A stretch of 64,000 bases of DNA, taken from assembly GCF_003008615.1 (NCBI RefSeq), contig NZ_CP027657.1, positions 2,232,001 to 2,296,000 of the forward strand. Direction: 5' to 3'. The DNA is from Pseudomonas mendocina. Its GTDB lineage: Bacteria; Pseudomonadota; Gammaproteobacteria; Pseudomonadales; Pseudomonadaceae. Positions 1 through 64,000 of this stretch are shown here, in pieces; position 1 is the first letter of the stretch, and every line of letters begins with the position of its first letter. A program made the position numbers and the translations under genes. A model generated the notes under the pieces. It worked only from the letters and a program-made list of their open reading frames with translations, searched no databases and was not told the origin of the DNA.

Positions 1-1535
1 TTTTTCAACAGGCAGCTGATGACCTGATTGTGGAAAACGCGCAGGTCAAAGGTGTCGTCACCCAGATGGGGCTCAGGTTCCACGCGGACTCCGTGGTGTT
101 GACCACAGGCACGTTCCTTGGCGGACTTATCCACATTGGCCTGCAAAACTACTCCGGTGGCCGCGCGGGGGATCCACCCTCCATCGCCCTGGCTCACCGT
201 TTGCGCGAGCTCCCGCTGCGCGTTGGCCGTCTGAAGACCGGTACACCGCCCCGTATCGATGGCCGTTCCGTGGATTTCTCGGTGATGACCGAGCAACCGG
301 GCGACACCCCGACGCCGCTGATGTCCTTCCTCGGCAAGCGTGAGCAGCAGCCGAAGCAGATCAGTTGCTGGATCACCCACACCAACGCGCGTACCCACGA
401 GATCATCGCCGCCAACCTCGATCGTTCGCCGATGTACTCCGGTGTGATCGAAGGCGTGGGCCCGCGTTACTGCCCGTCGATCGAGGACAAGATCCACCGT
501 TTTGCCGACAAGGACAGTCACCAGGTGTTCATCGAGCCGGAAGGCCTGACCACACACGAGCTGTATCCCAACGGCATCTCCACCTCGCTGCCGTTCGACG
601 TGCAGCTGCAGATCGTGCGCAGCATCCGTGGCATGGAGAACGCGCATATCGTGCGCCCCGGCTATGCCATCGAATATGACTACTTCGATCCGCGCGACCT
701 GAAGTACAGCCTCGAGACCAAGGTCATCGGTGGTCTGTTCTTCGCCGGGCAGATCAACGGCACCACTGGCTACGAAGAAGCCGGTGCCCAAGGGCTGCTG
801 GCCGGCTGCAACGCCGCGCTGCGCGCACAGGGCAAGGAATCCTGGTGTCCGCGTCGCGACGAGGCCTACATCGGCGTGCTGGTCGACGATCTGATTACCC
901 TGGGCACCCAGGAGCCGTACCGCATGTTCACCTCGCGTGCCGAGTACCGGCTGATCCTGCGCGAAGACAACGCCGACCTGCGCCTGACCGAGAAAGGCCG
1001 TGAGCTGGGCCTGGTCGACGACGAGCGCTGGGCTGCATTCGAGGCCAAGCGCGAAGGCATCGTGCAGGAAGAGCAGCGCCTGAAGAGCACCTGGGTGCGC
1101 CCGGGCACGCCGCAGGGCGATGCCATTGCCGCACGTTTCGGCACTCCGCTGGCTCACGAATACAACCTGCTCAACCTGCTCGCCCGCCCGGAGATCGACT
1201 ATGCCGGTCTGGCCGAAGTGACCGAGTCGCCGGTTCTGGATAATCAGGTTGCAGAACAGGTCGAGATCAAGACCAAGTACGCCGGCTACATCGATCGCCA
1301 GCAGGAAGAAATCGCCAAGCTGCGTGCCAGCGAGGACACCAAGCTGCCGGAGGATCTGGACTACAGCAGCATTTCCGGGCTGTCCAAGGAGATCCAGTTC
1401 AAGCTGGGCAACACCCGCCCGGCCACGCTTGGCCAGGCCGGGCGCATTCCCGGTGTCACGCCGGCGGCGATTTCCCTGTTGCTGATTCACTTGAAGAAGC
1501 GCAGTGCCGGTCAGAAGCTGGAGCAGAGCGCCTGA
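1..1535 (+). CDS. mnmG: tRNA uridine-5-carboxymethylaminomethyl modification enzyme MnmG (GidA), 5'-truncated by the window edge
   Basis: MnmG is the FAD-dependent partner of MnmE; together they modify the wobble uridine (U34) of several tRNAs. The reading frame is open from position 3, before the first possible start (GTG at 30), and the upstream codons read [15 protein letters not shown], so the gene enters from outside the window and lacks its N-terminal FAD-binding GxGxxG region. Visible family signatures are [32 protein letters not shown], the active-site region [11 protein letters not shown] and the [20 protein letters not shown] stretch that closes the FAD domain. The C-terminal helical MnmE/tRNA-binding domain is complete. 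The stop overlaps the next start (TGATG, position 1535), so it is coupled to rsmG. In Pseudomonas this gene lies a few kb from oriC, which places the origin to the left of this window. Confidence 0.98.
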
Positions 1536-2179
1536 TGTCGGTTACCCAGCGTCACGCCGAAGAACTGATCCAGGGCGCCCGCGAGCTTGGCATCGAGCTC
1601 AGCGCGCAGCAGCAGGAGCAACTGCTCGCGTACCTGGGCCTGCTGATCAAATGGAACAAGGCCTACAACCTCACTGCCGTGCGCGACCCAGACGAGATGG
1701 TGTCACGTCATCTGCTCGACAGCCTGTCGGTAGTGCCCTTCGTCGCCGAGCTTGGGGATAATTGGCTGGATGTTGGCAGTGGCGGCGGTATGCCCGGTGT
1801 TCCGCTGGCGATCATGTTCCCCGAGCGGCACTTCACCCTGCTCGACTCCAACGGCAAGAAGACCCGTTTTCTCGTCCAGGTGAAGCTGGAGCTGAAACTC
1901 GCCAACCTCGAGGTTGTCCACAACCGGGTCGAAGCGTATCGACCTGAGCGACCCTTCGACGGCATCAGCTCGCGGGCTTTCAGCAGCCTGGAAGACTTCA
2001 GCAACTGGACACGCCACCTCGGCAACGCCGACACCCACTGGCTGGCGATGAAAGGTGTACACCCGGATGACGAGCTGCAGGCGCTGCCGGCGGACTTCCG
2101 TCTCAGTGCCACGCATGTGCTGCGGGTTCCCGGTTGCCAAGGCCAACGCCATCTGTTGATACTGCGTCGCTCGGTCTAA
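1535..2179 (+). CDS. rsmG: 16S rRNA (guanine-N7-)-methyltransferase RsmG (GidB)
   Basis: The 214-residue protein is a class I SAM-dependent methyltransferase that makes m7G527 in 16S rRNA. The SAM-binding loop [15 protein letters not shown] and the upstream [26 protein letters not shown] block are typical of RsmG. The ATG at 1535 overlaps the mnmG stop by one base, which supports this start. It is followed after 11 bases by parA, the conserved gidA-gidB-parA-parB order. Length is normal for the family. Confidence 0.98.
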
Positions 2180-2190
2180 GGGGAAAGAAG

Positions 2191-2979
2191 ATGGCCAAGG
2201 TATTCGCGATCGCCAATCAGAAAGGCGGCGTGGGCAAAACCACGACGTGCATCAACCTGGCTGCTTCACTGGTGGCGACCAAGCGCCGCGTGCTGCTGAT
2301 CGACCTCGACCCACAGGGCAACGCGACCATGGGCAGCGGCGTCGACAAGCACGGCCTCGAGCACTCGATCTACGACGTGCTGATCGGTGAATGCGACCTG
2401 AGCCAGGCCATGCAGTTCTCCGAGCATGGCGGCTACCAGCTGTTGCCGGCCAACCGCGACCTGACTGCTGCGGAAGTTGCCCTGCTGGAAATGAAGATGA
2501 AGGAAAGCCGTCTGCGTTATGCCCTGGCGCCTATCCGCGAGAACTACGACTACATCCTCATCGACTGCCCGCCTTCGCTGAGCATGCTCACCATCAACGC
2601 CCTGGTCGCCGCCGATGGTGTGATCATCCCCATGCAGTGTGAGTACTACGCGCTCGAGGGGCTGAGCGACCTGGTCAACAGCATCCAGCGCATCGCCCAG
2701 CTGCTCAATCCCAAGCTGCAGATCGAAGGTCTGCTGCGCACCATGTACGACCCGCGCATCAGCCTGACCAACGATGTCAGCGCCCAGCTCAAGCAGCACT
2801 TCGGCGACAAGCTGTATGACGCCGTGATTCCGCGCAACGTGCGTCTGGCCGAGGCGCCGAGCTTCGGCATGCCGGCGCTGGTCTACGACAAACAATCCCG
2901 TGGTGCCATCGCCTATCTGGCACTGGCAGGCGAGCTGGTGCGCCGTCAGCGCGCTGCCGCGAAAACCGCTACCGCTTAA
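2191..2979 (+). CDS. parA: Chromosome-partitioning ATPase ParA (Soj)
   Basis: This is a 262-residue deviant Walker-A ATPase that acts with ParB and parS to segregate the origin region. The P-loop KGGVGKTT occupies residues 11-18, followed by the switch-like DLDPQGNATMG and the IDCPPSL motif. The start at 2191 is chosen because it follows GGGGAAAGAAG and gives the canonical MAKVFAIANQKGG N-terminus; a longer in-frame extension runs back into rsmG and is not conserved-looking. parB follows after 12 bases. A parS-like site is present at 20042-20055. Confidence 0.98.
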   Translation: MAKVFAIANQKGGVGKTTTCINLAASLVATKRRVLLIDLDPQGNATMGSGVDKHGLEHSIYDVLIGECDLSQAMQFSEHGGYQLLPANRDLTAAEVALLEMKMKESRLRYALAPIRENYDYILIDCPPSLSMLTINALVAADGVIIPMQCEYYALEGLSDLVNSIQRIAQLLNPKLQIEGLLRTMYDPRISLTNDVSAQLKQHFGDKLYDAVIPRNVRLAEAPSFGMPALVYDKQSRGAIAYLALAGELVRRQRAAAKTATA

Positions 2980-2991
2980 AGGAACATCCGC

Positions 2992-3861
2992 ATGGCTGCG
3001 AAGAAACGAGGTCTGGGTCGAGGTCTGGACGCCCTGCTCGGCGGCAATACCGTCGGCGCATTGCAGGAAGAGGCCGCCCAGGCCGACACCCGTGAACTGC
3101 AGTACGTGCCGCTGGAGCTGATCCAGCGTGGCAAGTACCAGCCGCGTCGTGACATGGATCAGACCGCGCTGGAAGAACTCGCCGCCTCGATTCGTGCCCA
3201 GGGCGTGATGCAACCCATCGTGTTACGCCCGATTGGCGGTGGTCGTTTCGAGATCGTCGCTGGTGAGCGGCGCTGGCGTGCCAGCCAGCTGGCCGGCCAG
3301 GACAAGATTCCGGCCATGGTGCGTGAGCTGCCCGATGAAGCGGCCATCGCCATGGCGCTGATCGAGAACATTCAGCGCGAAGACCTCAATCCGATCGAGG
3401 AAGCGGTTGCCCTGCAGAGGCTGCAACAGGAGTTCGAGCTGACCCAGCAGCAGGTCGCCGATGCCGTCGGCAAGTCGCGTGTCACCATCACCAACCTGCT
3501 GCGCCTGATCGCCCTCCCGGAAGAGATCAAGACGCTGCTGTCCCATGGTGACCTGGAAATGGGACACGCCCGTGCAGTGCTCGGTTTGCCCCTCGAACAA
3601 CAGGTCGAAGCCGCGCGACACGTTGTCGCACGCGGCCTCACGGTTCGCCAGACCGAAGCCCTGGTTCGTCAGTGGCTGTCCGCCAAACCGGCCCCGGCCA
3701 AAGCCAAGGCCGACCCTGACATCAGCCGCCTGGAACAACGCCTGGCAGAGCGTCTAGGCTCGCCAGTGCAGATAAAACACGGTTCCAAGGGCAAAGGTCA
3801 GTTGGTGATTCGCTACAACTCCCTCGACGAATTGCAGGGTGTCCTCGCCCATATCCGCTGA
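2992..3861 (+). CDS. parB: Chromosome-partitioning CTPase/DNA-binding protein ParB (Spo0J)
   Basis: ParB binds parS and spreads as a CTP-dependent clamp. The 289-residue protein starts with the ParA-interacting segment KKRGLGRGLDALL, then the ParB N-terminal (CTP-binding) domain with GERRWRA at residues 91-97 and ENIQREDLNPIEEA at 125-138, then the helix-turn-helix region (TQQQVADAVGKSRVTITNLLRL) and a C-terminal dimerisation domain after a lysine/alanine-rich linker. AAAGGAAC precedes the ATG at 2992. All motifs needed for CTP hydrolysis appear present. Confidence 0.98.
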   Translation: MAAKKRGLGRGLDALLGGNTVGALQEEAAQADTRELQYVPLELIQRGKYQPRRDMDQTALEELAASIRAQGVMQPIVLRPIGGGRFEIVAGERRWRASQLAGQDKIPAMVRELPDEAAIAMALIENIQREDLNPIEEAVALQRLQQEFELTQQQVADAVGKSRVTITNLLRLIALPEEIKTLLSHGDLEMGHARAVLGLPLEQQVEAARHVVARGLTVRQTEALVRQWLSAKPAPAKAKADPDISRLEQRLAERLGSPVQIKHGSKGKGQLVIRYNSLDELQGVLAHIR

Positions 3862-3916
3862 AACAATTCGCCACATCTGACCATGTAGCGCATGGTCGGA
3901 AAACACTACCCGGCAG

Positions 3917-3945
3917 TTGAATGGGGGGGATAGGCCCCCTATACT
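3917..3945 (+). promoter_or_regulatory. Predicted sigma-70 promoter of the atp operon
   Basis: TTGAAT (3917-3922) and TATACT (3940-3945) are separated by exactly 17 bases, about 75 bases before atpI. The spacer contains a G-run/C-run inverted repeat (GGGGG ... CCCCC). This is the only good promoter match between parB and atpI, so it likely drives the nine-gene operon. Based on consensus matching only. Confidence 0.55.
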
Positions 3946-4020
3946 CTGCGCGCAATTTTGTTGGCACTTTTTATGCCAATTCATTGAGTTAAAGCGTTCG
4001 ATAGTCGAGGACATCAGTTG

Positions 4021-5309
<1,289 letters not shown>

Positions 5310-5377
5310 GGTGCATGACGTTCCGCGGTGTCACTCGTGACGCCGCCGGGACAATCCCTGTAACGGGGACGCAGTAA

Positions 5378-5700
<323 letters not shown>

Positions 5701-5701
<1 letters not shown>

Positions 5702-5722
5702 TTCACTCGCTTTCGAGTGAAT
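5701..5722 (+). promoter_or_regulatory. Intra-operon mRNA hairpin after atpE
   Basis: ATTCACTCG, loop CTTT, CGAGTGAAT form a perfect 9-bp stem starting at the last base of the atpE stop codon. There is no U-tract, so it is unlikely to be a full terminator. Its position right after the most abundant subunit suggests a role as an RNA-stability or attenuation element that favours subunit c. The structure is seen; the role is inferred. Confidence 0.5.
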
Positions 5723-5757
5723 TGGTGTGACGGACAACGAACGAGCGAGGTGTTGGC

Positions 5758-6228
5758 GTGAACATTAATGCAACCCTGATTGGCCAGTCCGTTGCCTTCT
5801 TCATCTTCGTGCTGTTCTGCATGAAGTTCGTATGGCCTCCGGTCATTACGGCTTTGCAGGAACGTCAGAAGAAGATCGCAGACGGCTTGGACGCTGCCAA
5901 CCGCGCGGCTCGTGATCTGGAGCTGGCCCACGAAAAAGTGGCCCAGCAACTTCGCGAAGCCAAAGGTCAGGCCGCCGAAATCATTGAGCAAGCCAAGAAA
6001 CGCGCGACTCAGATCGTCGACGAAGCCCGTGATCAGGCTCGTGGCGAAGCGGATCGTGTGAAGGCTCAGGCTCAGGCCGAGATCGAACAGGAAATCAACG
6101 GCATCAAAGACGCCCTGCGCGCCCAAGTGGGCAGCCTGGCAGTCAGCGGCGCCGAGAAGATCCTGGGCGCATCCATCGACCAAAACGCGCATGCGGAGCT
6201 GGTTAACAAACTGGCAGCCGAAATTTAA
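5758..6228 (+). CDS. atpF: F0F1 ATP synthase subunit b
   Basis: Subunit b (156 residues) is the peripheral stalk dimer. It has one N-terminal transmembrane helix ([22 protein letters not shown]) followed by a long charged, alanine-rich coiled coil. The start is a GTG at 5758, giving [10 protein letters not shown], preceded by GAGCGAGGTG. It ends 14 bases before atpH. Confidence 0.98.
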
Positions 6229-6242
6229 GCGAGGGCGCGATC

Positions 6243-6779
6243 ATGGCAGAACTGACCACGCTGGCCCGACCTTACGCTAAGGCTGCTTTCGAGCACGCAC
6301 AGGCTCACCAGCAGCTGGCCAATTGGTCAGCCATGCTCGGCCTGGCTGCGGCGGTGTCTATCGACGACACCATGCAGCGCGTGCTCAAGGCCCCGCGTCT
6401 GACGAGTACAGAAAAGGCCACCGCCTTCATCGAGGTGTGTGGTGACAAGTTCGACGCCCAGGCACAGAACTTCATCCACGTTCTCGCCGAGAACGACCGT
6501 CTGGCCCTGTTGCCGGATATCTTCGCCCAGTTCGAGCTGTACAAGGCCGAGCAGGAGAAGTCGATCGACGTGGATGTAACAAGTGCCTTCGCATTGAGCG
6601 ATGAACAGCAAGACAAACTCGCCAAGGTTCTCAGTGCACGGCTCGGCCGAGAAGTGCGTCTGCACGCCGCGGAAGATGCCACCCTCATCGGTGGTGTACT
6701 GATTCGCGCCGGCGACCTGGTTATCGATGGCACAGTTCGCGGCAAACTCGCGAAGCTGGCCGAAGCATTGAAATCTTGA
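6243..6779 (+). CDS. atpH: F0F1 ATP synthase subunit delta
   Basis: Delta (178 residues) joins the peripheral stalk to the top of F1. The N-terminal helical domain begins [17 protein letters not shown], and the C-terminal OSCP signature [24 protein letters not shown] is clear. It lies between atpF and atpA in the standard order. Confidence 0.98.
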
Positions 6780-6800
6780 GTTTGAAGGGGCAGCAGAGCT

Positions 6801-8345
6801 ATGCAGCAACTCAATCCTTCCGAAATTAGTGAAATCATCAAGGGGCGCATCGAGAAACTCGACGTCGCCTCCCAAGCCCGCAACGAAGGCACCATCGTCT
6901 CCGTTTCCGACGGCATCGTGCGCATCTATGGTCTGGCCGACGTCATGTACGGCGAGATGATCGAGTTCCCGGACGGCGTCTACGGTATGGCACTGAACCT
7001 GGAGCAAGACTCCGTGGGTGCCGTAGTACTGGGTGCTTACACAAGCCTTGCAGAAGGCATGAGCGCCAAGTGCACCGGCCGCATCCTGGAAGTTCCGGTT
7101 GGTCCGGAACTGCTGGGCCGCGTAGTCGACGCCCTGGGTAACCCGATCGATGGCAAAGGCCCGATCAACGCTCAGGCTACCGACGCTGTCGAGAAAGTGG
7201 CGCCGGGCGTGATCTGGCGTAAGTCGGTCGACCAGCCGGTACAGACCGGTTACAAGTCGGTCGATGCCATGATCCCGGTAGGCCGTGGCCAGCGTGAGCT
7301 GATCATCGGTGACCGTCAGATCGGCAAGACTGCCCTGGCAGTCGACGCCATCATCAACCAGAAGAACAGCGGCATCCGCTGCGTCTACGTGGCTATCGGT
7401 CAGAAGCAATCGACCATCGCCAACGTCGTGCGCAAGCTGGAAGAAGCCGGTGCCCTGGCCAACACCATCGTGGTGGCTGCCTCGGCTTCGGAATCCGCTG
7501 CACTGCAGTTCCTGGCTCCGTACGCCGGTTGCACCATGGGCGAATACTTCCGCGACCGCGGTGAAGACGCCCTGATCGTGTACGACGACCTGTCCAAGCA
7601 GGCCGTGGCTTACCGTCAGATCTCCCTGCTGCTGCGCCGTCCGCCAGGCCGTGAAGCCTACCCGGGCGACGTGTTCTATCTCCACAGCCGTCTGCTGGAG
7701 CGCGCTTCCCGCGTTTCCGAAGAGTACGTCGAGAAGTTCACCAATGGCGCCGTGACTGGCAAGACCGGTTCGCTGACCGCTCTGCCGATCATCGAAACCC
7801 AGGCTGGCGACGTTTCCGCGTTCGTTCCGACCAACGTGATCTCGATCACCGACGGTCAGATCTTCCTGGAATCGGCCATGTTCAACTCGGGTATCCGTCC
7901 GGCCGTCAACGCCGGTATCTCGGTATCCCGCGTGGGTGGTGCAGCTCAGACCAAGATCATCAAGAAGCTCTCCGGTGGTATCCGTACCGCTCTGGCTCAG
8001 TACCGTGAACTGGCAGCATTCGCCCAGTTCGCCTCTGACCTGGACGAAGCCACTCGCAAGCAGCTCGAGCACGGTCAACGTGTTACCGAACTGATGAAGC
8101 AGAAGCAGTACGCGCCCATGTCGATCGCCGACATGTCCGTATCCCTGTACGCTGCCGAGCGCGGCTTCCTGACCGACGTGGAAGTGAACAAAGTTGGCGC
8201 CTTCGAAGCGGCTCTGCTGAGCTACTTCAACCGTGATCTGGCCGATCTGATGGCCAAGATCAATGTGAAAGGTGACTTCAACGACGAAATCGACGCTGGC
8301 ATCAAAGCCGGTATCGAGAAGTTCAAAGCCACCCAAACCTGGTAA
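6801..8345 (+). CDS. atpA: F0F1 ATP synthase subunit alpha
   Basis: The 514-residue non-catalytic nucleotide-binding F1 subunit contains the P-loop GDRQIGKTA and the family block [18 protein letters not shown]. The N-terminus [20 protein letters not shown] is standard. A hairpin (8352-8373) separates it from atpG. Confidence 0.99.
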
Positions 8346-8351
8346 GCCGCA

Positions 8352-8373
8352 GCGGGCGTCGCGAGACGCCCGC
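8352..8373 (+). promoter_or_regulatory. GC-rich hairpin between atpA and atpG
   Basis: GCGGGCGTC, loop GCGA (a stable GNRA tetraloop), GACGCCCGC form a perfect 9-bp stem 7 bases after the atpA stop. No U-tract follows, so it probably acts as an mRNA processing or stability boundary, not a terminator. Structure seen, function inferred. Confidence 0.45.
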
Positions 8374-8395
8374 CTGCTAACCCGATAGGTGTGAA

Positions 8396-9256
8396 ATGGC
8401 AGGCGCAAAAGAGATTCGCAGCAAGATTGCGAGCATCAAAAGCACGCAGAAGATCACCAGCGCCATGGAAAAAGTGGCGGTCAGCAAGATGCGCAAGGCT
8501 CAACAGCGCATGGCTGCTAGCCGTCCCTACGCGGAGCGTATCCGCCAGGTGATTGGTCATCTGGCCAACGCCAACCCGGAGTACCGCCATCCCTTCATGA
8601 TCGAGCGCCCCGTAAAGCGCGCCGGTTATGTGGTGGTGAGCAGTGACCGTGGTCTGTGCGGTGGTCTGAATACCAACCTGTTCAAGGCCCTGGTCAAGGA
8701 CATGGCGAAAGATCGCGAGCAAGGCGTGGAGATCGATCTCTGCGTGATTGGCTCCAAGGGTGCGGCATTCTTCCGCAACTTTGGTGGCAATGTCGTCGCT
8801 GCGATCAGCCACCTCGGCGAAGAGCCGTCGATCAACGACCTGATCGGTAGTGTCAAGGTCATGCTCGACGCCTACCTCGAAGGTCGCATCGACCGTCTGT
8901 CCGTGGTCTCGAACAAGTTCATCAATACCATGACGCAGAAGCCTACAGTGGAGCAGTTGGTTCCATTGGTGGCCGATCCGGATCAACAGCTCAAGCATCA
9001 CTGGGACTATCTGTACGAGCCCGATGCCAAGGAGCTGCTCGACGGCCTGATGGTTCGCTATGTCGAATCGCAGGTGTACCAGGCGGTGGTCGAGAATAAC
9101 GCGGCTGAACAGGCTGCGCGGATGATTGCGATGAAGAACGCCACCGACAACGCCGGTGAACTGATCAGCGATTTGCAGCTGATCTACAACAAGGCGCGTC
9201 AGGCAGCGATCACCCAAGAGATTTCGGAAATCGTCGGCGGCGCTGCCGCGGTTTAA
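8396..9256 (+). CDS. atpG: F0F1 ATP synthase subunit gamma
   Basis: Gamma (286 residues) is the rotating central shaft. The N-terminal coiled coil ([31 protein letters not shown]) and the C-terminal coil ([41 protein letters not shown]) that fill the alpha3beta3 core are both intact. Confidence 0.99.
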
Positions 9257-10663
<1,407 letters not shown>

Positions 10664-10697
10664 TCACCCATGCGCCTGGCAACGGGCGCATCAGAGT

Positions 10698-10706
10698 TGT
10701 GGATAA
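10698..10706 (-). other. Exact DnaA-box 9-mer between atpD and atpC
   Basis: TTATCCACA (reading TGTGGATAA on the + strand) lies in the 80-base atpD-atpC gap, next to a further TGTCCACAG. It is one of eight exact copies found by eye in the first 40 kb (10698, 12669, 16724, 17895, 22729, 29500, 30091, 39083). It may bind DnaA, but a single box is not an origin. Confidence 0.4.
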
Positions 10707-10743
10707 CTTCGGTTGTCCACAGTCTGTAACCTGAGGCAAGCGT

Positions 10744-11169
10744 ATGGCTATGACAGTCCATTGCGATATCGTCAGCGCGGAAGCGGAGATTTTCTCCGGC
10801 CTGGTCGAGATGGTGATTGCGCACGGCAACCTGGGTGATCTGGGTATCGCTCCGGGCCACGCGCCGCTGATCACTGACCTGAAACCGGGTCCGATCCGCC
10901 TGATCAAGCAGGGTGGCGAAGCCGAGGTGTTCTACATCTCCGGTGGTTTCCTCGAAGTGCAGCCGAACATGGTCAAGGTTCTCGCCGATACCGTGCAACG
11001 CGCCGCCGACATCGACGAAGCTGCTGCTCAGGAGGCCCTCAAGGCCGCCGAGAAAGCGCTGAGCGAGCAGGGTTCTGAGTTCAACTACAGTTCCGCCGCC
11101 GCTCACCTGGCCGAAGTCGCAGCCCAGCTGCGTACCGTCCAGCAGCTGCGCAAGAAGTTCGGCGGTTAA
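10744..11169 (+). CDS. atpC: F0F1 ATP synthase subunit epsilon
   Basis: Epsilon (141 residues) is the regulatory central-stalk subunit. The beta-sandwich N-terminal domain contains [19 protein letters not shown], and the C-terminal two-helix inhibitory domain is alanine/glutamate rich. It is the last gene of the atp operon and is followed by a strong palindromic terminator. Confidence 0.98.
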
Positions 11170-11196
11170 TCCCGTCGGCTTCAACCGTTGTTCGAG

Positions 11197-11222
11197 AAAG
11201 GGTAGCCTAGGCTACCCTTTTT
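11197..11222 (+). terminator. Rho-independent terminator of the atp operon
   Basis: A perfect 24-base palindrome at 11197-11220 (arms beginning AAAGGGTAGCC) followed by a short T-run lies 27 bases after atpC. Its symmetry means it could also stop leftward transcripts. Confidence 0.85.
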
Positions 11223-11282
11223 CATTTCTGCCGTTTCATACTCCGGCGCCCTGTGCCGGAGGCTGCCAAGGAATCGCCGTTC

Positions 11283-12641
11283 ATGTCGCTCGATATCGTC
11301 ATCCTCGCTGCTGGGCAAGGCACCCGCATGCGTTCCGCTCTGCCCAAGGTGCTGCACCCGGTCGCCGACAAGCCGATGCTCGGCCATGTCATCGACACCG
11401 CGCGCAGCCTGCAGCCGAGCAGCATCCAGGTGGTGATCGGGCATGGCGCCGACAAGGTGCGCGAGCGTCTGGCGGCTGATGATCTGAATTTCGTCATCCA
11501 GGCCGAACAACTGGGCACAGGCCACGCCGTGGCCCAGGCCCTGCCACAGCTCAGCGCGGATACCGTGCTGATTCTGTATGGCGACGTGCCGCTGATCGAA
11601 CCCGCGACCCTGCAGCGCCTGCTGGCCCTGGTCAGTGACGATCAATTGGGCCTGCTCACCGTCGAGCTGGCCGACCCGACCGGCTACGGCCGCATTGTTC
11701 GTGATGCAGAAGGTGTGGTGCAGGCCATCGTCGAGCACAAGGATGCCAGTGAAGCGCAGCGTCAGATCCGTGAAGGCAACAGCGGCATTCTCGCGGTACC
11801 GGGCAAGCGTCTGGCCGACTGGCTGGGGCGTTTGTCCAACAGCAACGCCCAGGGCGAGTACTACCTGACCGATGTGATCGCCATGGCCGTGGCCGATGGC
11901 CTGACCGTGGCCACCGAGCGCGCTGCCGACGAGATGGAAGTGCTGGGCGCCAATGACCGCATCCAGTTGTCGCAGCTCGAATGCCATTACCAGCAGCGCA
12001 TGGCCCGTCGACTCATGGCTCAGGGTGTCACCCTGCGTGACCCGCATCGCTTCGATGTGCGTGGTGCCGTGACCGTAGGCCGCGACGTGACCATCGATAT
12101 CAACGTCATCCTCGAAGGCAAGGTCGTGATCGAGGATGATGTGCAGATCGGTCCGAACTGCGTGATCAAGGACTCCGTCCTGCGCAAGGGGGCCATCGTC
12201 AAGGCCAGCAGTCATCTGGACGGCGCCGAGATGGGTGAGGGCGCCGATTGCGGCCCGTTCGCTCGCCTGCGTCCCGGCACCAAACTGGGGGCCAAGGCCC
12301 ATGTGGGTAACTTCGTCGAACTGAAGAACGCCGTGCTGGGCGAAGGCGCCAAGGCTGGCCACCTGAGCTACCTGGGCGATGCCGAGATCGGCGCACGTAC
12401 CAACATCGGTGCCGGTACCATCACCTGCAACTACGACGGTGCCAATAAATTCCGCACCGTCATGGGCGAGGACGTGTTCATTGGTTCGAACAGCGCCCTG
12501 GTGGCACCGTTGAACTTGGGGGATCGTGTGACCACGGGCGCGGGGTCGGTGGTGACCAGCGACGTGCCCGCGGATACCCTGGCCGTCGGCCGCGCCAAGC
12601 AGCGCAATATCGAAGGCTGGAAGCGCCCGACCAAGAAGTGA
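11283..12641 (+). CDS. glmU: Bifunctional UDP-N-acetylglucosamine pyrophosphorylase / glucosamine-1-phosphate N-acetyltransferase
   Basis: GlmU (452 residues) catalyses the last two steps to UDP-GlcNAc, acetylating GlcN-1-P and then adding UMP. The N-terminal uridylyltransferase motif is [20 protein letters not shown]. From about residue 250 a left-handed beta-helix of hexapeptide repeats ([31 protein letters not shown]) forms the acetyltransferase. The ATG at 11283 follows AAGGA; an upstream in-frame GTG at 11253 gives a poor extension. It works in the same pathway as glmS, 1.5 kb downstream. Confidence 0.98.
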
Positions 12642-12668
12642 ACCCGATCTAGCCTGGGCGACCAGGCT

Positions 12669-12677
12669 TGTGGATAA
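12669..12677 (-). other. Exact DnaA-box 9-mer between glmU and the LysE-family gene
   Basis: TGTGGATAA on the + strand lies directly upstream of the ribosome-binding site of the gene starting at 12698. It is an exact match to the DnaA-box consensus, and no other box is close. Confidence 0.35.
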
Positions 12678-12697
12678 CCTGCCGGAGGCAGTCTTGT

Positions 12698-13309
12698 ATG
12701 TTCGGTGTGACGGATTACGCCGCCTTCGTGGTGGCCTTCATCATCCTGCTGGCCATTCCCGGGCCGGGTAACCTGGCGTTGATCCTGTCCACCGGCAAGG
12801 GTGGCATTCGCGGCGGACTGGCTTCGACCTTAGGCATCATCTTCGGCGACCAGGTGCTGCTGTGGTTGGCGGTGGCCGGCGTCGCCGCGCTGCTCAAGGC
12901 TTACCCGACAGCCTTTCACCTGGTGCAGTGGCTCGGTGCTGCTTACCTGGTCTACCTCGGCCTGCGCATGATCCTGGCCAAACCCGGCGCGGCACCGACG
13001 CTGGACATCAAACCGCGCCAGTACCTGTGGCAAACCCTGGTGATCACTGTCTTCAACCCCAAGGCCATCATCTTTTACATGGCCTTCTTCCCGCTGTTCA
13101 TCGATCCGCAGCGGCATCAGGGCCTGATTACTTTCGGTTTCATGGCCGTGACTATCATGGCGCTGACCTTTGTCTACGGCTTGCTGATCGTGCTGCTGAC
13201 ACACTTTCTCGCCGAACGCATGCGCGCCAACCCGCGTGTTGCGCGGGGCCTGGAGAAACTGGCGGGGCTGTGCCTGGTCGGCTTCGGGGTCAAACTTACG
13301 CTGAACTGA
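12698..13309 (+). CDS. LysE/RhtB-family amino-acid exporter
   Basis: This is a 203-residue inner-membrane protein with about five or six hydrophobic helices and the family's N-terminal signature IPGPGNLALILSTGKGG. The middle TVFNPKAIIFYMAFFPLFID segment is also typical. Proteins of this family export amino acids or derivatives; the substrate is not predictable. The ATG at 12698 follows GGAGG with good spacing. It lies alone between glmU and glmR on the same strand. Confidence 0.9.
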   Translation: MFGVTDYAAFVVAFIILLAIPGPGNLALILSTGKGGIRGGLASTLGIIFGDQVLLWLAVAGVAALLKAYPTAFHLVQWLGAAYLVYLGLRMILAKPGAAPTLDIKPRQYLWQTLVITVFNPKAIIFYMAFFPLFIDPQRHQGLITFGFMAVTIMALTFVYGLLIVLLTHFLAERMRANPRVARGLEKLAGLCLVGFGVKLTLN

Positions 13310-13362
13310 TCGGTGGACGCTTGCGGGCTTTTCGATCATATGTTTTGATTTGCGCCATTATC

Positions 13363-13375
13363 TTTCGAATCGAAA
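13363..13375. promoter_or_regulatory. Candidate GlmR/DeoR-type operator
   Basis: TTTCGAATCGAAA is an inverted repeat (TTTCGA, A, TCGAAA) 7 bases before the glmR start; a further TTTTCGATC lies at about 13330. DeoR-family proteins often use TTTCG half-sites, so autoregulation is plausible. Site seen, role inferred. Confidence 0.35.
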
Positions 13376-13382
13376 TTTAAAG

Positions 13383-14153
13383 ATGTCGAAGCGCAACACG
13401 CCGCAACGTCGCCACACCATCCTCGCCTTGCTCGTCGAGCAGGGTGAGGTGTCCGTGGATGCCCTGGCGCAGCACTTCGCCACCAGCGAAGTGACCATTC
13501 GCAAGGATCTCGCCGCACTGGAGAAGAATGGCCTGCTGCTGCGTCGCTATGGCGGTGCCGTGCCCATGCCGCAGGAATTGATTAGCGAGCCGACGCAATC
13601 CATTTCTCCACACAAGCAGGCGATTGCCCGCGCCGGTGTGGCACGTATTCGCGAGCACGCACGGATCATCATCGACAGCGGCACCACTACGGCGGCGATG
13701 ATTCCGCAACTTGGCTACAAACCCGGCCTGGTGGTGATGACCAACTCGCTCAACGTGGCCAACGCGCTGCGCGAACTCGAGCATGAGCCGGTACTGCTGA
13801 TGACGGGCGGCACCTGGGATCCGCATTCGGAGTCCTTCCAGGGCCAGGTGGCCGAACAGGTGCTGCGTTCCTACGACTTCGACCAACTGTTCATCGGCGC
13901 CGACGGCATCGACCTGGAGCGTGGCACCACCACCTTCAACGAACTGCTCGGCTTGTCGCGGGTGATGGCCGAAGTCGCCCGCGAAGTCATCGTCATGGTC
14001 GAGAGCGACAAGATCGGCCGACGTATTCCCAACCTGGAACTGCCCTGGGGCAGCGTCCATACCCTGATCACCGACGAGCGCCTCGCCCACGAGGCCCGTG
14101 AACATCTGAGCGCGCGTGGCATCCAGCTGATCATCGCGCCGCTGCAAGACTGA
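13383..14153 (+). CDS. glmR: DeoR-family transcriptional regulator upstream of glmS (GlmR-like)
   Basis: The 256-residue protein has an N-terminal DeoR helix-turn-helix ([52 protein letters not shown]) and a C-terminal sugar-phosphate sensor domain with [14 protein letters not shown] and [16 protein letters not shown]. It ends 10 bases before glmS, so the two are probably cotranscribed. The same arrangement occurs upstream of glmS in other pseudomonads, where the regulator is called GlmR; a link to amino-sugar supply is therefore likely but not shown by sequence alone. Start at 13383 fits [11 protein letters not shown]. Confidence 0.9.
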
Positions 14154-14163
14154 GGACGTAGAC

Positions 14164-16014
<1,851 letters not shown>

Positions 16015-16036
16015 CGGCGTTTCGCGCTGAGATAGA

Positions 16037-16066
16037 AAAAGGCCCGTTCATGAAGACGGGCCTTTT
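16037..16066. terminator. Bidirectional terminator between glmS and map
   Basis: AAAAGGCCCGT, an 8-base loop and ACGGGCCTTTT form an 11-bp stem ending in T4 on the + strand and T4 on the - strand. It lies between two convergent genes (glmS and map) and can serve both. Confidence 0.9.
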
Positions 16067-16074
16067 GCTTTCTG

Positions 16075-16854
16075 TCAGCTCGAAACGCTGCGCAGGTGGT
16101 GTTCCTCAGGGCGCAGCGTAAGCACCCGGACACCTTCGCGGGTGACCGCCACGGTGTGTTCGAACTGCGCCGACAGCTTGCCGTCACGGGTCACCACGGT
16201 CCAGCCGTCGCGCAGGGTGCGCACGGCATCCTGGCCCTGGTTGAGCATCGGCTCGATGGTGAAGGTCATGCCTTCGCGCAGGGTCAGGCCGGTTCCGGGT
16301 TTGCCCCAGTGCAGCACCTCGGGAGGCTCGTGCATTTCCCGGCCGATGCCGTGGCCGCAATATTCCCGAACCACCGAGTAGCGGTGGGCGCGGGCATGCT
16401 GTTCGATGGCGTGGCCGATATCGCCGAGCCGAGCGCCTGGCCGCACCGCCTCGATGCCCTTGCACATCGCATCGTAGGTGACCTGGACAAGCTGGCGCGC
16501 CTGCTGCGAAACCTCGCCGATCAGGTAGGTCTTGCTCGAATCGGCGATGTAGCCGTTCTTTTCCAGGGTGATATCGAAGTTCACCAGGTCGCCGCTGCAC
16601 AGGATCTCACCGGCGCTGGGTACGCCATGGCAGACCACCTCGTTACGCGAGGTATTCATCGAGTAGGCGAAACCATACTGACCCTTGCTCGCGGGCCGTG
16701 CCTTGAGTTCGCCGACGATGTAGTTATCCACAAGATCGTTGACCTGCAGGGTCGACAGGCCAATCAGATCCAGTCGATCCAGGTAGCCGAACACGCCCGC
16801 CAACAACCTGCCGGCTTCTGCCATCAGGGCGATTTCTCCGGGTGTCTTGCTCAT
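16075..16854 (-). CDS. map: Type I methionine aminopeptidase
   Basis: MetAP removes the initiator methionine from nascent proteins. From the ATG at 16854 the protein is 259 residues, and all metal and active-site residues of the E. coli enzyme are found at a constant offset: His76, Asp94, Asp105, His168, Glu201 and Glu232 (motifs DLVNFDITL, CGHGIGREMHEPP, FTIEPM, QFEHTV). The start overlaps the stop of the upstream ParD-like gene as ATGA, implying translational coupling. This may be a second MetAP copy; the housekeeping map normally sits next to rpsB, outside this window. Confidence 0.95.
   Translation of the reverse strand: MSKTPGEIALMAEAGRLLAGVFGYLDRLDLIGLSTLQVNDLVDNYIVGELKARPASKGQYGFAYSMNTSRNEVVCHGVPSAGEILCSGDLVNFDITLEKNGYIADSSKTYLIGEVSQQARQLVQVTYDAMCKGIEAVRPGARLGDIGHAIEQHARAHRYSVVREYCGHGIGREMHEPPEVLHWGKPGTGLTLREGMTFTIEPMLNQGQDAVRTLRDGWTVVTRDGKLSAQFEHTVAVTREGVRVLTLRPEEHHLRSVSS
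16724..16732 (+). other. Exact DnaA-box 9-mer inside map
   Basis: TTATCCACA, preceded by G, lies within the coding sequence of map on the strand opposite to the gene. It is one of the eight exact copies noted by eye. Confidence 0.3.
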
Positions 16855-17063
16855 GAGGCATCCGCCATACGCGGCGGAACCATCACACCGGCCGCACGCA
16901 GCTCGGCCGCCATGACCTCGTTGAAGCTCAGGGTCGGGTTCATCTCGCACAGCATGCCGATGCGAATCCAGAAACCCGCCTGGGCATTGATCGAGCGGCC
17001 CGACACGCTGCTCGCCCTGCGAATCTGGTCGTGCAGCTCATCATCGATGTTGACGATGCCCAT
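16851..17063 (-). CDS. ParD-like antitoxin-family protein coupled to map
   Basis: This 70-residue protein (MGIVNIDDELHDQIRRASSVSGRSINAQAGFWIRIGM) has a ribbon-helix-helix-like N-terminus resembling the ParD-like family of type II antitoxins: a short beta strand, then an amphipathic helix and a second helix. Its stop codon overlaps the map ATG (ATGA), so the two are translated as a pair. No ParE/RelE-type toxin is present; the partner gene in the position of a toxin is the aminopeptidase. AGGAGG precedes the ATG at 17063, and direct repeats of TATACGA lie just upstream, consistent with autoregulation by a ribbon-helix-helix protein. Function beyond DNA binding is unknown. Confidence 0.85.
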   Translation of the reverse strand: MGIVNIDDELHDQIRRASSVSGRSINAQAGFWIRIGMLCEMNPTLSFNEVMAAELRAAGVMVPPRMADAS

Positions 17064-17074
17064 GGGGCCTCCTG

Positions 17075-17101
17075 CTATATGTTTCGTATATGAATCGTAT
17101 A
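17075..17101 (-). promoter_or_regulatory. Candidate promoter/operator of the parD-like-map pair
   Basis: On the - strand two TATACGA heptamers (17101-17095 and 17090-17084) are spaced 11 bases apart, about one helical turn, followed by CATATAG. They lie 12-40 bases before the ATG, where -10 elements and an autoregulatory ribbon-helix-helix operator would be expected. Repeats seen; binding inferred. Confidence 0.4.
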
Positions 17102-17253
17102 GGGTTTGGTCGGTAATTTCACCTGTACCCTCGCGAAGTCTGATGGTGGTCAGCGCCTGTGAGTGCTCCGATCCCTTAAAATGGTCGGTGGATCCGCTGA
17201 CTGACTCGGTCAGGCCGGCGGGGCGCAGGAGTCATGCGGGTAGAGGAGAGAGG

Positions 17254-17484
17254 ATGAAGCGCGCAGATGTGAAACAGAGAACGGACGAAGGGGTGCTGTT
17301 CGACACCCAGGTCATGGTCAATCCGGCCAATACGGCGCAGTGGATCGTGTTCTTCAAGAAAGACGCCGGGCGCAGCTTCTTTCTGGTGGACGAGGCCGAA
17401 CAGGTGGAGACCTTCTCCGACCTGAACGAGCTGATGGTGGAGTTGCGGGCATTGGGTATCAAGCGGGTCGAAGTACAGCTCTGA
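17254..17484 (+). CDS. Conserved hypothetical protein, 76 residues
   Basis: This is a small soluble protein starting at 17254 (MKRADVKQRTDEGVLFDTQVMVNPANTAQWIVFFKKDAGRSFFLVDE is the N-terminal part; key features are a central WIVFFKK strand and an acidic, leucine-rich C-terminal helix ending KRVEVQL). No signal peptide or membrane segment is visible. A purine-rich Shine-Dalgarno (AGAGGAGAG) precedes the ATG. It is divergent from the parD-like gene and stands alone. The coding case rests on the strong ribosome-binding site and amino-acid composition; I do not recognise the function. Confidence 0.7.
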   Translation: MKRADVKQRTDEGVLFDTQVMVNPANTAQWIVFFKKDAGRSFFLVDEAEQVETFSDLNELMVELRALGIKRVEVQL

Positions 17485-17706
17485 TCCACAGTTGCTCACA
17501 ATTGGCGTGGATCATCTTGTGGATATCCTCGTGATACCTGGCTGTAGCCCTTTAATGCTGGTACTTTCGGCCAGTTGTACAAAAACTGACCCTCGGCAAA
17601 TGGCTATCCACAGTAGTCTGGGATAACTTCCTTGCTTTCTTGTTGATAAGTTATCGAAGGCCAATGAATACGGGGCTTTCAGCGATTTGCGCAGTTTATC
17701 GCCAGG
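17485..17706. other. Intergenic region with near-DnaA boxes and an inverted repeat
   Basis: No gene is supported. Three one-mismatch DnaA boxes occur: TGATCCACA (17482-17490), ATATCCACA on the - strand (17518-17526) and CTATCCACA (17604-17612). An 8-bp inverted repeat, GATAACTT (17622-17629) and AAGTTATC (17648-17655), lies before the end of cobM. AT content is higher than in the surroundings. No terminator with a T-run was found. Confidence 0.4.
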
Positions 17707-18462
17707 TCAGTCGCGACCGGGACGATAGAGATGCCGATGGGTAGCGTCGTACAGCGCCGATTCGGCGAAGGCGCCCGGATCGAGCACATGACCGACGAGG
17801 ATCAACGCCGTGCGGCGGAAGTCCTTGGCTGCAACCTTGGCTTCGATATCGGCCAGGGTGCCCAGTACCCAGTCCTGATCCGGCCAGCTCGCTCTGTGGA
17901 TAACCGCAATGGGGCAGTCGGCGCCGTAGTGCGGCAGCAGTTCGGCCACGATCGCTGGTAACTGGCGCACGCCGAGGTGGATGGCCATGGTCGCGCGGTG
18001 CCTGGCCAGGTCATGCAGCTGTTCGCCCTCGGGCATCGGCGAGGTGGTGCCGTAGCGAGTGAGGATCACCGTCTGGGCGATGCCGGGCAGGGTCAGCTCG
18101 GCTTCCAGCAACGCTGCGCAGGCCGCAGTGGCGGTGACACCGGGAATGATCTCGAAGGGGATGCCGAGCGCGCGCAGCTCGCGAATTTGCTCGCCAATGG
18201 CGCCGTACAGCGACGGGTCACCGGAATGCACGCGGGCCACGTCCTGGCCGCGCTCATGGGCCTCATGCAGCAGTGCGATGATCTCGCCCAGGTGCAGCTC
18301 GGCCGTATTGACCACCTGTTCGGCGTTGTGACCCTGAAGCACCGCCTCGGGCACCAGCGAGCCGGCATAGAGGATCACCGGGCACGAGCGGATCAGGCGT
18401 TGACCCTTGACGGTGATGAGCTCGGGATCGCCGGGGCCGGCGCCGATGAAGTAGATGGTCAT
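17707..18462 (-). CDS. cobM: Precorrin-4 C11-methyltransferase
   Basis: CobM transfers a methyl group from SAM to C-11 of precorrin-4 in the aerobic cobalamin pathway. The 251-residue protein has the tetrapyrrole-methylase signatures GAGPGDPELITVKG near the N-terminus, HSGDPSLYGAIGEQ, and EIIPGVTATAACAALLEAELTLPG. Its ATG overlaps the cobE stop (ATGA), so the two form one leftward unit. Length is normal. Confidence 0.96.
   Translation of the reverse strand: MTIYFIGAGPGDPELITVKGQRLIRSCPVILYAGSLVPEAVLQGHNAEQVVNTAELHLGEIIALLHEAHERGQDVARVHSGDPSLYGAIGEQIRELRALGIPFEIIPGVTATAACAALLEAELTLPGIAQTVILTRYGTTSPMPEGEQLHDLARHRATMAIHLGVRQLPAIVAELLPHYGADCPIAVIHRASWPDQDWVLGTLADIEAKVAAKDFRRTALILVGHVLDPGAFAESALYDATHRHLYRPGRD
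17895..17903 (-). other. Exact DnaA-box 9-mer inside cobM
   Basis: TGTGGATAA followed by C on the + strand, within the cobM coding sequence. It is listed with the other copies because of the overall excess of this word in the window. Confidence 0.3.
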
Positions 18463-18890
18463 GCGGGCTCTCTATCGAATGTGGCCAGCGCACAGGTGGC
18501 GCTGGCGCTGCGCTTCTTCAGGCCGAGCAGCTGCGCGTTGCTGCCCAGGCGGGTGGCCAATGCCAAGGCGCACGGCTCGGCCACGGCAGGGGCGCCGGTG
18601 GTGGATCGCGTGAGCAGGCTGGCGGTGTTCGCCGACTGGTAGGGCATGAGGTCGTCGGGGGTGAAGAAGCTCAGCTTCAGCTTCAGGCACGTGGCCAGTT
18701 CATGCAGCGCCGGCTCGTCGTGCTTGTGCGCAATGCTGGCCAATCCTGCAAGGTTATCCACCGTCAGTTCATGTTGCGCCAGGCTGTGGGTCAGCAGGGC
18801 GAGCAGCTCGTCCTGTGCACAACCGCGCCGACAGCCCAGGCCGGCAACCACCTTGGCGGTGGCGGGGGGATCGAGGTGGCTGGCGGTCAT
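18459..18890 (-). CDS. cobE: Cobalamin biosynthesis protein CobE (CbiG C-terminal-like)
   Basis: The 143-residue protein matches the stand-alone CbiG C-terminal domain called CobE in aerobic B12 producers: VVAGLGCRRGCAQDELLALL at the N-terminus and LSFFTPDDL further on. The exact biochemical step is not well defined in the family. The start at 18890 is chosen because the conserved GLGCRRG lies just after it; the frame stays open far upstream, but that part runs antisense to the riboswitch and cobW and has no family resemblance. cobM follows with a 4-base overlap. Confidence 0.9.
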   Translation of the reverse strand: MTASHLDPPATAKVVAGLGCRRGCAQDELLALLTHSLAQHELTVDNLAGLASIAHKHDEPALHELATCLKLKLSFFTPDDLMPYQSANTASLLTRSTTGAPAVAEPCALALATRLGSNAQLLGLKKRSASATCALATFDREPA

Positions 18891-18992
18891 GAGCGGCAGT
18901 CGTGTCGGAGGGGGACGTAGCTCATCATGGCGCCTGCCAGCGGTCAACCGCGATTGACCGGCCGCCGCTGCCTGCGTAGCCTTCTCGCTTTC

Positions 18993-19156
18993 GAGGTTCT
19001 TTCCGGCAAGCCGCCGGGGAGCTAAGAGGGAACAGGGTCGATGCCCTGGCTGCCCCCGCAACTGTAAACGGTTATGCCCTTCGTTAAACCACTGCCAACC
19101 GGCGGGAAGGTGAAGGGATGCGCGCCGCGCAAGCCGTGAGCCAGGAGACCTGCCTC
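18993..19156 (+). ncRNA. Cobalamin (AdoCbl-class) riboswitch
   Basis: The region contains the conserved core elements in order: GCTAAGAGGGAAC (19021-19033), GGCTGCCCCCGCAACTGTAA (from 19048), an ACCACTGCC-type segment (19088-19096), GGCGGGAAGG and the B12 box CCAGGAGACCTGCC (19141-19154). It precedes cobW by about 110 bases, and the intervening sequence includes a TCGGA/TCCGA hairpin that could be part of the expression platform. It should repress cobW-cobN and downstream genes when B12 is plentiful. The divergent cobE-cobM block has no riboswitch on its own strand. Confidence 0.95.
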
Positions 19157-19265
19157 GACAATCAGCCACTTGCTCGGACGGGGTGATCCGACGCGGCCAG
19201 CACGCCCCTGCGTGCCCGCCTGCCCATACCCGTCCGCCGAACTTAACGACGCCACGGGGCCCTCC

Positions 19266-20315
19266 ATGAAAACCCTCGCCAAACTGCCTGTCACCATCGT
19301 CACCGGTTTCCTCGGTGCCGGCAAAACCACCCTGCTGCGCCACCTGCTGGCCAATGCCGGCGGCCGCCGTATCGCGGTGATCGTCAACGAGTTCGGCGAG
19401 TTGGGCATCGACGGCGAGATCCTCAAGCAGTGCTCCATCGGCTGCAGCGAAGAAGAAGCCAATGGCCGCGTCTTCGAACTGGCCAACGGCTGCCTGTGCT
19501 GCACCGTGCAGGAAGAATTCTTCCCGGTGATGCGCGAGCTGGTGGCGCGCCGTGGCGACCTCGACCACATCCTGATCGAAACCAGCGGCCTGGCGCTGCC
19601 CAAGCCGCTGGTGCAGGCCTTTAACTGGCCGGAAATCCGCAACGCCTGTACCGTCGATGCGGTGATCACTGTGGTCGACAGCCCGGCGGTGATCGCCGGT
19701 ACTTTCGCCGCCTTTCCCGATCAGGTGGACGAGCAGCGCAAGCTTGACCCCAACCTCGACCACGAGTCGCCGCTGCATGAGCTGTTCGCCGACCAGTTGG
19801 CCAGCGCTGACCTGGTGATCCTCAACAAGGCCGATCTGCTCGACGCCGACGCGCTGGCTGCCGTGCGCACCGAGGTGGCCGAGGAGCTGCCGCCGGCGGT
19901 CAAGGTGATCGAAGCGCATGGTGGTGAGTTGCCGCTGGACGTGTTGCTGGGTCTGAACAGCGAAACCGAGCTGCATATCGACAGCCGCCGCACCCATCAT
20001 GACGATGAAGACGAGGATCACGATCACGAGGAATTCGACTCGTTCCACGTGGAACTACCGGAAACAGAGGAGGCGCGCCTGCTGGCCGCTTTGAAGGGCG
20101 CCGTGGCCAAGTACGGCATCCTGCGTGTGAAGGGCTTCGCGGCGATCCCTGGCAAGCCGATGCGCCTTTTGGTGCAGGGTGTCGGCCAGCGCTTCGACCG
20201 CCACTTCGACCGCGCCTGGCAGGCCGATGAAGTGCGCCAGAGCCGCCTGGTGGTGATCGGCCAGCAGCTCGACCGCGTGGCCATCGAGGCCGAGCTGAAG
20301 GCGGCGTTGGCCTGA
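19266..20315 (+). CDS. cobW: CobW-type GTP-dependent metallochaperone (cobalt, for cobaltochelatase)
   Basis: CobW is a G3E-family GTPase thought to deliver Co2+ to the CobN chelatase. The 349-residue protein has the P-loop GFLGAGKTT (residues 14-22), the metal-binding CLCC motif (76-79), LIETSGLALPKPL and the NKADL guanine-specificity motif. A His/Asp/Glu-rich stretch (HHDDEDEDHDHEE) near residues 239-251 may bind metal. It is the first gene after the cobalamin riboswitch. The coding sequence also contains a 14-base parS palindrome at residues 259-263. Confidence 0.96.
   Translation: MKTLAKLPVTIVTGFLGAGKTTLLRHLLANAGGRRIAVIVNEFGELGIDGEILKQCSIGCSEEEANGRVFELANGCLCCTVQEEFFPVMRELVARRGDLDHILIETSGLALPKPLVQAFNWPEIRNACTVDAVITVVDSPAVIAGTFAAFPDQVDEQRKLDPNLDHESPLHELFADQLASADLVILNKADLLDADALAAVRTEVAEELPPAVKVIEAHGGELPLDVLLGLNSETELHIDSRRTHHDDEDEDHDHEEFDSFHVELPETEEARLLAALKGAVAKYGILRVKGFAAIPGKPMRLLVQGVGQRFDRHFDRAWQADEVRQSRLVVIGQQLDRVAIEAELKAALA
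20042..20055. other. parS-like ParB-binding site within cobW
   Basis: GTTCCACGTGGAAC is a perfect 14-base palindrome identical to the core of the bacterial chromosomal parS consensus (TGTTCCACGTGGAACA); only the outermost base on each side differs. parA and parB lie 17 kb to the left, and the origin is expected a few kb beyond them. A chance match to a fixed 14-mer in 64 kb is very unlikely. The site encodes FHVEL of CobW. Confidence 0.8.
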
Positions 20316-20321
20316 TACAGA

Positions 20322-20443
20322 GCGTAGGGCGTACTCGCGTAGCAGTACGCCGTGTGGACATATGTGCTGGCGGTGGACTGTTCGCTTCGCTCCTGAGTCC
20401 ACCCTACGGCGCTAAGAGCAATCGCGGCTAAAGCCCCTCCCAC
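20322..20443. repeat. Extragenic palindromic repeat cluster between cobW and cobN
   Basis: Nested inverted repeats fill the 137-base gap: GGCGTACT/AGTACGCC (20328-20335 and 20344-20351), GGTGGACT/AGTCCACC (20372-20379 and 20396-20403) and an outer CGTAGGG/CCCTACG pair. A REP half-element (TCGCGGCTAAAGCCCC... at 20422-20443) follows and is identical over 22 bases to one at 24487-24508. Despite this spacer, cobW and cobN are probably one transcript. Confidence 0.8.
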
Positions 20444-20452
20444 AGAACGAAT

Positions 20453-23400
20453 ATGCATTTACTGCGCACCCAGCCCGGCGCTCAACTGCCGGCCGACAGC
20501 ATCGCCGACCTCGGCCAGACGCCTGCCGATTTGGTGATCCTGTGCACGGGCGATTCGCACTTGTCGTTGCTGACCGAAGCCGCCCGGCAACTGCCGAACG
20601 ACTATCCCAGCCTGCGCCTGGCCAGCCCGGCACAGCTGAGTAACAACGCCTCGGTGGACTACTACGTCGAGCAGGTGCTGCAACATGCCAAGGTCATCCT
20701 GATCTCGGTGCATGGCGGGGTCAGCTACTGGCGCTACGGTGTGGAGCGTCTGGTTGAGCTGGGCGCGCGCGGCGCCACGGTGATCATGGTGCCCGGCGAC
20801 GACAAGCCCGACCCGGAGCTGAATGCGCTCGGTAACGTTGCTGAAGAAGACAGCCAACGCCTCTGGCAGTACCTGCGCCAGGGCGGCTTGGAGAATGCCT
20901 GCCAGTTGTTCCGCTGCATCGGCAGCCGTTGGCTGGGCCGCGACGACACGTGGCAGGAGCCGCAACCGCTGCCGCGCGTCGGCCTCTATCACCCGCAGCG
21001 CAGCCCGGCGGCGCTGGCTGACTGGCAGGCGCAGTGGCAGCCGGAGACGCCCGTGGTGGCGCTGCTGTTCTATCGCAACCATGTGCAATCGGCGAACACC
21101 GCCTTCGTCGATACCTTTTGCCAGCACCTCATCGTGCAGGGCCTCAACCCGCTGCCGATTGCCGTGGCCAGCCTCAAGGAACCTGCATGCCTGGAACAGG
21201 TGCAGGCCTGGCTGGACGAAACTAACGCCGCGCTGATCATCAACACCACCGGCTTCGCCCTGTCCAACCCCGAGGCGCCACAGGCGCGGGTGTTCCGTCG
21301 CGATATCCCGGTGCTGCAGGCCATCTGCTCGCTGGACAACCAGGCGCAGTGGCAGGCCAGCGCCCAGGGCCTGGGCTCGCGCGATCTAGCCATGCACGTA
21401 GTGCTGCCCGAGCTGGATGGCCGGCTGATCGGTACCGCCATCAGCTTCAAGGGGCTGGCCTGGCGTAGCGAGCGCAGCCAGAGCGACGTGGTGTGCTACC
21501 AGGCGCATGAACCGGGCATGTCTCACGTCGCAGAACTGGCGCGTAACTGGTGTCAGTTGGCGATCAAAAGCAACGATCAGAAGCGAATCGGCCTGATCCT
21601 GGCCAACTACCCGACCCGCGACGGCCGCATCGGCAACGGCGTCGGCCTGGATACACCGGCTGCCGCCCTGAATATCCTCCGCGCCCTGAAGGCCCAGGGG
21701 TATCCGGTGGATAACCTGCCGGACAGCGGCACCGCACTTGTCCACAGCCTGCTCGGCGGCGTCACCAACGATCTCGACGGCCTCGATACACGGCCTTGCG
21801 CGCAAAGCTTGGCGCTGGACGACTACCTGGCGTTTTTCCACAGCCTACTCGCTGCCAACCAGCAGGCAGTGCGCGAACGCTGGGGTGAGCCGCAGGATGA
21901 CCCGATGTTCCGCAGTGGGCGGATGATGGTCGCCGGCCTGCGCTTCGGCCTGACCTTCGTTGGCATCCAGCCGGCGCGCGGTTATCAGCTCGACCCGGCG
22001 GCGGTGTACCACGACCCCGATCTGGTGCCGCCGCACGGCTATATCGCCTTTTACGCCTGGCTGCGCACGGCCTTTGTCGCTGATGCACTGATCCACGTTG
22101 GCAAACATGGAAATCTGGAATGGCTGCCGGGCAAGAGCGTCGGCCTGTCCGAGGGCTGCTGGCCGCAGGCGCTGATTGGCCCGCTGCCGAATATCTACCC
22201 CTTTATCGTCAACGACCCGGGCGAGGGCGCGCAGGCCAAGCGGCGTACCCAGGCGGTGATCATCGACCACCTGATGCCGCCGCTGACCCGCGCCGAAAGC
22301 TACGGCCCGCTACGCGATCTGGAGCGGCTTGCCGACGAGTACTACGACGCCAGCCAGCTCGACCAGCGCCGCGCTGTCGAGCTGCGTGGCGAGATCCTGG
22401 CCAAGGTGCGCGAAGCCAGCCTCGACCGCGAGCTGGGCCTGCAGCTCAATGACGATGCCGACAGCTGGCTACCGCAGCTCGACGCCTACCTGTGCGACCT
22501 CAAGGAATCGCAGATTCGCGATGGCCTGCATGTGTTCGGCGAGTCGCCCGCCGGGCAACTGCGCCGCGACACCCTGCTGGCGCTGCTGCGCATTCCCCGT
22601 GGCGATGGACAGGGCGCCAATGCCAGCCTGCTGCGCGCTCTGACCCGTGGCCTGGAGCTGGGCTTCGATCCGCTGGATTGCGATATGGGCCAGCCTTGGG
22701 AGGGGCTGCGCCCACAGGCCTTGCAGGCTGTGGATAACAGTCTGTGGCGCACTGTCGGTGACACCCGCGAACGCCTGGAACTGTTGGCGCTGCGGCTGAT
22801 CGAGCAGCGCCTGGCAGGGGAGCATAGCGAAGCGTTTGGCGCCGAGGTGGCGCTGATCCTCGACGGCCTGGCCGAGCATATCGCGCCGCTGCTCGATGCC
22901 TGTGGCGACGCCGAGATGGGCGGCCTGCTGGCGGCACTGGAGGGGCGTTTCGTCCCAGCCGGGCCGAGTGGCGCACCGAGTCGTGGTCGCCTCGACGTGC
23001 TGCCCACCGGGCGCAACTTCTTTACCGTCGACGTGCGGCATCTGCCCACGCCCACCGCCTGGCGCCTCGGAGTGCAAGCGGCGGATCGCCTGCTGGAGCG
23101 CCACCTGCAGGACGAGGGCGACCATCTACGTCAGCTCGGCCTGTCGGTATGGGGCACGGCAACCATGCGCACCGGTGGCGACGATATTGCCCAGGCCCTG
23201 GCTTTGATGGGCGTGCGCCCGGTGTGGCAGCCCGGCAGCCAGCGCGTCGAGCGCTTCGAGGTGTTGCCGCTGGAACAGCTTGGTCGACCCCGGGTGGATG
23301 TGACTCTGCGCGTGTCAGGCTTCTTCCGCGATGCCTTCAGCAACCTGATTCGCCTGTTCGACGAGGCCGTGCAGGCAGTGATCGAACTGGACGAGCCGGA

Positions 23401-24199
23401 AGACATGAACCCGCTGTCGGCGCGGGTCTGGCGCGAGTCGCTGTCGCTCCAGGACAGCGGCTTGGATGAAGCCGAAGCACGGCGCCAGGCTGGCTGGCGG
23501 GTGTTCGGCGCCAAGCCGGGGGCCTATGGCGCCGGAGTGCAGAACGCCATCGAGGAGCGTCTGTGGCAGAGCCGTGCCGACCTGGCCGAGGTCTACCTCA
23601 ACTGGGGCGGTTACGCCTACGGCAGCGGCGCCGAGGGCGCGCCCGCGCGGCAGCGCTTCGTCGAGCGCCTGGAGCAGATGCAGGCGGTGCTGCACAACCA
23701 GGACAACCGTGAGCACGACATCCTCGATTCCAACGACTACTACCAGTTCCAGGGCGGCATGCTGGCGGCGGTGGAAACCCTACGTGGGCTCAAGGTGGCC
23801 AGCTACTTTGGCGACAACAGCCAGCCGGACACGCCGCGCATTCGCAGCCTCAAGGAAGAGCTGAGCCGCGTGGTGCGTGCCCGCGCTGCCAACCCCAAGT
23901 GGATCGAAGGCATGAAGCGCCACGGCTACAAGGGCGCCTTCGAGCTGGCCGCGACCATCGACTACCTGTTCGCCTTCGACGCCACCAGCGAACTGGTCGA
24001 TGGCCACCAGTACGCGCTGCTCACCGATGCCTACCTGCTCGACAAGGACACCCGCGACTTTATCCAGCAGCACAACCCCGGCGCGCTCAACGATATCCTC
24101 GAACGCCTGCTGGAAGCCCAGCAGCGCGGCTTGTGGGAGAATCCCGGCGAATACCGAGAGGCGCTGGAGAATCTGCTGCTCGATAGCGAGGAAAGCTGA
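20453..24199 (+). CDS. cobN: Cobaltochelatase large subunit CobN
   Basis: CobN is the hydrogenobyrinic acid a,c-diamide-binding subunit that receives cobalt. The 1248-residue length and family blocks [97 protein letters not shown] and [17 protein letters not shown] are all present. It is followed by a repeat-rich gap and the ATPase component of the same enzyme. No separate cobS or cobT gene is in the window. An exact DnaA-box 9-mer lies at 22729-22737. Confidence 0.98.
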   Translation: [1248 protein letters not shown]

Positions 24200-24548
24200 T
24201 GCGCGTGCTTTTTCTCCCCTCTCCCATTCATGGGAGAGGGGCCGGGGGAGAGGGTTTATCCGGTGACGCCGAGCCCGTAGGGTGGGTTAGCCGCCTGTCG
24301 CCGTGTCTGACCGGCTCACCGAAGTGGTTGCGGCGTAACCCACCATTGGCGCCACACGATGTATCGCCTGGTGGGTTACGCGGCGCGCTACGTTTTTCTG
24401 CAGATATAAGACCGGCGTTCTGCGCCGCTAACCCACCCTACGGGTGCAGCGTGCCCATTGTAGGAGGCGCTTCAGCGGCGACATGCTCGCGGCTAAAGCC
24501 CCTCCCACAAAAGCCAGGTGCGACCGTTCACCTCCACGGATCACTGCC
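24200..24548. repeat. Repeat-filled spacer between cobN and the chelatase ATPase gene
   Basis: No gene is supported. The spacer has three kinds of palindromes: a CCCCTCTCCCA/TGGGAGAGGGG hairpin (24216-24241), a nested pair with an 18-bp outer arm (24274-24291 and 24427-24444, CCCGTAGGGTGGGTTAGC) and a 13-bp inner arm (24333-24345 and 24369-24381), and two opposed REP elements (24460-24481 and 24487-24508). Confidence 0.85.
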
Positions 24549-25550
24549 ATGACCGAACATCATTTCCCCCTCGCCGCCGTGGTCGGCGCCGATTCGCTGA
24601 AGCTGGCGCTGTGCCTGGCGGCCATCGACCCAGCCATCGGTGGGGTGCTGATCGAAGGGCCGCGCGGTATGGCCAAGTCGACCCTGGCGCGTGGTCTGGC
24701 CGATCTGCTGGACGGTGGACGCTTCGTCACCCTGCCGCTGGGGGCGAGCGAGGAGCGCATCGTCGGCACCCTGGATCTGGACGCCGCGCTGGGCGAGGGG
24801 CGGGCGCAGTTTTCCCCAGGCTTGCTGGCTCGCGCCGACGATGGCGTGCTGTATGTCGATGAGGTCAACCTGCTGCCGGATCATCTGGTCGACCTGCTGC
24901 TCGATGCTGCTGCTAGCGGCGTCAACCATGTCGAGCGTGACGGCATTTCCCACCGGCATGCCGCGCGCTTCGTGCTGATCGGTACCATGAATGCCGAGGA
25001 AGGCGAACTGCGCCCGCAACTGCTCGACCGTTTCGGCCTCAACCTGGCCCTCGATGGTCAGCCGCAGCCGGCCGAGCGCGCCGAGATTGTCCGTCGCCGG
25101 CTGGCCTTCGATGCCGACCCTGCTGCCTTTCTGCAGCGCTGGCAAACCGAGCAGGCTGCCCTCGCGACCCGTTGCCAGAAAGCCCGCCATCGCCTGGCCG
25201 ATATCCCGCTGGATGACACCGCCCTAGGCGAGATCAGCCAGCGCTGCTTCGCCGCTGGCGTCGACGGCCTGCGCGCCGATCTGGTCTGGCTGCGCGCTGC
25301 CCGCGCCCATGCCGCCTGGCGTGGCGCAGCGGGCATCGAGCCTGTGGATATCGAGGCGGTGGAGGACTTCGTCCTGCGCCATCGCCGTCGCCAGCTACAA
25401 CCGCCGGCTGCCACACCGCCCGAGCAGAATCAGGCGCCGCAGCAGGTGCAGGAACAGAGCCAGGGCGAAGGGCAGTGGGGCGAGCTGCCGGCGCAGCCGC
25501 AGGCCATGGGCGAGCGACGCGTGCCGCCGCGCTGGCCAAAAAAGTCCTGA
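24549..25550 (+). CDS. chlD: ChlI-like AAA+ ATPase subunit of cobaltochelatase (zero-frame product of the chlD-type gene)
   Basis: The 333-residue zero-frame product is a Mg-chelatase-type AAA+ ATPase: Walker A GPRGMAKST (residues 37-45), the LPLGASEERIVGTLDLDAAL block, Walker B LYVDEVNLL (101-109), and sensor TMNAEEGELRPQLLDRFGL. From about residue 277 it continues into a Pro/Gln/Glu-rich linker typical of ChlD, not of ChlI. It ends WPKKS at a stop placed two codons after an A AAA AAG slippery sequence. CobN-containing genomes without cobST often use ChlI/ChlD-type partners, so the role is ATP-driven cobalt insertion with CobN. Start at 24549 follows the repeat region; the upstream in-frame extension is repeat sequence. 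Confidence 0.93.
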   Translation: MTEHHFPLAAVVGADSLKLALCLAAIDPAIGGVLIEGPRGMAKSTLARGLADLLDGGRFVTLPLGASEERIVGTLDLDAALGEGRAQFSPGLLARADDGVLYVDEVNLLPDHLVDLLLDAAASGVNHVERDGISHRHAARFVLIGTMNAEEGELRPQLLDRFGLNLALDGQPQPAERAEIVRRRLAFDADPAAFLQRWQTEQAALATRCQKARHRLADIPLDDTALGEISQRCFAAGVDGLRADLVWLRAARAHAAWRGAAGIEPVDIEAVEDFVLRHRRRQLQPPAATPPEQNQAPQQVQEQSQGEGQWGELPAQPQAMGERRVPPRWPKKS

Positions 25551-26242
25551 GCATCCGCCCGCGCACAGCCACAGGCGCGGATGCCCGCAACCGGCCCGGA
25601 CGACTCAGCGGCGGCCTGCGTGGCGCCGCCTGCAGCGGTGCGGACGGGCGTATCGATTGGCCGGCGACCCTGCGCCAGGGCCGACCGCAACGCCGCGAAC
25701 AGTTGGTGCTGCGCCCGCGCAGCCAGCAGGCCGAGGAACTCTGGTTGGTGTTGGTCGATGCCTCCGCTTCCACCCGTCGCCATGGTGCACTGAGCCGGGC
25801 CAAGGGCGTGCTCGCCGAGCTGTTCGACAGCGCCTATCGCCAGCGTGCGCGCCTGGCCGTGCTGCAGGCCGGTGGCCGCGAGGCGCAATGGCTGTGGCAG
25901 GGGGGCAAGGCTAGCGCTGAGCTACACCGCTGGCTGCACGAGCTGGGCGCGGGCGGTGGCACGCCGCTGCTCGATGCGCTGAATCAGGCGGGTGACTGGC
26001 TGTCGCGTCGGCAACGAGGGAAGCCGAGCGAACGCCAGCGCCTGCTGATCCTCACCGATGGTCGCCTGCGTGACCTGCCAAACCTGGCGCCGCTGCCGTG
26101 CCCAACCCTGCTGCTCGACACCGAACGTGCGCCCATCCGCCTGGGTCGCGCCCGGCAACTGGCGCAGGCGTTGGAAGCCGACTACCACCATATCGACGAC
26201 CTAGCGCCCGGCGCGCCGGGCCGCACCTGGAGAACCCCATGA
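25475..26242 (+). CDS. chlD: vWA-domain part of ChlD-like chelatase subunit, probably made by -1 frameshift from the ATPase gene
   Basis: This frame encodes a von Willebrand A domain with the MIDAS motif DASAS and the LTDGR segment. It has only a weak GTG start (25475) embedded in the ATPase gene, and its first 23 residues merely read the linker in the wrong frame. Entering it instead by a -1 shift at 25538-25544 joins K332 of the ATPase to VLSIRPRTATG and gives a continuous 564-residue AAA-linker-vWA protein, the normal ChlD architecture (24549-25544 joined to 25544-26242). I favour that reading. The stop overlaps the cobF start as ATGA. If translated alone from GTG it would be 255 residues. 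Confidence 0.88.
   Translation: MGRAAGAAAGHGRATRAAALAKKVLSIRPRTATGADARNRPGRLSGGLRGAACSGADGRIDWPATLRQGRPQRREQLVLRPRSQQAEELWLVLVDASASTRRHGALSRAKGVLAELFDSAYRQRARLAVLQAGGREAQWLWQGGKASAELHRWLHELGAGGGTPLLDALNQAGDWLSRRQRGKPSERQRLLILTDGRLRDLPNLAPLPCPTLLLDTERAPIRLGRARQLAQALEADYHHIDDLAPGAPGRTWRTP
25538..25584 (+). promoter_or_regulatory. dnaX-type programmed -1 ribosomal frameshift signal
   Basis: AAAAAAG at 25538-25544 is in the phase A AAA AAG relative to the ATPase frame, the most efficient bacterial slippery heptamer. Six bases later a stem begins: GCATCCGC (25551-25558) pairs perfectly with GCGGATGC (25577-25584), with further GCGC pairing possible inside the loop. The zero-frame stop (25548-25550) lies in the spacer. 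No clear upstream Shine-Dalgarno stimulator is seen. The -1 frame is exactly the vWA frame. Confidence 0.88.
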
Positions 26243-27003
26243 AAACCCTGCTGCTGGTCGGCATCGGCGCCGGCGACCCGGACTACATCACCTATCAGGC
26301 GATCAAGGCGTTGCGTCGCAGTGACGTGATCTTCCTGATGGACAAGGGCGCGGCCAAGCACAAGCTCAACGCCTTGCGCCGCGAGATCTGCGCGCGCTTT
26401 TTGGACGGCCACACGCCACGCTTCGCCGAAGGTCTGCAGCCTGAGCGCGAGCGCGAGGCAGCGGACTACCGCGCCAGCGTCGACGAACTCAACCGCGACA
26501 AACAGGCGGTGTTCGAGCAACTGATCGACGAGCAGATGGCCGATGGCGAAACGGCGGCCTTTATGGTCTGGGGCGACCCGTCGCTGTACGACAGCAGCAT
26601 CCGCATCATCGAGGCCATCGCCGCGCGCCGTAGCGACTTCACCTATGACGTGATCCCCGGTATCACCAGCCTGCAGGCGCTGACCGCGCGCCACCGCATC
26701 CCGCTCAACAGCATCGGCCGCGCCGTGGAGATCACCACCGGCCGACTACTTGCCGAGGGCTGGCCGCAAGGTGTGGACAGCGTGGCAGTGATGCTCGACG
26801 CCAAGGACACCTACCGGCGGTTTACTGGTCAGGGGCTGACCATTTATTGGGGCGCCTATGTCGGCACTGCCGATGAAATCCTGATCGCCGGCCCGCTGGA
26901 TGAGGTGGCCGAACGCATCGCCACCACCCGCGCCGAAGCGCGTGAGCGTAATGGGTGGATCATGGATAGTTATCTGTTAAGGATAGATAGTACGGAGGAG
27001 TGA
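26239..27003 (+). CDS. cobF: Precorrin-6A synthase (deacetylating)
   Basis: CobF methylates C-1 of the corrin ring with loss of acetate, giving precorrin-6A in the oxygen-dependent pathway. The 254-residue methyltransferase has GIGAGDPDYITYQAIKAL near the N-terminus, MVWGDPSLYDSSIRI and VIPGITSLQALTARHRIPLN. Its ATG overlaps the stop of the vWA frame (ATGA at 26239-26242), so it is translationally coupled to production of the chelatase subunit. It is the last gene of the riboswitch-led block. Confidence 0.96.
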   Translation: MKTLLLVGIGAGDPDYITYQAIKALRRSDVIFLMDKGAAKHKLNALRREICARFLDGHTPRFAEGLQPEREREAADYRASVDELNRDKQAVFEQLIDEQMADGETAAFMVWGDPSLYDSSIRIIEAIAARRSDFTYDVIPGITSLQALTARHRIPLNSIGRAVEITTGRLLAEGWPQGVDSVAVMLDAKDTYRRFTGQGLTIYWGAYVGTADEILIAGPLDEVAERIATTRAEARERNGWIMDSYLLRIDSTEE

Positions 27004-27015
27004 ACTGAGGTGCGG

Positions 27016-27037
27016 TGGACAAGCGAAGCGTTGTCCA
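27016..27037. repeat. Palindromic hairpin after cobF
   Basis: TGGACAA, loop GCGAAGCG, TTGTCCA make a perfect 7-bp stem. The flanks (GGTGCGG ... CAGCC) resemble the GTAGGGTGGA-type repeats elsewhere in the window. It may help end the cob transcript, although only TTTT follows about 8 bases later. Confidence 0.6.
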
Positions 27038-27058
27038 GCCTAAGTTTTAGTGCGGAGA

Positions 27059-27532
27059 TTAGTCGTTTACCGACCAATGCTTTAGTTTGATTATTTGGTA
27101 TTTAAACCATATTGCTACTGGGATTAGCAGGGCTGCCATGACCTCCTGTTCCTTTATTGCGGGTATGAAAGGTATTAAACGAGAACCAAATGACCAAGCG
27201 ATAAATACTCCAGCCCAAAACAAAAGCATGTTATTCATAAGCTTTGCTATAAGGCTAAGAGCCATGGCTAGGCGGAGTTTTTCATGTTTAGGGATTTTTG
27301 CGGTTCGTATAAATGTAATCGCTAAGCATGAAATAATGAAACTCAGTATTATAAGAAAAGAAAAACTGTCCTCTGAGTAACGCCAGTTAATTAGGGTTGC
27401 CAGAAAAGGGCTTACCTCCGTATCTGCACTCAAACCTCCATACTTGTAAAACGCCCACAAAACCCCCATAAGTACTGGAGTAAATAGTAAGCAATATTTT
27501 CCTTCGTTCAGGGATTTCAGAATAAATTTCAT
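27059..27532 (-). CDS. Unrecognised four-helix membrane protein in an AT-rich islet
   Basis: The 157-residue protein has four predicted transmembrane segments (about residues 12-31, 57-76, 88-114 and 130-147), lysine-rich loops (RTAKIPKHEKLRL) and no signal peptide or known catalytic motif. Several lines of sequence here are only about 30-45% GC against roughly 65% around it, and codon use is rich in A/T-ending codons, which points to recent acquisition. The Shine-Dalgarno is weak (AAAGAATG). No partner gene sits next to it. I do not recognise the family. Confidence 0.6.
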   Translation of the reverse strand: MKFILKSLNEGKYCLLFTPVLMGVLWAFYKYGGLSADTEVSPFLATLINWRYSEDSFSFLIILSFIISCLAITFIRTAKIPKHEKLRLAMALSLIAKLMNNMLLFWAGVFIAWSFGSRLIPFIPAIKEQEVMAALLIPVAIWFKYQIIKLKHWSVND

Positions 27533-27766
27533 ATAATCACATTCTTTTTATGGGGTATTGGGGTTTCTGGTTTTCTTCTAGTCAAAGCCTATACCGTATG
27601 GGATAGTAGCCTTAGGATTTCGTATATATCGCGCTAATTTCTTCCCGGTAAACTCGCAGGCCGAGTGCCTGGTAATTGGCCAGGGCAGCCGGGTGGTCGA
27701 AAGTGCAGCAAGTAGGGTGGAAAACCGCAAGGCGTTTTCCACTACCTTCAAGTCAGCCCCGCCGTT
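27533..27766. repeat. Intergenic region with GTAGGGTGGAAAAC-type palindrome
   Basis: No gene is supported. The left half continues the AT-rich islet, including TACCGTATGGGATA and TCGTATATATCGCG. At 27712-27745 the arms GTGGAAAAC (27717-27725) and GTTTTCCAC (27734-27742) form a perfect 9-bp palindrome flanked by GTAGG and TACC, another member of the extragenic repeats seen near cobW and cobN. Confidence 0.6.
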
Positions 27767-29926
27767 TTACAACCAACTCCAAGAAACCCCCGTATACACC
27801 CCAAACCCTTCCCCTGGCGTGGAGCGCGCCACATCAGCACCGTTGTCGTCATAGCCCGGCATCACGGTGGCGGCATAGCGTTTGTCGGTCAGGTTGCGCA
27901 GGTCGAGCCAGGCTTGCCAGTCGTCCTTCGGCGAGGCGTAGCCGAGGGTGGCGCCGAAGGTGGCGTAAGCATCGGCGTAATAGGAATTGGCGTAGTCCAC
28001 GGCGACCTTGGCGGCGTACTGGGTGTTGAGGCCGGCGTAGAAGCCGCTCGGGTGGTCGTAGCGCAGCTCGGCCTGGTAGTAGTGGCGCGGCAGGCCGGGT
28101 AGGCGGTTGTCGCCGAAGGCATCGTCGTCGCGGTAGTGGAAGTCGCTGAAGGTGTAGGCCTGGCGCAGGCTCAGGGCGCCGGCGGCGCCGCCTTGCCACA
28201 GCGGGCTGGTCAGGCCGGCTTCGATGCCTTGGTGTACGGTAGGGCTGGCGTTGGATTCGGCGAAGACGTTGGGCTCGATCTCGACGGTAAGCAGTTCGTG
28301 GCGCACCTGCGAGTAGTAGTAGGTCAGCTCCCACTGGCCCAGTGCGGACTCGCCGCGGCCGCCTACCTCGAAGGTGGTGGCGGTCTGGTTGTCCATCGAG
28401 ATCGGTGCGCGTTGGCGAGAAGCGTACGGCTGGTTATTGGCCGGGAAGCGTAATGGCGAGCTCCAGATCATCGACCAGGCATGTGGAGGTTCCACCGAGC
28501 GGCTGATATTGCCGAATAGCTGTACTTCGGGATTGAGCTGGTAGCGTAGGCCGATGCGCGGTGCGTAGTCCCAAGTGCTTTCGTCGAGCTTGTCGTCGGT
28601 GGCTGGCCAGGTCACCTGCACTTCGCGGCGGGTATGGATCAGCGCCAGGCCGCTGGTCAGCCACAGATCGGGCGTGAGCTCCAGCTCGTTGCCGATATGC
28701 AGCACGGTGTCCGAACCCAGGTGTTCGTAAGCGCGCATCAGGGTGCCGGCTGGGTAGTTCACCGGAGCGCCGACAACAGGTGTCACTGTGATCGGTAACG
28801 CGGCATTCTCCTTCGACTTGCTGCTTGGCAGCGTGGTGGTGTTACGGAAACCCAGGGTCGTGGTGCTGTTAAGACCGAACAGGGTGTGTCGGCGGGTGTA
28901 ATTCAGCGTGCCGCTGACGTCGCTGTAGTCCACGCGAACCCGGTAGGTGTTGCCGTTGGGCGAGCTGTTCTCGACGATATCCATCGGGTAATGGTGATAA
29001 GCCAGGCCCGCCACCAGGGTGGAGTCATCGTCGATCTGCCAGGTGGTCTTGTTGGCCAGCCAGGTGCTGCCAGGTTGGTCACGGTAAGCATCGATCCGCA
29101 GGTTGTTGGCAGCAGCAGCGCGAGGGTTGTGTTTGATGTCTTCCTTTTTCAGGCGGCCCGGTACTTCGTGCTCGGTCTCGCGGTAACGCAGGTAGAAGCG
29201 CGTTTCCAGGTTCTCGTTGAGGCGGTAGCCGAAGTTGCCGGCGATACCTTTGCCCTTGCCCGAGGAGTGATCCTGATAGCCGTCGGTTTCGCTGTCGGTC
29301 AGGGCGAGGTAGTAGTCGAAATCGCCCAGCACCTGGCCGGAGGCGATGCTGCGCTTCTGGTAGCCACGGCTGCCCGCTTCATAGCGCAGTTGCAGCTTGG
29401 GCGCGGTGTAGCCGGTATGGGTGATGTAGTCGATGGCGCCGCCCAGGGCCAGCGAACCACGGTCGAAGCCATTGGCGCCGCGCAGCACTTCGGCGCGACT
29501 TATCCACAGCGGTTCCAGCAGTTCGTAGGGCGTGCCGCCGGGGCCGGTCAGTGGCAGGCCGTCGAGCATGATATGGGTGCCGGAGGCATGCGAGCCGGGG
29601 CCACGGTTGATGCCTGAACCCCGCACACTGATCTTCACGCCTTCGTTGCCGGGGGATTGGGCGTAGACGCCCGGCTGGTAGGCCAGCACGTCGGCGACGC
29701 CGGCCACGCGGCCCTGCTCGACCTTGGCCATATCGACCACATTGGTCGCGCCCGGCACGCGTTTGAGCTCCTCGCGCGCGGCCTCCACTTCGCTCATCTG
29801 GACGCCGCTGATCTGCAGCGAATCGAGCTGCACGGGCTCTTCGGCGAAGGCGCTGTGGCCGCTCAGGCAGGCGAGGGCGAGCAGGGTGAGGCGGGCAGGT
29901 TGGCGGGAAAACGGCAGGGGCAGCAT
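27767..29926 (-). CDS. TonB-dependent outer-membrane receptor (FecA-like)
   Basis: The 719-residue protein starts with a signal peptide (hydrophobic LTLLALACLSGHSAFA, cleaved near residue 28) and has a plug domain (GVADVLAYQPGVYAQ, SVRGSGINRGPGSHASGTHIMLDGLPL) and a beta-barrel with the late LDLRNLTDKRYA motif typical of these receptors. The ligand is unknown. It is 700 bases from the cobalamin block but on the opposite strand and without a riboswitch, so a cobalamin or corrinoid substrate is only a possibility. An inverted repeat (TGACGA/TCGTCA) lies 45 bases upstream. An exact DnaA-box 9-mer lies at 29500-29508. Confidence 0.93.
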   Translation of the reverse strand: MLPLPFSRQPARLTLLALACLSGHSAFAEEPVQLDSLQISGVQMSEVEAAREELKRVPGATNVVDMAKVEQGRVAGVADVLAYQPGVYAQSPGNEGVKISVRGSGINRGPGSHASGTHIMLDGLPLTGPGGTPYELLEPLWISRAEVLRGANGFDRGSLALGGAIDYITHTGYTAPKLQLRYEAGSRGYQKRSIASGQVLGDFDYYLALTDSETDGYQDHSSGKGKGIAGNFGYRLNENLETRFYLRYRETEHEVPGRLKKEDIKHNPRAAAANNLRIDAYRDQPGSTWLANKTTWQIDDDSTLVAGLAYHHYPMDIVENSSPNGNTYRVRVDYSDVSGTLNYTRRHTLFGLNSTTTLGFRNTTTLPSSKSKENAALPITVTPVVGAPVNYPAGTLMRAYEHLGSDTVLHIGNELELTPDLWLTSGLALIHTRREVQVTWPATDDKLDESTWDYAPRIGLRYQLNPEVQLFGNISRSVEPPHAWSMIWSSPLRFPANNQPYASRQRAPISMDNQTATTFEVGGRGESALGQWELTYYYSQVRHELLTVEIEPNVFAESNASPTVHQGIEAGLTSPLWQGGAAGALSLRQAYTFSDFHYRDDDAFGDNRLPGLPRHYYQAELRYDHPSGFYAGLNTQYAAKVAVDYANSYYADAYATFGATLGYASPKDDWQAWLDLRNLTDKRYAATVMPGYDDNGADVARSTPGEGFGVYTGVSWSWL

Positions 29927-29970
29927 GCAAGGGCTCCGTTGAGCGGGCGGCGAGTGTGTCTGATGAGGAA

Positions 29971-29986
29971 TGACGAGGATTCGTCA
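29971..29986. promoter_or_regulatory. Inverted repeat upstream of the TonB receptor
   Basis: TGACGA-GGAT-TCGTCA is a perfect 6-bp inverted repeat with a 4-base spacer, 45-60 bases upstream of the receptor start. It does not match Fur or Zur consensus. It is a candidate operator for an unidentified regulator, perhaps one controlling the receptor. Confidence 0.35.
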
Positions 29987-30102
29987 CCCGCAGGGTGCTG
30001 GCGCGGGGGCACATCATGCCGGTTTTGCCCGTGCTGTGCAGCGGGCCGCTCAGGGAGAAGCAGGGCGGCCGCGCGACTGGCGACCGCCGCTGTGGATAAC
30101 CC

Positions 30103-30591
30103 TCAGGCCAGGCCCGCCTTGTCCAGGCCAAACTGCTTGTCGGCGGAGCCCGGCACAGTGCGGAATGCAACGTTGAGGCGGTTCCAGCCATTGATGGCGA
30201 TCACCAGAAAGCTCAGCTCCGACAGCTCCTGCTCGGAGAACTGCTCTCGCACGCTGGCGTAGATGGCATCGGACACGCCGTGCGCCGATAGCTGGGTCAG
30301 GGCTTCCGTCCATTCCAGTGCGGCGCGCTCCTGTGCCGAGAACAGCGGCGACTCGCGCCACACGGCGACATGGTGCAGGCGCAGTTCGCGGTCGCCATGC
30401 AGTTTCGCTTCCTTCACGTGCATGTCGACGCAGAAGGCGCAGCCGTTGAGCTGCGAGGCGCGCAGCATGACCAGATGGGCCAGCGGCGCAAGAAAGGGGC
30501 TGCGGGTCAGCAGCATGGAAAATTCGGCGTATTTGCCGGAAGCCTTGGGGGAGAGTGCGAAGTAGTCGAGGCGCTGGCTCATGGTGTTCAT
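30103..30591 (-). CDS. AhpD/carboxymuconolactone decarboxylase-family protein
   Basis: The 162-residue protein has the AhpD-like core MLRASQLNGCAFCVDMHVKEA with the CxxC pair Cys51/Cys54 and His58, the redox and proton-relay residues of alkylhydroperoxidase-like proteins. The C-terminal LSFLVIAINGWNRLNVAFR is also typical. The start may be 30591 (MNTMSQ) or 30582 (MSQ). It lies between an AraC regulator and a TonB receptor on the same strand. Peroxide detoxification is the family-level guess; the substrate is unknown. Confidence 0.9.
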   Translation of the reverse strand: MNTMSQRLDYFALSPKASGKYAEFSMLLTRSPFLAPLAHLVMLRASQLNGCAFCVDMHVKEAKLHGDRELRLHHVAVWRESPLFSAQERAALEWTEALTQLSAHGVSDAIYASVREQFSEQELSELSFLVIAINGWNRLNVAFRTVPGSADKQFGLDKAGLA

Positions 30592-30703
30592 CCGTATCCG
30601 CGTTGAGGGGCGTACGACGGCCTGCCCCGGTAGCGGTGAATCTACGCAGAGGTGGCCCAGTCACATAGATCCAATTGTGCGGATTCTGATTGATCCACTT
30701 CGC

Positions 30704-31657
30704 TCAGCGCCGTGCCTGCGACGGCGGAAATCCGTACGCGCGCTTGAAGGCGGCGCTGAAGCTGCTGAGGTGTTCGTAACCGGCCAGGCTGGCGGCTTCT
30801 TCCACTGACAGGCCCTGCTGGCGCATGGCGTGATAAGCGCGGGCCAGGCGCTGGCGGCGCAGGTAGGCGGCGATGGTGATGCCGTTGCGGCTGCGGAAGG
30901 CGTTCTGCAGGTCGACCGGATTCGTGCCGAGCTGACGCGCCATGTCGGCGATGCTCAAGGTGTCGGCCTCGCCACTGTCCAGCCACTCCTTCAGGCGTAG
31001 CAGGCAGCGTTCCAGATGGCTGCCGAAGCGTTTCTCCGGCGGCGCATCGATGCCGCGCAGGATGTCGCTGGCCAGTTCCAGGGCGAAGCTCTCGCGTTGC
31101 AGGCGCTGCAGCAGCGGCGGCAGGGTCGCGTCACGCTCGAGCAACTGATGGGCGCGCTGGAGGATATCCACCGAGGGCTGCCAGGGCAGGTTGTGCCAGT
31201 GGCTGCGGCTGAAGCGCAGTAGGGCGTCGCTGCGCAGTTGGCTGCCGAGGGCGAACTGCTGCAGCCAATCCGGAGTGATGCTCAGGCACACCTTGGTTTC
31301 TTCGCGGCCGTTGCGCCAATGGCGCTGGAACTGGTCGCTATCGGTGAGGTTGACCAGCATGGCGCGCTGGCCGCCGGGGCGGGCGTCGAAGTGCAGGCGC
31401 TGGCGCGGCAGGCTGACTTCGGCCTCGCCCTGCAGCAGGAAGGCGGCGGTGATGCCCGGTGCCAGGCGGTTGTCGCTGCTGGCGTCGACCAGGTCGCGGC
31501 TGTGGCTGAAGTACAGCACCAGGCCTTCGCTCAGCACCTGCACCTGTTGCTCGCCGTCGAGCACCGGCTGTTCGCCCGGCAGTTCGCGCTGGAAATGCAG
31601 GTTGCCGCCCAGGGTGTGGGCGACATCGTTGAGCTGGCCGCAGGTGAAGACCGTCAT
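30704..31657 (-). CDS. AraC-family regulator of siderophore/iron-uptake type (PchR-like)
   Basis: The 317-residue protein has a long N-terminal sensor region and a C-terminal double helix-turn-helix (LSIADMARQLGTNPVDLQNAFRSRNGITIAAYLRRQRLARAYHAM, then the EEAASLAGYEHLSSFSAAFKRAYGFPPSQ recognition half). It is divergent from a Fur-box-preceded transporter/receptor operon, the usual place for a siderophore-responsive AraC activator. It likely activates the rightward genes when the siderophore is bound; this is inferred from context. Confidence 0.9.
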   Translation of the reverse strand: MTVFTCGQLNDVAHTLGGNLHFQRELPGEQPVLDGEQQVQVLSEGLVLYFSHSRDLVDASSDNRLAPGITAAFLLQGEAEVSLPRQRLHFDARPGGQRAMLVNLTDSDQFQRHWRNGREETKVCLSITPDWLQQFALGSQLRSDALLRFSRSHWHNLPWQPSVDILQRAHQLLERDATLPPLLQRLQRESFALELASDILRGIDAPPEKRFGSHLERCLLRLKEWLDSGEADTLSIADMARQLGTNPVDLQNAFRSRNGITIAAYLRRQRLARAYHAMRQQGLSVEEAASLAGYEHLSSFSAAFKRAYGFPPSQARR

Positions 31658-31727
31658 GCTGGCTTGACCAATGGAAGTTTCGTTGCGGCTAATTTTTCCT
31701 TCTTTTCGCCTAAGCGCGCAACATTGT

Positions 31728-31742
31728 TCAGAATTATTCTCA
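31728..31742. promoter_or_regulatory. Predicted Fur box between the AraC regulator and the RhtX/receptor operon
   Basis: TCAGAATTATTCTCA (reverse TGAGAATAATTCTGA) matches the 7-1-7 Fur consensus TGATAATnATTATCA at 11 or 12 of 14 positions. It lies in the 146-base divergent gap, 71 bases upstream of the AraC start and about 62 bases upstream of the first rightward gene, so it could control both. Confidence 0.7.
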
Positions 31743-31803
31743 TGTGCAATGAGGTCGCAATCGCCTTGATTGCGTCACCAACGATCATGGGAATCACACA
31801 GCG

Positions 31804-32193
31804 ATGGGTTTGCTCCTCACGCAAACGACGGTGGTCGAGGCAGTCTTTCACGACCAGGTCGACGCGGCGCAGATACGCCAGTGGCTGGACGGCATCGAGC
31901 GTCTGATCGAAGACCGCCAGCCGTTCTTCTTCATCTCCAGTACCCGCGAGGGCAGCTCCTTCGCCGAGGATTACCGGGCCATTCAGGGCGTCTGGTACAA
32001 GCAGCACAAGGCGGCGTTCCGCGAGATCTGCCAGGGATTGGTGCGTATCGCCTGTGATGCCGAGGAACAGTCCCGGCTCGACACCCCGGCGCTGCATGCC
32101 GCCTGGGGCGTGCCCTATTTCGTCACCCTGGACAGGACGCACGGCTATCGCTGGATCGCCGAGCGCATGGTGAATCATGCAGCGTCCGTCTGA
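31804..32193 (+). CDS. Hypothetical protein heading the Fur-controlled transporter operon
   Basis: This is a 129-residue soluble protein (begins MGLLLTQTTVVEAVFHDQVD; contains FFFISSTREGSSFAEDYRAIQG and YKQHKAAFREICQGLVRIACDAEEQ). No signal peptide, membrane segment or cofactor motif is visible. It overlaps the next gene by 17 bases and lies just after the Fur box, so it belongs to the iron-uptake unit. I do not recognise the family; it has no visible enzymatic signature. Confidence 0.75.
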   Translation: MGLLLTQTTVVEAVFHDQVDAAQIRQWLDGIERLIEDRQPFFFISSTREGSSFAEDYRAIQGVWYKQHKAAFREICQGLVRIACDAEEQSRLDTPALHAAWGVPYFVTLDRTHGYRWIAERMVNHAASV

Positions 32194-33406
32194 GCAGGTG
32201 CCGGTGACCCGGCTGGCGTTGGCGGTAATCGTGGTGCTGTACCTGGCCCACGCCCTGCCGCTGTACTTCTTCAATGTGGCGATGCCGGCCATTCTGCGTA
32301 GCCAGGGTGTCGACCTGCGCTGGATCGGCATGCTCTCGCTGCTGTACGTCCCCTGGGCGTTCAAGTTTCTCTGGGCGCCGCTGGTCGACCGGCATTACCT
32401 GCACAGCCTCGGCCGGCGTCGTACCTGGCTGTGGCTGACCCAGGCGGCGTTGGTGGTCGGCATCCTGCTGCTGGCGCTGACCGGCCTGGAGCACGGCCTG
32501 CTGCTGTTCGTGCTGGTGAGCCTGTGGATATCCACCTTCGCCGCCACCCAGGACATCGCCATCGACGGTTACACCGTGGAGTCGCTGGCCAGCGAGGATC
32601 ATCGTCTGGGCAGCATGGCGCAGAGCATCGGCGTGGCTCTGGGCAGCATGTTCGGCGGTGCCGGCGTGTTGTGGCTGTACCAGGTGGTCGGCTGGCAGAG
32701 CGCGCTGTTGACGTTGGCCGGCCTGAGTGCCCTGACCATGCTGGCAGTGGCGCGGGTCGATGACCGCCTGCCGGCGCAGTCCGAGGCGGCCAAGCCGGGC
32801 TTCATCGCCACCTTCAAGCGCCCGGAGATCCGCTGGGCGCTGCTGCTGATCCTGGTCTATCGCCTGGTCGAGGCGCCGGCCATGGCCATGCTTACGCCGA
32901 TGCTGGTGGATCGGCAGTGGTCGTTGACGCAGATCGGCCTGCTGATGTCTGTAGCCGGCGCCAGCGTCGGGCTGCTTGCCGCCGTGGCGGCTGCGCGCCT
33001 ATTGCAGCGCCAGCGTGCGGCGACCCTGCTGCTGCGCGCCGGCTGGCTGCGCAGCCTGGCCTACCTGGCGGTCGCCGGGCTGCTGCTCAGCGGCCTGGCC
33101 GACGGTTCACCGCTGTGGCTCGGCGCCATGGTGCTGGTGCTCCTGGCCATCCGCTACCTGGCGATGACCAGCCTCTACGCCCTGTTCATGCAGCTGTGCT
33201 CGCGGCAGCAGGCCGGCACCGACTTCACCGTGCTGGTGTGCTTCGAGCTGCTGGTGTTCTTCGTCGGTGGCTCGCTGTCGGGCTTCCTCGCCAAGGGCCT
33301 GGGCTACGAAACCTACTACCTGCTGCTGGGCGCGCTGTCAGTGCTCAGCGTCCTGCTCTGCAAACCTATCGTCCGGTCGATCCAGGCCGGCTCCGGCAAT
33401 CATTGA
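32177..33406 (+). CDS. RhtX/FptX-type siderophore transporter (MFS)
   Basis: The 409-residue inner-membrane protein has about 12 hydrophobic segments and resembles the RhtX/FptX single-protein importers that carry ferric siderophores across the inner membrane: YLAHALPLYFFNVAMPAILRSQGVDLRWIGMLSLLYVPWAFKFLWAPLVDR and ATQDIAIDGYTVE are typical of that family. It overlaps the upstream hypothetical gene and is followed after 22 bases by a TonB receptor, giving a complete outer- and inner-membrane uptake route. Confidence 0.9.
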   Translation: MQRPSEQVPVTRLALAVIVVLYLAHALPLYFFNVAMPAILRSQGVDLRWIGMLSLLYVPWAFKFLWAPLVDRHYLHSLGRRRTWLWLTQAALVVGILLLALTGLEHGLLLFVLVSLWISTFAATQDIAIDGYTVESLASEDHRLGSMAQSIGVALGSMFGGAGVLWLYQVVGWQSALLTLAGLSALTMLAVARVDDRLPAQSEAAKPGFIATFKRPEIRWALLLILVYRLVEAPAMAMLTPMLVDRQWSLTQIGLLMSVAGASVGLLAAVAAARLLQRQRAATLLLRAGWLRSLAYLAVAGLLLSGLADGSPLWLGAMVLVLLAIRYLAMTSLYALFMQLCSRQQAGTDFTVLVCFELLVFFVGGSLSGFLAKGLGYETYYLLLGALSVLSVLLCKPIVRSIQAGSGNH

Positions 33407-33428
33407 CGCGCTTTCTCTGGGGGAAACC

Positions 33429-35690
33429 ATGAGGCATCTTTCGGCATCCATGCAGATCACCTTGCTCAGCCTGGCGGTGAGCGGTGCGCTCCACGCGCAG
33501 GCCGACGACACCACGACCAGCCAGATCAAGGAGCTCGGCCCGATGGTGGTCACCGCCACCCGCTCGGCCAAGAGCATCGCCGAGATCGCCGGTACGGTGT
33601 ACAGCATCGAGCGCGAGCTGGTTGCCGAACAGGCCGCAGCCGGGCGCTCCACCGCCGATATCCTCGGCCAGCTCGTGCCTTCCTTGGCGCCGAGCAGCGG
33701 CACTACCAGCAACTACGGCATGACCATGCGCGGGCGCACCGTGCAGGTGATGATCGACGGCGTACCGCTGACCGGCTCGCGTGACGGTTCGCGCCAGCTC
33801 AACAGCATCAGCCCGGCGATGATCGAGCGCATCGAGGTGATCTCCGGTGCCACCAGCATCTACGGCGCTGGCGCCACCGGCGGCCTGATCAACATCATCA
33901 CGCGTAACGCCGACGATGAAACCAGCGACTTCAGCAGCCGCATCGGCCTACGTACTCCTGGCAAGGCCGCCCGTGACGCCATGGCCTACGAGGCCTCGCA
34001 GACCGCTGCCTTCCACCAGGGTGCGGTCAGCGGTTTCGCCGGCCTGAGCTTCACCAAGCAGGGCGAGATTCGCGATGCCGACGGTGATCGCATCGGCCCG
34101 GAAATCTCCCAGACCGACCGTCAGGACACCACCAGCTTCGACCTCAACGGACGCCTGACCTGGCACCTGGACGATGACCAGCAGTTGAGCGCTGGCGTGC
34201 GCTATTACAACGACGAGCAGGACAGCGACTACGGCCCGGATTACGGCCCCAACCTGTCGGCTTTGCTGGTCTCGAACTACCAGCCCAGCCACAACGCGGT
34301 GGATGGCCTGCAGCTCGACGATCAGCCGCGCACCCGCCACTACGGCGCCAATGTGCAGTACCTCAACCGCGACCTGCTGGGTGGCCAGCAACTGACCGCC
34401 GAGGCTTACTACCGCAAGGAAAAATCGCGCTGGTTCCCGTTCGCCAGTCGTGTGGCGAATGCAGCAACGCCCGGTGCTATCGATGTTGTGATGCAGTCGA
34501 GCACCGACATCGACGTCTGGGGCGTACGCACCGCCTTGCAGAAAGGCTTCGAACTGGCCGGGCGCGATCTGCAACTGACCTATGGCCTGGATCATGAGCG
34601 CGAGCAGGACAGCCAGAACGCTCAGTTCTACGATTTGTGGGGTGCTTTCGTTCCCAGTAATGGCCTTAACTACCGCGAGACCTACAGTGCTGCGATGGGC
34701 CCGGACGTGGAAGTGAGCAAGACCGGCGCGTTCCTGCAAGGCGACTACCAGCTCACCGAACGCCTCAGTCTGCAGGCCGGCGTTCGCCGCGAAACCATCC
34801 GCAACGAAGTGGACGATTCCATCCCCTATGGCGAGGCAGTGACCGCCGCCACCGTGGCCGGCTACCAGGCGCGCACCCTGGAAGGTGGCAACGTGCGCCA
34901 CAGCGAAACCCTGTTCAACCTCGGGGCGGTGTATGCACTGACCGACACTCAGCAACTGTTCGCCAACTTCTCCCAGGGCTTCAGCCTGCCCGACACCCAG
35001 CGCATGCTGCGCGACGTGCCGGCCAGCTTCGTCATCGATAGCAGCAGCATCGATTCGATCAAGGTCAACAACTACGAACTGGGCTGGCGCCTGGGTGATG
35101 CCAGCGGCCTGAACGCCGGGGTGACCGCGTTCTACAACACCTCCGACAAGGTGGTGCAGTTCAACCGCGATTTCAGCGTCTCGGTGGCCGACACCGACGA
35201 GCGCGTATGGGGCGCCGAAGGCAACCTGCAGGTGCCGGTGGTCGAGGGCTGGACGCTGGGCGGTACCCTGGCCTACACCCGTGGCCAGTACAAGGACGCT
35301 GCCGGCAACTGGCGCGAGCTCAATGCCTTCCGCGTCTCGCCGCTGAAGGCCACTGTCTACAGCGACTGGCGCTTCCTCGATGGCTATGGCGTGCGTCTGC
35401 AGGCGCTCACCGTGGGCGGCAGTGACCGCGCCTATGACGACGCTCAGTCCGCAGCGATCAGCCCGACCATCCGCGCCACCCCGGCGACCAAGATCCAGGG
35501 CTATACCGTGGTCGACCTGATCGCTCACGCGCCCTGGCTGGGCGGCGAGGTTGGCTTCGGCGTCTACAACCTGGCCAACCGCGACTACAAGACCGTCTAC
35601 GGTCAGCAGGCCGAGGCCACCTACGGCGCCATCTCCAGCCTGCCGGCAGCCGGTCGTACCTTTGGCCTCAGCTACTCGGTGCAGTACTGA
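33429..35690 (+). CDS. TonB-dependent siderophore receptor
   Basis: The 753-residue outer-membrane receptor has a signal peptide (ITLLSLAVSGALHAQA), the TonB-box-proximal segment LGPMVVTATRSAKSIAE, a plug domain (TMRGRTVQVMIDGVPLTGSRDG, YGAGATGGLINIITR) and a barrel ending in the aromatic LSYSVQY. The start at 33429 follows GGGGGAAACC; the frame is open further upstream, but that part overlaps the transporter. It is cotranscribed with the RhtX-like transporter. Likely ligand: a ferric siderophore; which one is not visible. Confidence 0.95.
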   Translation: MRHLSASMQITLLSLAVSGALHAQADDTTTSQIKELGPMVVTATRSAKSIAEIAGTVYSIERELVAEQAAAGRSTADILGQLVPSLAPSSGTTSNYGMTMRGRTVQVMIDGVPLTGSRDGSRQLNSISPAMIERIEVISGATSIYGAGATGGLINIITRNADDETSDFSSRIGLRTPGKAARDAMAYEASQTAAFHQGAVSGFAGLSFTKQGEIRDADGDRIGPEISQTDRQDTTSFDLNGRLTWHLDDDQQLSAGVRYYNDEQDSDYGPDYGPNLSALLVSNYQPSHNAVDGLQLDDQPRTRHYGANVQYLNRDLLGGQQLTAEAYYRKEKSRWFPFASRVANAATPGAIDVVMQSSTDIDVWGVRTALQKGFELAGRDLQLTYGLDHEREQDSQNAQFYDLWGAFVPSNGLNYRETYSAAMGPDVEVSKTGAFLQGDYQLTERLSLQAGVRRETIRNEVDDSIPYGEAVTAATVAGYQARTLEGGNVRHSETLFNLGAVYALTDTQQLFANFSQGFSLPDTQRMLRDVPASFVIDSSSIDSIKVNNYELGWRLGDASGLNAGVTAFYNTSDKVVQFNRDFSVSVADTDERVWGAEGNLQVPVVEGWTLGGTLAYTRGQYKDAAGNWRELNAFRVSPLKATVYSDWRFLDGYGVRLQALTVGGSDRAYDDAQSAAISPTIRATPATKIQGYTVVDLIAHAPWLGGEVGFGVYNLANRDYKTVYGQQAEATYGAISSLPAAGRTFGLSYSVQY

Positions 35691-35694
35691 TCGT

Positions 35695-36999
35695 TCAGCG
35701 CTGGTAGCTCAGCGGCCGCTTCGACGACTCCGGCAGCGCCAGGCCGCCGGCCAGGGCCAGCAGGGCGATGGCGATCAGGTAGTAGGCCGGCGACATGCGG
35801 TTGCCGGTCGCCTCGATCAGCCAGGTGGCGATCAGCGGCGCGGTGCCGCCGAAGATGGTGTAGGCCAGGTTGTAGGTGAAGGCCGAGGCGGTGTAGCGCA
35901 CCCGGGTGGGGAACTGCTCGGACAGCAACACCGCCGTTACCACGCCACAGATCACTGCACCCACTGCCAACAGCATGGCGCCCAGGGCTGAAGTCAACAG
36001 GGTGCCCGAGGCAGCCAGGGTGAAGGCCGGATACACCGCGACGATCAACGCCACTCCGGCGGTGAGGATGGTGCGGCGGCGCCCGACGCGATCCGAATAG
36101 CGCCCGACGAAGGGGCACAACAGGGCGGCGAAGAACAGCGCGATCAGGCTGGCCAGCAAGGCAGTTGGCCGCGCTGCGCCGCCGACCACCTGCATGTAGG
36201 TGGTGAGATACGTGGTGAACATGTAGAACGACAGCGCCGTAGCCGAGATGAACGCCGACAGGCAGAGCACGGTGCCGCCGTGCTCACGCAGGGTTTCGCG
36301 CAGCGGCGAATGTTCAGGGTGAGGCTGGGCAGCCAGGGCCTGGAAGGCCGGCGACTCGTCCAGGCGCAGGCGCATGTACAGGCCGACCAGGCCCAGTGGC
36401 GCGGCGATCAGGAACGGTACGCGCCAGCCCCAGGCCTGCATCTGTGCTTCGTCCAGCCAGAAACCCATGCCGAACACCAGACCGGCGGCGCAGGCGAATG
36501 CCATGAAGGTCGAGACCGGCACGAAGCTGCCATAGCGCGCCTTCTGCTCGGTGGGTGCGTGTTCCATGACGAAGGCACAGGCGCCGGCATACTCGCCGCC
36601 GGCGGAGAAGCCTTGCAGGCAGCGCGCCAGGGCTAGCAGCAGCGGGGCGAACAGGCCGATGCTGGCGTAGGTCGGCAGCAGGCCGATCAGTGTGGTGGCG
36701 CCGGCCATCAACAGCACGGTGATCGACAGCACGCGCTTGCGGCCGATGCGGTCGCCGAGGATGCCGAAGACGATGCCGCCCAGTGGGCGCAGGGCGAATG
36801 ACACGGCGAACACCGCGAAGGTCTGCAGCAGCGCCAGGGTCGGGTTGCCCGGGGGGAAGAACAGTGAGGCGATGGTCACGGCGAGGAAACCGTAGACGGC
36901 GAAGTCGAACCACTCGACGAAGTTGCCGATGGCCGAGGCGGCGATCACCTTGTGCAAGGTGGCCGGGCTGACCTGTTGACCGTGGGCTGCGGCGTTCAT
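35695..36999 (-). CDS. MFS transporter, metabolite:H+ symporter (MHS) family
   Basis: The 434-residue protein has 12 transmembrane segments and the MHS-family signatures [41 protein letters not shown] and [16 protein letters not shown]. Relatives carry organic acids such as alpha-ketoglutarate, citrate, shikimate or aromatic acids, or betaines. It is convergent with the TonB receptor (4 bases apart) and alone on its strand. The link with the aromatic module 3 kb away is not shown. Confidence 0.93.
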
Positions 37000-37110
37000 A
37001 CGTCATCTCCTGATGCTCGAGCCAGACGGTCTGGCGATCAGGTTGGACGTTATCGGCTGCGCCCTGCGCGAAGCGCTTCGCAGGCGACAGTGGCGTTGCC
37101 GTGAGCGACC

Positions 37111-38022
37111 TCAGCCCTGGGGAAACTGCGCTGGGTCGGAGAAGCAGGCGCGCAGGTGATCGAACACCAGGCGCACCCTTGGCGGCACCGGGCCCTGCTG
37201 TGGGCGGTAGATGAACAGTTGCCAGGGATCGGGCGCCTGCTCGGTCAGCACCGCTTGCAGGCGGCCGCTCTCCAGATACGGTTGCGCCAGGTAGGCGGGC
37301 AACTGGCCGTAGGCCAGGCCGGCGAGCACGGCTTCCAGCTCGGCTTCGGGGTCGTCACACACCAGCGCTGGCGCGGGTGGATGCAGGCTGGGGCCATGGG
37401 CGAACGTCCACGGCCAGGGGCGACCGTTCTTGCGGTCGATCAGCACCGACAGCGGCCGCTCTTGCAGCTCATCGAGGCTGCGCGGCTGGCCGGTGGCAGC
37501 GATCAGTTCCGGCGTGGCCACCACCTGCAACGGCACTGGCGCCAGGGCGCGAGCGACGTAGCGGCTGTCACGCAGGAAGCCGACGCGGATGCCGATGTCG
37601 ATCTGCGCTTCCACCGCATCGGTGATCTCGTCCTCCAGGCGCAGGTTCAGCACCAGTTGCGGGTGCTGCTTGAGCAAGGGTTGCAGGAAGCCCACCAGAA
37701 AGCGCTTGCCGATGGCTTGCGGCGCGGTGATGCCGATGCGCCCGGCGATGGCCGATTCGGCCTCGGCGCGATGGCCGCGAAACAGCGCATCGAAATCCTC
37801 CAGCATCTGCCGGGCGCGCAGCGCATAGGCCTCGCCGAAGGCGGTGATGTGCACCTGGCGGGTGTTGCGGTGAAACAGAATCTCGCCGAGTTCTTCCTCC
37901 AGCGCCTTGATCGCGCGGGTCACCGCCTGCGGCGAAACCCCGAGCCGAGTCGCTGCCTCGCGGAAATTGCTGCAGTCGGCTGCGCTGCAGAAGATGCGGA
38001 TCATCTCCATGCGATTGAGCAT
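37111..38022 (-). CDS. LysR-family transcriptional regulator
   Basis: The 303-residue protein has the LysR winged helix-turn-helix at the N-terminus (MLNRMEMIRIFCSAADCSNFREAATRLGVSPQAVTRAIKALEEELGEILFHRNTR) and a periplasmic-binding-protein-like effector domain. It is divergent from an SDR gene across a 141-base gap containing a TTCCA-N5-TGGAA repeat, so the SDR is its probable target. Confidence 0.95.
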   Translation of the reverse strand: MLNRMEMIRIFCSAADCSNFREAATRLGVSPQAVTRAIKALEEELGEILFHRNTRQVHITAFGEAYALRARQMLEDFDALFRGHRAEAESAIAGRIGITAPQAIGKRFLVGFLQPLLKQHPQLVLNLRLEDEITDAVEAQIDIGIRVGFLRDSRYVARALAPVPLQVVATPELIAATGQPRSLDELQERPLSVLIDRKNGRPWPWTFAHGPSLHPPAPALVCDDPEAELEAVLAGLAYGQLPAYLAQPYLESGRLQAVLTEQAPDPWQLFIYRPQQGPVPPRVRLVFDHLRACFSDPAQFPQG

Positions 38023-38039
38023 GTCGGAGCGCCTTTTTG

Positions 38040-38054
38040 TTCCAGAATGTGGAA
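38040..38054. promoter_or_regulatory. Candidate LysR operator in the divergent LysR/SDR promoter region
   Basis: TTCCAGAATGTGGAA is a perfect inverted repeat (TTCCA, 5 bases, TGGAA), 18 bases upstream of the lysR start. It matches the T-N11-A layout of LysR boxes. Confidence 0.5.
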
Positions 38055-38163
38055 TAGCCTAATCCAAACTCTTCCATTCATTGAAACTTAAAACGCCTCT
38101 AACGTGAGCCCATGTCCAGCGAGCGACGCCGGACACTCCAACGAATCGAGAGAGGGCATCACC

Positions 38164-38907
38164 ATGAGCAACAACATTTCCGGCAAGGTCGTGGTCATCA
38201 CTGGCGCCAGCAGCGGCCTGGGCGAAGCGACCGCCCGCCACCTGAGCAAGCTGGGCGCCAAGGTGGTGCTGGCCGCACGGCGCAAGGAGCGTCTCGAGCA
38301 ACTGGTCAGCGAACTGGTTGCCGCTGGCGGCGAGGCCGTGGCCTACACCACCGACGTGGCTCGCGCCGACGAGGTCAAGGCGCTGATCCAGGGCGCGCTG
38401 GACACCTTCGGTCGCGTCGACGTGCTGGTCAACAACGCCGGCTACATGGCCATCGCGCCGCTGAGCGACGTGCGTGTCGAGGAGTGGGAGCGCATGATCG
38501 ACATCAACATCAAGGGCGTGCTGTACGGCATTGCCGCGGCGCTGCCGGTGTTCCAACAGCAGAACGCCGGGCATTTCATCAACATCGCCTCGGTCGCCGG
38601 GATCAAGGTGTTCAGCCCAGGTGGCACCGTCTACAGCGGCACCAAGTTCGCCGTACGGGCCATCTCCGAGGGCCTGCGACATGAAGTGGGCGGCAGCATT
38701 CGCACCACCACCATCGAACCGGGCGCGGTGGATTCGGAGCTGAAGTTCGGCAGCTCGCACCAGCAAAGCCGCGACTTCGTCGTCGACTTCTACAAACAGG
38801 CGATACCGGCGGAATCGGTGGCCCGCGCCATCGCATTCGCCATCGAGCAGCCGGCCGATGTCGACATCAACGAGATCGTCCTGCGCCCGACCGTGCAGGA
38901 GTTCTGA
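38164..38907 (+). CDS. Short-chain dehydrogenase/reductase
   Basis: The 247-residue NAD(P)-dependent classical SDR has the cofactor motif TGASSGLG (residues 13-20), NNAGYM, and the catalytic YSGTK with an upstream serine (NIASVAG). The C-terminal region is close to NADP-preferring YdfG-like oxidoreductases of broad specificity. The start at 38164 follows GAGAGGGC. It is divergent from the LysR gene. Confidence 0.95.
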   Translation: MSNNISGKVVVITGASSGLGEATARHLSKLGAKVVLAARRKERLEQLVSELVAAGGEAVAYTTDVARADEVKALIQGALDTFGRVDVLVNNAGYMAIAPLSDVRVEEWERMIDINIKGVLYGIAAALPVFQQQNAGHFINIASVAGIKVFSPGGTVYSGTKFAVRAISEGLRHEVGGSIRTTTIEPGAVDSELKFGSSHQQSRDFVVDFYKQAIPAESVARAIAFAIEQPADVDINEIVLRPTVQEF

Positions 38908-38990
38908 TCCACAACCGATGCTGCGGGCGCTTGCGATGCGGGCCTTCACGGGCCAGCATGCGAGCGCCTTTTTCGCTTTCAGGAGTCTGC

Positions 38991-39560
38991 ATGAACGCGT
39001 CGATCCGTCCCGTCGACCTGGCCAAGGCCTACCGTTTGCTCAACCACGGGCCGACCGTGCTGGTATCTGCTCGCCATCAGGCTGTGGATAACGTCATGGC
39101 GGCGGCCTGGTGCTGCGCCCTGGACTTCGACCCGCCGAAGCTCACCGTGGTGCTGGACAAGGCCACCCGCACCCGCACGCTGATCGAAGGCAGTGGCCTG
39201 TTCGCCATCCAGGTGCCGACCGTGGCGCAACTGCAACTGACCCAGGCAGTGGGTAACGCCAGCCTGGCCGATGATCCGGCCAAGCTGTCCCATGCCGGCG
39301 TCGAGCTGTTCGCGATGAAAGGTCATGATCTGCCGCTGGTGGCGGGCTGCTCGGCCTGGCTGGTCTGTCGGCTGATCGATGAACCGCACAACCAGCAGGC
39401 TTACGACCTGTTCATCGGCGAGGTGATCGCGGCCTGGGCCGATGAGCGCGTATTTCGCGACGGTCGTTGGCATTTCGAAACGGCCGACCCGAGCCTGCGC
39501 AGCCTGCATCACGTGGCGGGCGGGCATTACTACGCGATTGGCGAGGCGCTGAAGGCCTGA
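38991..39560 (+). CDS. Flavin-reductase-like (FMN-binding split-barrel) protein
   Basis: The 189-residue protein resembles the flavin reductase domain family: GPTVLVSARHQAVDNVMAAAWCCALDFDPPKLTVVLDKATRTRTLIEGSGLFAIQVP covers the flavin-binding barrel core. Relatives supply reduced flavin or bind FMN; the partner is not evident. It follows the SDR by 83 bases on the same strand and starts at 38991 after AGGAGTC. It is convergent with the OprD porin, with a terminator between. An exact DnaA-box 9-mer lies at 39083-39091. Confidence 0.88.
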   Translation: MNASIRPVDLAKAYRLLNHGPTVLVSARHQAVDNVMAAAWCCALDFDPPKLTVVLDKATRTRTLIEGSGLFAIQVPTVAQLQLTQAVGNASLADDPAKLSHAGVELFAMKGHDLPLVAGCSAWLVCRLIDEPHNQQAYDLFIGEVIAAWADERVFRDGRWHFETADPSLRSLHHVAGGHYYAIGEALKA

Positions 39561-39564
39561 AACG

Positions 39565-39590
39565 AAAAAGCCCACGGCATGCCGTGGGCT
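39565..39590 (-). terminator. Terminator of the ABC transporter-porin operon
   Basis: A perfect 22-base palindrome (39569-39590, arms AGCCCACGGCA/TGCCGTGGGCT) is followed on the - strand by TTTTT. It lies 21 bases after the stop of the porin gene and ends the leftward operon that begins at 45680. Confidence 0.9.
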
Positions 39591-39611
39591 GTACTGGAGA
39601 GCGTGCTGCGG

Positions 39612-40850
39612 TTACCAGAGTGCCAGGGTGTAGTCGATGTTGACGCGGGTCTGCTCGACATCACGGCTGAAGTTGTTCTGGTAGTGGCCGTGGCGCAGAC
39701 GCAGGCCGAGACCGGCCAGGCTGCCGCTCTGCACCACGTAGGACACCTCCAGATCGCGTTCCCACTCTTCGCCGTTGCCGTCGGCCACCGGCTCGTGGAT
39801 GTTGCGGCCCTGAATGAAGCGGATCTGCGTCTTCAGGCCCGGCAAGCCATGCCTGGCGAAGTCATAGTCGTGCTTGAACTGCCACACGCGCTCCTTGGGG
39901 TTCAGGTACTCGGTGGCCAGGGCGCCGCCGACCATCACGTAGGGGTCGATGCTGGCCAGGTACGGCATGCCGGTATCGCCGCTCAGGTGCATGTAACCCA
40001 GGCTGAAGGTGTTGGCGCCCAGGGTGTAGGCAGCGTTCAGGTTGAGGTTGCCGTTGTCGACGCGGCCGGCCTTGGCCGCACCGTCCTCACTGCTGTCGAA
40101 GTAATAGGCCTCGCTCTTCAGCGCGCCCGGGCCGAGAGGTGTGGTGTGGGTCAGGCCGACGTAGTGCTGCTTGTAGATGTCGTTCAGTTGCGCGTAGTAG
40201 TACGAGCCGGTGAGGTTATCGAGCAGCTTGTAGTCGCCTCCGCCAAACATGAAACCGCTGGACTCCGCAGTGCCGTTGAAACGGCCATTGAGGCCGCTGA
40301 CGCGCAGCTTGGCGTCTTCGGTGGAGTCGCGGTATTTCTGCCGGTCGAAGTAACCGCCGCGCAAGGTCAGCCCATCGATCTCGCCGGAGGTCACCATGCC
40401 ACCGCGGAACAGTGGCGGGAACAGGCGCGCGGTCACCGGGAACATGATCGGCAGCAGCGGCGTCATGTGGCCGACTTGCAGTTCGGTGTTGGAGACCTTG
40501 AAGCGTGCCGAGATACCGGCCTTGGAATAGTTGTCGTTGACCTCACGGGTGCGCGGGTTGAACGACAGCAGGCCGGTGCCGGTGCGATCCGGGCTGGAAT
40601 CGAGCTGAAAGCCGGTCATGCCGATGAAGCTCAGGCCGAACTGCACCGGCCCTTCGGTGTAGCCCGAGTCGGCCTTGAGAATGAAGCCCTGGGCCCATTC
40701 ACGCATTTCGTCCAGGCCTGGACCGCCCTGGAAATCATGGTCGAAGTAGTAGTTGCGAATCTGCAGCGAACCTTTGCTGTCCTTGATGAAGTCGGCCTGG
40801 GCGACCTGTGTGGCAACCAGCAGAGGAAGCAGTGCGTATAGCGGTTTCAT
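39612..40850 (-). CDS. OprD-family outer-membrane porin
   Basis: The 412-residue protein has a signal peptide (MKPLYALLPLLVATQVAQA) and the OprD-type start of the mature chain, DFIKDSKGSLQIRNYYFDHDF. Other family marks are REWAQGFILKADSGYTEGPVQFGLSFIG and the C-terminal strand NIDYTLALW. Many OprD members are specific channels for aromatic or small organic acids. It is the last gene of the liv-type ABC operon, so it probably carries the same substrate across the outer membrane. The start at 40850 gives the signal peptide; the longer open frame does not. Confidence 0.95.
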   Translation of the reverse strand: MKPLYALLPLLVATQVAQADFIKDSKGSLQIRNYYFDHDFQGGPGLDEMREWAQGFILKADSGYTEGPVQFGLSFIGMTGFQLDSSPDRTGTGLLSFNPRTREVNDNYSKAGISARFKVSNTELQVGHMTPLLPIMFPVTARLFPPLFRGGMVTSGEIDGLTLRGGYFDRQKYRDSTEDAKLRVSGLNGRFNGTAESSGFMFGGGDYKLLDNLTGSYYYAQLNDIYKQHYVGLTHTTPLGPGALKSEAYYFDSSEDGAAKAGRVDNGNLNLNAAYTLGANTFSLGYMHLSGDTGMPYLASIDPYVMVGGALATEYLNPKERVWQFKHDYDFARHGLPGLKTQIRFIQGRNIHEPVADGNGEEWERDLEVSYVVQSGSLAGLGLRLRHGHYQNNFSRDVEQTRVNIDYTLALW

Positions 40851-40909
40851 TGAACGTACCTTTGTTTTTGTTGTGGTTCGGGTAACGCGATGGCAAGGAG
40901 TGGTGAGGG

Positions 40910-42046
40910 TTATTGCGGGGCCTCGAGCAGCTGCCACTGACCGTCCTTGATGGTGATCAGCGCGCGGGCACGCTGGTCGTGGCCGAAGTGGTCGTCAGCC
41001 GAGAGGCTGTACACGCCATGGCTGCCGGCGACGCCGTTCGATTGCTCGAGGGCGTCACGCAGTTTCTGGCGGAATTCGACGGTGCCGGCCTCGCTGCCTT
41101 GCAGCGCACTCGGGATGGCGGCTTCGACCAGTTGCATGGCGTCGTACAGATAGGCACCGAACGGCGACAGGCTGCCGGCGCCGTACTTGGCCTCGTAGGC
41201 TTCGGCGTAGTGCTTGCCGGGGGCTTTGGATGGGTGGCTGTCCGGCAGTTGATCCCAGACCACCACCGGGCCGACGGCGAGAATCGAGCCTTCCAGATCC
41301 TTGCCGCCGATGCGCAGGAAGGCGCTGTTGGCGGCGCCATGGGTGTGATAGATCGGGCCCTTGTAACCAAGGCGCCGCAGTTCGGTGTGTGGCAGAGCGG
41401 CCGGTGTGCCGGTGGCGCCGATCAGCACGGCGTCCGGGTTGGCCGCCTTGATCTTCAGGGCCTGGCCGCTGACGCTGGAGTCGGTACGGTTGAAGCGTTC
41501 ATTGCGCACCAGCTTGATGCCGGCTTTCGGTAGCAGCTCTTCCAGGGCCTTGTGCCAATCCTCGCCCCAGACGTCGTTGTAGCCGATGTAGCCGACGGTC
41601 TTCACGCCGTTCTCCTGCATGTGGTTGACCAGGGCGTCGGCCATCAGCAGGTTGGTTTGCGCCACGGTGAAGATCCAGTGCCTGGCGTCGCCATTGGGGG
41701 CGAAGGGGGCCAGGGCGATCTGCGGTGTGTTGGTCTCGCGGGCGACCTGAGCCACGGCGGCGGAGGTCGGCACGGTGGACGAACCGATCAGCAGGTCGAC
41801 CTTGTTCTCGCTCACCAGCTTGCGTGCCGCGCGGGTGGCCGCCGTGCTGTCGGTAGCATCGTCGAGCACGGTGTAGTTGATGCGCTGTCCGGCGATTTCC
41901 TGAGGCAGCAGGGCCACGGTGTTCTGCTCGGGAATGCCGAGCGAGGCGCCGGGGCCGGTGGTGGATAGCACCAGGCCGATGTTGATGTCGGCGTGCACGG
42001 CAGTGCTCACCGCCGCGCTGAGCAGCAGAGGGATCAGTTTCTTCAT
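40910..42046 (-). CDS. ABC transporter periplasmic substrate-binding protein (branched-chain amino acid/aromatic acid type)
   Basis: The 378-residue protein has a signal peptide (MKKLIPLLLSAAVSTAVHA) and the type I periplasmic-binding fold of LivJ-like proteins (INIGLVLSTTGPGASLGIPEQNT, VDLLIGSSTVPTSAAVAQVA, TVGYIGYNDVWGEDW). In catabolic clusters such proteins often bind aromatic acids instead of branched-chain amino acids. It lies between the LivF-like ATPase and the porin with gaps under 60 bases. Confidence 0.95.
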   Translation of the reverse strand: MKKLIPLLLSAAVSTAVHADINIGLVLSTTGPGASLGIPEQNTVALLPQEIAGQRINYTVLDDATDSTAATRAARKLVSENKVDLLIGSSTVPTSAAVAQVARETNTPQIALAPFAPNGDARHWIFTVAQTNLLMADALVNHMQENGVKTVGYIGYNDVWGEDWHKALEELLPKAGIKLVRNERFNRTDSSVSGQALKIKAANPDAVLIGATGTPAALPHTELRRLGYKGPIYHTHGAANSAFLRIGGKDLEGSILAVGPVVVWDQLPDSHPSKAPGKHYAEAYEAKYGAGSLSPFGAYLYDAMQLVEAAIPSALQGSEAGTVEFRQKLRDALEQSNGVAGSHGVYSLSADDHFGHDQRARALITIKDGQWQLLEAPQ

Positions 42047-42103
42047 GGGTGACGCTCCAGTGGGGTTGTTGTTGTTCTGAAACGTTGCAGGCCGTGGGCG
42101 TGG

Positions 42104-42871
42104 TTAGTGCGCCGCCACGGCCTGACTGACCGCAGGTGCGGCCTTGGCAGACTTGCGACCGAGGTAGGTCTCGATCACACGCTGGTCCTCGGCCAGCTCG
42201 GCGGCCGGGCCTTGCAGTACCTTTTCGCCGACCTCCAGTACGTAGCCGTAGTCGGAAATCTTCAGTGCGGCGCGGGCGTTCTGTTCCACCAGCAGGATGG
42301 AAACACCGCTGGCACGCAGGTTCTGGATGATCTCGAAGATTTCGCCGATGACCCGTGGCGCCAGGCCCAGGCTCGGTTCGTCGAGCAGCAGCAGGCGTGG
42401 CTTGCCCATCAGCGCGCGGCCGATGGCGAGCATCTGCCGCTCACCGCCGGACAGCGTGCCGGAGGCCTGCTGGCGCCGTTCGCGCAGGCGGGGGAACAGG
42501 CCGTAAATTTCCTCCAGCGTCTGCGCATGATCGCGATGACCCTGGCGGCGCCGGCTGAAGGCGCCGAGCTGGAGGTTGTCCTCGACGCTCATCTCACTGA
42601 ACAGCTCGCGGCTTTCCGGCACCAGCAGCATGCCCTGGCCGACGCGGTGCGCCACATCGTGGTGGGGTAACAGCGCCTGTCCATCGAAGAGGATGTCCCC
42701 GGAGGACGGCAGCAAACCGATCAGCGCCGACATCAGTGTGGTCTTGCCGGCGCCGTTGGGGCCGATCAGGCTGACGATGCTGCCTTGCGCTACCTCAAGG
42801 TCGAGGCTGCGTACCGCCGCCACCTTGCCGTAGCTGATCGACAGGCCTTTGACCTGCAGCAGGCTGCTCAT
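42104..42871 (-). CDS. ABC transporter ATP-binding protein, LivF type
   Basis: The 255-residue ATPase has Walker A GPNGAGKTT, signature LSGGERQMLAIGRALM, Walker B LLLLDEPSLGLAP and the LivF-type C-terminus. Its ATG overlaps the stop of the permease-ATPase fusion gene (ATGA), so it is translationally coupled. It pairs with the fused LivG domain to energise import. Confidence 0.96.
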   Translation of the reverse strand: MSSLLQVKGLSISYGKVAAVRSLDLEVAQGSIVSLIGPNGAGKTTLMSALIGLLPSSGDILFDGQALLPHHDVAHRVGQGMLLVPESRELFSEMSVEDNLQLGAFSRRRQGHRDHAQTLEEIYGLFPRLRERRQQASGTLSGGERQMLAIGRALMGKPRLLLLDEPSLGLAPRVIGEIFEIIQNLRASGVSILLVEQNARAALKISDYGYVLEVGEKVLQGPAAELAEDQRVIETYLGRKSAKAAPAVSQAVAAH

Positions 42872-44643
42872 TCCACACCTCCGAGGTAGGCGGCCAGTAC
42901 CGCCGGGTTGTCCTGGATTTCCATGGGGCTGCCGGTGGCCAGGCGCTGGCCGAACTCCATCACCACGATGTGGTCAGCCAGGCCCATGACGAAGTCCATG
43001 TCGTGCTCGACCAGCAGCACGCCGAGGCCTTCTTCACGCAACTGTTCGAGCAGGCAGGCGAGGGTCTGTTTCTCGTTGTAACGCAGGCCGGCGGCGGGCT
43101 CGTCGAGCAGCAGCATTTGCGGGTCGCTGCACAGCGCGCGGGCGATTTCGACGATGCGCTGTTGACCCAGGGCCAGGCTGCCGGCCGGGGTGTGCATGTA
43201 GTCGGCGAGGCCGACGCGCTCGATCTGCCGGGCCGCTTCGGCGAGCAGGCGGCGCTCCTCGGCGCGGTCTAAGCGCAGCAGCGCACGCAGCACGCCGGCG
43301 TTGCCACGGCGATGGGCACCGAGGGCGACGTTCTCCAGCACGCTCATGCCCGGCAGTAGGCGCACGTGCTGGAAGGTGCGGCTGACGCCGAGGCTGGCGA
43401 TGGCGCGCGGCGATAGGCCGTCGATGCGCTGACCCTTGAAGAACACCTGGCCGGATGTCGGCGGCAGTACGCCGGTGAGCAGGTTGAACAGGGTCGACTT
43501 GCCGGCACCGTTGGGGCCGATCAGCGCGACGACCTGGCCAGCGTGCACCGCCAGGCTCATGTCGTTATTGGCCACCAGCCCACCGAAGCGCTTGACCAGG
43601 CGGTCGGCGGCCAGCAGCGGCTGGTTGTCGCGCAATGGCTCCGGCTCACGGCGGGGCAGCGGTTCGGCATCGTGCAGATCGAGCACGCGCGGCTTCGGGC
43701 TGGGCAGGTATTTCTGCAGCAGCGGCAGCAGGCCGTCCTTGGCGTATTGCAGGACGAGGATGATCAGCACGCCGAAAACGATCAGCTCCAGGGTGCCGCC
43801 GCCACCGCCCAGCAACTGCGGCAGCACGTCTTCGAGCACCTGCTTGAACAGCGTCAGCAGGGCGGCGCCGACCAGTGCACCCCACAGGCTCGCGGCGCCA
43901 CCGAGGACGATCATGAACAGGTACTCGATGCCCATGGTCACCGAGAACGGTGTCGGATTGACGATGCGCTGCATGTGCGCATAGATCCAGCCCGACAGTG
44001 CGGCCAGCAGGGCGGCGAGAACGAACGCCAGCAGCTTGCTGCGCATGGTGTTCACGCCCATCGCCTCGGCCATGCCGCTGGCTTCCTTGAGCGAACGGAT
44101 GGCACGACCCTGACGGCTGTCGAGCAGGTTGCCGAGCATCCACAGCACGGCTACCAGCAGCACGCCGATGATCAGGGTGAAGTCGCTGGCGCTGTCGATC
44201 GTCCAGTCGCCAAACTGGATGTAGGGCAGGTCGGCGATCCCGGCGAAGCCGCCGAGCATCGGCAGGTTGCCGAACAGGTAGTACAGCGCCAGGCCCCAGG
44301 CCAGGGTACCCAGCGGCAGGTAATGGCCAGCCAGGCGCAGGGTCAGCAGGCCGAGCAGCAGCGCCACCACCAGGGTGATGCCGAGGCCGACGAGCAGGCC
44401 CAGCCAGGGCGACAGACCGAGATTGGCGCTGATTACGGCAGTGGCGTAGGCGCCGATGCCGACGAATGCGGCCTGGCCGAACGAGGTCAGCCCACCGACG
44501 CCGGTGAGCACCACCAGGCCCAGCGCCACCAGGCTGTAGAGCCCGACATAGTTGAGCAGGGTGACATGGAAGGGTTGCAGCACCTGGGGCGCCAGAACGA
44601 TGCCGACCAGCAACAGAAGCAGCGCAAGCAAACGGCGGTTCAT
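42868..44643 (-). CDS. Fused ABC permease (LivM) and ATP-binding protein (LivG)
   Basis: The 591-residue protein joins an N-terminal LivM-type permease (about residues 1-330, with VLTGVGGLTSFGQAAFVGIGAYATA and EAMGVNTMRSKLLAFVLAALLAALSGWIYA) through a Pro/Arg-rich linker to a C-terminal LivG-type ATPase (from about 350). The ATPase has Walker A GPNGAGKST, a variant signature LALGQQRIVEIARAL (LALGQ for LSGGQ) and Walker B LLLDEPAAGL. The start at 44643 overlaps the stop of the LivH gene by one base; a longer open frame upstream runs through LivH in another frame and is not real. LivMG fusions are known in aromatic-acid transporters. Confidence 0.95.
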   Translation of the reverse strand: MNRRLLALLLLLVGIVLAPQVLQPFHVTLLNYVGLYSLVALGLVVLTGVGGLTSFGQAAFVGIGAYATAVISANLGLSPWLGLLVGLGITLVVALLLGLLTLRLAGHYLPLGTLAWGLALYYLFGNLPMLGGFAGIADLPYIQFGDWTIDSASDFTLIIGVLLVAVLWMLGNLLDSRQGRAIRSLKEASGMAEAMGVNTMRSKLLAFVLAALLAALSGWIYAHMQRIVNPTPFSVTMGIEYLFMIVLGGAASLWGALVGAALLTLFKQVLEDVLPQLLGGGGGTLELIVFGVLIILVLQYAKDGLLPLLQKYLPSPKPRVLDLHDAEPLPRREPEPLRDNQPLLAADRLVKRFGGLVANNDMSLAVHAGQVVALIGPNGAGKSTLFNLLTGVLPPTSGQVFFKGQRIDGLSPRAIASLGVSRTFQHVRLLPGMSVLENVALGAHRRGNAGVLRALLRLDRAEERRLLAEAARQIERVGLADYMHTPAGSLALGQQRIVEIARALCSDPQMLLLDEPAAGLRYNEKQTLACLLEQLREEGLGVLLVEHDMDFVMGLADHIVVMEFGQRLATGSPMEIQDNPAVLAAYLGGVE

Positions 44644-45680
44644 CAGTGTTCCTCCCCGCTGTGCGAGTGTTTCAGGGAGAGGATCAGCAGCACCGGAATC
44701 ACCAGGGTGAAGACGATCACTTCCTTGTAGGCCGAGGCCCAGAACATCGAGAAACTTTCCAGTGTGCCGACCAGGAAGGCACCGGCGGCGGCCATCGGGT
44801 AGCTGGCCAGACCGCCGATGATGGCGGCGACGAAGCCCTTGAGGCTGATCAGAAAGCCCGAGTCGTAATACAGCGTGGTCAGCGGGCCGATGAGGATGCC
44901 CGAGCAGGCGCCGATCAGTGCCGCCAGGGCGAATGCCGCCTGCCCGGCCAGCCGCGTGGGAATGCCCACCAGTTGCGCGCCGTTGCGGTTGAACGCGGTG
45001 GCACGCAGCGCCTTGCCGTACAGGGTGTGGCCGAACAGCAGGTAGAGCATGACGATCAGGCCCAGGGCGCAGCCGATCACCATCAGGCTTTGCAGACTGA
45101 CCTGCATCTCGCCGGCGGTCAGCGCGACATCGCTCAGTGCTTCGGTGCGGAAGCCCTCCGCGCCGAACAGCAGCAGGCTCAGCCCCAGCAGCACGATGTG
45201 CAGCGCCACCGAGACGATCAGCAGCATCAGCACCGAGGTCTCTGCCAGGCGCTGGTAGACCAGGCGGTAGAGCAGCGGGCCGAGCGGGGTGACTACCAGC
45301 AGGGTCAGCGCGACTTGCGCCAGGCCTGGCAGGTTCTTCAGGTCGAAGGCACTCAGCGCCGCCCAGACCAGAGCGCTGGGTAGCAGGTAATTGAGCAGGA
45401 TGCGCGGCAGACGCCACAGGTGTTGATGGCGGATGGCGATGGCGCAATCCAGCACACAGCCGGCGATGGCGCAGCCGAGCAGCAGCCAGAAGGTCGGCGG
45501 CAGCATGCCGGCCTGCAGCGAGGCCAGGGTCAGTGCGCCGAACACGACAAAATCGCCCTGGCCGACGAAGATCACCCGGGTCACGGCGAATACCAGCACC
45601 AGTGCCAGGGCGATCAGTGCATAGATCGCTCCGGTGGTCAGGCCGTCCTGGAGAAGAAAGGCGGCAATGGTCGCATCCAT
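44643..45680 (-). CDS. ABC transporter permease, LivH type
   Basis: The 345-residue integral membrane protein starts MDATIAAFLLQDGLTTGAIYALIALALVLVFAVTRVIFVGQGDFVVFGA, typical of LivH, and carries the permease coupling region GKALRATAFNRNGAQLVGIPTRLAGQAAFALAA. It is the first gene of the leftward operon; the promoter and a palindromic operator lie about 250 bases upstream. The frame extends upstream of 45680, but without a ribosome-binding site or membrane segment. Confidence 0.95.
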   Translation of the reverse strand: MDATIAAFLLQDGLTTGAIYALIALALVLVFAVTRVIFVGQGDFVVFGALTLASLQAGMLPPTFWLLLGCAIAGCVLDCAIAIRHQHLWRLPRILLNYLLPSALVWAALSAFDLKNLPGLAQVALTLLVVTPLGPLLYRLVYQRLAETSVLMLLIVSVALHIVLLGLSLLLFGAEGFRTEALSDVALTAGEMQVSLQSLMVIGCALGLIVMLYLLFGHTLYGKALRATAFNRNGAQLVGIPTRLAGQAAFALAALIGACSGILIGPLTTLYYDSGFLISLKGFVAAIIGGLASYPMAAAGAFLVGTLESFSMFWASAYKEVIVFTLVIPVLLILSLKHSHSGEEH

Positions 45681-45899
45681 GTCAGCTTTTCTCCAGACAG
45701 TTGTGCAGGTTCGAGGCGCGCGGCGCAAGGCTCTGGCCGTCTGCTCGGAATGGGGGGTGGGACTGGGCTGGGTGCGTGCATCTGCCTTGCAGGCCAGATA
45801 TTGCGCACCCTGGAGGAGCATGCAGGCGCATAGCGGCTATCCGGGTTGTTGTTCTTGTAATTTATTTTCTGCCGGCGCTGCTTGTTTCGCCCTGCAGAG

Positions 45900-45919
45900 A
45901 TACACATGTGAATGTGTAT
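45900..45919. promoter_or_regulatory. Palindromic operator at the liv-type operon start point
   Basis: ATACACATGTGAATGTGTAT is a perfect 8-bp inverted repeat (ATACACAT, GTGA, ATGTGTAT). It begins at the predicted transcription start of the leftward operon, just downstream of the -10 element. It shares ATACACAT with the operator-like site before the catabolic operon at 47058. Likely bound by the TetR-type protein encoded at 46075-46650; inferred. Confidence 0.65.
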
Positions 45920-45925
45920 GTTGAA

Positions 45926-45955
45926 AGGCTAGCCGGAACCCTTCGAGGCTGTCAA
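45926..45955 (-). promoter_or_regulatory. Predicted promoter of the ABC transporter-porin operon
   Basis: On the - strand TTGACA (45955-45950) is a perfect -35 box, followed after 18 bases by TAGCCT (45931-45926) as a weak -10. The start point would fall at the edge of the 45900-45919 palindrome. Confidence 0.5.
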
Positions 45956-46074
45956 CAGCCGCCGAATGCTCAGGTGTTCCGGGCTTGTTCTGGCGCTGCC
46001 TGGGCAGCGCTCTACGAGGTCTGCACCCTACAAGGCTGTAGGGCGTGCGGCCGCCACTGCCGGCCGCTGCAGGT

Positions 46075-46650
46075 TCAGGTGCGCTGTGCGGTGGGTACCA
46101 GCAGCTCGGCCAGACGGGTATTGCGTGACAGGCGCTCGCCTGCGGGCTCGTTGCTGTTCAGCAGCGACAGGCTGATCTGGTAGGCGTAGATCAGGTAGGC
46201 GCGGTCGCTGGCGTCCTGCGCCTCGATACCAGCTTGCAGCAGCAGGCCCTTGATGTAGCTGAGGCGATAACGGTCGACCTCGTCGATGGCCTGGCGGGCA
46301 TGCTCGTCACGGCGTGCCCAGGCGCGAATGGCCAGCTCGATGGCAGCAGCTTCCTTGGCGGTCTGGCCGTGCAGGGGCAGCTCCATCAGGCGCTGGAGTT
46401 GCTGCTGTGGCGTGGTCTGGGCGTCGCTCAGATGGAGGATGACGTCCTCCGTGGCGCGTGTGCGCCAGCCACCAAGGATGCCTTCGAGCAGCTCGTTACG
46501 GCTCTTGAAGTGGTAGTAGAAGCTGCCGCGGGTGATGTTCAGTTCCTTGGCCAGCGTGTCGACCCGGACGGCATCGACGCCGCCCTTGACCAGTACCTGC
46601 TGGGCGGCATGGATCCAATCTTCCCGGGTCAGATTGGGGCGTACAGACAT
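46075..46650 (-). CDS. TetR-family transcriptional regulator of the aromatic catabolic module
   Basis: The 191-residue protein has the TetR N-terminal helix-turn-helix (LTREDWIHAAQQVLVKGGVDAVRVDTLAKELNITRGSFYYHFKSRNELLEGIL) and an all-helical C-terminal ligand domain. It sits between two divergent operons for transport and degradation. Palindromes of related sequence lie at the start points of both operons and in its own upstream region (46889-46900), so it is the likely repressor, relieved by the substrate or a pathway intermediate (a CoA ester is possible given the ligase in the operon). Confidence 0.92.
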   Translation of the reverse strand: MSVRPNLTREDWIHAAQQVLVKGGVDAVRVDTLAKELNITRGSFYYHFKSRNELLEGILGGWRTRATEDVILHLSDAQTTPQQQLQRLMELPLHGQTAKEAAAIELAIRAWARRDEHARQAIDEVDRYRLSYIKGLLLQAGIEAQDASDRAYLIYAYQISLSLLNSNEPAGERLSRNTRLAELLVPTAQRT

Positions 46651-46888
46651 TGTCGGAGCCTTGTTCTGAGAAGGTGAGGGGCTGACCGTGCATGGCTGTC
46701 GGTCGGTCGCGAGGTTGCGATTCTAGCTCATGTTTCCGCCATGGGGCGTGGCATAAGCGCTGCAAACCAGGCCATTGTCATTACTGCTCATCCCACATGC
46801 ATTGATGCATGTCATCTTCCTGAAAATTTCCAGTGCCCTCGCGACACTTCGATGAGCGGTTCTTGTACGCGTAAATTGCCAGGAAAAT

Positions 46889-46900
46889 ACAATTGTGTAG
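46889..46900. promoter_or_regulatory. Candidate TetR-type operator upstream of the regulator gene
   Basis: TACAATTGTGTA fits TACA-N4-TGTA, the same arrangement as TACACATCTGTA at 47059-47070. It lies about 240 bases before the TetR start and could mediate autoregulation. Confidence 0.45.
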
Positions 46901-47024
46901 GTTTGTTTTGGCGGCCAGGCGACTACCGGCAAGCAGCCGTGTAGCCCGCATATTTCCTGATTTTACCCTGTATGTGAGCATTCTCTGCGGGCTCTGGAGG
47001 CGTACGGTGGTGCATCGAAGGGTG

Positions 47025-47053
47025 TTGACGGGATTATTTTGCCTCCCTAACAT
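47025..47053 (+). promoter_or_regulatory. Predicted sigma-70 promoter of the catabolic operon
   Basis: TTGACG (47025-47030) and TAACAT (47048-47053) are separated by 17 bases. The start point would be near 47060, inside the palindromic site that follows. Confidence 0.6.
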
Positions 47054-47057
47054 GCAC

Positions 47058-47071
47058 ATACACATCTGTAT
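47058..47071. promoter_or_regulatory. Operator overlapping the catabolic operon start point
   Basis: ATACACATCTGTAT is a perfect 5-bp inverted repeat (ATACA, CATC, TGTAT) and begins with the same eight bases as the operator at 45900. Its position over the start point fits repression by the neighbouring TetR protein. Confidence 0.6.
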
Positions 47072-47101
47072 TCTAACAATCACAAGAATCGTGGAGGCAG
47101 G

Positions 47102-47917
47102 ATGGACGGTATCGGCAAGAGCCTGGTTGCGGCTGGGCACAAGACCAACTATCACGAGGCTGGGCAGGGTGAGGCGTTGTTTCTGCTGCACGGCTCGGGC
47201 CCTGGGGTTTCCGGGTGGAGCAACTGGGCGCGGAGCATGCCGGCCTTCTCCGACAAGTGGCGGGTGATCGTTCCGGACATCGCCGGTTTCGGCTTCACCG
47301 AACTCAAGGACGACGTCAAATACGACATCAAGCTGTGGGTCGCCCATCTCGTCGACATCATGGATGCTCTCGATATCGACAAGGCCTCCTTCGTCGGCAA
47401 CTCCTTCGGTGGTGCTCTGGCCATCGGCCTGGCGGTGTTCGCTCCCGAACGGGTCAAGCGCCTGGTGCTGCTCGGCACGCCGGCCGGTGAGTTCGTGCAG
47501 ACCGCGGGTCTGCGTGGCGCCTGGGAATACGAGCCGTCGCTGGACAACATGCGTGAGCTGATGGCGCTGTTCCCCTACGACAAGGCCTTGATCACTCCTG
47601 AGCTGGTGCAGAGCCGTTACGAAGCTTCCGCCCGTCCTGGTGCCCAGGCGGCGCTGCGCAAGCTGATCCCGCAACCGAACCCGGATGGCGAAACCATCGT
47701 CAAGGGGTTCCCGGCTGCCGCGTTGGCCAAAATCACCGCGCCAACCCTGGTGGTGCATGGTCGCGAAGACCGTGTGGTGCCGCCGCAGTGCGGGCTGCTG
47801 ATCGCCAACAGCGTGCCGGATGCCGACCTGCATCTGTTCGGCCGTTGCGGCCACTGGGTGCAGGCCGAGCAGCCGCGTCGTTTCGTTGCGCTGGTGCGCG
47901 ACTTCCTCTCGGAGTGA
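47102..47917 (+). CDS. Alpha/beta-hydrolase, meta-cleavage (ring-fission) product hydrolase
   Basis: The 271-residue protein has the C-C hydrolase layout of DmpD/TodF/BphD/CmtE: oxyanion region LLHGSGPGVSGWSNW, nucleophile Ser101 in GNSFGG, Asp223 in HGREDRVVP and His251 in CGHW. These enzymes cut the vinylogous 1,5-diketone from extradiol cleavage into 2-hydroxypenta-2,4-dienoate and a carboxylic acid. It is the first gene of the rightward operon; GTGGAGGCAGG before the ATG is a strong ribosome-binding site. The nature of the acid released is unknown. Confidence 0.93.
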   Translation: MDGIGKSLVAAGHKTNYHEAGQGEALFLLHGSGPGVSGWSNWARSMPAFSDKWRVIVPDIAGFGFTELKDDVKYDIKLWVAHLVDIMDALDIDKASFVGNSFGGALAIGLAVFAPERVKRLVLLGTPAGEFVQTAGLRGAWEYEPSLDNMRELMALFPYDKALITPELVQSRYEASARPGAQAALRKLIPQPNPDGETIVKGFPAAALAKITAPTLVVHGREDRVVPPQCGLLIANSVPDADLHLFGRCGHWVQAEQPRRFVALVRDFLSE

Positions 47918-47923
47918 GCCGTC

Positions 47924-48220
47924 ATGAGCCGCAATACGCTGGAACGTGTGCTCTGGCAGTTGTCCGTTGAGCGCGCCGCCAAGGACAAGTTTCGTGAAGA
48001 CCCGCGCCAGTTCCTGTCCCGCTTCGCCCTGAGCGAAGAAGAGGTGGAAATGGTTGCTGGTTTCGACGTTGCCGCCCTGCAGCGCATCGGGGTCAACCCG
48101 ATGCTGACCATGGGTTTCTGGCAGGAGTTGTCGCCCACTCGCAGCATGAAGCAATACAAGGCGCTGCTAGGGGCGACCGATGAACACAGCGCGGGTTTCT
48201 CCGCGGCATTGAAGGGGTAG
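47924..48220 (+). CDS. LigA-type small subunit of class III extradiol dioxygenase
   Basis: The 98-residue helical protein (VERAAKDKFREDPRQFLSRFALSEEEVEMVAGFDVAALQRIGVNPMLTMGFWQEL) is like the alpha subunit of protocatechuate 4,5-dioxygenase (LigA) and of CarBa-type enzymes, which caps the active site of the catalytic subunit. It lies 6 bases after the hydrolase and 4 bases before the catalytic LigB-type gene. Confidence 0.9.
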   Translation: MSRNTLERVLWQLSVERAAKDKFREDPRQFLSRFALSEEEVEMVAGFDVAALQRIGVNPMLTMGFWQELSPTRSMKQYKALLGATDEHSAGFSAALKG

Positions 48221-48224
48221 GGCC

Positions 48225-49079
48225 ATGGGCAAGATCGTTGGCGGTTTCTGGGTGCCACACGACCCGGTGATGTTCGTCGCCCCTGAAGCGCCGCCGCAGG
48301 CGCAGCGTGACATCGTCTGGGACGCCTATCGCCAGTGCGGCGAGCGCCTGGCCGAGCTGGACGCTACTTCGGTGATCATCGTTGGTTGCGACCACTACAT
48401 CCTGTTCGGCACCCATTGTCTGCCGCGTTACCTGATCGGTACCGGCGATGTCGATGGGCCGATCGATCGTCTGCCGGGTCTGCCACGCCGGGTGGTGAAG
48501 AATCACGAACAACTGGCCAATCACATCGTCGAGCAGGGCGAGCAGCAGGACGTCGACTGGACGGTGGCGCGCAGCTTCACCATGGATCACTCCTTCGCCA
48601 TTCCGCACCAGTTGATCGTGCAGGTCGCCGAGCAGCGTCTGGGCCGTGAACTGCCGAGCATCCCGGTGTACCTGGCCTGTGGCGTCGACCCCTATATCAG
48701 CTTCCGCCGCGCCGCCGACCTCGGCCGGCAGATCCGCGCCGCCGTCGAGAGCTTCGACGCCGACGAGCGTGTGGTGGTGATCGGCAGTGGCGGCATCAGT
48801 CACCGCGTCGGTACTCATGACATGGGCCGGGTCAGCGAGGACTTCGACCGTGAAGTGCTGGCTCTTGGCGTGCGTGGCGATCTGGACGCGCTGTGCGCCT
48901 ACCGCGACGAGGACATCCTCGAACGCGGCGGCAACGGCGCCATGGAAATTCGCAACTTCGCCCTGGCCCTGGCGGCTGTGCCCAACGCCCGTGGCGAAGT
49001 CATCGCCTACGAGCCGGTACCGGCCTGGGTGACAGGCCTGGGCTTCCTGCAACTGCATCCCCAGGAGGTGGCCCGATGA
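48225..49079 (+). CDS. LigB-type catalytic subunit of class III extradiol ring-cleavage dioxygenase
   Basis: The 284-residue Fe(II) enzyme has the LigB-superfamily residues: His12 in FWVPHDP, Asp56-His57 in VGCDHY, and the DHSFAIPHQ block (His122, His128), then GSGGISHRVGTHDMG. It cleaves a catechol next to the hydroxyls. With the LigA-like subunit it forms a two-subunit enzyme like LigAB or CarB. The stop overlaps the next start (ATGA). Confidence 0.92.
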   Translation: MGKIVGGFWVPHDPVMFVAPEAPPQAQRDIVWDAYRQCGERLAELDATSVIIVGCDHYILFGTHCLPRYLIGTGDVDGPIDRLPGLPRRVVKNHEQLANHIVEQGEQQDVDWTVARSFTMDHSFAIPHQLIVQVAEQRLGRELPSIPVYLACGVDPYISFRRAADLGRQIRAAVESFDADERVVVIGSGGISHRVGTHDMGRVSEDFDREVLALGVRGDLDALCAYRDEDILERGGNGAMEIRNFALALAAVPNARGEVIAYEPVPAWVTGLGFLQLHPQEVAR

Positions 49080-49429
49080 GCCAGGTATTCCTTTGCAACC
49101 GTGACGAGCTCGCACCGGGCACCTTGAAGAAGGTTGCCGGTGGCGCTGCCGGTGATATCTGCGTGTACAACCTCGACGGCAAGTACTACGCCACCGCCGA
49201 CATGTGCACACATGCCACCGCCTCGCTGGCTGAAGGCGACATGGAAGGTGACCTGATCACCTGCCCGGTGCACTGGGGGCAGTTTCACATTCCCAGCGGC
49301 CAGGCGGTGACCTTCCCGTGTGAAAAGCATCTGCGCACCTACCGGATCATCACCACCGACAAGGAGGTATTCGCCGATACCTCGGCCGAGTCGGAAGAGG
49401 CCGAGCTGGCCGCCGCCAGCCCGATCTGA
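49076..49429 (+). CDS. Rieske-type ferredoxin component of the ring-hydroxylating dioxygenase
   Basis: The 117-residue protein has the Rieske 2Fe-2S ligands Cys44-x-His46 (MCTHA) and Cys63-x-x-His66 (CPVHW). It passes electrons from the reductase at 58511-59512 to the terminal oxygenase. The ATG overlaps the stop of the dioxygenase gene. The acidic C-terminal tail (ESEEAELAAASPI) is a little longer than usual. Confidence 0.94.
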   Translation: MSQVFLCNRDELAPGTLKKVAGGAAGDICVYNLDGKYYATADMCTHATASLAEGDMEGDLITCPVHWGQFHIPSGQAVTFPCEKHLRTYRIITTDKEVFADTSAESEEAELAAASPI

Positions 49430-49467
49430 ACGAACCACTCCAACAAGAACAAGACCGTGTGAGCGCC

Positions 49468-50811
49468 ATGAACGAGATCATCAAACTCAGGCCGATCGAA
49501 ACCAGCGAGCCGCTGAAGAACCTCGACCGTATCTGCGACATGGAGTCGGGCCGGATGTCCGGCAAGATCTTCTGGGACAAGGACATCTACGAGCAGGAGC
49601 TGGAGAAAGTCTTCGCCCGCTGCTGGCTGTTCGTCGCCCATGAGTCGCAACTGCCCAAGGCCGGTGACTACCTAACCACCACCATGGGTGAGGACGAGGT
49701 GCTGGTGGTGCGGCAGAAGGATGCCTCGATCCGCGTCATGCTCAATGCCTGCCCGCACCGTGGCAACAAGGTGTGTTTCGCCGAGGCGGGCAATGCACGC
49801 GGTTTCATCTGTAACTACCACGGCTGGTCGTTCGGCGCCGATGGCGGCCGCCTGATGGGCATGCACGAATCCAAGTGCTACGAGGAAAGCGGTTTCGACA
49901 AGTCCCAGCACGGCCTGCGCCAGGCTCGTGTGGCCAGCTACAAGGGCCTGGTGTTCGCCACCTTCGCCGACGATGCGCCGACGCTGGAGGAATACCTCGG
50001 GCCGATGACCTGGTACCTGGACGTGATGCTCGACATGGACGAGGGCGGCAGCGAGTTCTTCGGCGGCTGCATCCGCTCGACCATCGAGTGCAACTGGAAG
50101 ATCGCCGCCGAGAACTTCGTTGGCGACATCCTCCACGGCGGCTGGACGCACGACTCGGCAGCCAAGGCCATGCTCGGCGGGCCGGTGACCAATGTCGGCG
50201 AACTGCCGGAATCTTATTCGGTGAACTGGAACGGCCACGGCTACGAGTTCGCCACCGATGTGGTGGGCAACGCCGCGACCCTGGGCGAGCGGGAAATCAA
50301 CAAGTACCTGCACACCCTGCGGCCGAAGGTGGCCGAGCGTTTGGGCGAGTTCCGCTCCAAGCTGATCGGGGCTATTTCCTCGTTCACCGTGTTTCCCAAC
50401 TTCTCCTTCCTGCCGGGGCAGAACACCGTGCGTGTGTGGCAGCCGCGCGGGCCGGACAAGATCGACCTGTATACCTGGGTGATCGTCAACAAGAACGCCC
50501 CACAGGAGATCAAGGACAAGTGGCGCCGTGGCGCGATGATGACCTTCTCGCCCACCGGCGTGTTCGAGATGGACGACGGCGAGAACTGGGAATACTGCAC
50601 CAAGACCAGCCGCGGCATGGTCACCCGTTACCAGGATTTGTATGTCGGCCTGGGCATGCACACGCGCATCGACGACAGCGAGTTGCCCGGCAACGTGTTC
50701 CGCGGCCAGCTCAACGAATGTAACGCCCGCGCCTTCTATCAGCGCTGGAAGGATCTGCTGCAGTCGCCGACCTGGGCGGATGTGCCGGATCGCAACGGCA
50801 AGATGCGCTGA
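49468..50811 (+). CDS. Aromatic-ring-hydroxylating dioxygenase, alpha (large) subunit
   Basis: The 447-residue terminal oxygenase has the Rieske centre (Cys95-His97 in CPHRG, Cys115-His118 in CNYHGW) and the mononuclear iron site ENFVGDILHGGWTH, with the third ligand Asp probable in FEMDDGENWE. It adds both atoms of O2 to an aromatic ring to give a cis-dihydrodiol. A GTG at 49459 would add three residues; the ATG at 49468 is preferred. Sequence flavour is biphenyl/naphthalene-type, but substrate-determining residues cannot be read reliably. Confidence 0.95.
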   Translation: MNEIIKLRPIETSEPLKNLDRICDMESGRMSGKIFWDKDIYEQELEKVFARCWLFVAHESQLPKAGDYLTTTMGEDEVLVVRQKDASIRVMLNACPHRGNKVCFAEAGNARGFICNYHGWSFGADGGRLMGMHESKCYEESGFDKSQHGLRQARVASYKGLVFATFADDAPTLEEYLGPMTWYLDVMLDMDEGGSEFFGGCIRSTIECNWKIAAENFVGDILHGGWTHDSAAKAMLGGPVTNVGELPESYSVNWNGHGYEFATDVVGNAATLGEREINKYLHTLRPKVAERLGEFRSKLIGAISSFTVFPNFSFLPGQNTVRVWQPRGPDKIDLYTWVIVNKNAPQEIKDKWRRGAMMTFSPTGVFEMDDGENWEYCTKTSRGMVTRYQDLYVGLGMHTRIDDSELPGNVFRGQLNECNARAFYQRWKDLLQSPTWADVPDRNGKMR

Positions 50812-50821
50812 GGAGAACGCC

Positions 50822-51352
50822 ATGACCGATATCGATCGTGAACTGCCGGTGCCTTTCGAACAGGCCCGTGAAGTCGAGGCGTTCCTCCTGCGTGAAGCAC
50901 GCCTGCTCGATGATGAGCGCTGGGATGACTGGCTGGCGGGTCTGTCAGAGGCCATCCACTACTGGATGCCGGGCATCGAGAATCGTCGCCGCGAGGATCG
51001 CTCCGGGCCCTACAAGCTCGAGCACATGGCCTTTTTCGACGACGGCCTGCGCGAGCTGCAGCGCCGTGTGGCGCGCTTCAAGCAGCCGTCGGCCTGGGCC
51101 GAGAACCCGCCGACGCGCAACGTACATCTGGTTACCAATATCGAGGTCTTCGCCGGGGCCGAGGTGGACGAATATGTCGTCCACTCCTGCTTCATCAACG
51201 TGCGCAGCCGTGGCCTGGACGAGCAGCACCAGATCACCGGGCGGCGCGAGGACGTCATTCGCCGTGAAGCCGACGGGCTGAAGCTGCTCAAGCGCAAGAT
51301 CCTCATCCCCAATGCGATGTTGCTGTGCAAGAACATCAACACCTTTCTCTGA
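50822..51352 (+). CDS. Aromatic-ring-hydroxylating dioxygenase, beta (small) subunit
   Basis: The 176-residue protein has the scytalone-dehydratase-like beta-subunit fold: VEAFLLREARLLDDERWDDWLAGLSEAIHYWMPGIENR, the VHLVTNIEVFAGAEVDEYVVHSCFINVRSR strands and the end REDVIRREADGLKLLKRKILIPNAMLLCKNINTFL. It assembles with the alpha subunit as alpha3beta3. The ATG at 50822 follows GAGGAGAACGCC, 10 bases after the alpha gene. Confidence 0.95.
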   Translation: MTDIDRELPVPFEQAREVEAFLLREARLLDDERWDDWLAGLSEAIHYWMPGIENRRREDRSGPYKLEHMAFFDDGLRELQRRVARFKQPSAWAENPPTRNVHLVTNIEVFAGAEVDEYVVHSCFINVRSRGLDEQHQITGRREDVIRREADGLKLLKRKILIPNAMLLCKNINTFL

Positions 51353-51363
51353 AGGAGCGCGTC

Positions 51364-52161
51364 ATGGGTTGGCTAGAAGGGCAGGTGGCCCTGATTACCG
51401 GCGGTACCGGTGGCATCGGCAGCGCCATCGTGCGCCGCTACGTGCAGGAAGGGGCGCGCGTCGGCGTGATGGCGCGCAACCGTGAGCAGCTCGATGCGCT
51501 GCAGGCTGAGCTGGGCGATGCCGTGGTGGTGATCCAGGGCGACGTCTCCAGTCTGGCCGACAACCAGCGCGCGGTGGCGCAGACGCTGGAGGCTTTCGGC
51601 AGGCTGGATACCTTCGTCGGCAACGCGGCGGTATTCGATTACTTCACCCGTCTCGACCGCATCGCCCCGGAGGAGCTGGAGCAATCCTTCCAGCGCCTGT
51701 TCGCGATCAACGTGCAGGGTTATCTGCTCGGTGCGCGTTGCGCCACCGACGCCCTGCGCGAAACGCGCGGCAGCATGATCTTCACCCTGTCCAACAGCGC
51801 CTTCTACGCCGGTGGCGGCGGCATTCTCTACGTCACTGCCAAACACGCGCTGGTCGGCATGATTCGCCAACTGGCCTACGAGCTGGCGCCGGAGATCCGT
51901 GTCAACGGCGTCGCGCCGGGCGCCACCAATACGCCGATGAAGAGCCTCGAAGGACTCAACAAGCGCAGTCAGCCACTCAATGCCATTCCCGGCTTCGAGG
52001 AGGCCGCCGCGCGTGCGGTGCCCCTGCAGCGTATCGCCGAACCGGAGGATCACACTGGCCATTATGTGCTGCTGGCTTCGCGCAAGGATTCGGCGTTGAC
52101 CACCGCACACATCATTCACAGTGATGGTGGCTGGGAAATCCGCAGCGCGGGTGGCCGCTAG
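51364..52161 (+). CDS. cis-dihydrodiol dehydrogenase-like SDR
   Basis: The 265-residue NAD-dependent SDR has the cofactor loop TGGTGGIG (residues 12-19) and the catalytic YVTAK (near residues 154-158) with an upstream serine (LSNSAFYAGGGG). The LEAFGRLDTFVGNAAVFDYFT block and LKSLEGLNKRSQPLNAIPG match BphB/NahB/TodD-type enzymes, which oxidise the cis-dihydrodiol to a catechol. It lies 11 bases after the beta subunit. Confidence 0.92.
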   Translation: MGWLEGQVALITGGTGGIGSAIVRRYVQEGARVGVMARNREQLDALQAELGDAVVVIQGDVSSLADNQRAVAQTLEAFGRLDTFVGNAAVFDYFTRLDRIAPEELEQSFQRLFAINVQGYLLGARCATDALRETRGSMIFTLSNSAFYAGGGGILYVTAKHALVGMIRQLAYELAPEIRVNGVAPGATNTPMKSLEGLNKRSQPLNAIPGFEEAAARAVPLQRIAEPEDHTGHYVLLASRKDSALTTAHIIHSDGGWEIRSAGGR

Positions 52162-52178
52162 GCAGGGCAAGGCCTTAT

Positions 52179-52290
52179 GTAGGAGCGGATTTATCCGCGA
52201 TTGACCGTGGATGATTCGGCTTGCGTAGGAGCGGCTTCAGCCGCGAAAGGGCTTCGCGGCTGAAGCGGTACGCTGCCCGGCCGCTCCTGC
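52179..52290. repeat. REP element cluster inside the catabolic operon
   Basis: Three REP-type elements (GTAGGAGCGG...CCGCGA) lie in the 190-base gap after the SDR gene: two in forward orientation at 52179-52200 and 52225-52246, and one inverted and imperfect at 52254-52290. The second and third pair head to head (GCGGCTTCAGCCGCGAA / TTCGCGGCTGAAGC). They split the operon into two parts and may lower expression of the distal genes. No promoter consensus is obvious before 52352. Confidence 0.9.
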
Positions 52291-52351
52291 AGACGTGCAA
52301 AACCTGACAACGCGTTACCGATAACAACAAACATAAGATGAGTCATTGCCG

Positions 52352-53332
52352 ATGAGTGCGCATACCCCCTCCCAGCACAAGGTGCTGGAGCTGTTCGCTT
52401 CGCTTCCCGTTCCGGTGCTGGCGGCGCCGATGTTCCTGGTTTCCGGGCCGCAGTTGCTCAATGCCTGCTGCCGCGCCGGCATCATCGGCAGCATGCCGGC
52501 GCCCAACGCCCGCACGGTGGAAATCCTCGAGCAGTGGCTGGAGCAGATCACCGCTGAACGCGAGCAGGCCCAGGCCGCTGGTGAAACCCTGGCGCCGTGG
52601 ATGCTCAACATGATCGTGCACAGCACCTATGACCGTTTCGCCGCCGAGCTGGAGCTGGTGAAACGCTTCCAGCCACCGATCGTCTCCACCGCTCTGGGTA
52701 GCCCCAAGCGCGTGCTCGAAGACGTGCACGCCTACGGCGGTGTGGTGATGGCTGACGTGATCACCCCGGCCATGGCGCGCAAGGCTGCCGATGCCGGTGT
52801 CGATGCGCTGATCCTGGTGTGTAACGGCGCCGGCGGGCACACCGGTACCAACAACCCGTTCGCCTTCGTCGATGAAGTTCGGCGCTTCTGGGATGGCCCG
52901 CTGGGCGTTGCCGGGGCCATCTCCAATGGCCGCGACGTGCATGCCGCACAGGTGCTGGGCTATGACTTCGCCGTGGTGGGCACCCGCCTGATCGCCACCC
53001 ACGAAAGCCTGGTCGATGACGACTACCGGCAGATGCTGGTCGATTGCCACATGGATGACGTGGTGCTGAGCAAAGCCGTCAGCGGTGTGCTGGCCAACTG
53101 GATGCGCCCCTCGATGGAGAAGGCTGGCATCGATGCCAACGCCGAAGGCAAGGCCAGCGTCGACTTCTCCGGCAACATCGCCAGCGCCAACAAGGCCTGG
53201 AAGCACGTCTGGTCGGCTGGCCAGGGCGTGGGCCAGATCACTCGCCCGTGCAGCGTCGCCGAACTCGTCAGTGAGCTGGTCGATGGTTATCGCGCCAGCC
53301 TCGACCGTCCGCAGGGCCATAACCGTCGTTAA
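52352..53332 (+). CDS. Nitronate monooxygenase (2-nitropropane dioxygenase)-like FMN protein
   Basis: The 326-residue protein has the TIM-barrel NMO/NPD fold marks: VLAAPMFLVSGPQLLNACCRAGIIGSMPAPNAR, the phosphate-binding CNGAGGHTGTNNPFAFVDEVR and GVAGAISNGRDVHAAQVLGYDFAVVGTRLIATHES. Many members are not true nitronate oxidases but FMN enzymes on CoA esters or enones. Its place in an aromatic operon that also has a CoA ligase suggests a pathway role. Start 52352 (ATG) is preferred over a TTG at 52346. Confidence 0.88.
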   Translation: MSAHTPSQHKVLELFASLPVPVLAAPMFLVSGPQLLNACCRAGIIGSMPAPNARTVEILEQWLEQITAEREQAQAAGETLAPWMLNMIVHSTYDRFAAELELVKRFQPPIVSTALGSPKRVLEDVHAYGGVVMADVITPAMARKAADAGVDALILVCNGAGGHTGTNNPFAFVDEVRRFWDGPLGVAGAISNGRDVHAAQVLGYDFAVVGTRLIATHESLVDDDYRQMLVDCHMDDVVLSKAVSGVLANWMRPSMEKAGIDANAEGKASVDFSGNIASANKAWKHVWSAGQGVGQITRPCSVAELVSELVDGYRASLDRPQGHNRR

Positions 53333-53349
53333 ACAGGAGTGCACCGATC

Positions 53350-54132
53350 ATGAGCCAACCCCATCTGCAATCCGCCGCCGCCGCACTGGCCCAGGCACGT
53401 CAGAGCCGACAACCCTGCGGGCGCGTGTCCGAGCGCTTCGATATCGCCAGCCTGCAGGACGCCTATGCCGTGCAGGCCATCAACACCCGCGCGGCGCTGG
53501 ATGCCGGGCGCCGCCTCAGCGGCTGCAAGATCGGCCTCACCTCGCTGGCCGTGCAACAGCAACTGGGAGTCGACCAGCCGGACTTCGGCATGCTGTTCGC
53601 CGACATGGAATACCGCCACGGCCAGGATGTGCCGACGGCGCGGCTGATCCAGCCGAAGGCTGAGGGCGAGATCGCCTTCGTTCTCGGTCGCGATCTGCCG
53701 TATGCCGACACCACCCTAGGCGAACTGATCAGCGCCGTCGACTACCTGCTGCCGGCGCTGGAGATCGTCGACTCGGCCATCGAGGACTGGAAGATCACCC
53801 TGGTCGACACCGTCGCCGACAACGCCTCCTCGGGCCTCTACGTGCTCGGCGATCAGCCGGTGAAGCTGGACGGCCTCGATCTGACCCTCGAAGGCATGCT
53901 GCTGGAGAAGAACGGCGTGCAGGCTTCGGTCGGTCTCGGCGCAGCCTGCCTGGGCAACCCGCTGAATGCCTGCCTGTGGCTGGCGCGCACCATGGCCGAG
54001 CTGGGCCAGCCGCTGCGTGCCGGCGACGTGCTGCTGTCCGGCGCGCTGGGGCCGATGACGCCGGTGATCGCTGGCGACAGCCTGCGCCTGCGTTTGACCC
54101 GATTGGGCGAGGTGAGCTGCCGCTTTATCTGA
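53350..54132 (+). CDS. mhpD: 2-oxopent-4-enoate (2-hydroxypenta-2,4-dienoate) hydratase
   Basis: The 260-residue enzyme adds water to 2-hydroxypenta-2,4-dienoate to give 4-hydroxy-2-oxopentanoate. Family marks: RLSGCKIGLTSLAVQQQLGVDQPDFGMLF, the metal-binding PKAEGEIAFVLGRDL, and PALEIVDSAIEDWKITLVDTVADNASSG. It supplies the substrate of the aldolase encoded at 57030. Confidence 0.93.
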   Translation: MSQPHLQSAAAALAQARQSRQPCGRVSERFDIASLQDAYAVQAINTRAALDAGRRLSGCKIGLTSLAVQQQLGVDQPDFGMLFADMEYRHGQDVPTARLIQPKAEGEIAFVLGRDLPYADTTLGELISAVDYLLPALEIVDSAIEDWKITLVDTVADNASSGLYVLGDQPVKLDGLDLTLEGMLLEKNGVQASVGLGAACLGNPLNACLWLARTMAELGQPLRAGDVLLSGALGPMTPVIAGDSLRLRLTRLGEVSCRFI

Positions 54133-54235
54133 CCAGTCGTTGCGTGCAGGGCTGCCGAGACGGCCCAAACAGATCAGTGCTTTACAAAAACAACCGTATG
54201 AGCGGCGCCCGCGCCGACTCACGAGGCACCTGGAT

Positions 54236-56095
54236 ATGACCGATTTCCCGACCCTCTCGGCGCGGCTGGCCCCTGCCGAGGTGATTTTCGAACCCCGTGA
54301 CAATGGCGAATTCGTCCTGCGTTCACCGCAACCCCTGCAACCCTACGAGCGCTGCATCGGCGAATGGCTGGAGCGCTGGGCGCGCGAGCGCCCGGATCAG
54401 GTCTATCTGGCCGAGCGGCACAACGGCGGCTGGCATCGCATGACCTACCGCGAGGTGCGCCAGCGTGTCGGCAGCCTGGCCCAGGGCCTGCTCGATCTGG
54501 ACATTTCCGCTGGTCGTCCTCTGCTCAACCTGTCCGATATCGATGTCGACCAGGCGCTGCTGAGCCTGGCCGCGATGCACGTCGGCATTCCCGTGGCGAC
54601 CACCTCGGTGGCCTATTCACGCAGCACGGGTGATGGTTGCAGCAAGCTCAAGGCGATCATCGAGGTGCTCAACCCGGCGGTGATCTTCGTCAGCGATGGC
54701 GATGCCTATTACCGTGCGCTGCAACTGGTCAAACCCGACTGCCTGGTGGTGGCCGCGCGCAACGCCCAGGAATACCCCGGCGCCTGGTCGCTGGCGCAGC
54801 TGTACAAGACCGAGACGCCAGCGGTGATGGAGGCCTTCGCCCGAATCACCGGCGACACCCCGGCGCGCTACCTCATGACCTCCGGCTCGACTGGTACGCC
54901 CAAGGCGGTGATCAACAGCCACGGCATGCTCTGCGCCAACCAGCAGGCCATCGCCCAGTGCTGGCCGTTCCTCGAGCAGGTGCCGGTGGTGGTGCTGGAC
55001 TGGCTGCCGTGGAGCCACGTGTTCGGCGCCAACCACAACTTCAATCTGGTGCTGCGCAACGGCGGCAGCCTGTACATCGACGATGGCCGTCCGGTGCCGG
55101 GGCTGATCGAGCGCAGCATCGAGAACATCAAGCTGGTCAAGCCGACCCTGTACTTCAACGTGCCGCGTGGCTATGACGCGTTGTTGCCCTATCTGGAGCG
55201 TGACGAGGCGTTGGCCCAGGCCCTGTTCGGCCGCCTGGAGCTGCTGTTCTACGCGGCGGCCTCGTTGCCTGTCAGCACCTGGGATCGGCTGGTCGCCTGC
55301 GGCCAAAGGGTGCGCAGCGAGCCGCTGTTCTTCGCCAGCGAATGGGGCGCCACCGAGACCTCGCCGGTGCTGACCAGCGTGCATTATCCGATCGACCGCC
55401 CCGGCACCATCGGTCTGCCGGTGCCGGGTACGGAGATCAAGTTCGTGCCTTCTGGCGACAAGCACGAGATGCGCGTGCGTGGCCCGTCGGTGTTTCGTGA
55501 ATACCTGGGCGCGCCGGAGAAAACCGCCGAGGCCTTTGATGCCGAAGGCTTCTACTGCATCGGCGACGCCGGGCGCCTGGTCGATCCCGAACGGCCCGAG
55601 CTGGGTATCCAGTTCGATGGCCGGGTCACCGAGGACTTCAAACTCAGCAGCGGCACCTGGGTGTCGGTCGGCACCCTGCGACCCAAGCTGGTCAGCGCCC
55701 TGGCGCCCTATGCCACGGACTGCGTGATCTGCGGCCATGACCAGGAAATGATCGGCGCTCTGATCTATCCCGGCCCGGCCCTGCGTGAGCTGGCCGGTGA
55801 GGCTGGCGCGACGCTCAGCGTCGACGAACTGGCGCTGCTGCCGGAAGTGCGCCTGGCCCTGTGCGCCGGCCTGCAGGCACTGGCCAAGGAGTGCCCGGCT
55901 TCATCGCAGCACGCCTTCCGCGCGCTGATCCTCGATACGCCACCGAGCCTGGAAGCCGGCGAGATCACCGACAAGGGCTACATCAACCAGCGCACGGCCC
56001 TGAGCCTGCGTGCCGAGCAGGTCAAGCGGCTGTACGCCGACTCTCTCGACCCTGCCGTGATTCTGTTGGCGGAAGCCTATGGAGAACCTGCATGA
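54236..56095 (+). CDS. Feruloyl-CoA synthetase-like AMP-forming acyl-CoA ligase
   Basis: The 619-residue ANL-superfamily enzyme has the phosphate-binding [12 protein letters not shown] (about residues 212-223), the ATP motif [12 protein letters not shown] and [24 protein letters not shown], the hallmark of feruloyl-CoA synthetases. It should activate an aromatic or arylalkanoic acid. The 103-base gap upstream is long for this operon; the ATG at 54236 has only a modest ribosome-binding site. It may act on the pathway substrate or on the acid released by the hydrolase. Its stop overlaps the next start (ATGA). Confidence 0.9.
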
Positions 56096-57033
56096 GCAAG
56101 AAACTGAAAGTCGCCATCGTCGGCTCGGGCAACATCGGCACCGACCTGATGATCAAGGTGATGCGCAACGCCAAGCACCTGGAAATGGGCGCGATGGTCG
56201 GTATCGATCCGGCCTCCGATGGCCTGGCCCGTGCCGCGCGCCTGGGCGTGGCCACCACCCATGAAGGCGTCGAAGGCCTGACCCGTCTGCCGGTGTTCGC
56301 CGATATCGACTTCGTCTTCGATGCCACCAGTGCCGGTGCCCACGTGAAGAACGACGCCTTTCTGCGTGGCATCAAGCCGGGTATCCGCCTGATCGACCTG
56401 ACGCCCGCGGCCATCGGCCCGTACTGCGTACCGGTGGTGAATCTCGAGCAGAACCTGGCCCAGCTCAACGTCAACATGGTCACCTGCGGTGGCCAGGCGA
56501 CCATCCCGATGGTCGCGGCAGTCTCGCGCGTGGCCAGGGTGCACTACGCCGAGATCATCGCCTCGATCGCCAGCAAGTCCGCCGGCCCCGGCACCCGCGC
56601 CAATATCGACGAATTCACCGAGACCACCTCCAAGGCCATCGAAGTGATCGGCGGTGCAGCCAAGGGCAAGGCGATCATCATCATGAACCCGGCCGAGCCG
56701 CCTTTGATGATGCGCGACACCGTGTTCGTGCTCAGCGAAGCCGCCGACCAGGCGCAGATTGCCGCCAGCGTCGAGGAAATGGCCGCCGCCGTGCAGGCCT
56801 ACGTGCCGGGTTATCGCCTCAAGCAGCAGGTGCAGTTCGACGTGATCCCCGAGTCGGCGCCGCTGAACATTCCCGGCCATGGTCGCTTCAGCGGCCTGAA
56901 GACCTCGATCTTCCTCGAAGTGGAAGGCGCCGCCCATTACCTGCCGGCCTACGCCGGCAACCTCGACATCATGACCTCCGCCGCGCTGGCCACCGCCGAG
57001 CGCATGGCACAGTCGATGGGAGCCTCGGCATGA
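56092..57033 (+). CDS. mhpF: Acetaldehyde dehydrogenase (acetylating)
   Basis: The 313-residue enzyme (DmpF/MhpF type) turns acetaldehyde, NAD+ and CoA into acetyl-CoA. The Rossmann loop [11 protein letters not shown] is at residues 11-20, and the catalytic Cys132 lies in [12 protein letters not shown]. It forms a channelled complex with the aldolase encoded immediately downstream, with which it overlaps by 4 bases. Confidence 0.97.
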
Positions 57034-58049
57034 GCAAGAAACTCTTTATCTCCGACGTGACCCTGCGCGACGGCAGCCACGCGATTCGCCACCAGTACTC
57101 GATCCAGAACGTGCAGGACATCGCCCGCGCGCTGGATCAGGCCAGGGTCGACTCCATCGAAGTCACCCACGGCGACGGCCTGCAGGGCTCCAGCTTCAAC
57201 TACGGCTTCGGTGCGCACAGCGATCTGGAGTGGATCGAAGCCGCTGCCGACGTCATCGAGCACGCGCGCATCGCCGTGCTGCTGCTGCCGGGCATCGGCA
57301 CCGTGCACGACCTCAAGGCCGCCTATGACGCTGGTGCCCGTACCGTGCGTGTGGCCACCCATTGCACCGAGGCGGATGTGTCCAAGCAACACATCGAATA
57401 CGCACGCAGCCTGGGCATGGACACCGTGGGCTTTCTGATGATGAGTCATATGATCCCGGCCGAAGAGCTGGCGCGTCAGGGCAAGTTGATGGAGAGCTAC
57501 GGCGCGCAGTGCATCTACATGGCCGACTCCGGCGGCGCGATGAACATGAACGACATCCGCGACCGCATGCGCGCGTTCAAGGCCACGCTCAACCCCGAGA
57601 CCCAGACCGGTATGCACGCCCACCACAACCTCAGCCTGGGCGTGGCCAACTCCATCGTCGCGGTGGAGGAGGGCTGTGATCGTGTCGACGCCAGCCTGGC
57701 TGGCATGGGCGCCGGTGCCGGTAACGCACCGCTGGAAGTCTTCATCGCCGCCGCCGAGCGCATGGGCTGGAACCACGGCACCGACCTCTACAAGCTGATG
57801 GATGCCGCCGACGATCTGGTGCGGCCGCTGCAGGATCGCCCGGTGCGGGTCGACCGGGAAACCCTCGGCCTGGGCTATGCCGGCGTCTACTCCAGCTTCC
57901 TGCGTCATGCCGAAGTGGCGGCTGCGAAGTACGGCCTGAAGACCCTCGACATCCTCGTCGAACTGGGCAAGCGCCGGATGGTCGGCGGCCAGGAAGACAT
58001 GATCGTCGACGTGGCGCTGGATCTGCTCGCCGCCCGCCGGCAAGCCTGA
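57030..58049 (+). CDS. mhpE: 4-hydroxy-2-oxovalerate aldolase
   Basis: The 339-residue metal-dependent aldolase (DmpG/MhpE type) splits 4-hydroxy-2-oxopentanoate into pyruvate and acetaldehyde. The active-site [15 protein letters not shown] and metal-binding [16 protein letters not shown] are clear. ATGA overlap with the dehydrogenase gene fits the tight enzyme complex. Confidence 0.97.
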
Positions 58050-58059
58050 GGAGACGGCC

Positions 58060-58500
58060 ATGTCGATCTGGTTCGGGGGCGAGTTCCCCCTTGAATACTG
58101 CAACCGGCGTAACGCCCGCACCCTCAACGGCAACCTCGGCATCGAGTTGCTGGAAGCCGGCGCGGACTACCTCAAGGGCCGCATGCCCGTGGACGAGCGC
58201 ACCGCCAATCCGGCCGGCGTGCTGCATGGCGGCGCCTCCATCGCCTTTGCCGAGACCCTGGCCTCCTGGGCCGGCGCCTTCGTGCTGGACAGCGCCACGC
58301 ACCACTGCGTGGGGCTGGATATCAACGGCAACCACGTGCGTCCGGCCATTGGCGGCAGCGTCGTGTATGGCACGGCCAAGCCCGCCTCGCTGGGGCGCAA
58401 GGTGCAGGTCTGGGAAGTGCGTATCGAGAACGAGCAGGGCGGCCTGGTCTGCCTGTCGCGCGTGACCATGGCGGTGCTGGAAGGCGCCAACCGGTATTGA
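58060..58500 (+). CDS. Hotdog-fold (PaaI-type) thioesterase
   Basis: The 146-residue protein has the hotdog thioesterase signature VLHGGASIAFAETLASWAG and LDINGNHVRPAIGGSVVYGTA. It should hydrolyse an acyl- or aryl-CoA. With the CoA ligase four genes upstream it suggests that a CoA ester is made and later hydrolysed in this pathway, or that dead-end CoA esters are rescued. It lies 10 bases after the aldolase and 10 before the reductase. Confidence 0.92.
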   Translation: MSIWFGGEFPLEYCNRRNARTLNGNLGIELLEAGADYLKGRMPVDERTANPAGVLHGGASIAFAETLASWAGAFVLDSATHHCVGLDINGNHVRPAIGGSVVYGTAKPASLGRKVQVWEVRIENEQGGLVCLSRVTMAVLEGANRY

Positions 58501-58510
58501 GGACAGGCCG

Positions 58511-59512
58511 ATGAGCTATGCAGTGAAGATTCAACCCTCCGGCCAGAGCTTCGAACTGGCGGAAAACCTGAGCATCCTCGATGGCGCCCTGGCCGATGGC
58601 CTGATGCTCAAGCACAGCTGCCGTGAGGGCACCTGCGGCAGTTGCAAGGGCCGGCTGGTATCCGGCGAAGTCGATCATGGCGATAGCCCGCTGGATGTGC
58701 TCAGTGAGCAGGAGCGCGCCGAGGGTCTGGCGCTGTTCTGCTGCGCGCGGGCCAAGTCCGATCTGGTCATCGACGCGCCGGAAGTCACCGAGCTGCGCGG
58801 TATCAGCATCCAGCAGACGGCCGGGCGGGTGATGACGCTGGAGAAGGTCAGTCACGATGTGATGGTGCTGCGCGTGGCCTTGCCGCCGGGCAGTACCTTC
58901 CGTTACCTGCCAGGGCAGTACGTGCAGTTCCTGCTCAAGGACGGCTCGCGGCGCAGCTACTCGATGGCCACCGCCGCGTTGCGTGACAACCAGCTGGAGC
59001 TGCATATCCGCCATATACCGGGCGGGGTGTTCAGCGGCTTCGTCTTCACCGGCCTGCAGCCCAAGGCGATGCTGCGGATGGAGGGCCCATTCGGATCCTT
59101 CTTCCTGCGTGACAGCGCCACGCCGATGATCTTCCTCGCCAGTGGTACCGGCTTCGCGCCGATCCAGGCCCTGCTCGAGCAACTGCGAGAGCAGGGCAAT
59201 ACGCGGCCGGTCTACCTCTACTGGGGCGGCCGCCAGCGCGAGGATCTGTATCGTCACGAACAGCTGCTGCAATGGGCCGCCGAACTGCCCTGGCTCAGCT
59301 ACACGCCGGTGTTGTCCGATGCCAGCGAAACATGCGACTGGCAGGGTGCGACCGGCTTCGTCCATCAGCAGGTGCTCAGGGACTTCCGCTCGCTACGCGA
59401 GTTCGAGGTGTATGCCTGCGGCGCGCCTATCGTGGTCGATTCGGCGCGGCGCGATTACGTCGAGCAGCTCGGCTTACCGGCGGACAAATTCTTCGCCGAC
59501 GCCTTCGTCTAG
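58511..59512 (+). CDS. Ferredoxin reductase component of the dioxygenase (2Fe-2S/FAD/NAD)
   Basis: The 333-residue protein has a plant-type 2Fe-2S domain (Cys37, Cys42, Cys45 and Cys77 or Cys78 in SCREGTCGSCKG...FCCAR), an FAD domain with RRSYSMA (from residue 147) and an NAD domain with FLASGTGFAPI and YACGAP. This NahAa-like layout, together with the separate Rieske ferredoxin, makes a three-component naphthalene-dioxygenase-type system. It is the last gene of the operon. Confidence 0.95.
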   Translation: MSYAVKIQPSGQSFELAENLSILDGALADGLMLKHSCREGTCGSCKGRLVSGEVDHGDSPLDVLSEQERAEGLALFCCARAKSDLVIDAPEVTELRGISIQQTAGRVMTLEKVSHDVMVLRVALPPGSTFRYLPGQYVQFLLKDGSRRSYSMATAALRDNQLELHIRHIPGGVFSGFVFTGLQPKAMLRMEGPFGSFFLRDSATPMIFLASGTGFAPIQALLEQLREQGNTRPVYLYWGGRQREDLYRHEQLLQWAAELPWLSYTPVLSDASETCDWQGATGFVHQQVLRDFRSLREFEVYACGAPIVVDSARRDYVEQLGLPADKFFADAFV

Positions 59513-59544
59513 CCGGTCATTAAGTTCCTGAGCGAGATCCTCCT

Positions 59545-59577
59545 CGCACGGCGAAAACTCTGAGCCTTCGCCGTGCG
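59545..59577 (+). terminator. Hairpin after the catabolic operon (weak terminator candidate)
   Basis: CGCACGGCGAA (59545-59555) and TTCGCCGTGCG (59567-59577) form a perfect 11-bp stem 33 bases after the reductase. The sequence after it is GGGCGGG with no T-run, so intrinsic termination is doubtful. Confidence 0.45.
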
Positions 59578-59644
59578 GGGCGGGTGTTCGCCTTGCGCGA
59601 TGCGTCATCTGGCAGAACAACAATAATCGAGACCCACTCCGATC

Positions 59645-61279
59645 ATGCCTAGCCTGAGAACCCTGCGTATCCGTACCCGCATCCTGCTGCTGACCCTCAG
59701 CGTGGTGCTGTTCATCCTCTGCCTGAGCCTGTGGCTGGGCTCGGTGCTGCAGCGCAATCTGCTGGAGGAAAAGATGTCCGGCGTCGGCACCGCACTGGAT
59801 ACCGCCTCCAACCTGCTGGCGCACTACGACAAGCAGGTGCGCGACGGCCACCTGAGCCTGGAAGAGGCGCAGCGCCAGGCCGCCGATGTGGTCAGCACCA
59901 TCCGTTACCTGGGCGACAACTACCTGCTGATCCTCAACCTGGACTACCGGATGGTCATGCACCCAACCGCACCGGCACTGGTCGGTAAGCAGGTCGAGGG
60001 TTTCAAGGACGTCAACGGCAAGCTGTTCGCTCAGGACATGATCGAGGGTGCGCGCAGCAAGGGCAGTGCGATCGTCGACTATTGGTTTCCGCGCGCCGGA
60101 TCCACCGAGCCGGAATTCAAGGTGTCCGAAGTGCGTCTGTTCCAACCCTGGGGCTGGGTGCTGGCCAGCGGTATCCACCCGCAGGATGTCAGCCAGGTGG
60201 TCAACCGTGTGCTGCTGGTGCCGGGATTGCTGGCACTGATGGCATTGCTAGGTGTGGCGCTGTTCGCCTGGCTGCTGATCCACAGCATCATTCGCCCGCT
60301 CAACGATACGGTATCGGCACTGTCACGCGCGACGCACGGGCAGACCGATCTGACCCTGCGTCTGCCCACAGACGGCAACGATGAGCTGACCCTGGTGGCA
60401 CACAGTTTCAACCGTCTGGTCGATGCCGCGCATCAAGTGACCAGCAGCATGGCACTGGCCAGCCAGTCGATTTCCCGTGCCGGCGATGACCTGGGTGGTG
60501 TCACCGAGGCTGCCGAGCGCAGCATGGCGACCCAGCAGCAGGAGGCTGACAGCGTTGTCACGGCGATGACGCAGATGGTCGCCACCGTCCAGGAGGTAGC
60601 GCATAACGCCAGTGTCGCTGCTTCAGCCACCCAGGATGCCGAGCGGCAGGCCGGTGCCGGCAGTGGTGCGGTGCGCGATACGGTCGAATCGATCCAGTCG
60701 CTGGTCGATGAGTTGGAGCAGAGCCGCCAGGCTGTTGATCAACTGGCCATCGACTCCAGCAATGTTGGCCGGGTGCTGGATGTGATCACCGCCATCGCCG
60801 AGCAGACCAATCTGCTGGCACTCAACGCCGCCATCGAGGCGGCGCGTGCTGGCGAACACGGTCGTGGTTTCGCCGTAGTGGCCGACGAGGTGCGTACCCT
60901 GGCCAAGCGTACTCAGCAATCGACCCTGGAAATCCAGCAGATCGTCGAGCGCCTGCAATCTGGCGCTACGCACGCTGCTGGACGCATCGGTGCCACTGTC
61001 GAGGCCGCGCAGCAGCCGGTGCGGGCATCCGGGCGCGCCGGTGAGGTGCTGGATTTGCTGAGTGCATCGGCGGGCACCGTCAGCCAGATGACCTTCCAGA
61101 TCGCCAGCGCCGCTGAGCAGCAGGCAGCCACCGCCGATGAGATCAACCGCAGCATCAGCCGCATCCACAGTGCCTCTTCCAGCAATGGCCAGGCGATCCA
61201 GCGCACACGCGAATCCTGCGAGCAGTTGCGCGCGCTGGCGCGTCAGCTCGAAGAGCAGGTGGGGCTGGTGATCATCTGA
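59645..61279 (+). CDS. Methyl-accepting chemotaxis protein with a Cache sensor domain
   Basis: The 544-residue chemoreceptor has an N-terminal transmembrane helix (about 12-31), a periplasmic single-Cache-type domain (about 40-185, with [22 protein letters not shown] and [11 protein letters not shown]), a second helix (about 190-215), HAMP, and the signalling tip [34 protein letters not shown] (about 381-414). No C-terminal CheR-binding pentapeptide is present. Placement right after the catabolic operon suggests it senses the same aromatic compound or a related acid. Confidence 0.93.
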
Positions 61280-61281
61280 GC

Positions 61282-61893
61282 CTAGCGCGCCAGCGGCAGC
61301 GCCACGCCGATCACCACGAAGAGCACGCCACAACTGCGGTTGAAGGCACGACCGCCGCGCTCCAGCCAGGGGCGTACGCGAAATGCCAGCAGCGCCAGTA
61401 GCAGTTCGACGAGGAACTCGACCACGGCGAAGGTGGCCGCCATCACCACGAACTGCACGGCCAGGCCGCGCTGCGGGTCGACGAATTGCGGCAGGAAGGC
61501 GCCGTAGAACAGGATCACCTTGGGGTTGGACAGCGCCGACAGCAGGCCCTGGCGAAACAGCCGGCTGGCGCTGGGGCGCACGCCGCTGTCGGCCAGGGTC
61601 AGGTTCATCGGCGGCGAGCGCCACAGCTGCACACCCAGCCAGATCAGGTAGGCGCCGCCGATCCACTTCAGTGCCAGCAGGGCGGTGGGCGCGGTCTTGA
61701 GCAGGGCGCCGAGGCCGAACATGGCCAGGGCGATCAGCACGCTGAAGCCGACCACGCCACCGAGGATGGTGGCCAGCGCCATGCGCGCGCCGTACAGCCC
61801 GCCGTGGGTCAGCGCCAGCAGGCTATTGGGGCCAGGCGTCAGCGCCAGGCCCAGGGTGGCGGCGAAGTAGACGAGCCAGAGTTCGAGGGCCAT
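61282..61893 (-). CDS. LysE/RhtB-family exporter
   Basis: The 203-residue membrane protein has the N-terminal LALTPGPNSLLALTHGG signature and GLLSALSNPKVILFYGAFLPQFVD. Six hydrophobic segments are visible. It is divergent from a GlxA-type AraC regulator (94 bases), which may control it. It ends 2 bases from the chemoreceptor stop, convergently. Confidence 0.92.
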   Translation of the reverse strand: MALELWLVYFAATLGLALTPGPNSLLALTHGGLYGARMALATILGGVVGFSVLIALAMFGLGALLKTAPTALLALKWIGGAYLIWLGVQLWRSPPMNLTLADSGVRPSASRLFRQGLLSALSNPKVILFYGAFLPQFVDPQRGLAVQFVVMAATFAVVEFLVELLLALLAFRVRPWLERGGRAFNRSCGVLFVVIGVALPLAR

Positions 61894-61987
61894 GCGGGTC
61901 TCCTGTGAGGGCGCGGCCAGTCTAGTCAGCGGCAGGTGCGGCTATGAGGTAGATTCTAGTCATCTAACGGTTGATTCTGGACAGAGC

Positions 61988-62971
61988 ATGACCGCAAGCC
62001 CCGATCTGCGTTTTCTCCTGCTGCCGCTGCCGGAGTTCGCCCTGCTGCCCTTCGGTGGTTTCCTCGACAAGCTGCGCTTCAGCGCCGACGACGAGGACTA
62101 CAGCCGCCAACGCTACTGCGCCTGGACGATCATCGGCCTGCAGCCGGGGCATATGCTGTCCAGCAGCGGTGCGGCGCTACGTATCGAGGCCACGCCGGAG
62201 GAAATCGCTCTGGCCGACTTCGACTATCTGGTGTTGTTCGGCGGGCGCAACGCGCAGGCCACTGCCGCGCTGGCGCCGGCCTACCAGCCACTACTACGCC
62301 GCGCGGCGCGCGCCGGGGTGAAGCTGGTGGCGATCGATAACGCCAGCTTCCTGCTCGCTGCCTGCGGTTTGCTCGACGGTCACCAGGTGGCGGTGCACTG
62401 GCGGCACGAGGCGGAATTCCGCGCCAGTTTTCCCCACCTGCGTTTGGCCCGCGAACGCCTGTATTGTCTCGATGGCGCGCGGATTTCCTGCGCCGGCGGT
62501 ACGGCGGCCATCGACCTGGCGGTGGAACTGCTGGCCCAGGGCAGTGGCCGGGCAAGGGCGCTCAAAGGCCTGGCCGACATGCTGGTGGACGAGACGCGCA
62601 GCGGCCAGCATGCGCTGCGTTCACTGCACAGCACACCGAGCGGCGAGCGCCATGTCGACCGCGCCATCGCCCTGATGCGCCATGGCCTGGCCAGTGCCGA
62701 CGGCATCGAGCAACTGGCGGCCAGCGTCGGCATCAGCCGCCGTCAGCTCGATCGCCTGTTCCACGCCAGCCAGGGCATGAGCGCGCGCGAATACTGGAAC
62801 GAACTGCGTCTGCAACACGTGCGCTGGCGCCTGCTCAATTCCAGCCACAGCCTGGCGCAGATCGCCGACGAGATCGGCGTCGGCGATACCAGCCATCTGG
62901 GCAAGCTGTTTCGCCAGCGCTTCGGTACCACGCCCGGGGCGATGCGCCGCCAAGCCAAACCCTCGGCGTAG
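61988..62971 (+). CDS. GlxA-type AraC-family regulator with DJ-1/PfpI-like sensor domain
   Basis: The 327-residue protein has an N-terminal class I glutamine-amidotransferase-like domain (FLLLPLPEFALLPFGGFLDKLRFSADDE, LVLFGGRNAQATAAL, CAGGTAAIDLAVELLAQ) and a C-terminal AraC helix-turn-helix (IEQLAASVGISRRQLDRLFHASQGMSAREYWNELRLQ). Relatives control amino-acid, betaine or carnitine use. It lies between two LysE exporters. Its stop codon lies within a REP element. Confidence 0.93.
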   Translation: MTASPDLRFLLLPLPEFALLPFGGFLDKLRFSADDEDYSRQRYCAWTIIGLQPGHMLSSSGAALRIEATPEEIALADFDYLVLFGGRNAQATAALAPAYQPLLRRAARAGVKLVAIDNASFLLAACGLLDGHQVAVHWRHEAEFRASFPHLRLARERLYCLDGARISCAGGTAAIDLAVELLAQGSGRARALKGLADMLVDETRSGQHALRSLHSTPSGERHVDRAIALMRHGLASADGIEQLAASVGISRRQLDRLFHASQGMSAREYWNELRLQHVRWRLLNSSHSLAQIADEIGVGDTSHLGKLFRQRFGTTPGAMRRQAKPSA

Positions 62972-62990
62972 GAGCGGCTTCAGCCGCGAA
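62968..62990. repeat. REP element supplying stop codons to two convergent genes
   Basis: GTAGGAGCGGCTTCAGCCGC plus GAA is a full REP element. Its TAG (62969-62971) is the stop of the GlxA-type regulator, and its TCA (62980-62982) is the TGA stop of the leftward LysE gene, whose last residues (LRG) are REP-encoded. Confidence 0.9.
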
Positions 62991-63585
62991 GCTGGGACAG
63001 CAACGGCACCCACACGGAGGCCAGCAGCAACAGGGCCATGCAGCGGTTGAACAGTCGCAACCAGATCGGCCGCCGCAGCATGCGCGCGCTGCCAATGCCG
63101 AGCAGGCCCCAGACCAGCAGGCAGGGCGTGGACACCAGCAGGAACAGCGTCGCGTAGCTCGCCACCGCACCGAACGAGGCCTGGCCGTCGAGAAAGATCG
63201 CCGTGACCGAGACGGTAATCAACCAGGTCTTGGGGTTGATCAGTTGCAGGCCTGCGCCCTGGATGAAGCCCTGCCGCCGGTCGACGCTGCGCTCGTCCAG
63301 TCTGGCGGTGTCGGCGCGCATCAGTTTGCAGGCCAGCCAACTGATCCAGGCGGCGCCGGCCCAGCTCATCGTCGTCTGCAACAGCGGGGCGCGGGCCAGC
63401 AGTTCGCCGAGGCCCAGGCCGACCACCAGCAGCATCAGGCTGGCGCTCAGGCTCGCCCCTACCGCGATGGTCAGGGCGATGGACAGGCCGAAGCGGGCAG
63501 CGCTGCCGAGGATCAGCAGGTTGGTCGGGCCGGGGGTGATCGAGGCCACCGAGGCGAACAGGATGAAGGGCAGCCACTGGTTCAT
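62980..63585 (-). CDS. LysE/RhtB-family exporter, second copy in this region
   Basis: The 201-residue membrane protein has FILFASVASITPGPTNLLILGSAARFG and GAGLQLINPKTWLITVSVTAIFLD. About six hydrophobic segments are present. The last three codons and stop lie in a REP element, so the original C-terminus may have differed. It follows an AraC regulator encoded upstream on the same strand (77 bases). Confidence 0.92.
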   Translation of the reverse strand: MNQWLPFILFASVASITPGPTNLLILGSAARFGLSIALTIAVGASLSASLMLLVVGLGLGELLARAPLLQTTMSWAGAAWISWLACKLMRADTARLDERSVDRRQGFIQGAGLQLINPKTWLITVSVTAIFLDGQASFGAVASYATLFLLVSTPCLLVWGLLGIGSARMLRRPIWLRLFNRCMALLLLASVWVPLLSQLRG

Positions 63586-63662
63586 GGCTGCGCCCGGCAG
63601 GCGGTGAAAAGCATTGGGTATCGCTCCATATTGGCTATGGCGCGATTGTCCGGCTCACTCGC

Positions 63663-64000
63663 TCAGTGGTCTTGAAGCTTTGTGCAGAGGCTGCGGTAGG
63701 CGCCCGGGGTGACGCCGTTGGCGCGGCGGAACCAGCGGCCCAAATGACTCTGGTCGGCGAAGCCGAGGTCGCTGGCGACGTCCGCTGGCGTCGTGCCTAG
63801 GGCCAGCAGACGCCGGGCGCGCACCAGGCGCAGCTGGATCAGGTAACCGTGCGGTGCGATGCCGAAGGCGGCCTTGAACGCGCGACAGAGGCGAAAGCGG
63901 TCGACGCCGCAAACCCGCGCGAGCTCGTCGAGGCCGATGTTCTCGTGAAAGTGCGCGTGCAGGTAGTCGCGGGCGCACAGGGCCACGCTGGCGATCTGTG
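63663..64000 (-). CDS. AraC-family transcriptional regulator, N-terminus outside the window
   Basis: The visible 112 residues are a complete C-terminal AraC helix-turn-helix domain (IGLDELARVCGVDRFRLCRAFKAAFGIAPHGYLIQLRLVRARRLLALGTTPADVASDLGFADQSHLGRWFRRANGVTPGAYR). The frame is open past position 64000, so the sensor domain lies outside. It is just upstream of a LysE-type exporter on the same strand, as in many AraC-LysE pairs, and may activate it. Confidence 0.88.
   Translation of the reverse strand, partial: QIASVALCARDYLHAHFHENIGLDELARVCGVDRFRLCRAFKAAFGIAPHGYLIQLRLVRARRLLALGTTPADVASDLGFADQSHLGRWFRRANGVTPGAYRSLCTKLQDH

Follow-up and report, generated by a model that had tools for sequence, protein, structure and literature searches.

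Beside cobN, the DNA analysed here (the window, a 64-kb part of a 5.77-Mb single-contig genome) carries an AAA+ ATPase frame that ends one codon after the sequence A AAA AAG, and a -1 frame that runs on from the same place into a vWA domain. The question is whether these frames represent two genes, a damaged gene, or one gene read in two ways. Judged from the sequence and its relatives, we favor the last reading with a probability of roughly 0.94: the gene would be a frameshifted chlD (fs-chlD), giving both a ChlI-like and a ChlD-like subunit for CobN. Frameshifting in chlD is real, well supported and already known. A reading of the same DNA made from the sequence alone (the sequence-only reading) had treated the mechanism as proposed in the literature, and it has in fact been published for Pseudomonas (PMC3711429, PMC5009743). 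Here and below, these two papers and PMC9227772 are cited from parts of their text.

According to the proposed mechanism, ribosomes reading straight on would produce a 333-residue AAA+ small subunit, ending one codon past A AAA AAG. A stem-loop would hold the ribosome at the heptamer, where tRNA-Lys would re-pair from AAG to AAA and slip back by one base, and the slipped ribosomes would make a 564-residue medium subunit consisting of AAA+ and vWA domains. Small and medium subunits would then assemble as an ATPase motor driving the adjacent CobN in cobalt insertion, a step of the aerobic vitamin B12 pathway. We infer the ribosomal nature of the slippage, its rate, and the service of both products to CobN; the observations are given in the following sections.

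Organization of the chlD locus

The gene run begins with a cobalamin riboswitch, the sole Rfam match above the gathering score within the window, followed in order by cobW (TIGR02475, 541.5 bits), cobN, chlD, and cobF (Table 1). The adjacent cobN, as named earlier, scored well above its family cut-off. In a scan of named genomes, the best-matching loci were those of Pseudomonas mendocina, P. oleovorans, and allies, with 93-96% protein identity. The spacer between cobN and chlD (24200-24548) contains palindromic stretches, read by eye, which resemble Pseudomonas repetitive extragenic elements.

The zero frame of chlD reads from ATG to TGA and has the 3' end CGC TGG CCA AAA AAG TCC TGA, with the junction in CCA AAA AAG TCC TGA. 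Against TIGR02030 (BchI-ChlI) its protein scored 322.8 bits (cut-off 467), and its first 332 residues double as the N-terminus of the long product. Joined at the heptamer, the two frames give 332+232 = 564 residues (AAA+ plus vWA), confirming both translations expected beforehand, a ChlI-like one of 333 and a ChlD-like one of 564 residues. The putative cobaltochelatase family TIGR02442 (fused form) was the top-scoring NCBIfam family for the 564-residue product, yet with 477.8 bits the score remained under the curated membership cut-off of 779.45. The DASAS motif of the vWA domain is presumably of the MIDAS type. As listed, the -1 open reading frame spans 25475-26242 and ends with TGA at 26240-26242. 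The coordinates of the sequence-only reading for the frames, the phase of the heptamer, the 8-bp stem after a 6-nt spacer, and the -1 frame were right wherever checked.

The stop of the -1 frame overlaps the ATG of cobF at 26239 (ATGA), and a coupling of cobF translation to the shift had been proposed. The overlap holds for the window but not as a general feature: ATGA is found at the -1 frame stop in only 17 of 138 same-genus loci. We therefore do not count this overlap as a general part of the frameshift device, and coupling of cobF as a general feature is not supported.

Table 1. Positions of the features of the chlD locus in the window.
Feature	Position	Strand	Observation
Cobalamin riboswitch, ahead of cobW-cobN-chlD-cobF	18977..19171	+	RF00174, 108.2 bits
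cobN, cobaltochelatase large subunit	20453..24199	+	TIGR02257, 1716.9 bits (cut-off 822)
chlD zero-frame ORF, ChlI-like AAA+ ATPase, 333 aa	24549..25550	+	PF17863, 58.6 bits; PF07728, 44.1; PF01078, 36.4
GTG, sole candidate start (ATG/GTG/TTG) of the open -1 frame ahead of the heptamer; shares bases with a zero-frame Trp codon	25475..25477	+	frame open to the heptamer
A AAA AAG, slippery heptamer	25538..25544	+	in phase in 138/141 same-genus loci
-1 frame after the shift, 232 residues, vWA domain with DASAS motif	25544..26242	+	PF13519, 41.1 bits
Zero-frame stop TGA, one codon past the heptamer	25548..25550	+	3 nt after the heptamer in 135/138 loci
Stem-loop (arms 25551-25558 and 25577-25584), putative stimulator	25551..25584	+	perfect 8 bp, spacer 6 nt
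cobF, precorrin-6A synthase, ATG overlapping the -1 frame stop	26239..27003	+	TIGR02434, 331 bits (cut-off 195.8)

Conservation of the slippery heptamer and the zero-frame stop

AAAAAAG occurs once in the window, counting both strands, compared to a shuffle mean of 1.30, and the heptamer by itself is thus not unusual there. Relatives were drawn from a larger group as a genus sample of 149 genomes, including the window's own. We found chlD in 142 of these, while the remaining seven gave weak matches only (E around 1e-8). The junction was analysed in 141 loci; one genome (G076), whose chlD runs off the contig, was left out. When the last 60 nt ahead of the zero-frame stop were searched, an in-phase heptamer was present in 138 of the 141 loci, which as same-genus relatives are related sequences and not independent samples. 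No further AAAAAAG occurs in the 227,700 nt of the 138 heptamer-bearing chlD genes. It is this conservation, together with the lack of any other copy in the same genes, that places the junction above chance. Alignments by tblastn stop at residue 329-333 in 140 of the 141 same-genus loci. The scan of named genomes yielded 52 loci, of which seven were actinobacterial and not analysed; the in-phase heptamer with a stop one codon later was found in all of the other 45, assigned to Pseudomonas, Stutzerimonas, or gammaproteobacterial metagenome, some of which may be the same species as genomes in the genus sample.

At two zero-frame third positions the heptamer fixes an A that is otherwise the less usual base: CCA accounts for 515 of 4465 Pro codons and AAA for 529 of 1511 Lys codons in the chlD genes. 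The zero-frame stop follows after 3 nt in 135 of the 138 loci (after 21 nt in two, immediately in one) and is TAG in 88, TGA in 47, and TAA in three; its place is kept, its identity is not. Directly after the heptamer, CC is found in 130 of 138 loci, whereas the window has UC; in E. coli, CC at this position is described as the dinucleotide most prone to shifting (PMC5009743). Two tRNA-Lys genes were found, both with anticodon UUU, in a pattern search that could miss a CUU tRNA with different flanks.

The three loci lacking the heptamer (L046, L154, and L155) all have an interrupted chlD, indicating that loss of the signal goes with an interrupted gene. Relatives that had lost the heptamer and kept two open frames, which would have spoken against frameshifting, were not seen among the 141 loci. 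L046 (genome G052) reads C AAA AAG and has an interrupted -1 frame, and cobN of the same genome is in two pieces, one of them with a stop, which suggests either decay of the pathway or assembly errors. In L154 and L155, from assemblies that are 86% and 95% complete, chlD is in pieces; cobN is intact in the genome of the former and in three pieces in that of the latter. Assembly errors may account for the broken chlD in all three cases.

Spacing and pairing of the putative stimulatory stem-loop

In the window, the two arms, GCATCCGC at 25551-25558 and GCGGATGC at 25577-25584, enclose 18 bases. The folding energy of this stem is unremarkable (z -0.36 against dinucleotide shuffles, -0.73 against synonymous recoding) and lends it no support in the window; the support comes from comparison. 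The best inverted repeat starts 5 nt (83 loci) or 6 nt (51 loci) past the heptamer in 134 of the 138 loci, compared to 288 of 1380 control sequences in which the -1 frame was recoded synonymously. When a stem score of at least 7.5 was required in addition, the corresponding counts were 120 of 138 loci and 87 of 1380 recodings. Each locus was also compared with 100 synonymously recoded -1 frames; folding was better than the recoding mean in 137 of 138 loci, with a mean z of -1.85 and 112 loci below -1. The conservation check proposed earlier for pseudomonads was thus positive for heptamer and stem alike.

Pairing was counted in a gap-free class of 124 loci (110 distinct sequences), in which 88.8% of the cells were paired in register, compared to 33-50% when one arm was slid by 1-3 positions. 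Since this class had been picked by the register of each locus's own best stem, the other 14 of the 138 loci being listed and left uncounted, we recounted with all 138 loci (134 distinct sequences). The paired fraction decreased from 0.888 to 0.841 and was still far above the 0.32-0.50 obtained with slid arms. Among the 110 distinct sequences, one pair changes from C-G (63) to U-A (34) with 13 U-G in between, and in the gap-free class eight pairs display at least one double change versus 4-6 in the slid controls; as the sequences are related, these compensatory changes are not independent events. In the lower stem most pairs are almost constant and therefore uninformative either way. The most diverged loci, L152 and L153, have kept the heptamer, and the standard stem is missing there. 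By its position and conserved pairing, the stem is a downstream RNA structure and a putative stimulator of the shift. Taken together, the A AAA AAG phase, the six As, the spacing of 5-6 nt, and the conserved stem fit ribosomal slippage by tRNA-Lys.

CobN and its possible partners

chlD and a cobN scoring over the cut-off were both present in the same 142 genomes and both missing from the same seven of the 149 (G014, G041, G042, G060, G069, G082, and G138), so that the two genes come and go together. Two of these seven contain CobN-like sequences far under the cobN cut-off (G060:C4:633806-635170 and G082:C79:34544-36679), the open frames having 1491 and 1448 codons, respectively.

A search of the whole genome for a separate chlI, cobS, or cobT had been named as a check on the sequence-only reading. 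The part concerning chlI held: no second chlI was found in the window's own genome, where the next ChlI-like matches are 33% and 28% identical and, judged by their neighbor genes, look like MoxR-like ATPases. For cobS and cobT the search turned up, outside the window and beside a sulfotransferase gene, a divergent tandem pair of CobS/CobT-like genes (C1:3,803,622-3,806,131; L157:1023-3532). Were this pair the true partner of CobN, the chlD shift would be dispensable. We regard this as very unlikely. The tandem arrangement and scores of 387.3 bits for CobS (TIGR01650) and 243.6 bits for CobT (TIGR01651) speak in its favor, but both scores are below the curated cut-offs of 558.55 and 759.05, respectively. 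CobS-like matches of more than 380 bits, matches of 76-129 bits being left out of the count, occur in 8 of the 149 genomes, namely in 5 of the 142 with cobN and in 3 of the 7 without an over-cut-off cobN. CobS-like genes thus do not follow cobN, whereas chlD does so without exception in this sample, and the distribution does not support the pair as a substitute partner, although in the window's own genome it may contribute. Its genes may have functions that do not involve CobN. When the DNA of the pair was compared to phage records, one weak match was obtained, to a Roseobacter phage CobS gene; a comparison of the junction DNA with a plasmid collection at 'near' sensitivity gave no match.

Possible independent starts of the vWA frame

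Alternatively, chlD could be two separate genes, with translation of the vWA protein initiating on its own, internally or by coupling, at GTG 25475 or at a later codon. This GTG does lie in an open -1 frame, and at least 132 of the 138 loci have an NTG 63 nt ahead of the heptamer (GTG in 52, ATG in 45, CTG in 20, TTG in 15). However, this NTG overlaps a zero-frame Trp codon, and an ATG, GTG, or TTG at this position with the -1 frame open to the heptamer occurs in only 59 of 138 loci, which argues against GTG 25475 as a general route. A -1-frame stop lies within the 63 nt upstream of the heptamer in 60 of 138 loci, and 68 of 138 have no upstream -1-frame start at all. As had been claimed from the sequence, the vWA frame lacks a convincing start of its own, in that no independent start is conserved. 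Between the heptamer and the vWA core (in six of the 138 loci the core motif was not recognized and the first 60 codons were used), some ATG, GTG, or TTG is present in 126 of 138 loci, but an ATG is among them in only 16, and starts this late would lose conserved residues past the junction. Between stem and core, 43% of the differences in the -1 frame are at third codon positions and 27% at second ones (1500 sequence pairs), as expected for translation straight from the junction, a modest signal. Under separate initiation, neither the conserved heptamer nor its spacing of 5-6 nt to the stem would be needed, and we consider two genes highly improbable.

Transcriptional slippage and loci outside the genus

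Slippage of RNA polymerase at the A run, giving mRNAs with an extra or a missing A that are read normally, is just as improbable as separate initiation. Six As are a short run for transcriptional slippage. The run is exactly six in 136 of the 138 loci, and its phase and the G behind it are retained, which makes this route unlikely; the route also leaves the conserved stem at ribosomal spacing without a role. On the other side, RNA polymerase can slip on A runs, a more distant locus, L158, has ten As at the same place, and Thermus dnaX uses such slippage (PMC5009743).

L158 belongs to a class sample of 274 genomes, in which 17 matches were found at 1e-40; one is the window's own genome, leaving 16 loci outside the genus. 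Both domains lie in one frame in six of these (L160, L163, and L165-L168), and five have a ChlI-like stretch with a second AAA+ stretch behind it (L169-L173). In four, the frame changes by -1 directly behind an A run and the stop is one codon on (A10G in L158, A7G in L161 and L162, A6G in L164), and one is ambiguous (L159). The mixture indicates that fused, split, and frameshifted forms coexist among these 16 gammaproteobacterial loci. The six fused loci would also be compatible with a simple frameshift mutation, or an error of sequencing or assembly, in one chlD gene of the window. This explanation, like that of a pseudogene, is practically ruled out by the same junction in 138 of 141 relatives and by the interrupted chlD in the remaining three, two of whose genomes have an interrupted cobN as well.

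Relation to known frameshifted genes

The frameshifted chlD family, to which we assign the gene, is in print. Antonov 2013 describes 23 magnesium-chelatase fs-genes as one cluster from six genera including Pseudomonas, states that annotation splits the frameshifted family in two, and gives frameshifting in E. coli of 63, 40, and 10% for cassettes of the family with 11, 9, and 7 As, the text not giving the genus of each (PMC3711429). Atkins 2016 names Pseudomonas, describes the A_AAA_AAR site as being under purifying selection, and prints a stem of P. protegens (PMC5009743). Kuznetsov 2022, citing Antonov 2020, states that the shift may let one chlD make both cobalt chelatase subunits (PMC9227772). 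The window agrees with the published cases in family and genus, in its A-rich site for a -1 shift, in two annotated ORFs for ChlI-like and ChlD-like products, and in a cobN genome without chlI (PMC3711429, PMC9227772), and it differs in nothing essential; the 2013 cassettes carry 7, 9, or 11 As (PMC3711429), whereas the window has A6G with a stem. In the literature covered, we found no frameshift measurement on the exact cassette of the window, those measured having the longer A runs. A literature search for PA2942 gave no paper.

The magnesium chelatase gene of P. protegens shares the A_AAA_AAR site and a stem that opens GGCATCCGCCC...GGGCGGATGCC, as in many of the loci examined here, while the window stem has fewer perfect pairs (8). 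According to the review, the stem sequence is not strongly conserved (PMC5009743); in our loci most lower pairs are near-invariant and others covary. With E. coli dnaX the window has in common the A AAA AAG slip site and a downstream hairpin (PMC5009743, PMC3711429). In contrast to dnaX, which has an upstream Shine-Dalgarno-like stimulator (PMC3711429), a Shine-Dalgarno-like 4-mer at -20 to -4 occurs in only 30 of 138 chlD loci, so that the working of chlD would be dnaX-like without this part. Moreover, the shift leads to the shorter product in dnaX and to the longer one in chlD. CobNST systems with separate cobS and cobT carry out the same reaction and are likewise divided into a small AAA+, a medium vWA, and a large subunit (PMC9227772); in the window the motor subunits are of the ChlI/ChlD type and would come from one gene.

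For the Pseudomonas stem, Atkins 2016 raises triplex formation and binding of divalent cations (PMC5009743). The near-invariant lower stem observed here would agree with a site for a ligand or a metal but shows none. That the shift is tuned by stem stability, or by a metal or cofactor bound to the stem, with the ratio of small to medium subunit responding to the supply of cobalt or B12, appears unlikely to us.

With the shift, the family, and even a Pseudomonas stem already in print, the discovery value is modest. The present comparison adds the counts in the genus sample, the stem spacing measured against recoded controls, the compensatory changes, and the local nature of the overlap with the next gene; these counts were not found in the parts of PMC3711429, PMC5009743, and PMC9227772 that we cite from. 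Conservation, spacing, and compensatory changes make chlD a well-supported example of bacterial frameshifting and a convenient system for work on subunit stoichiometry, in which a single gene would be able to provide a molecular motor with two of its subunits at a fixed ratio.
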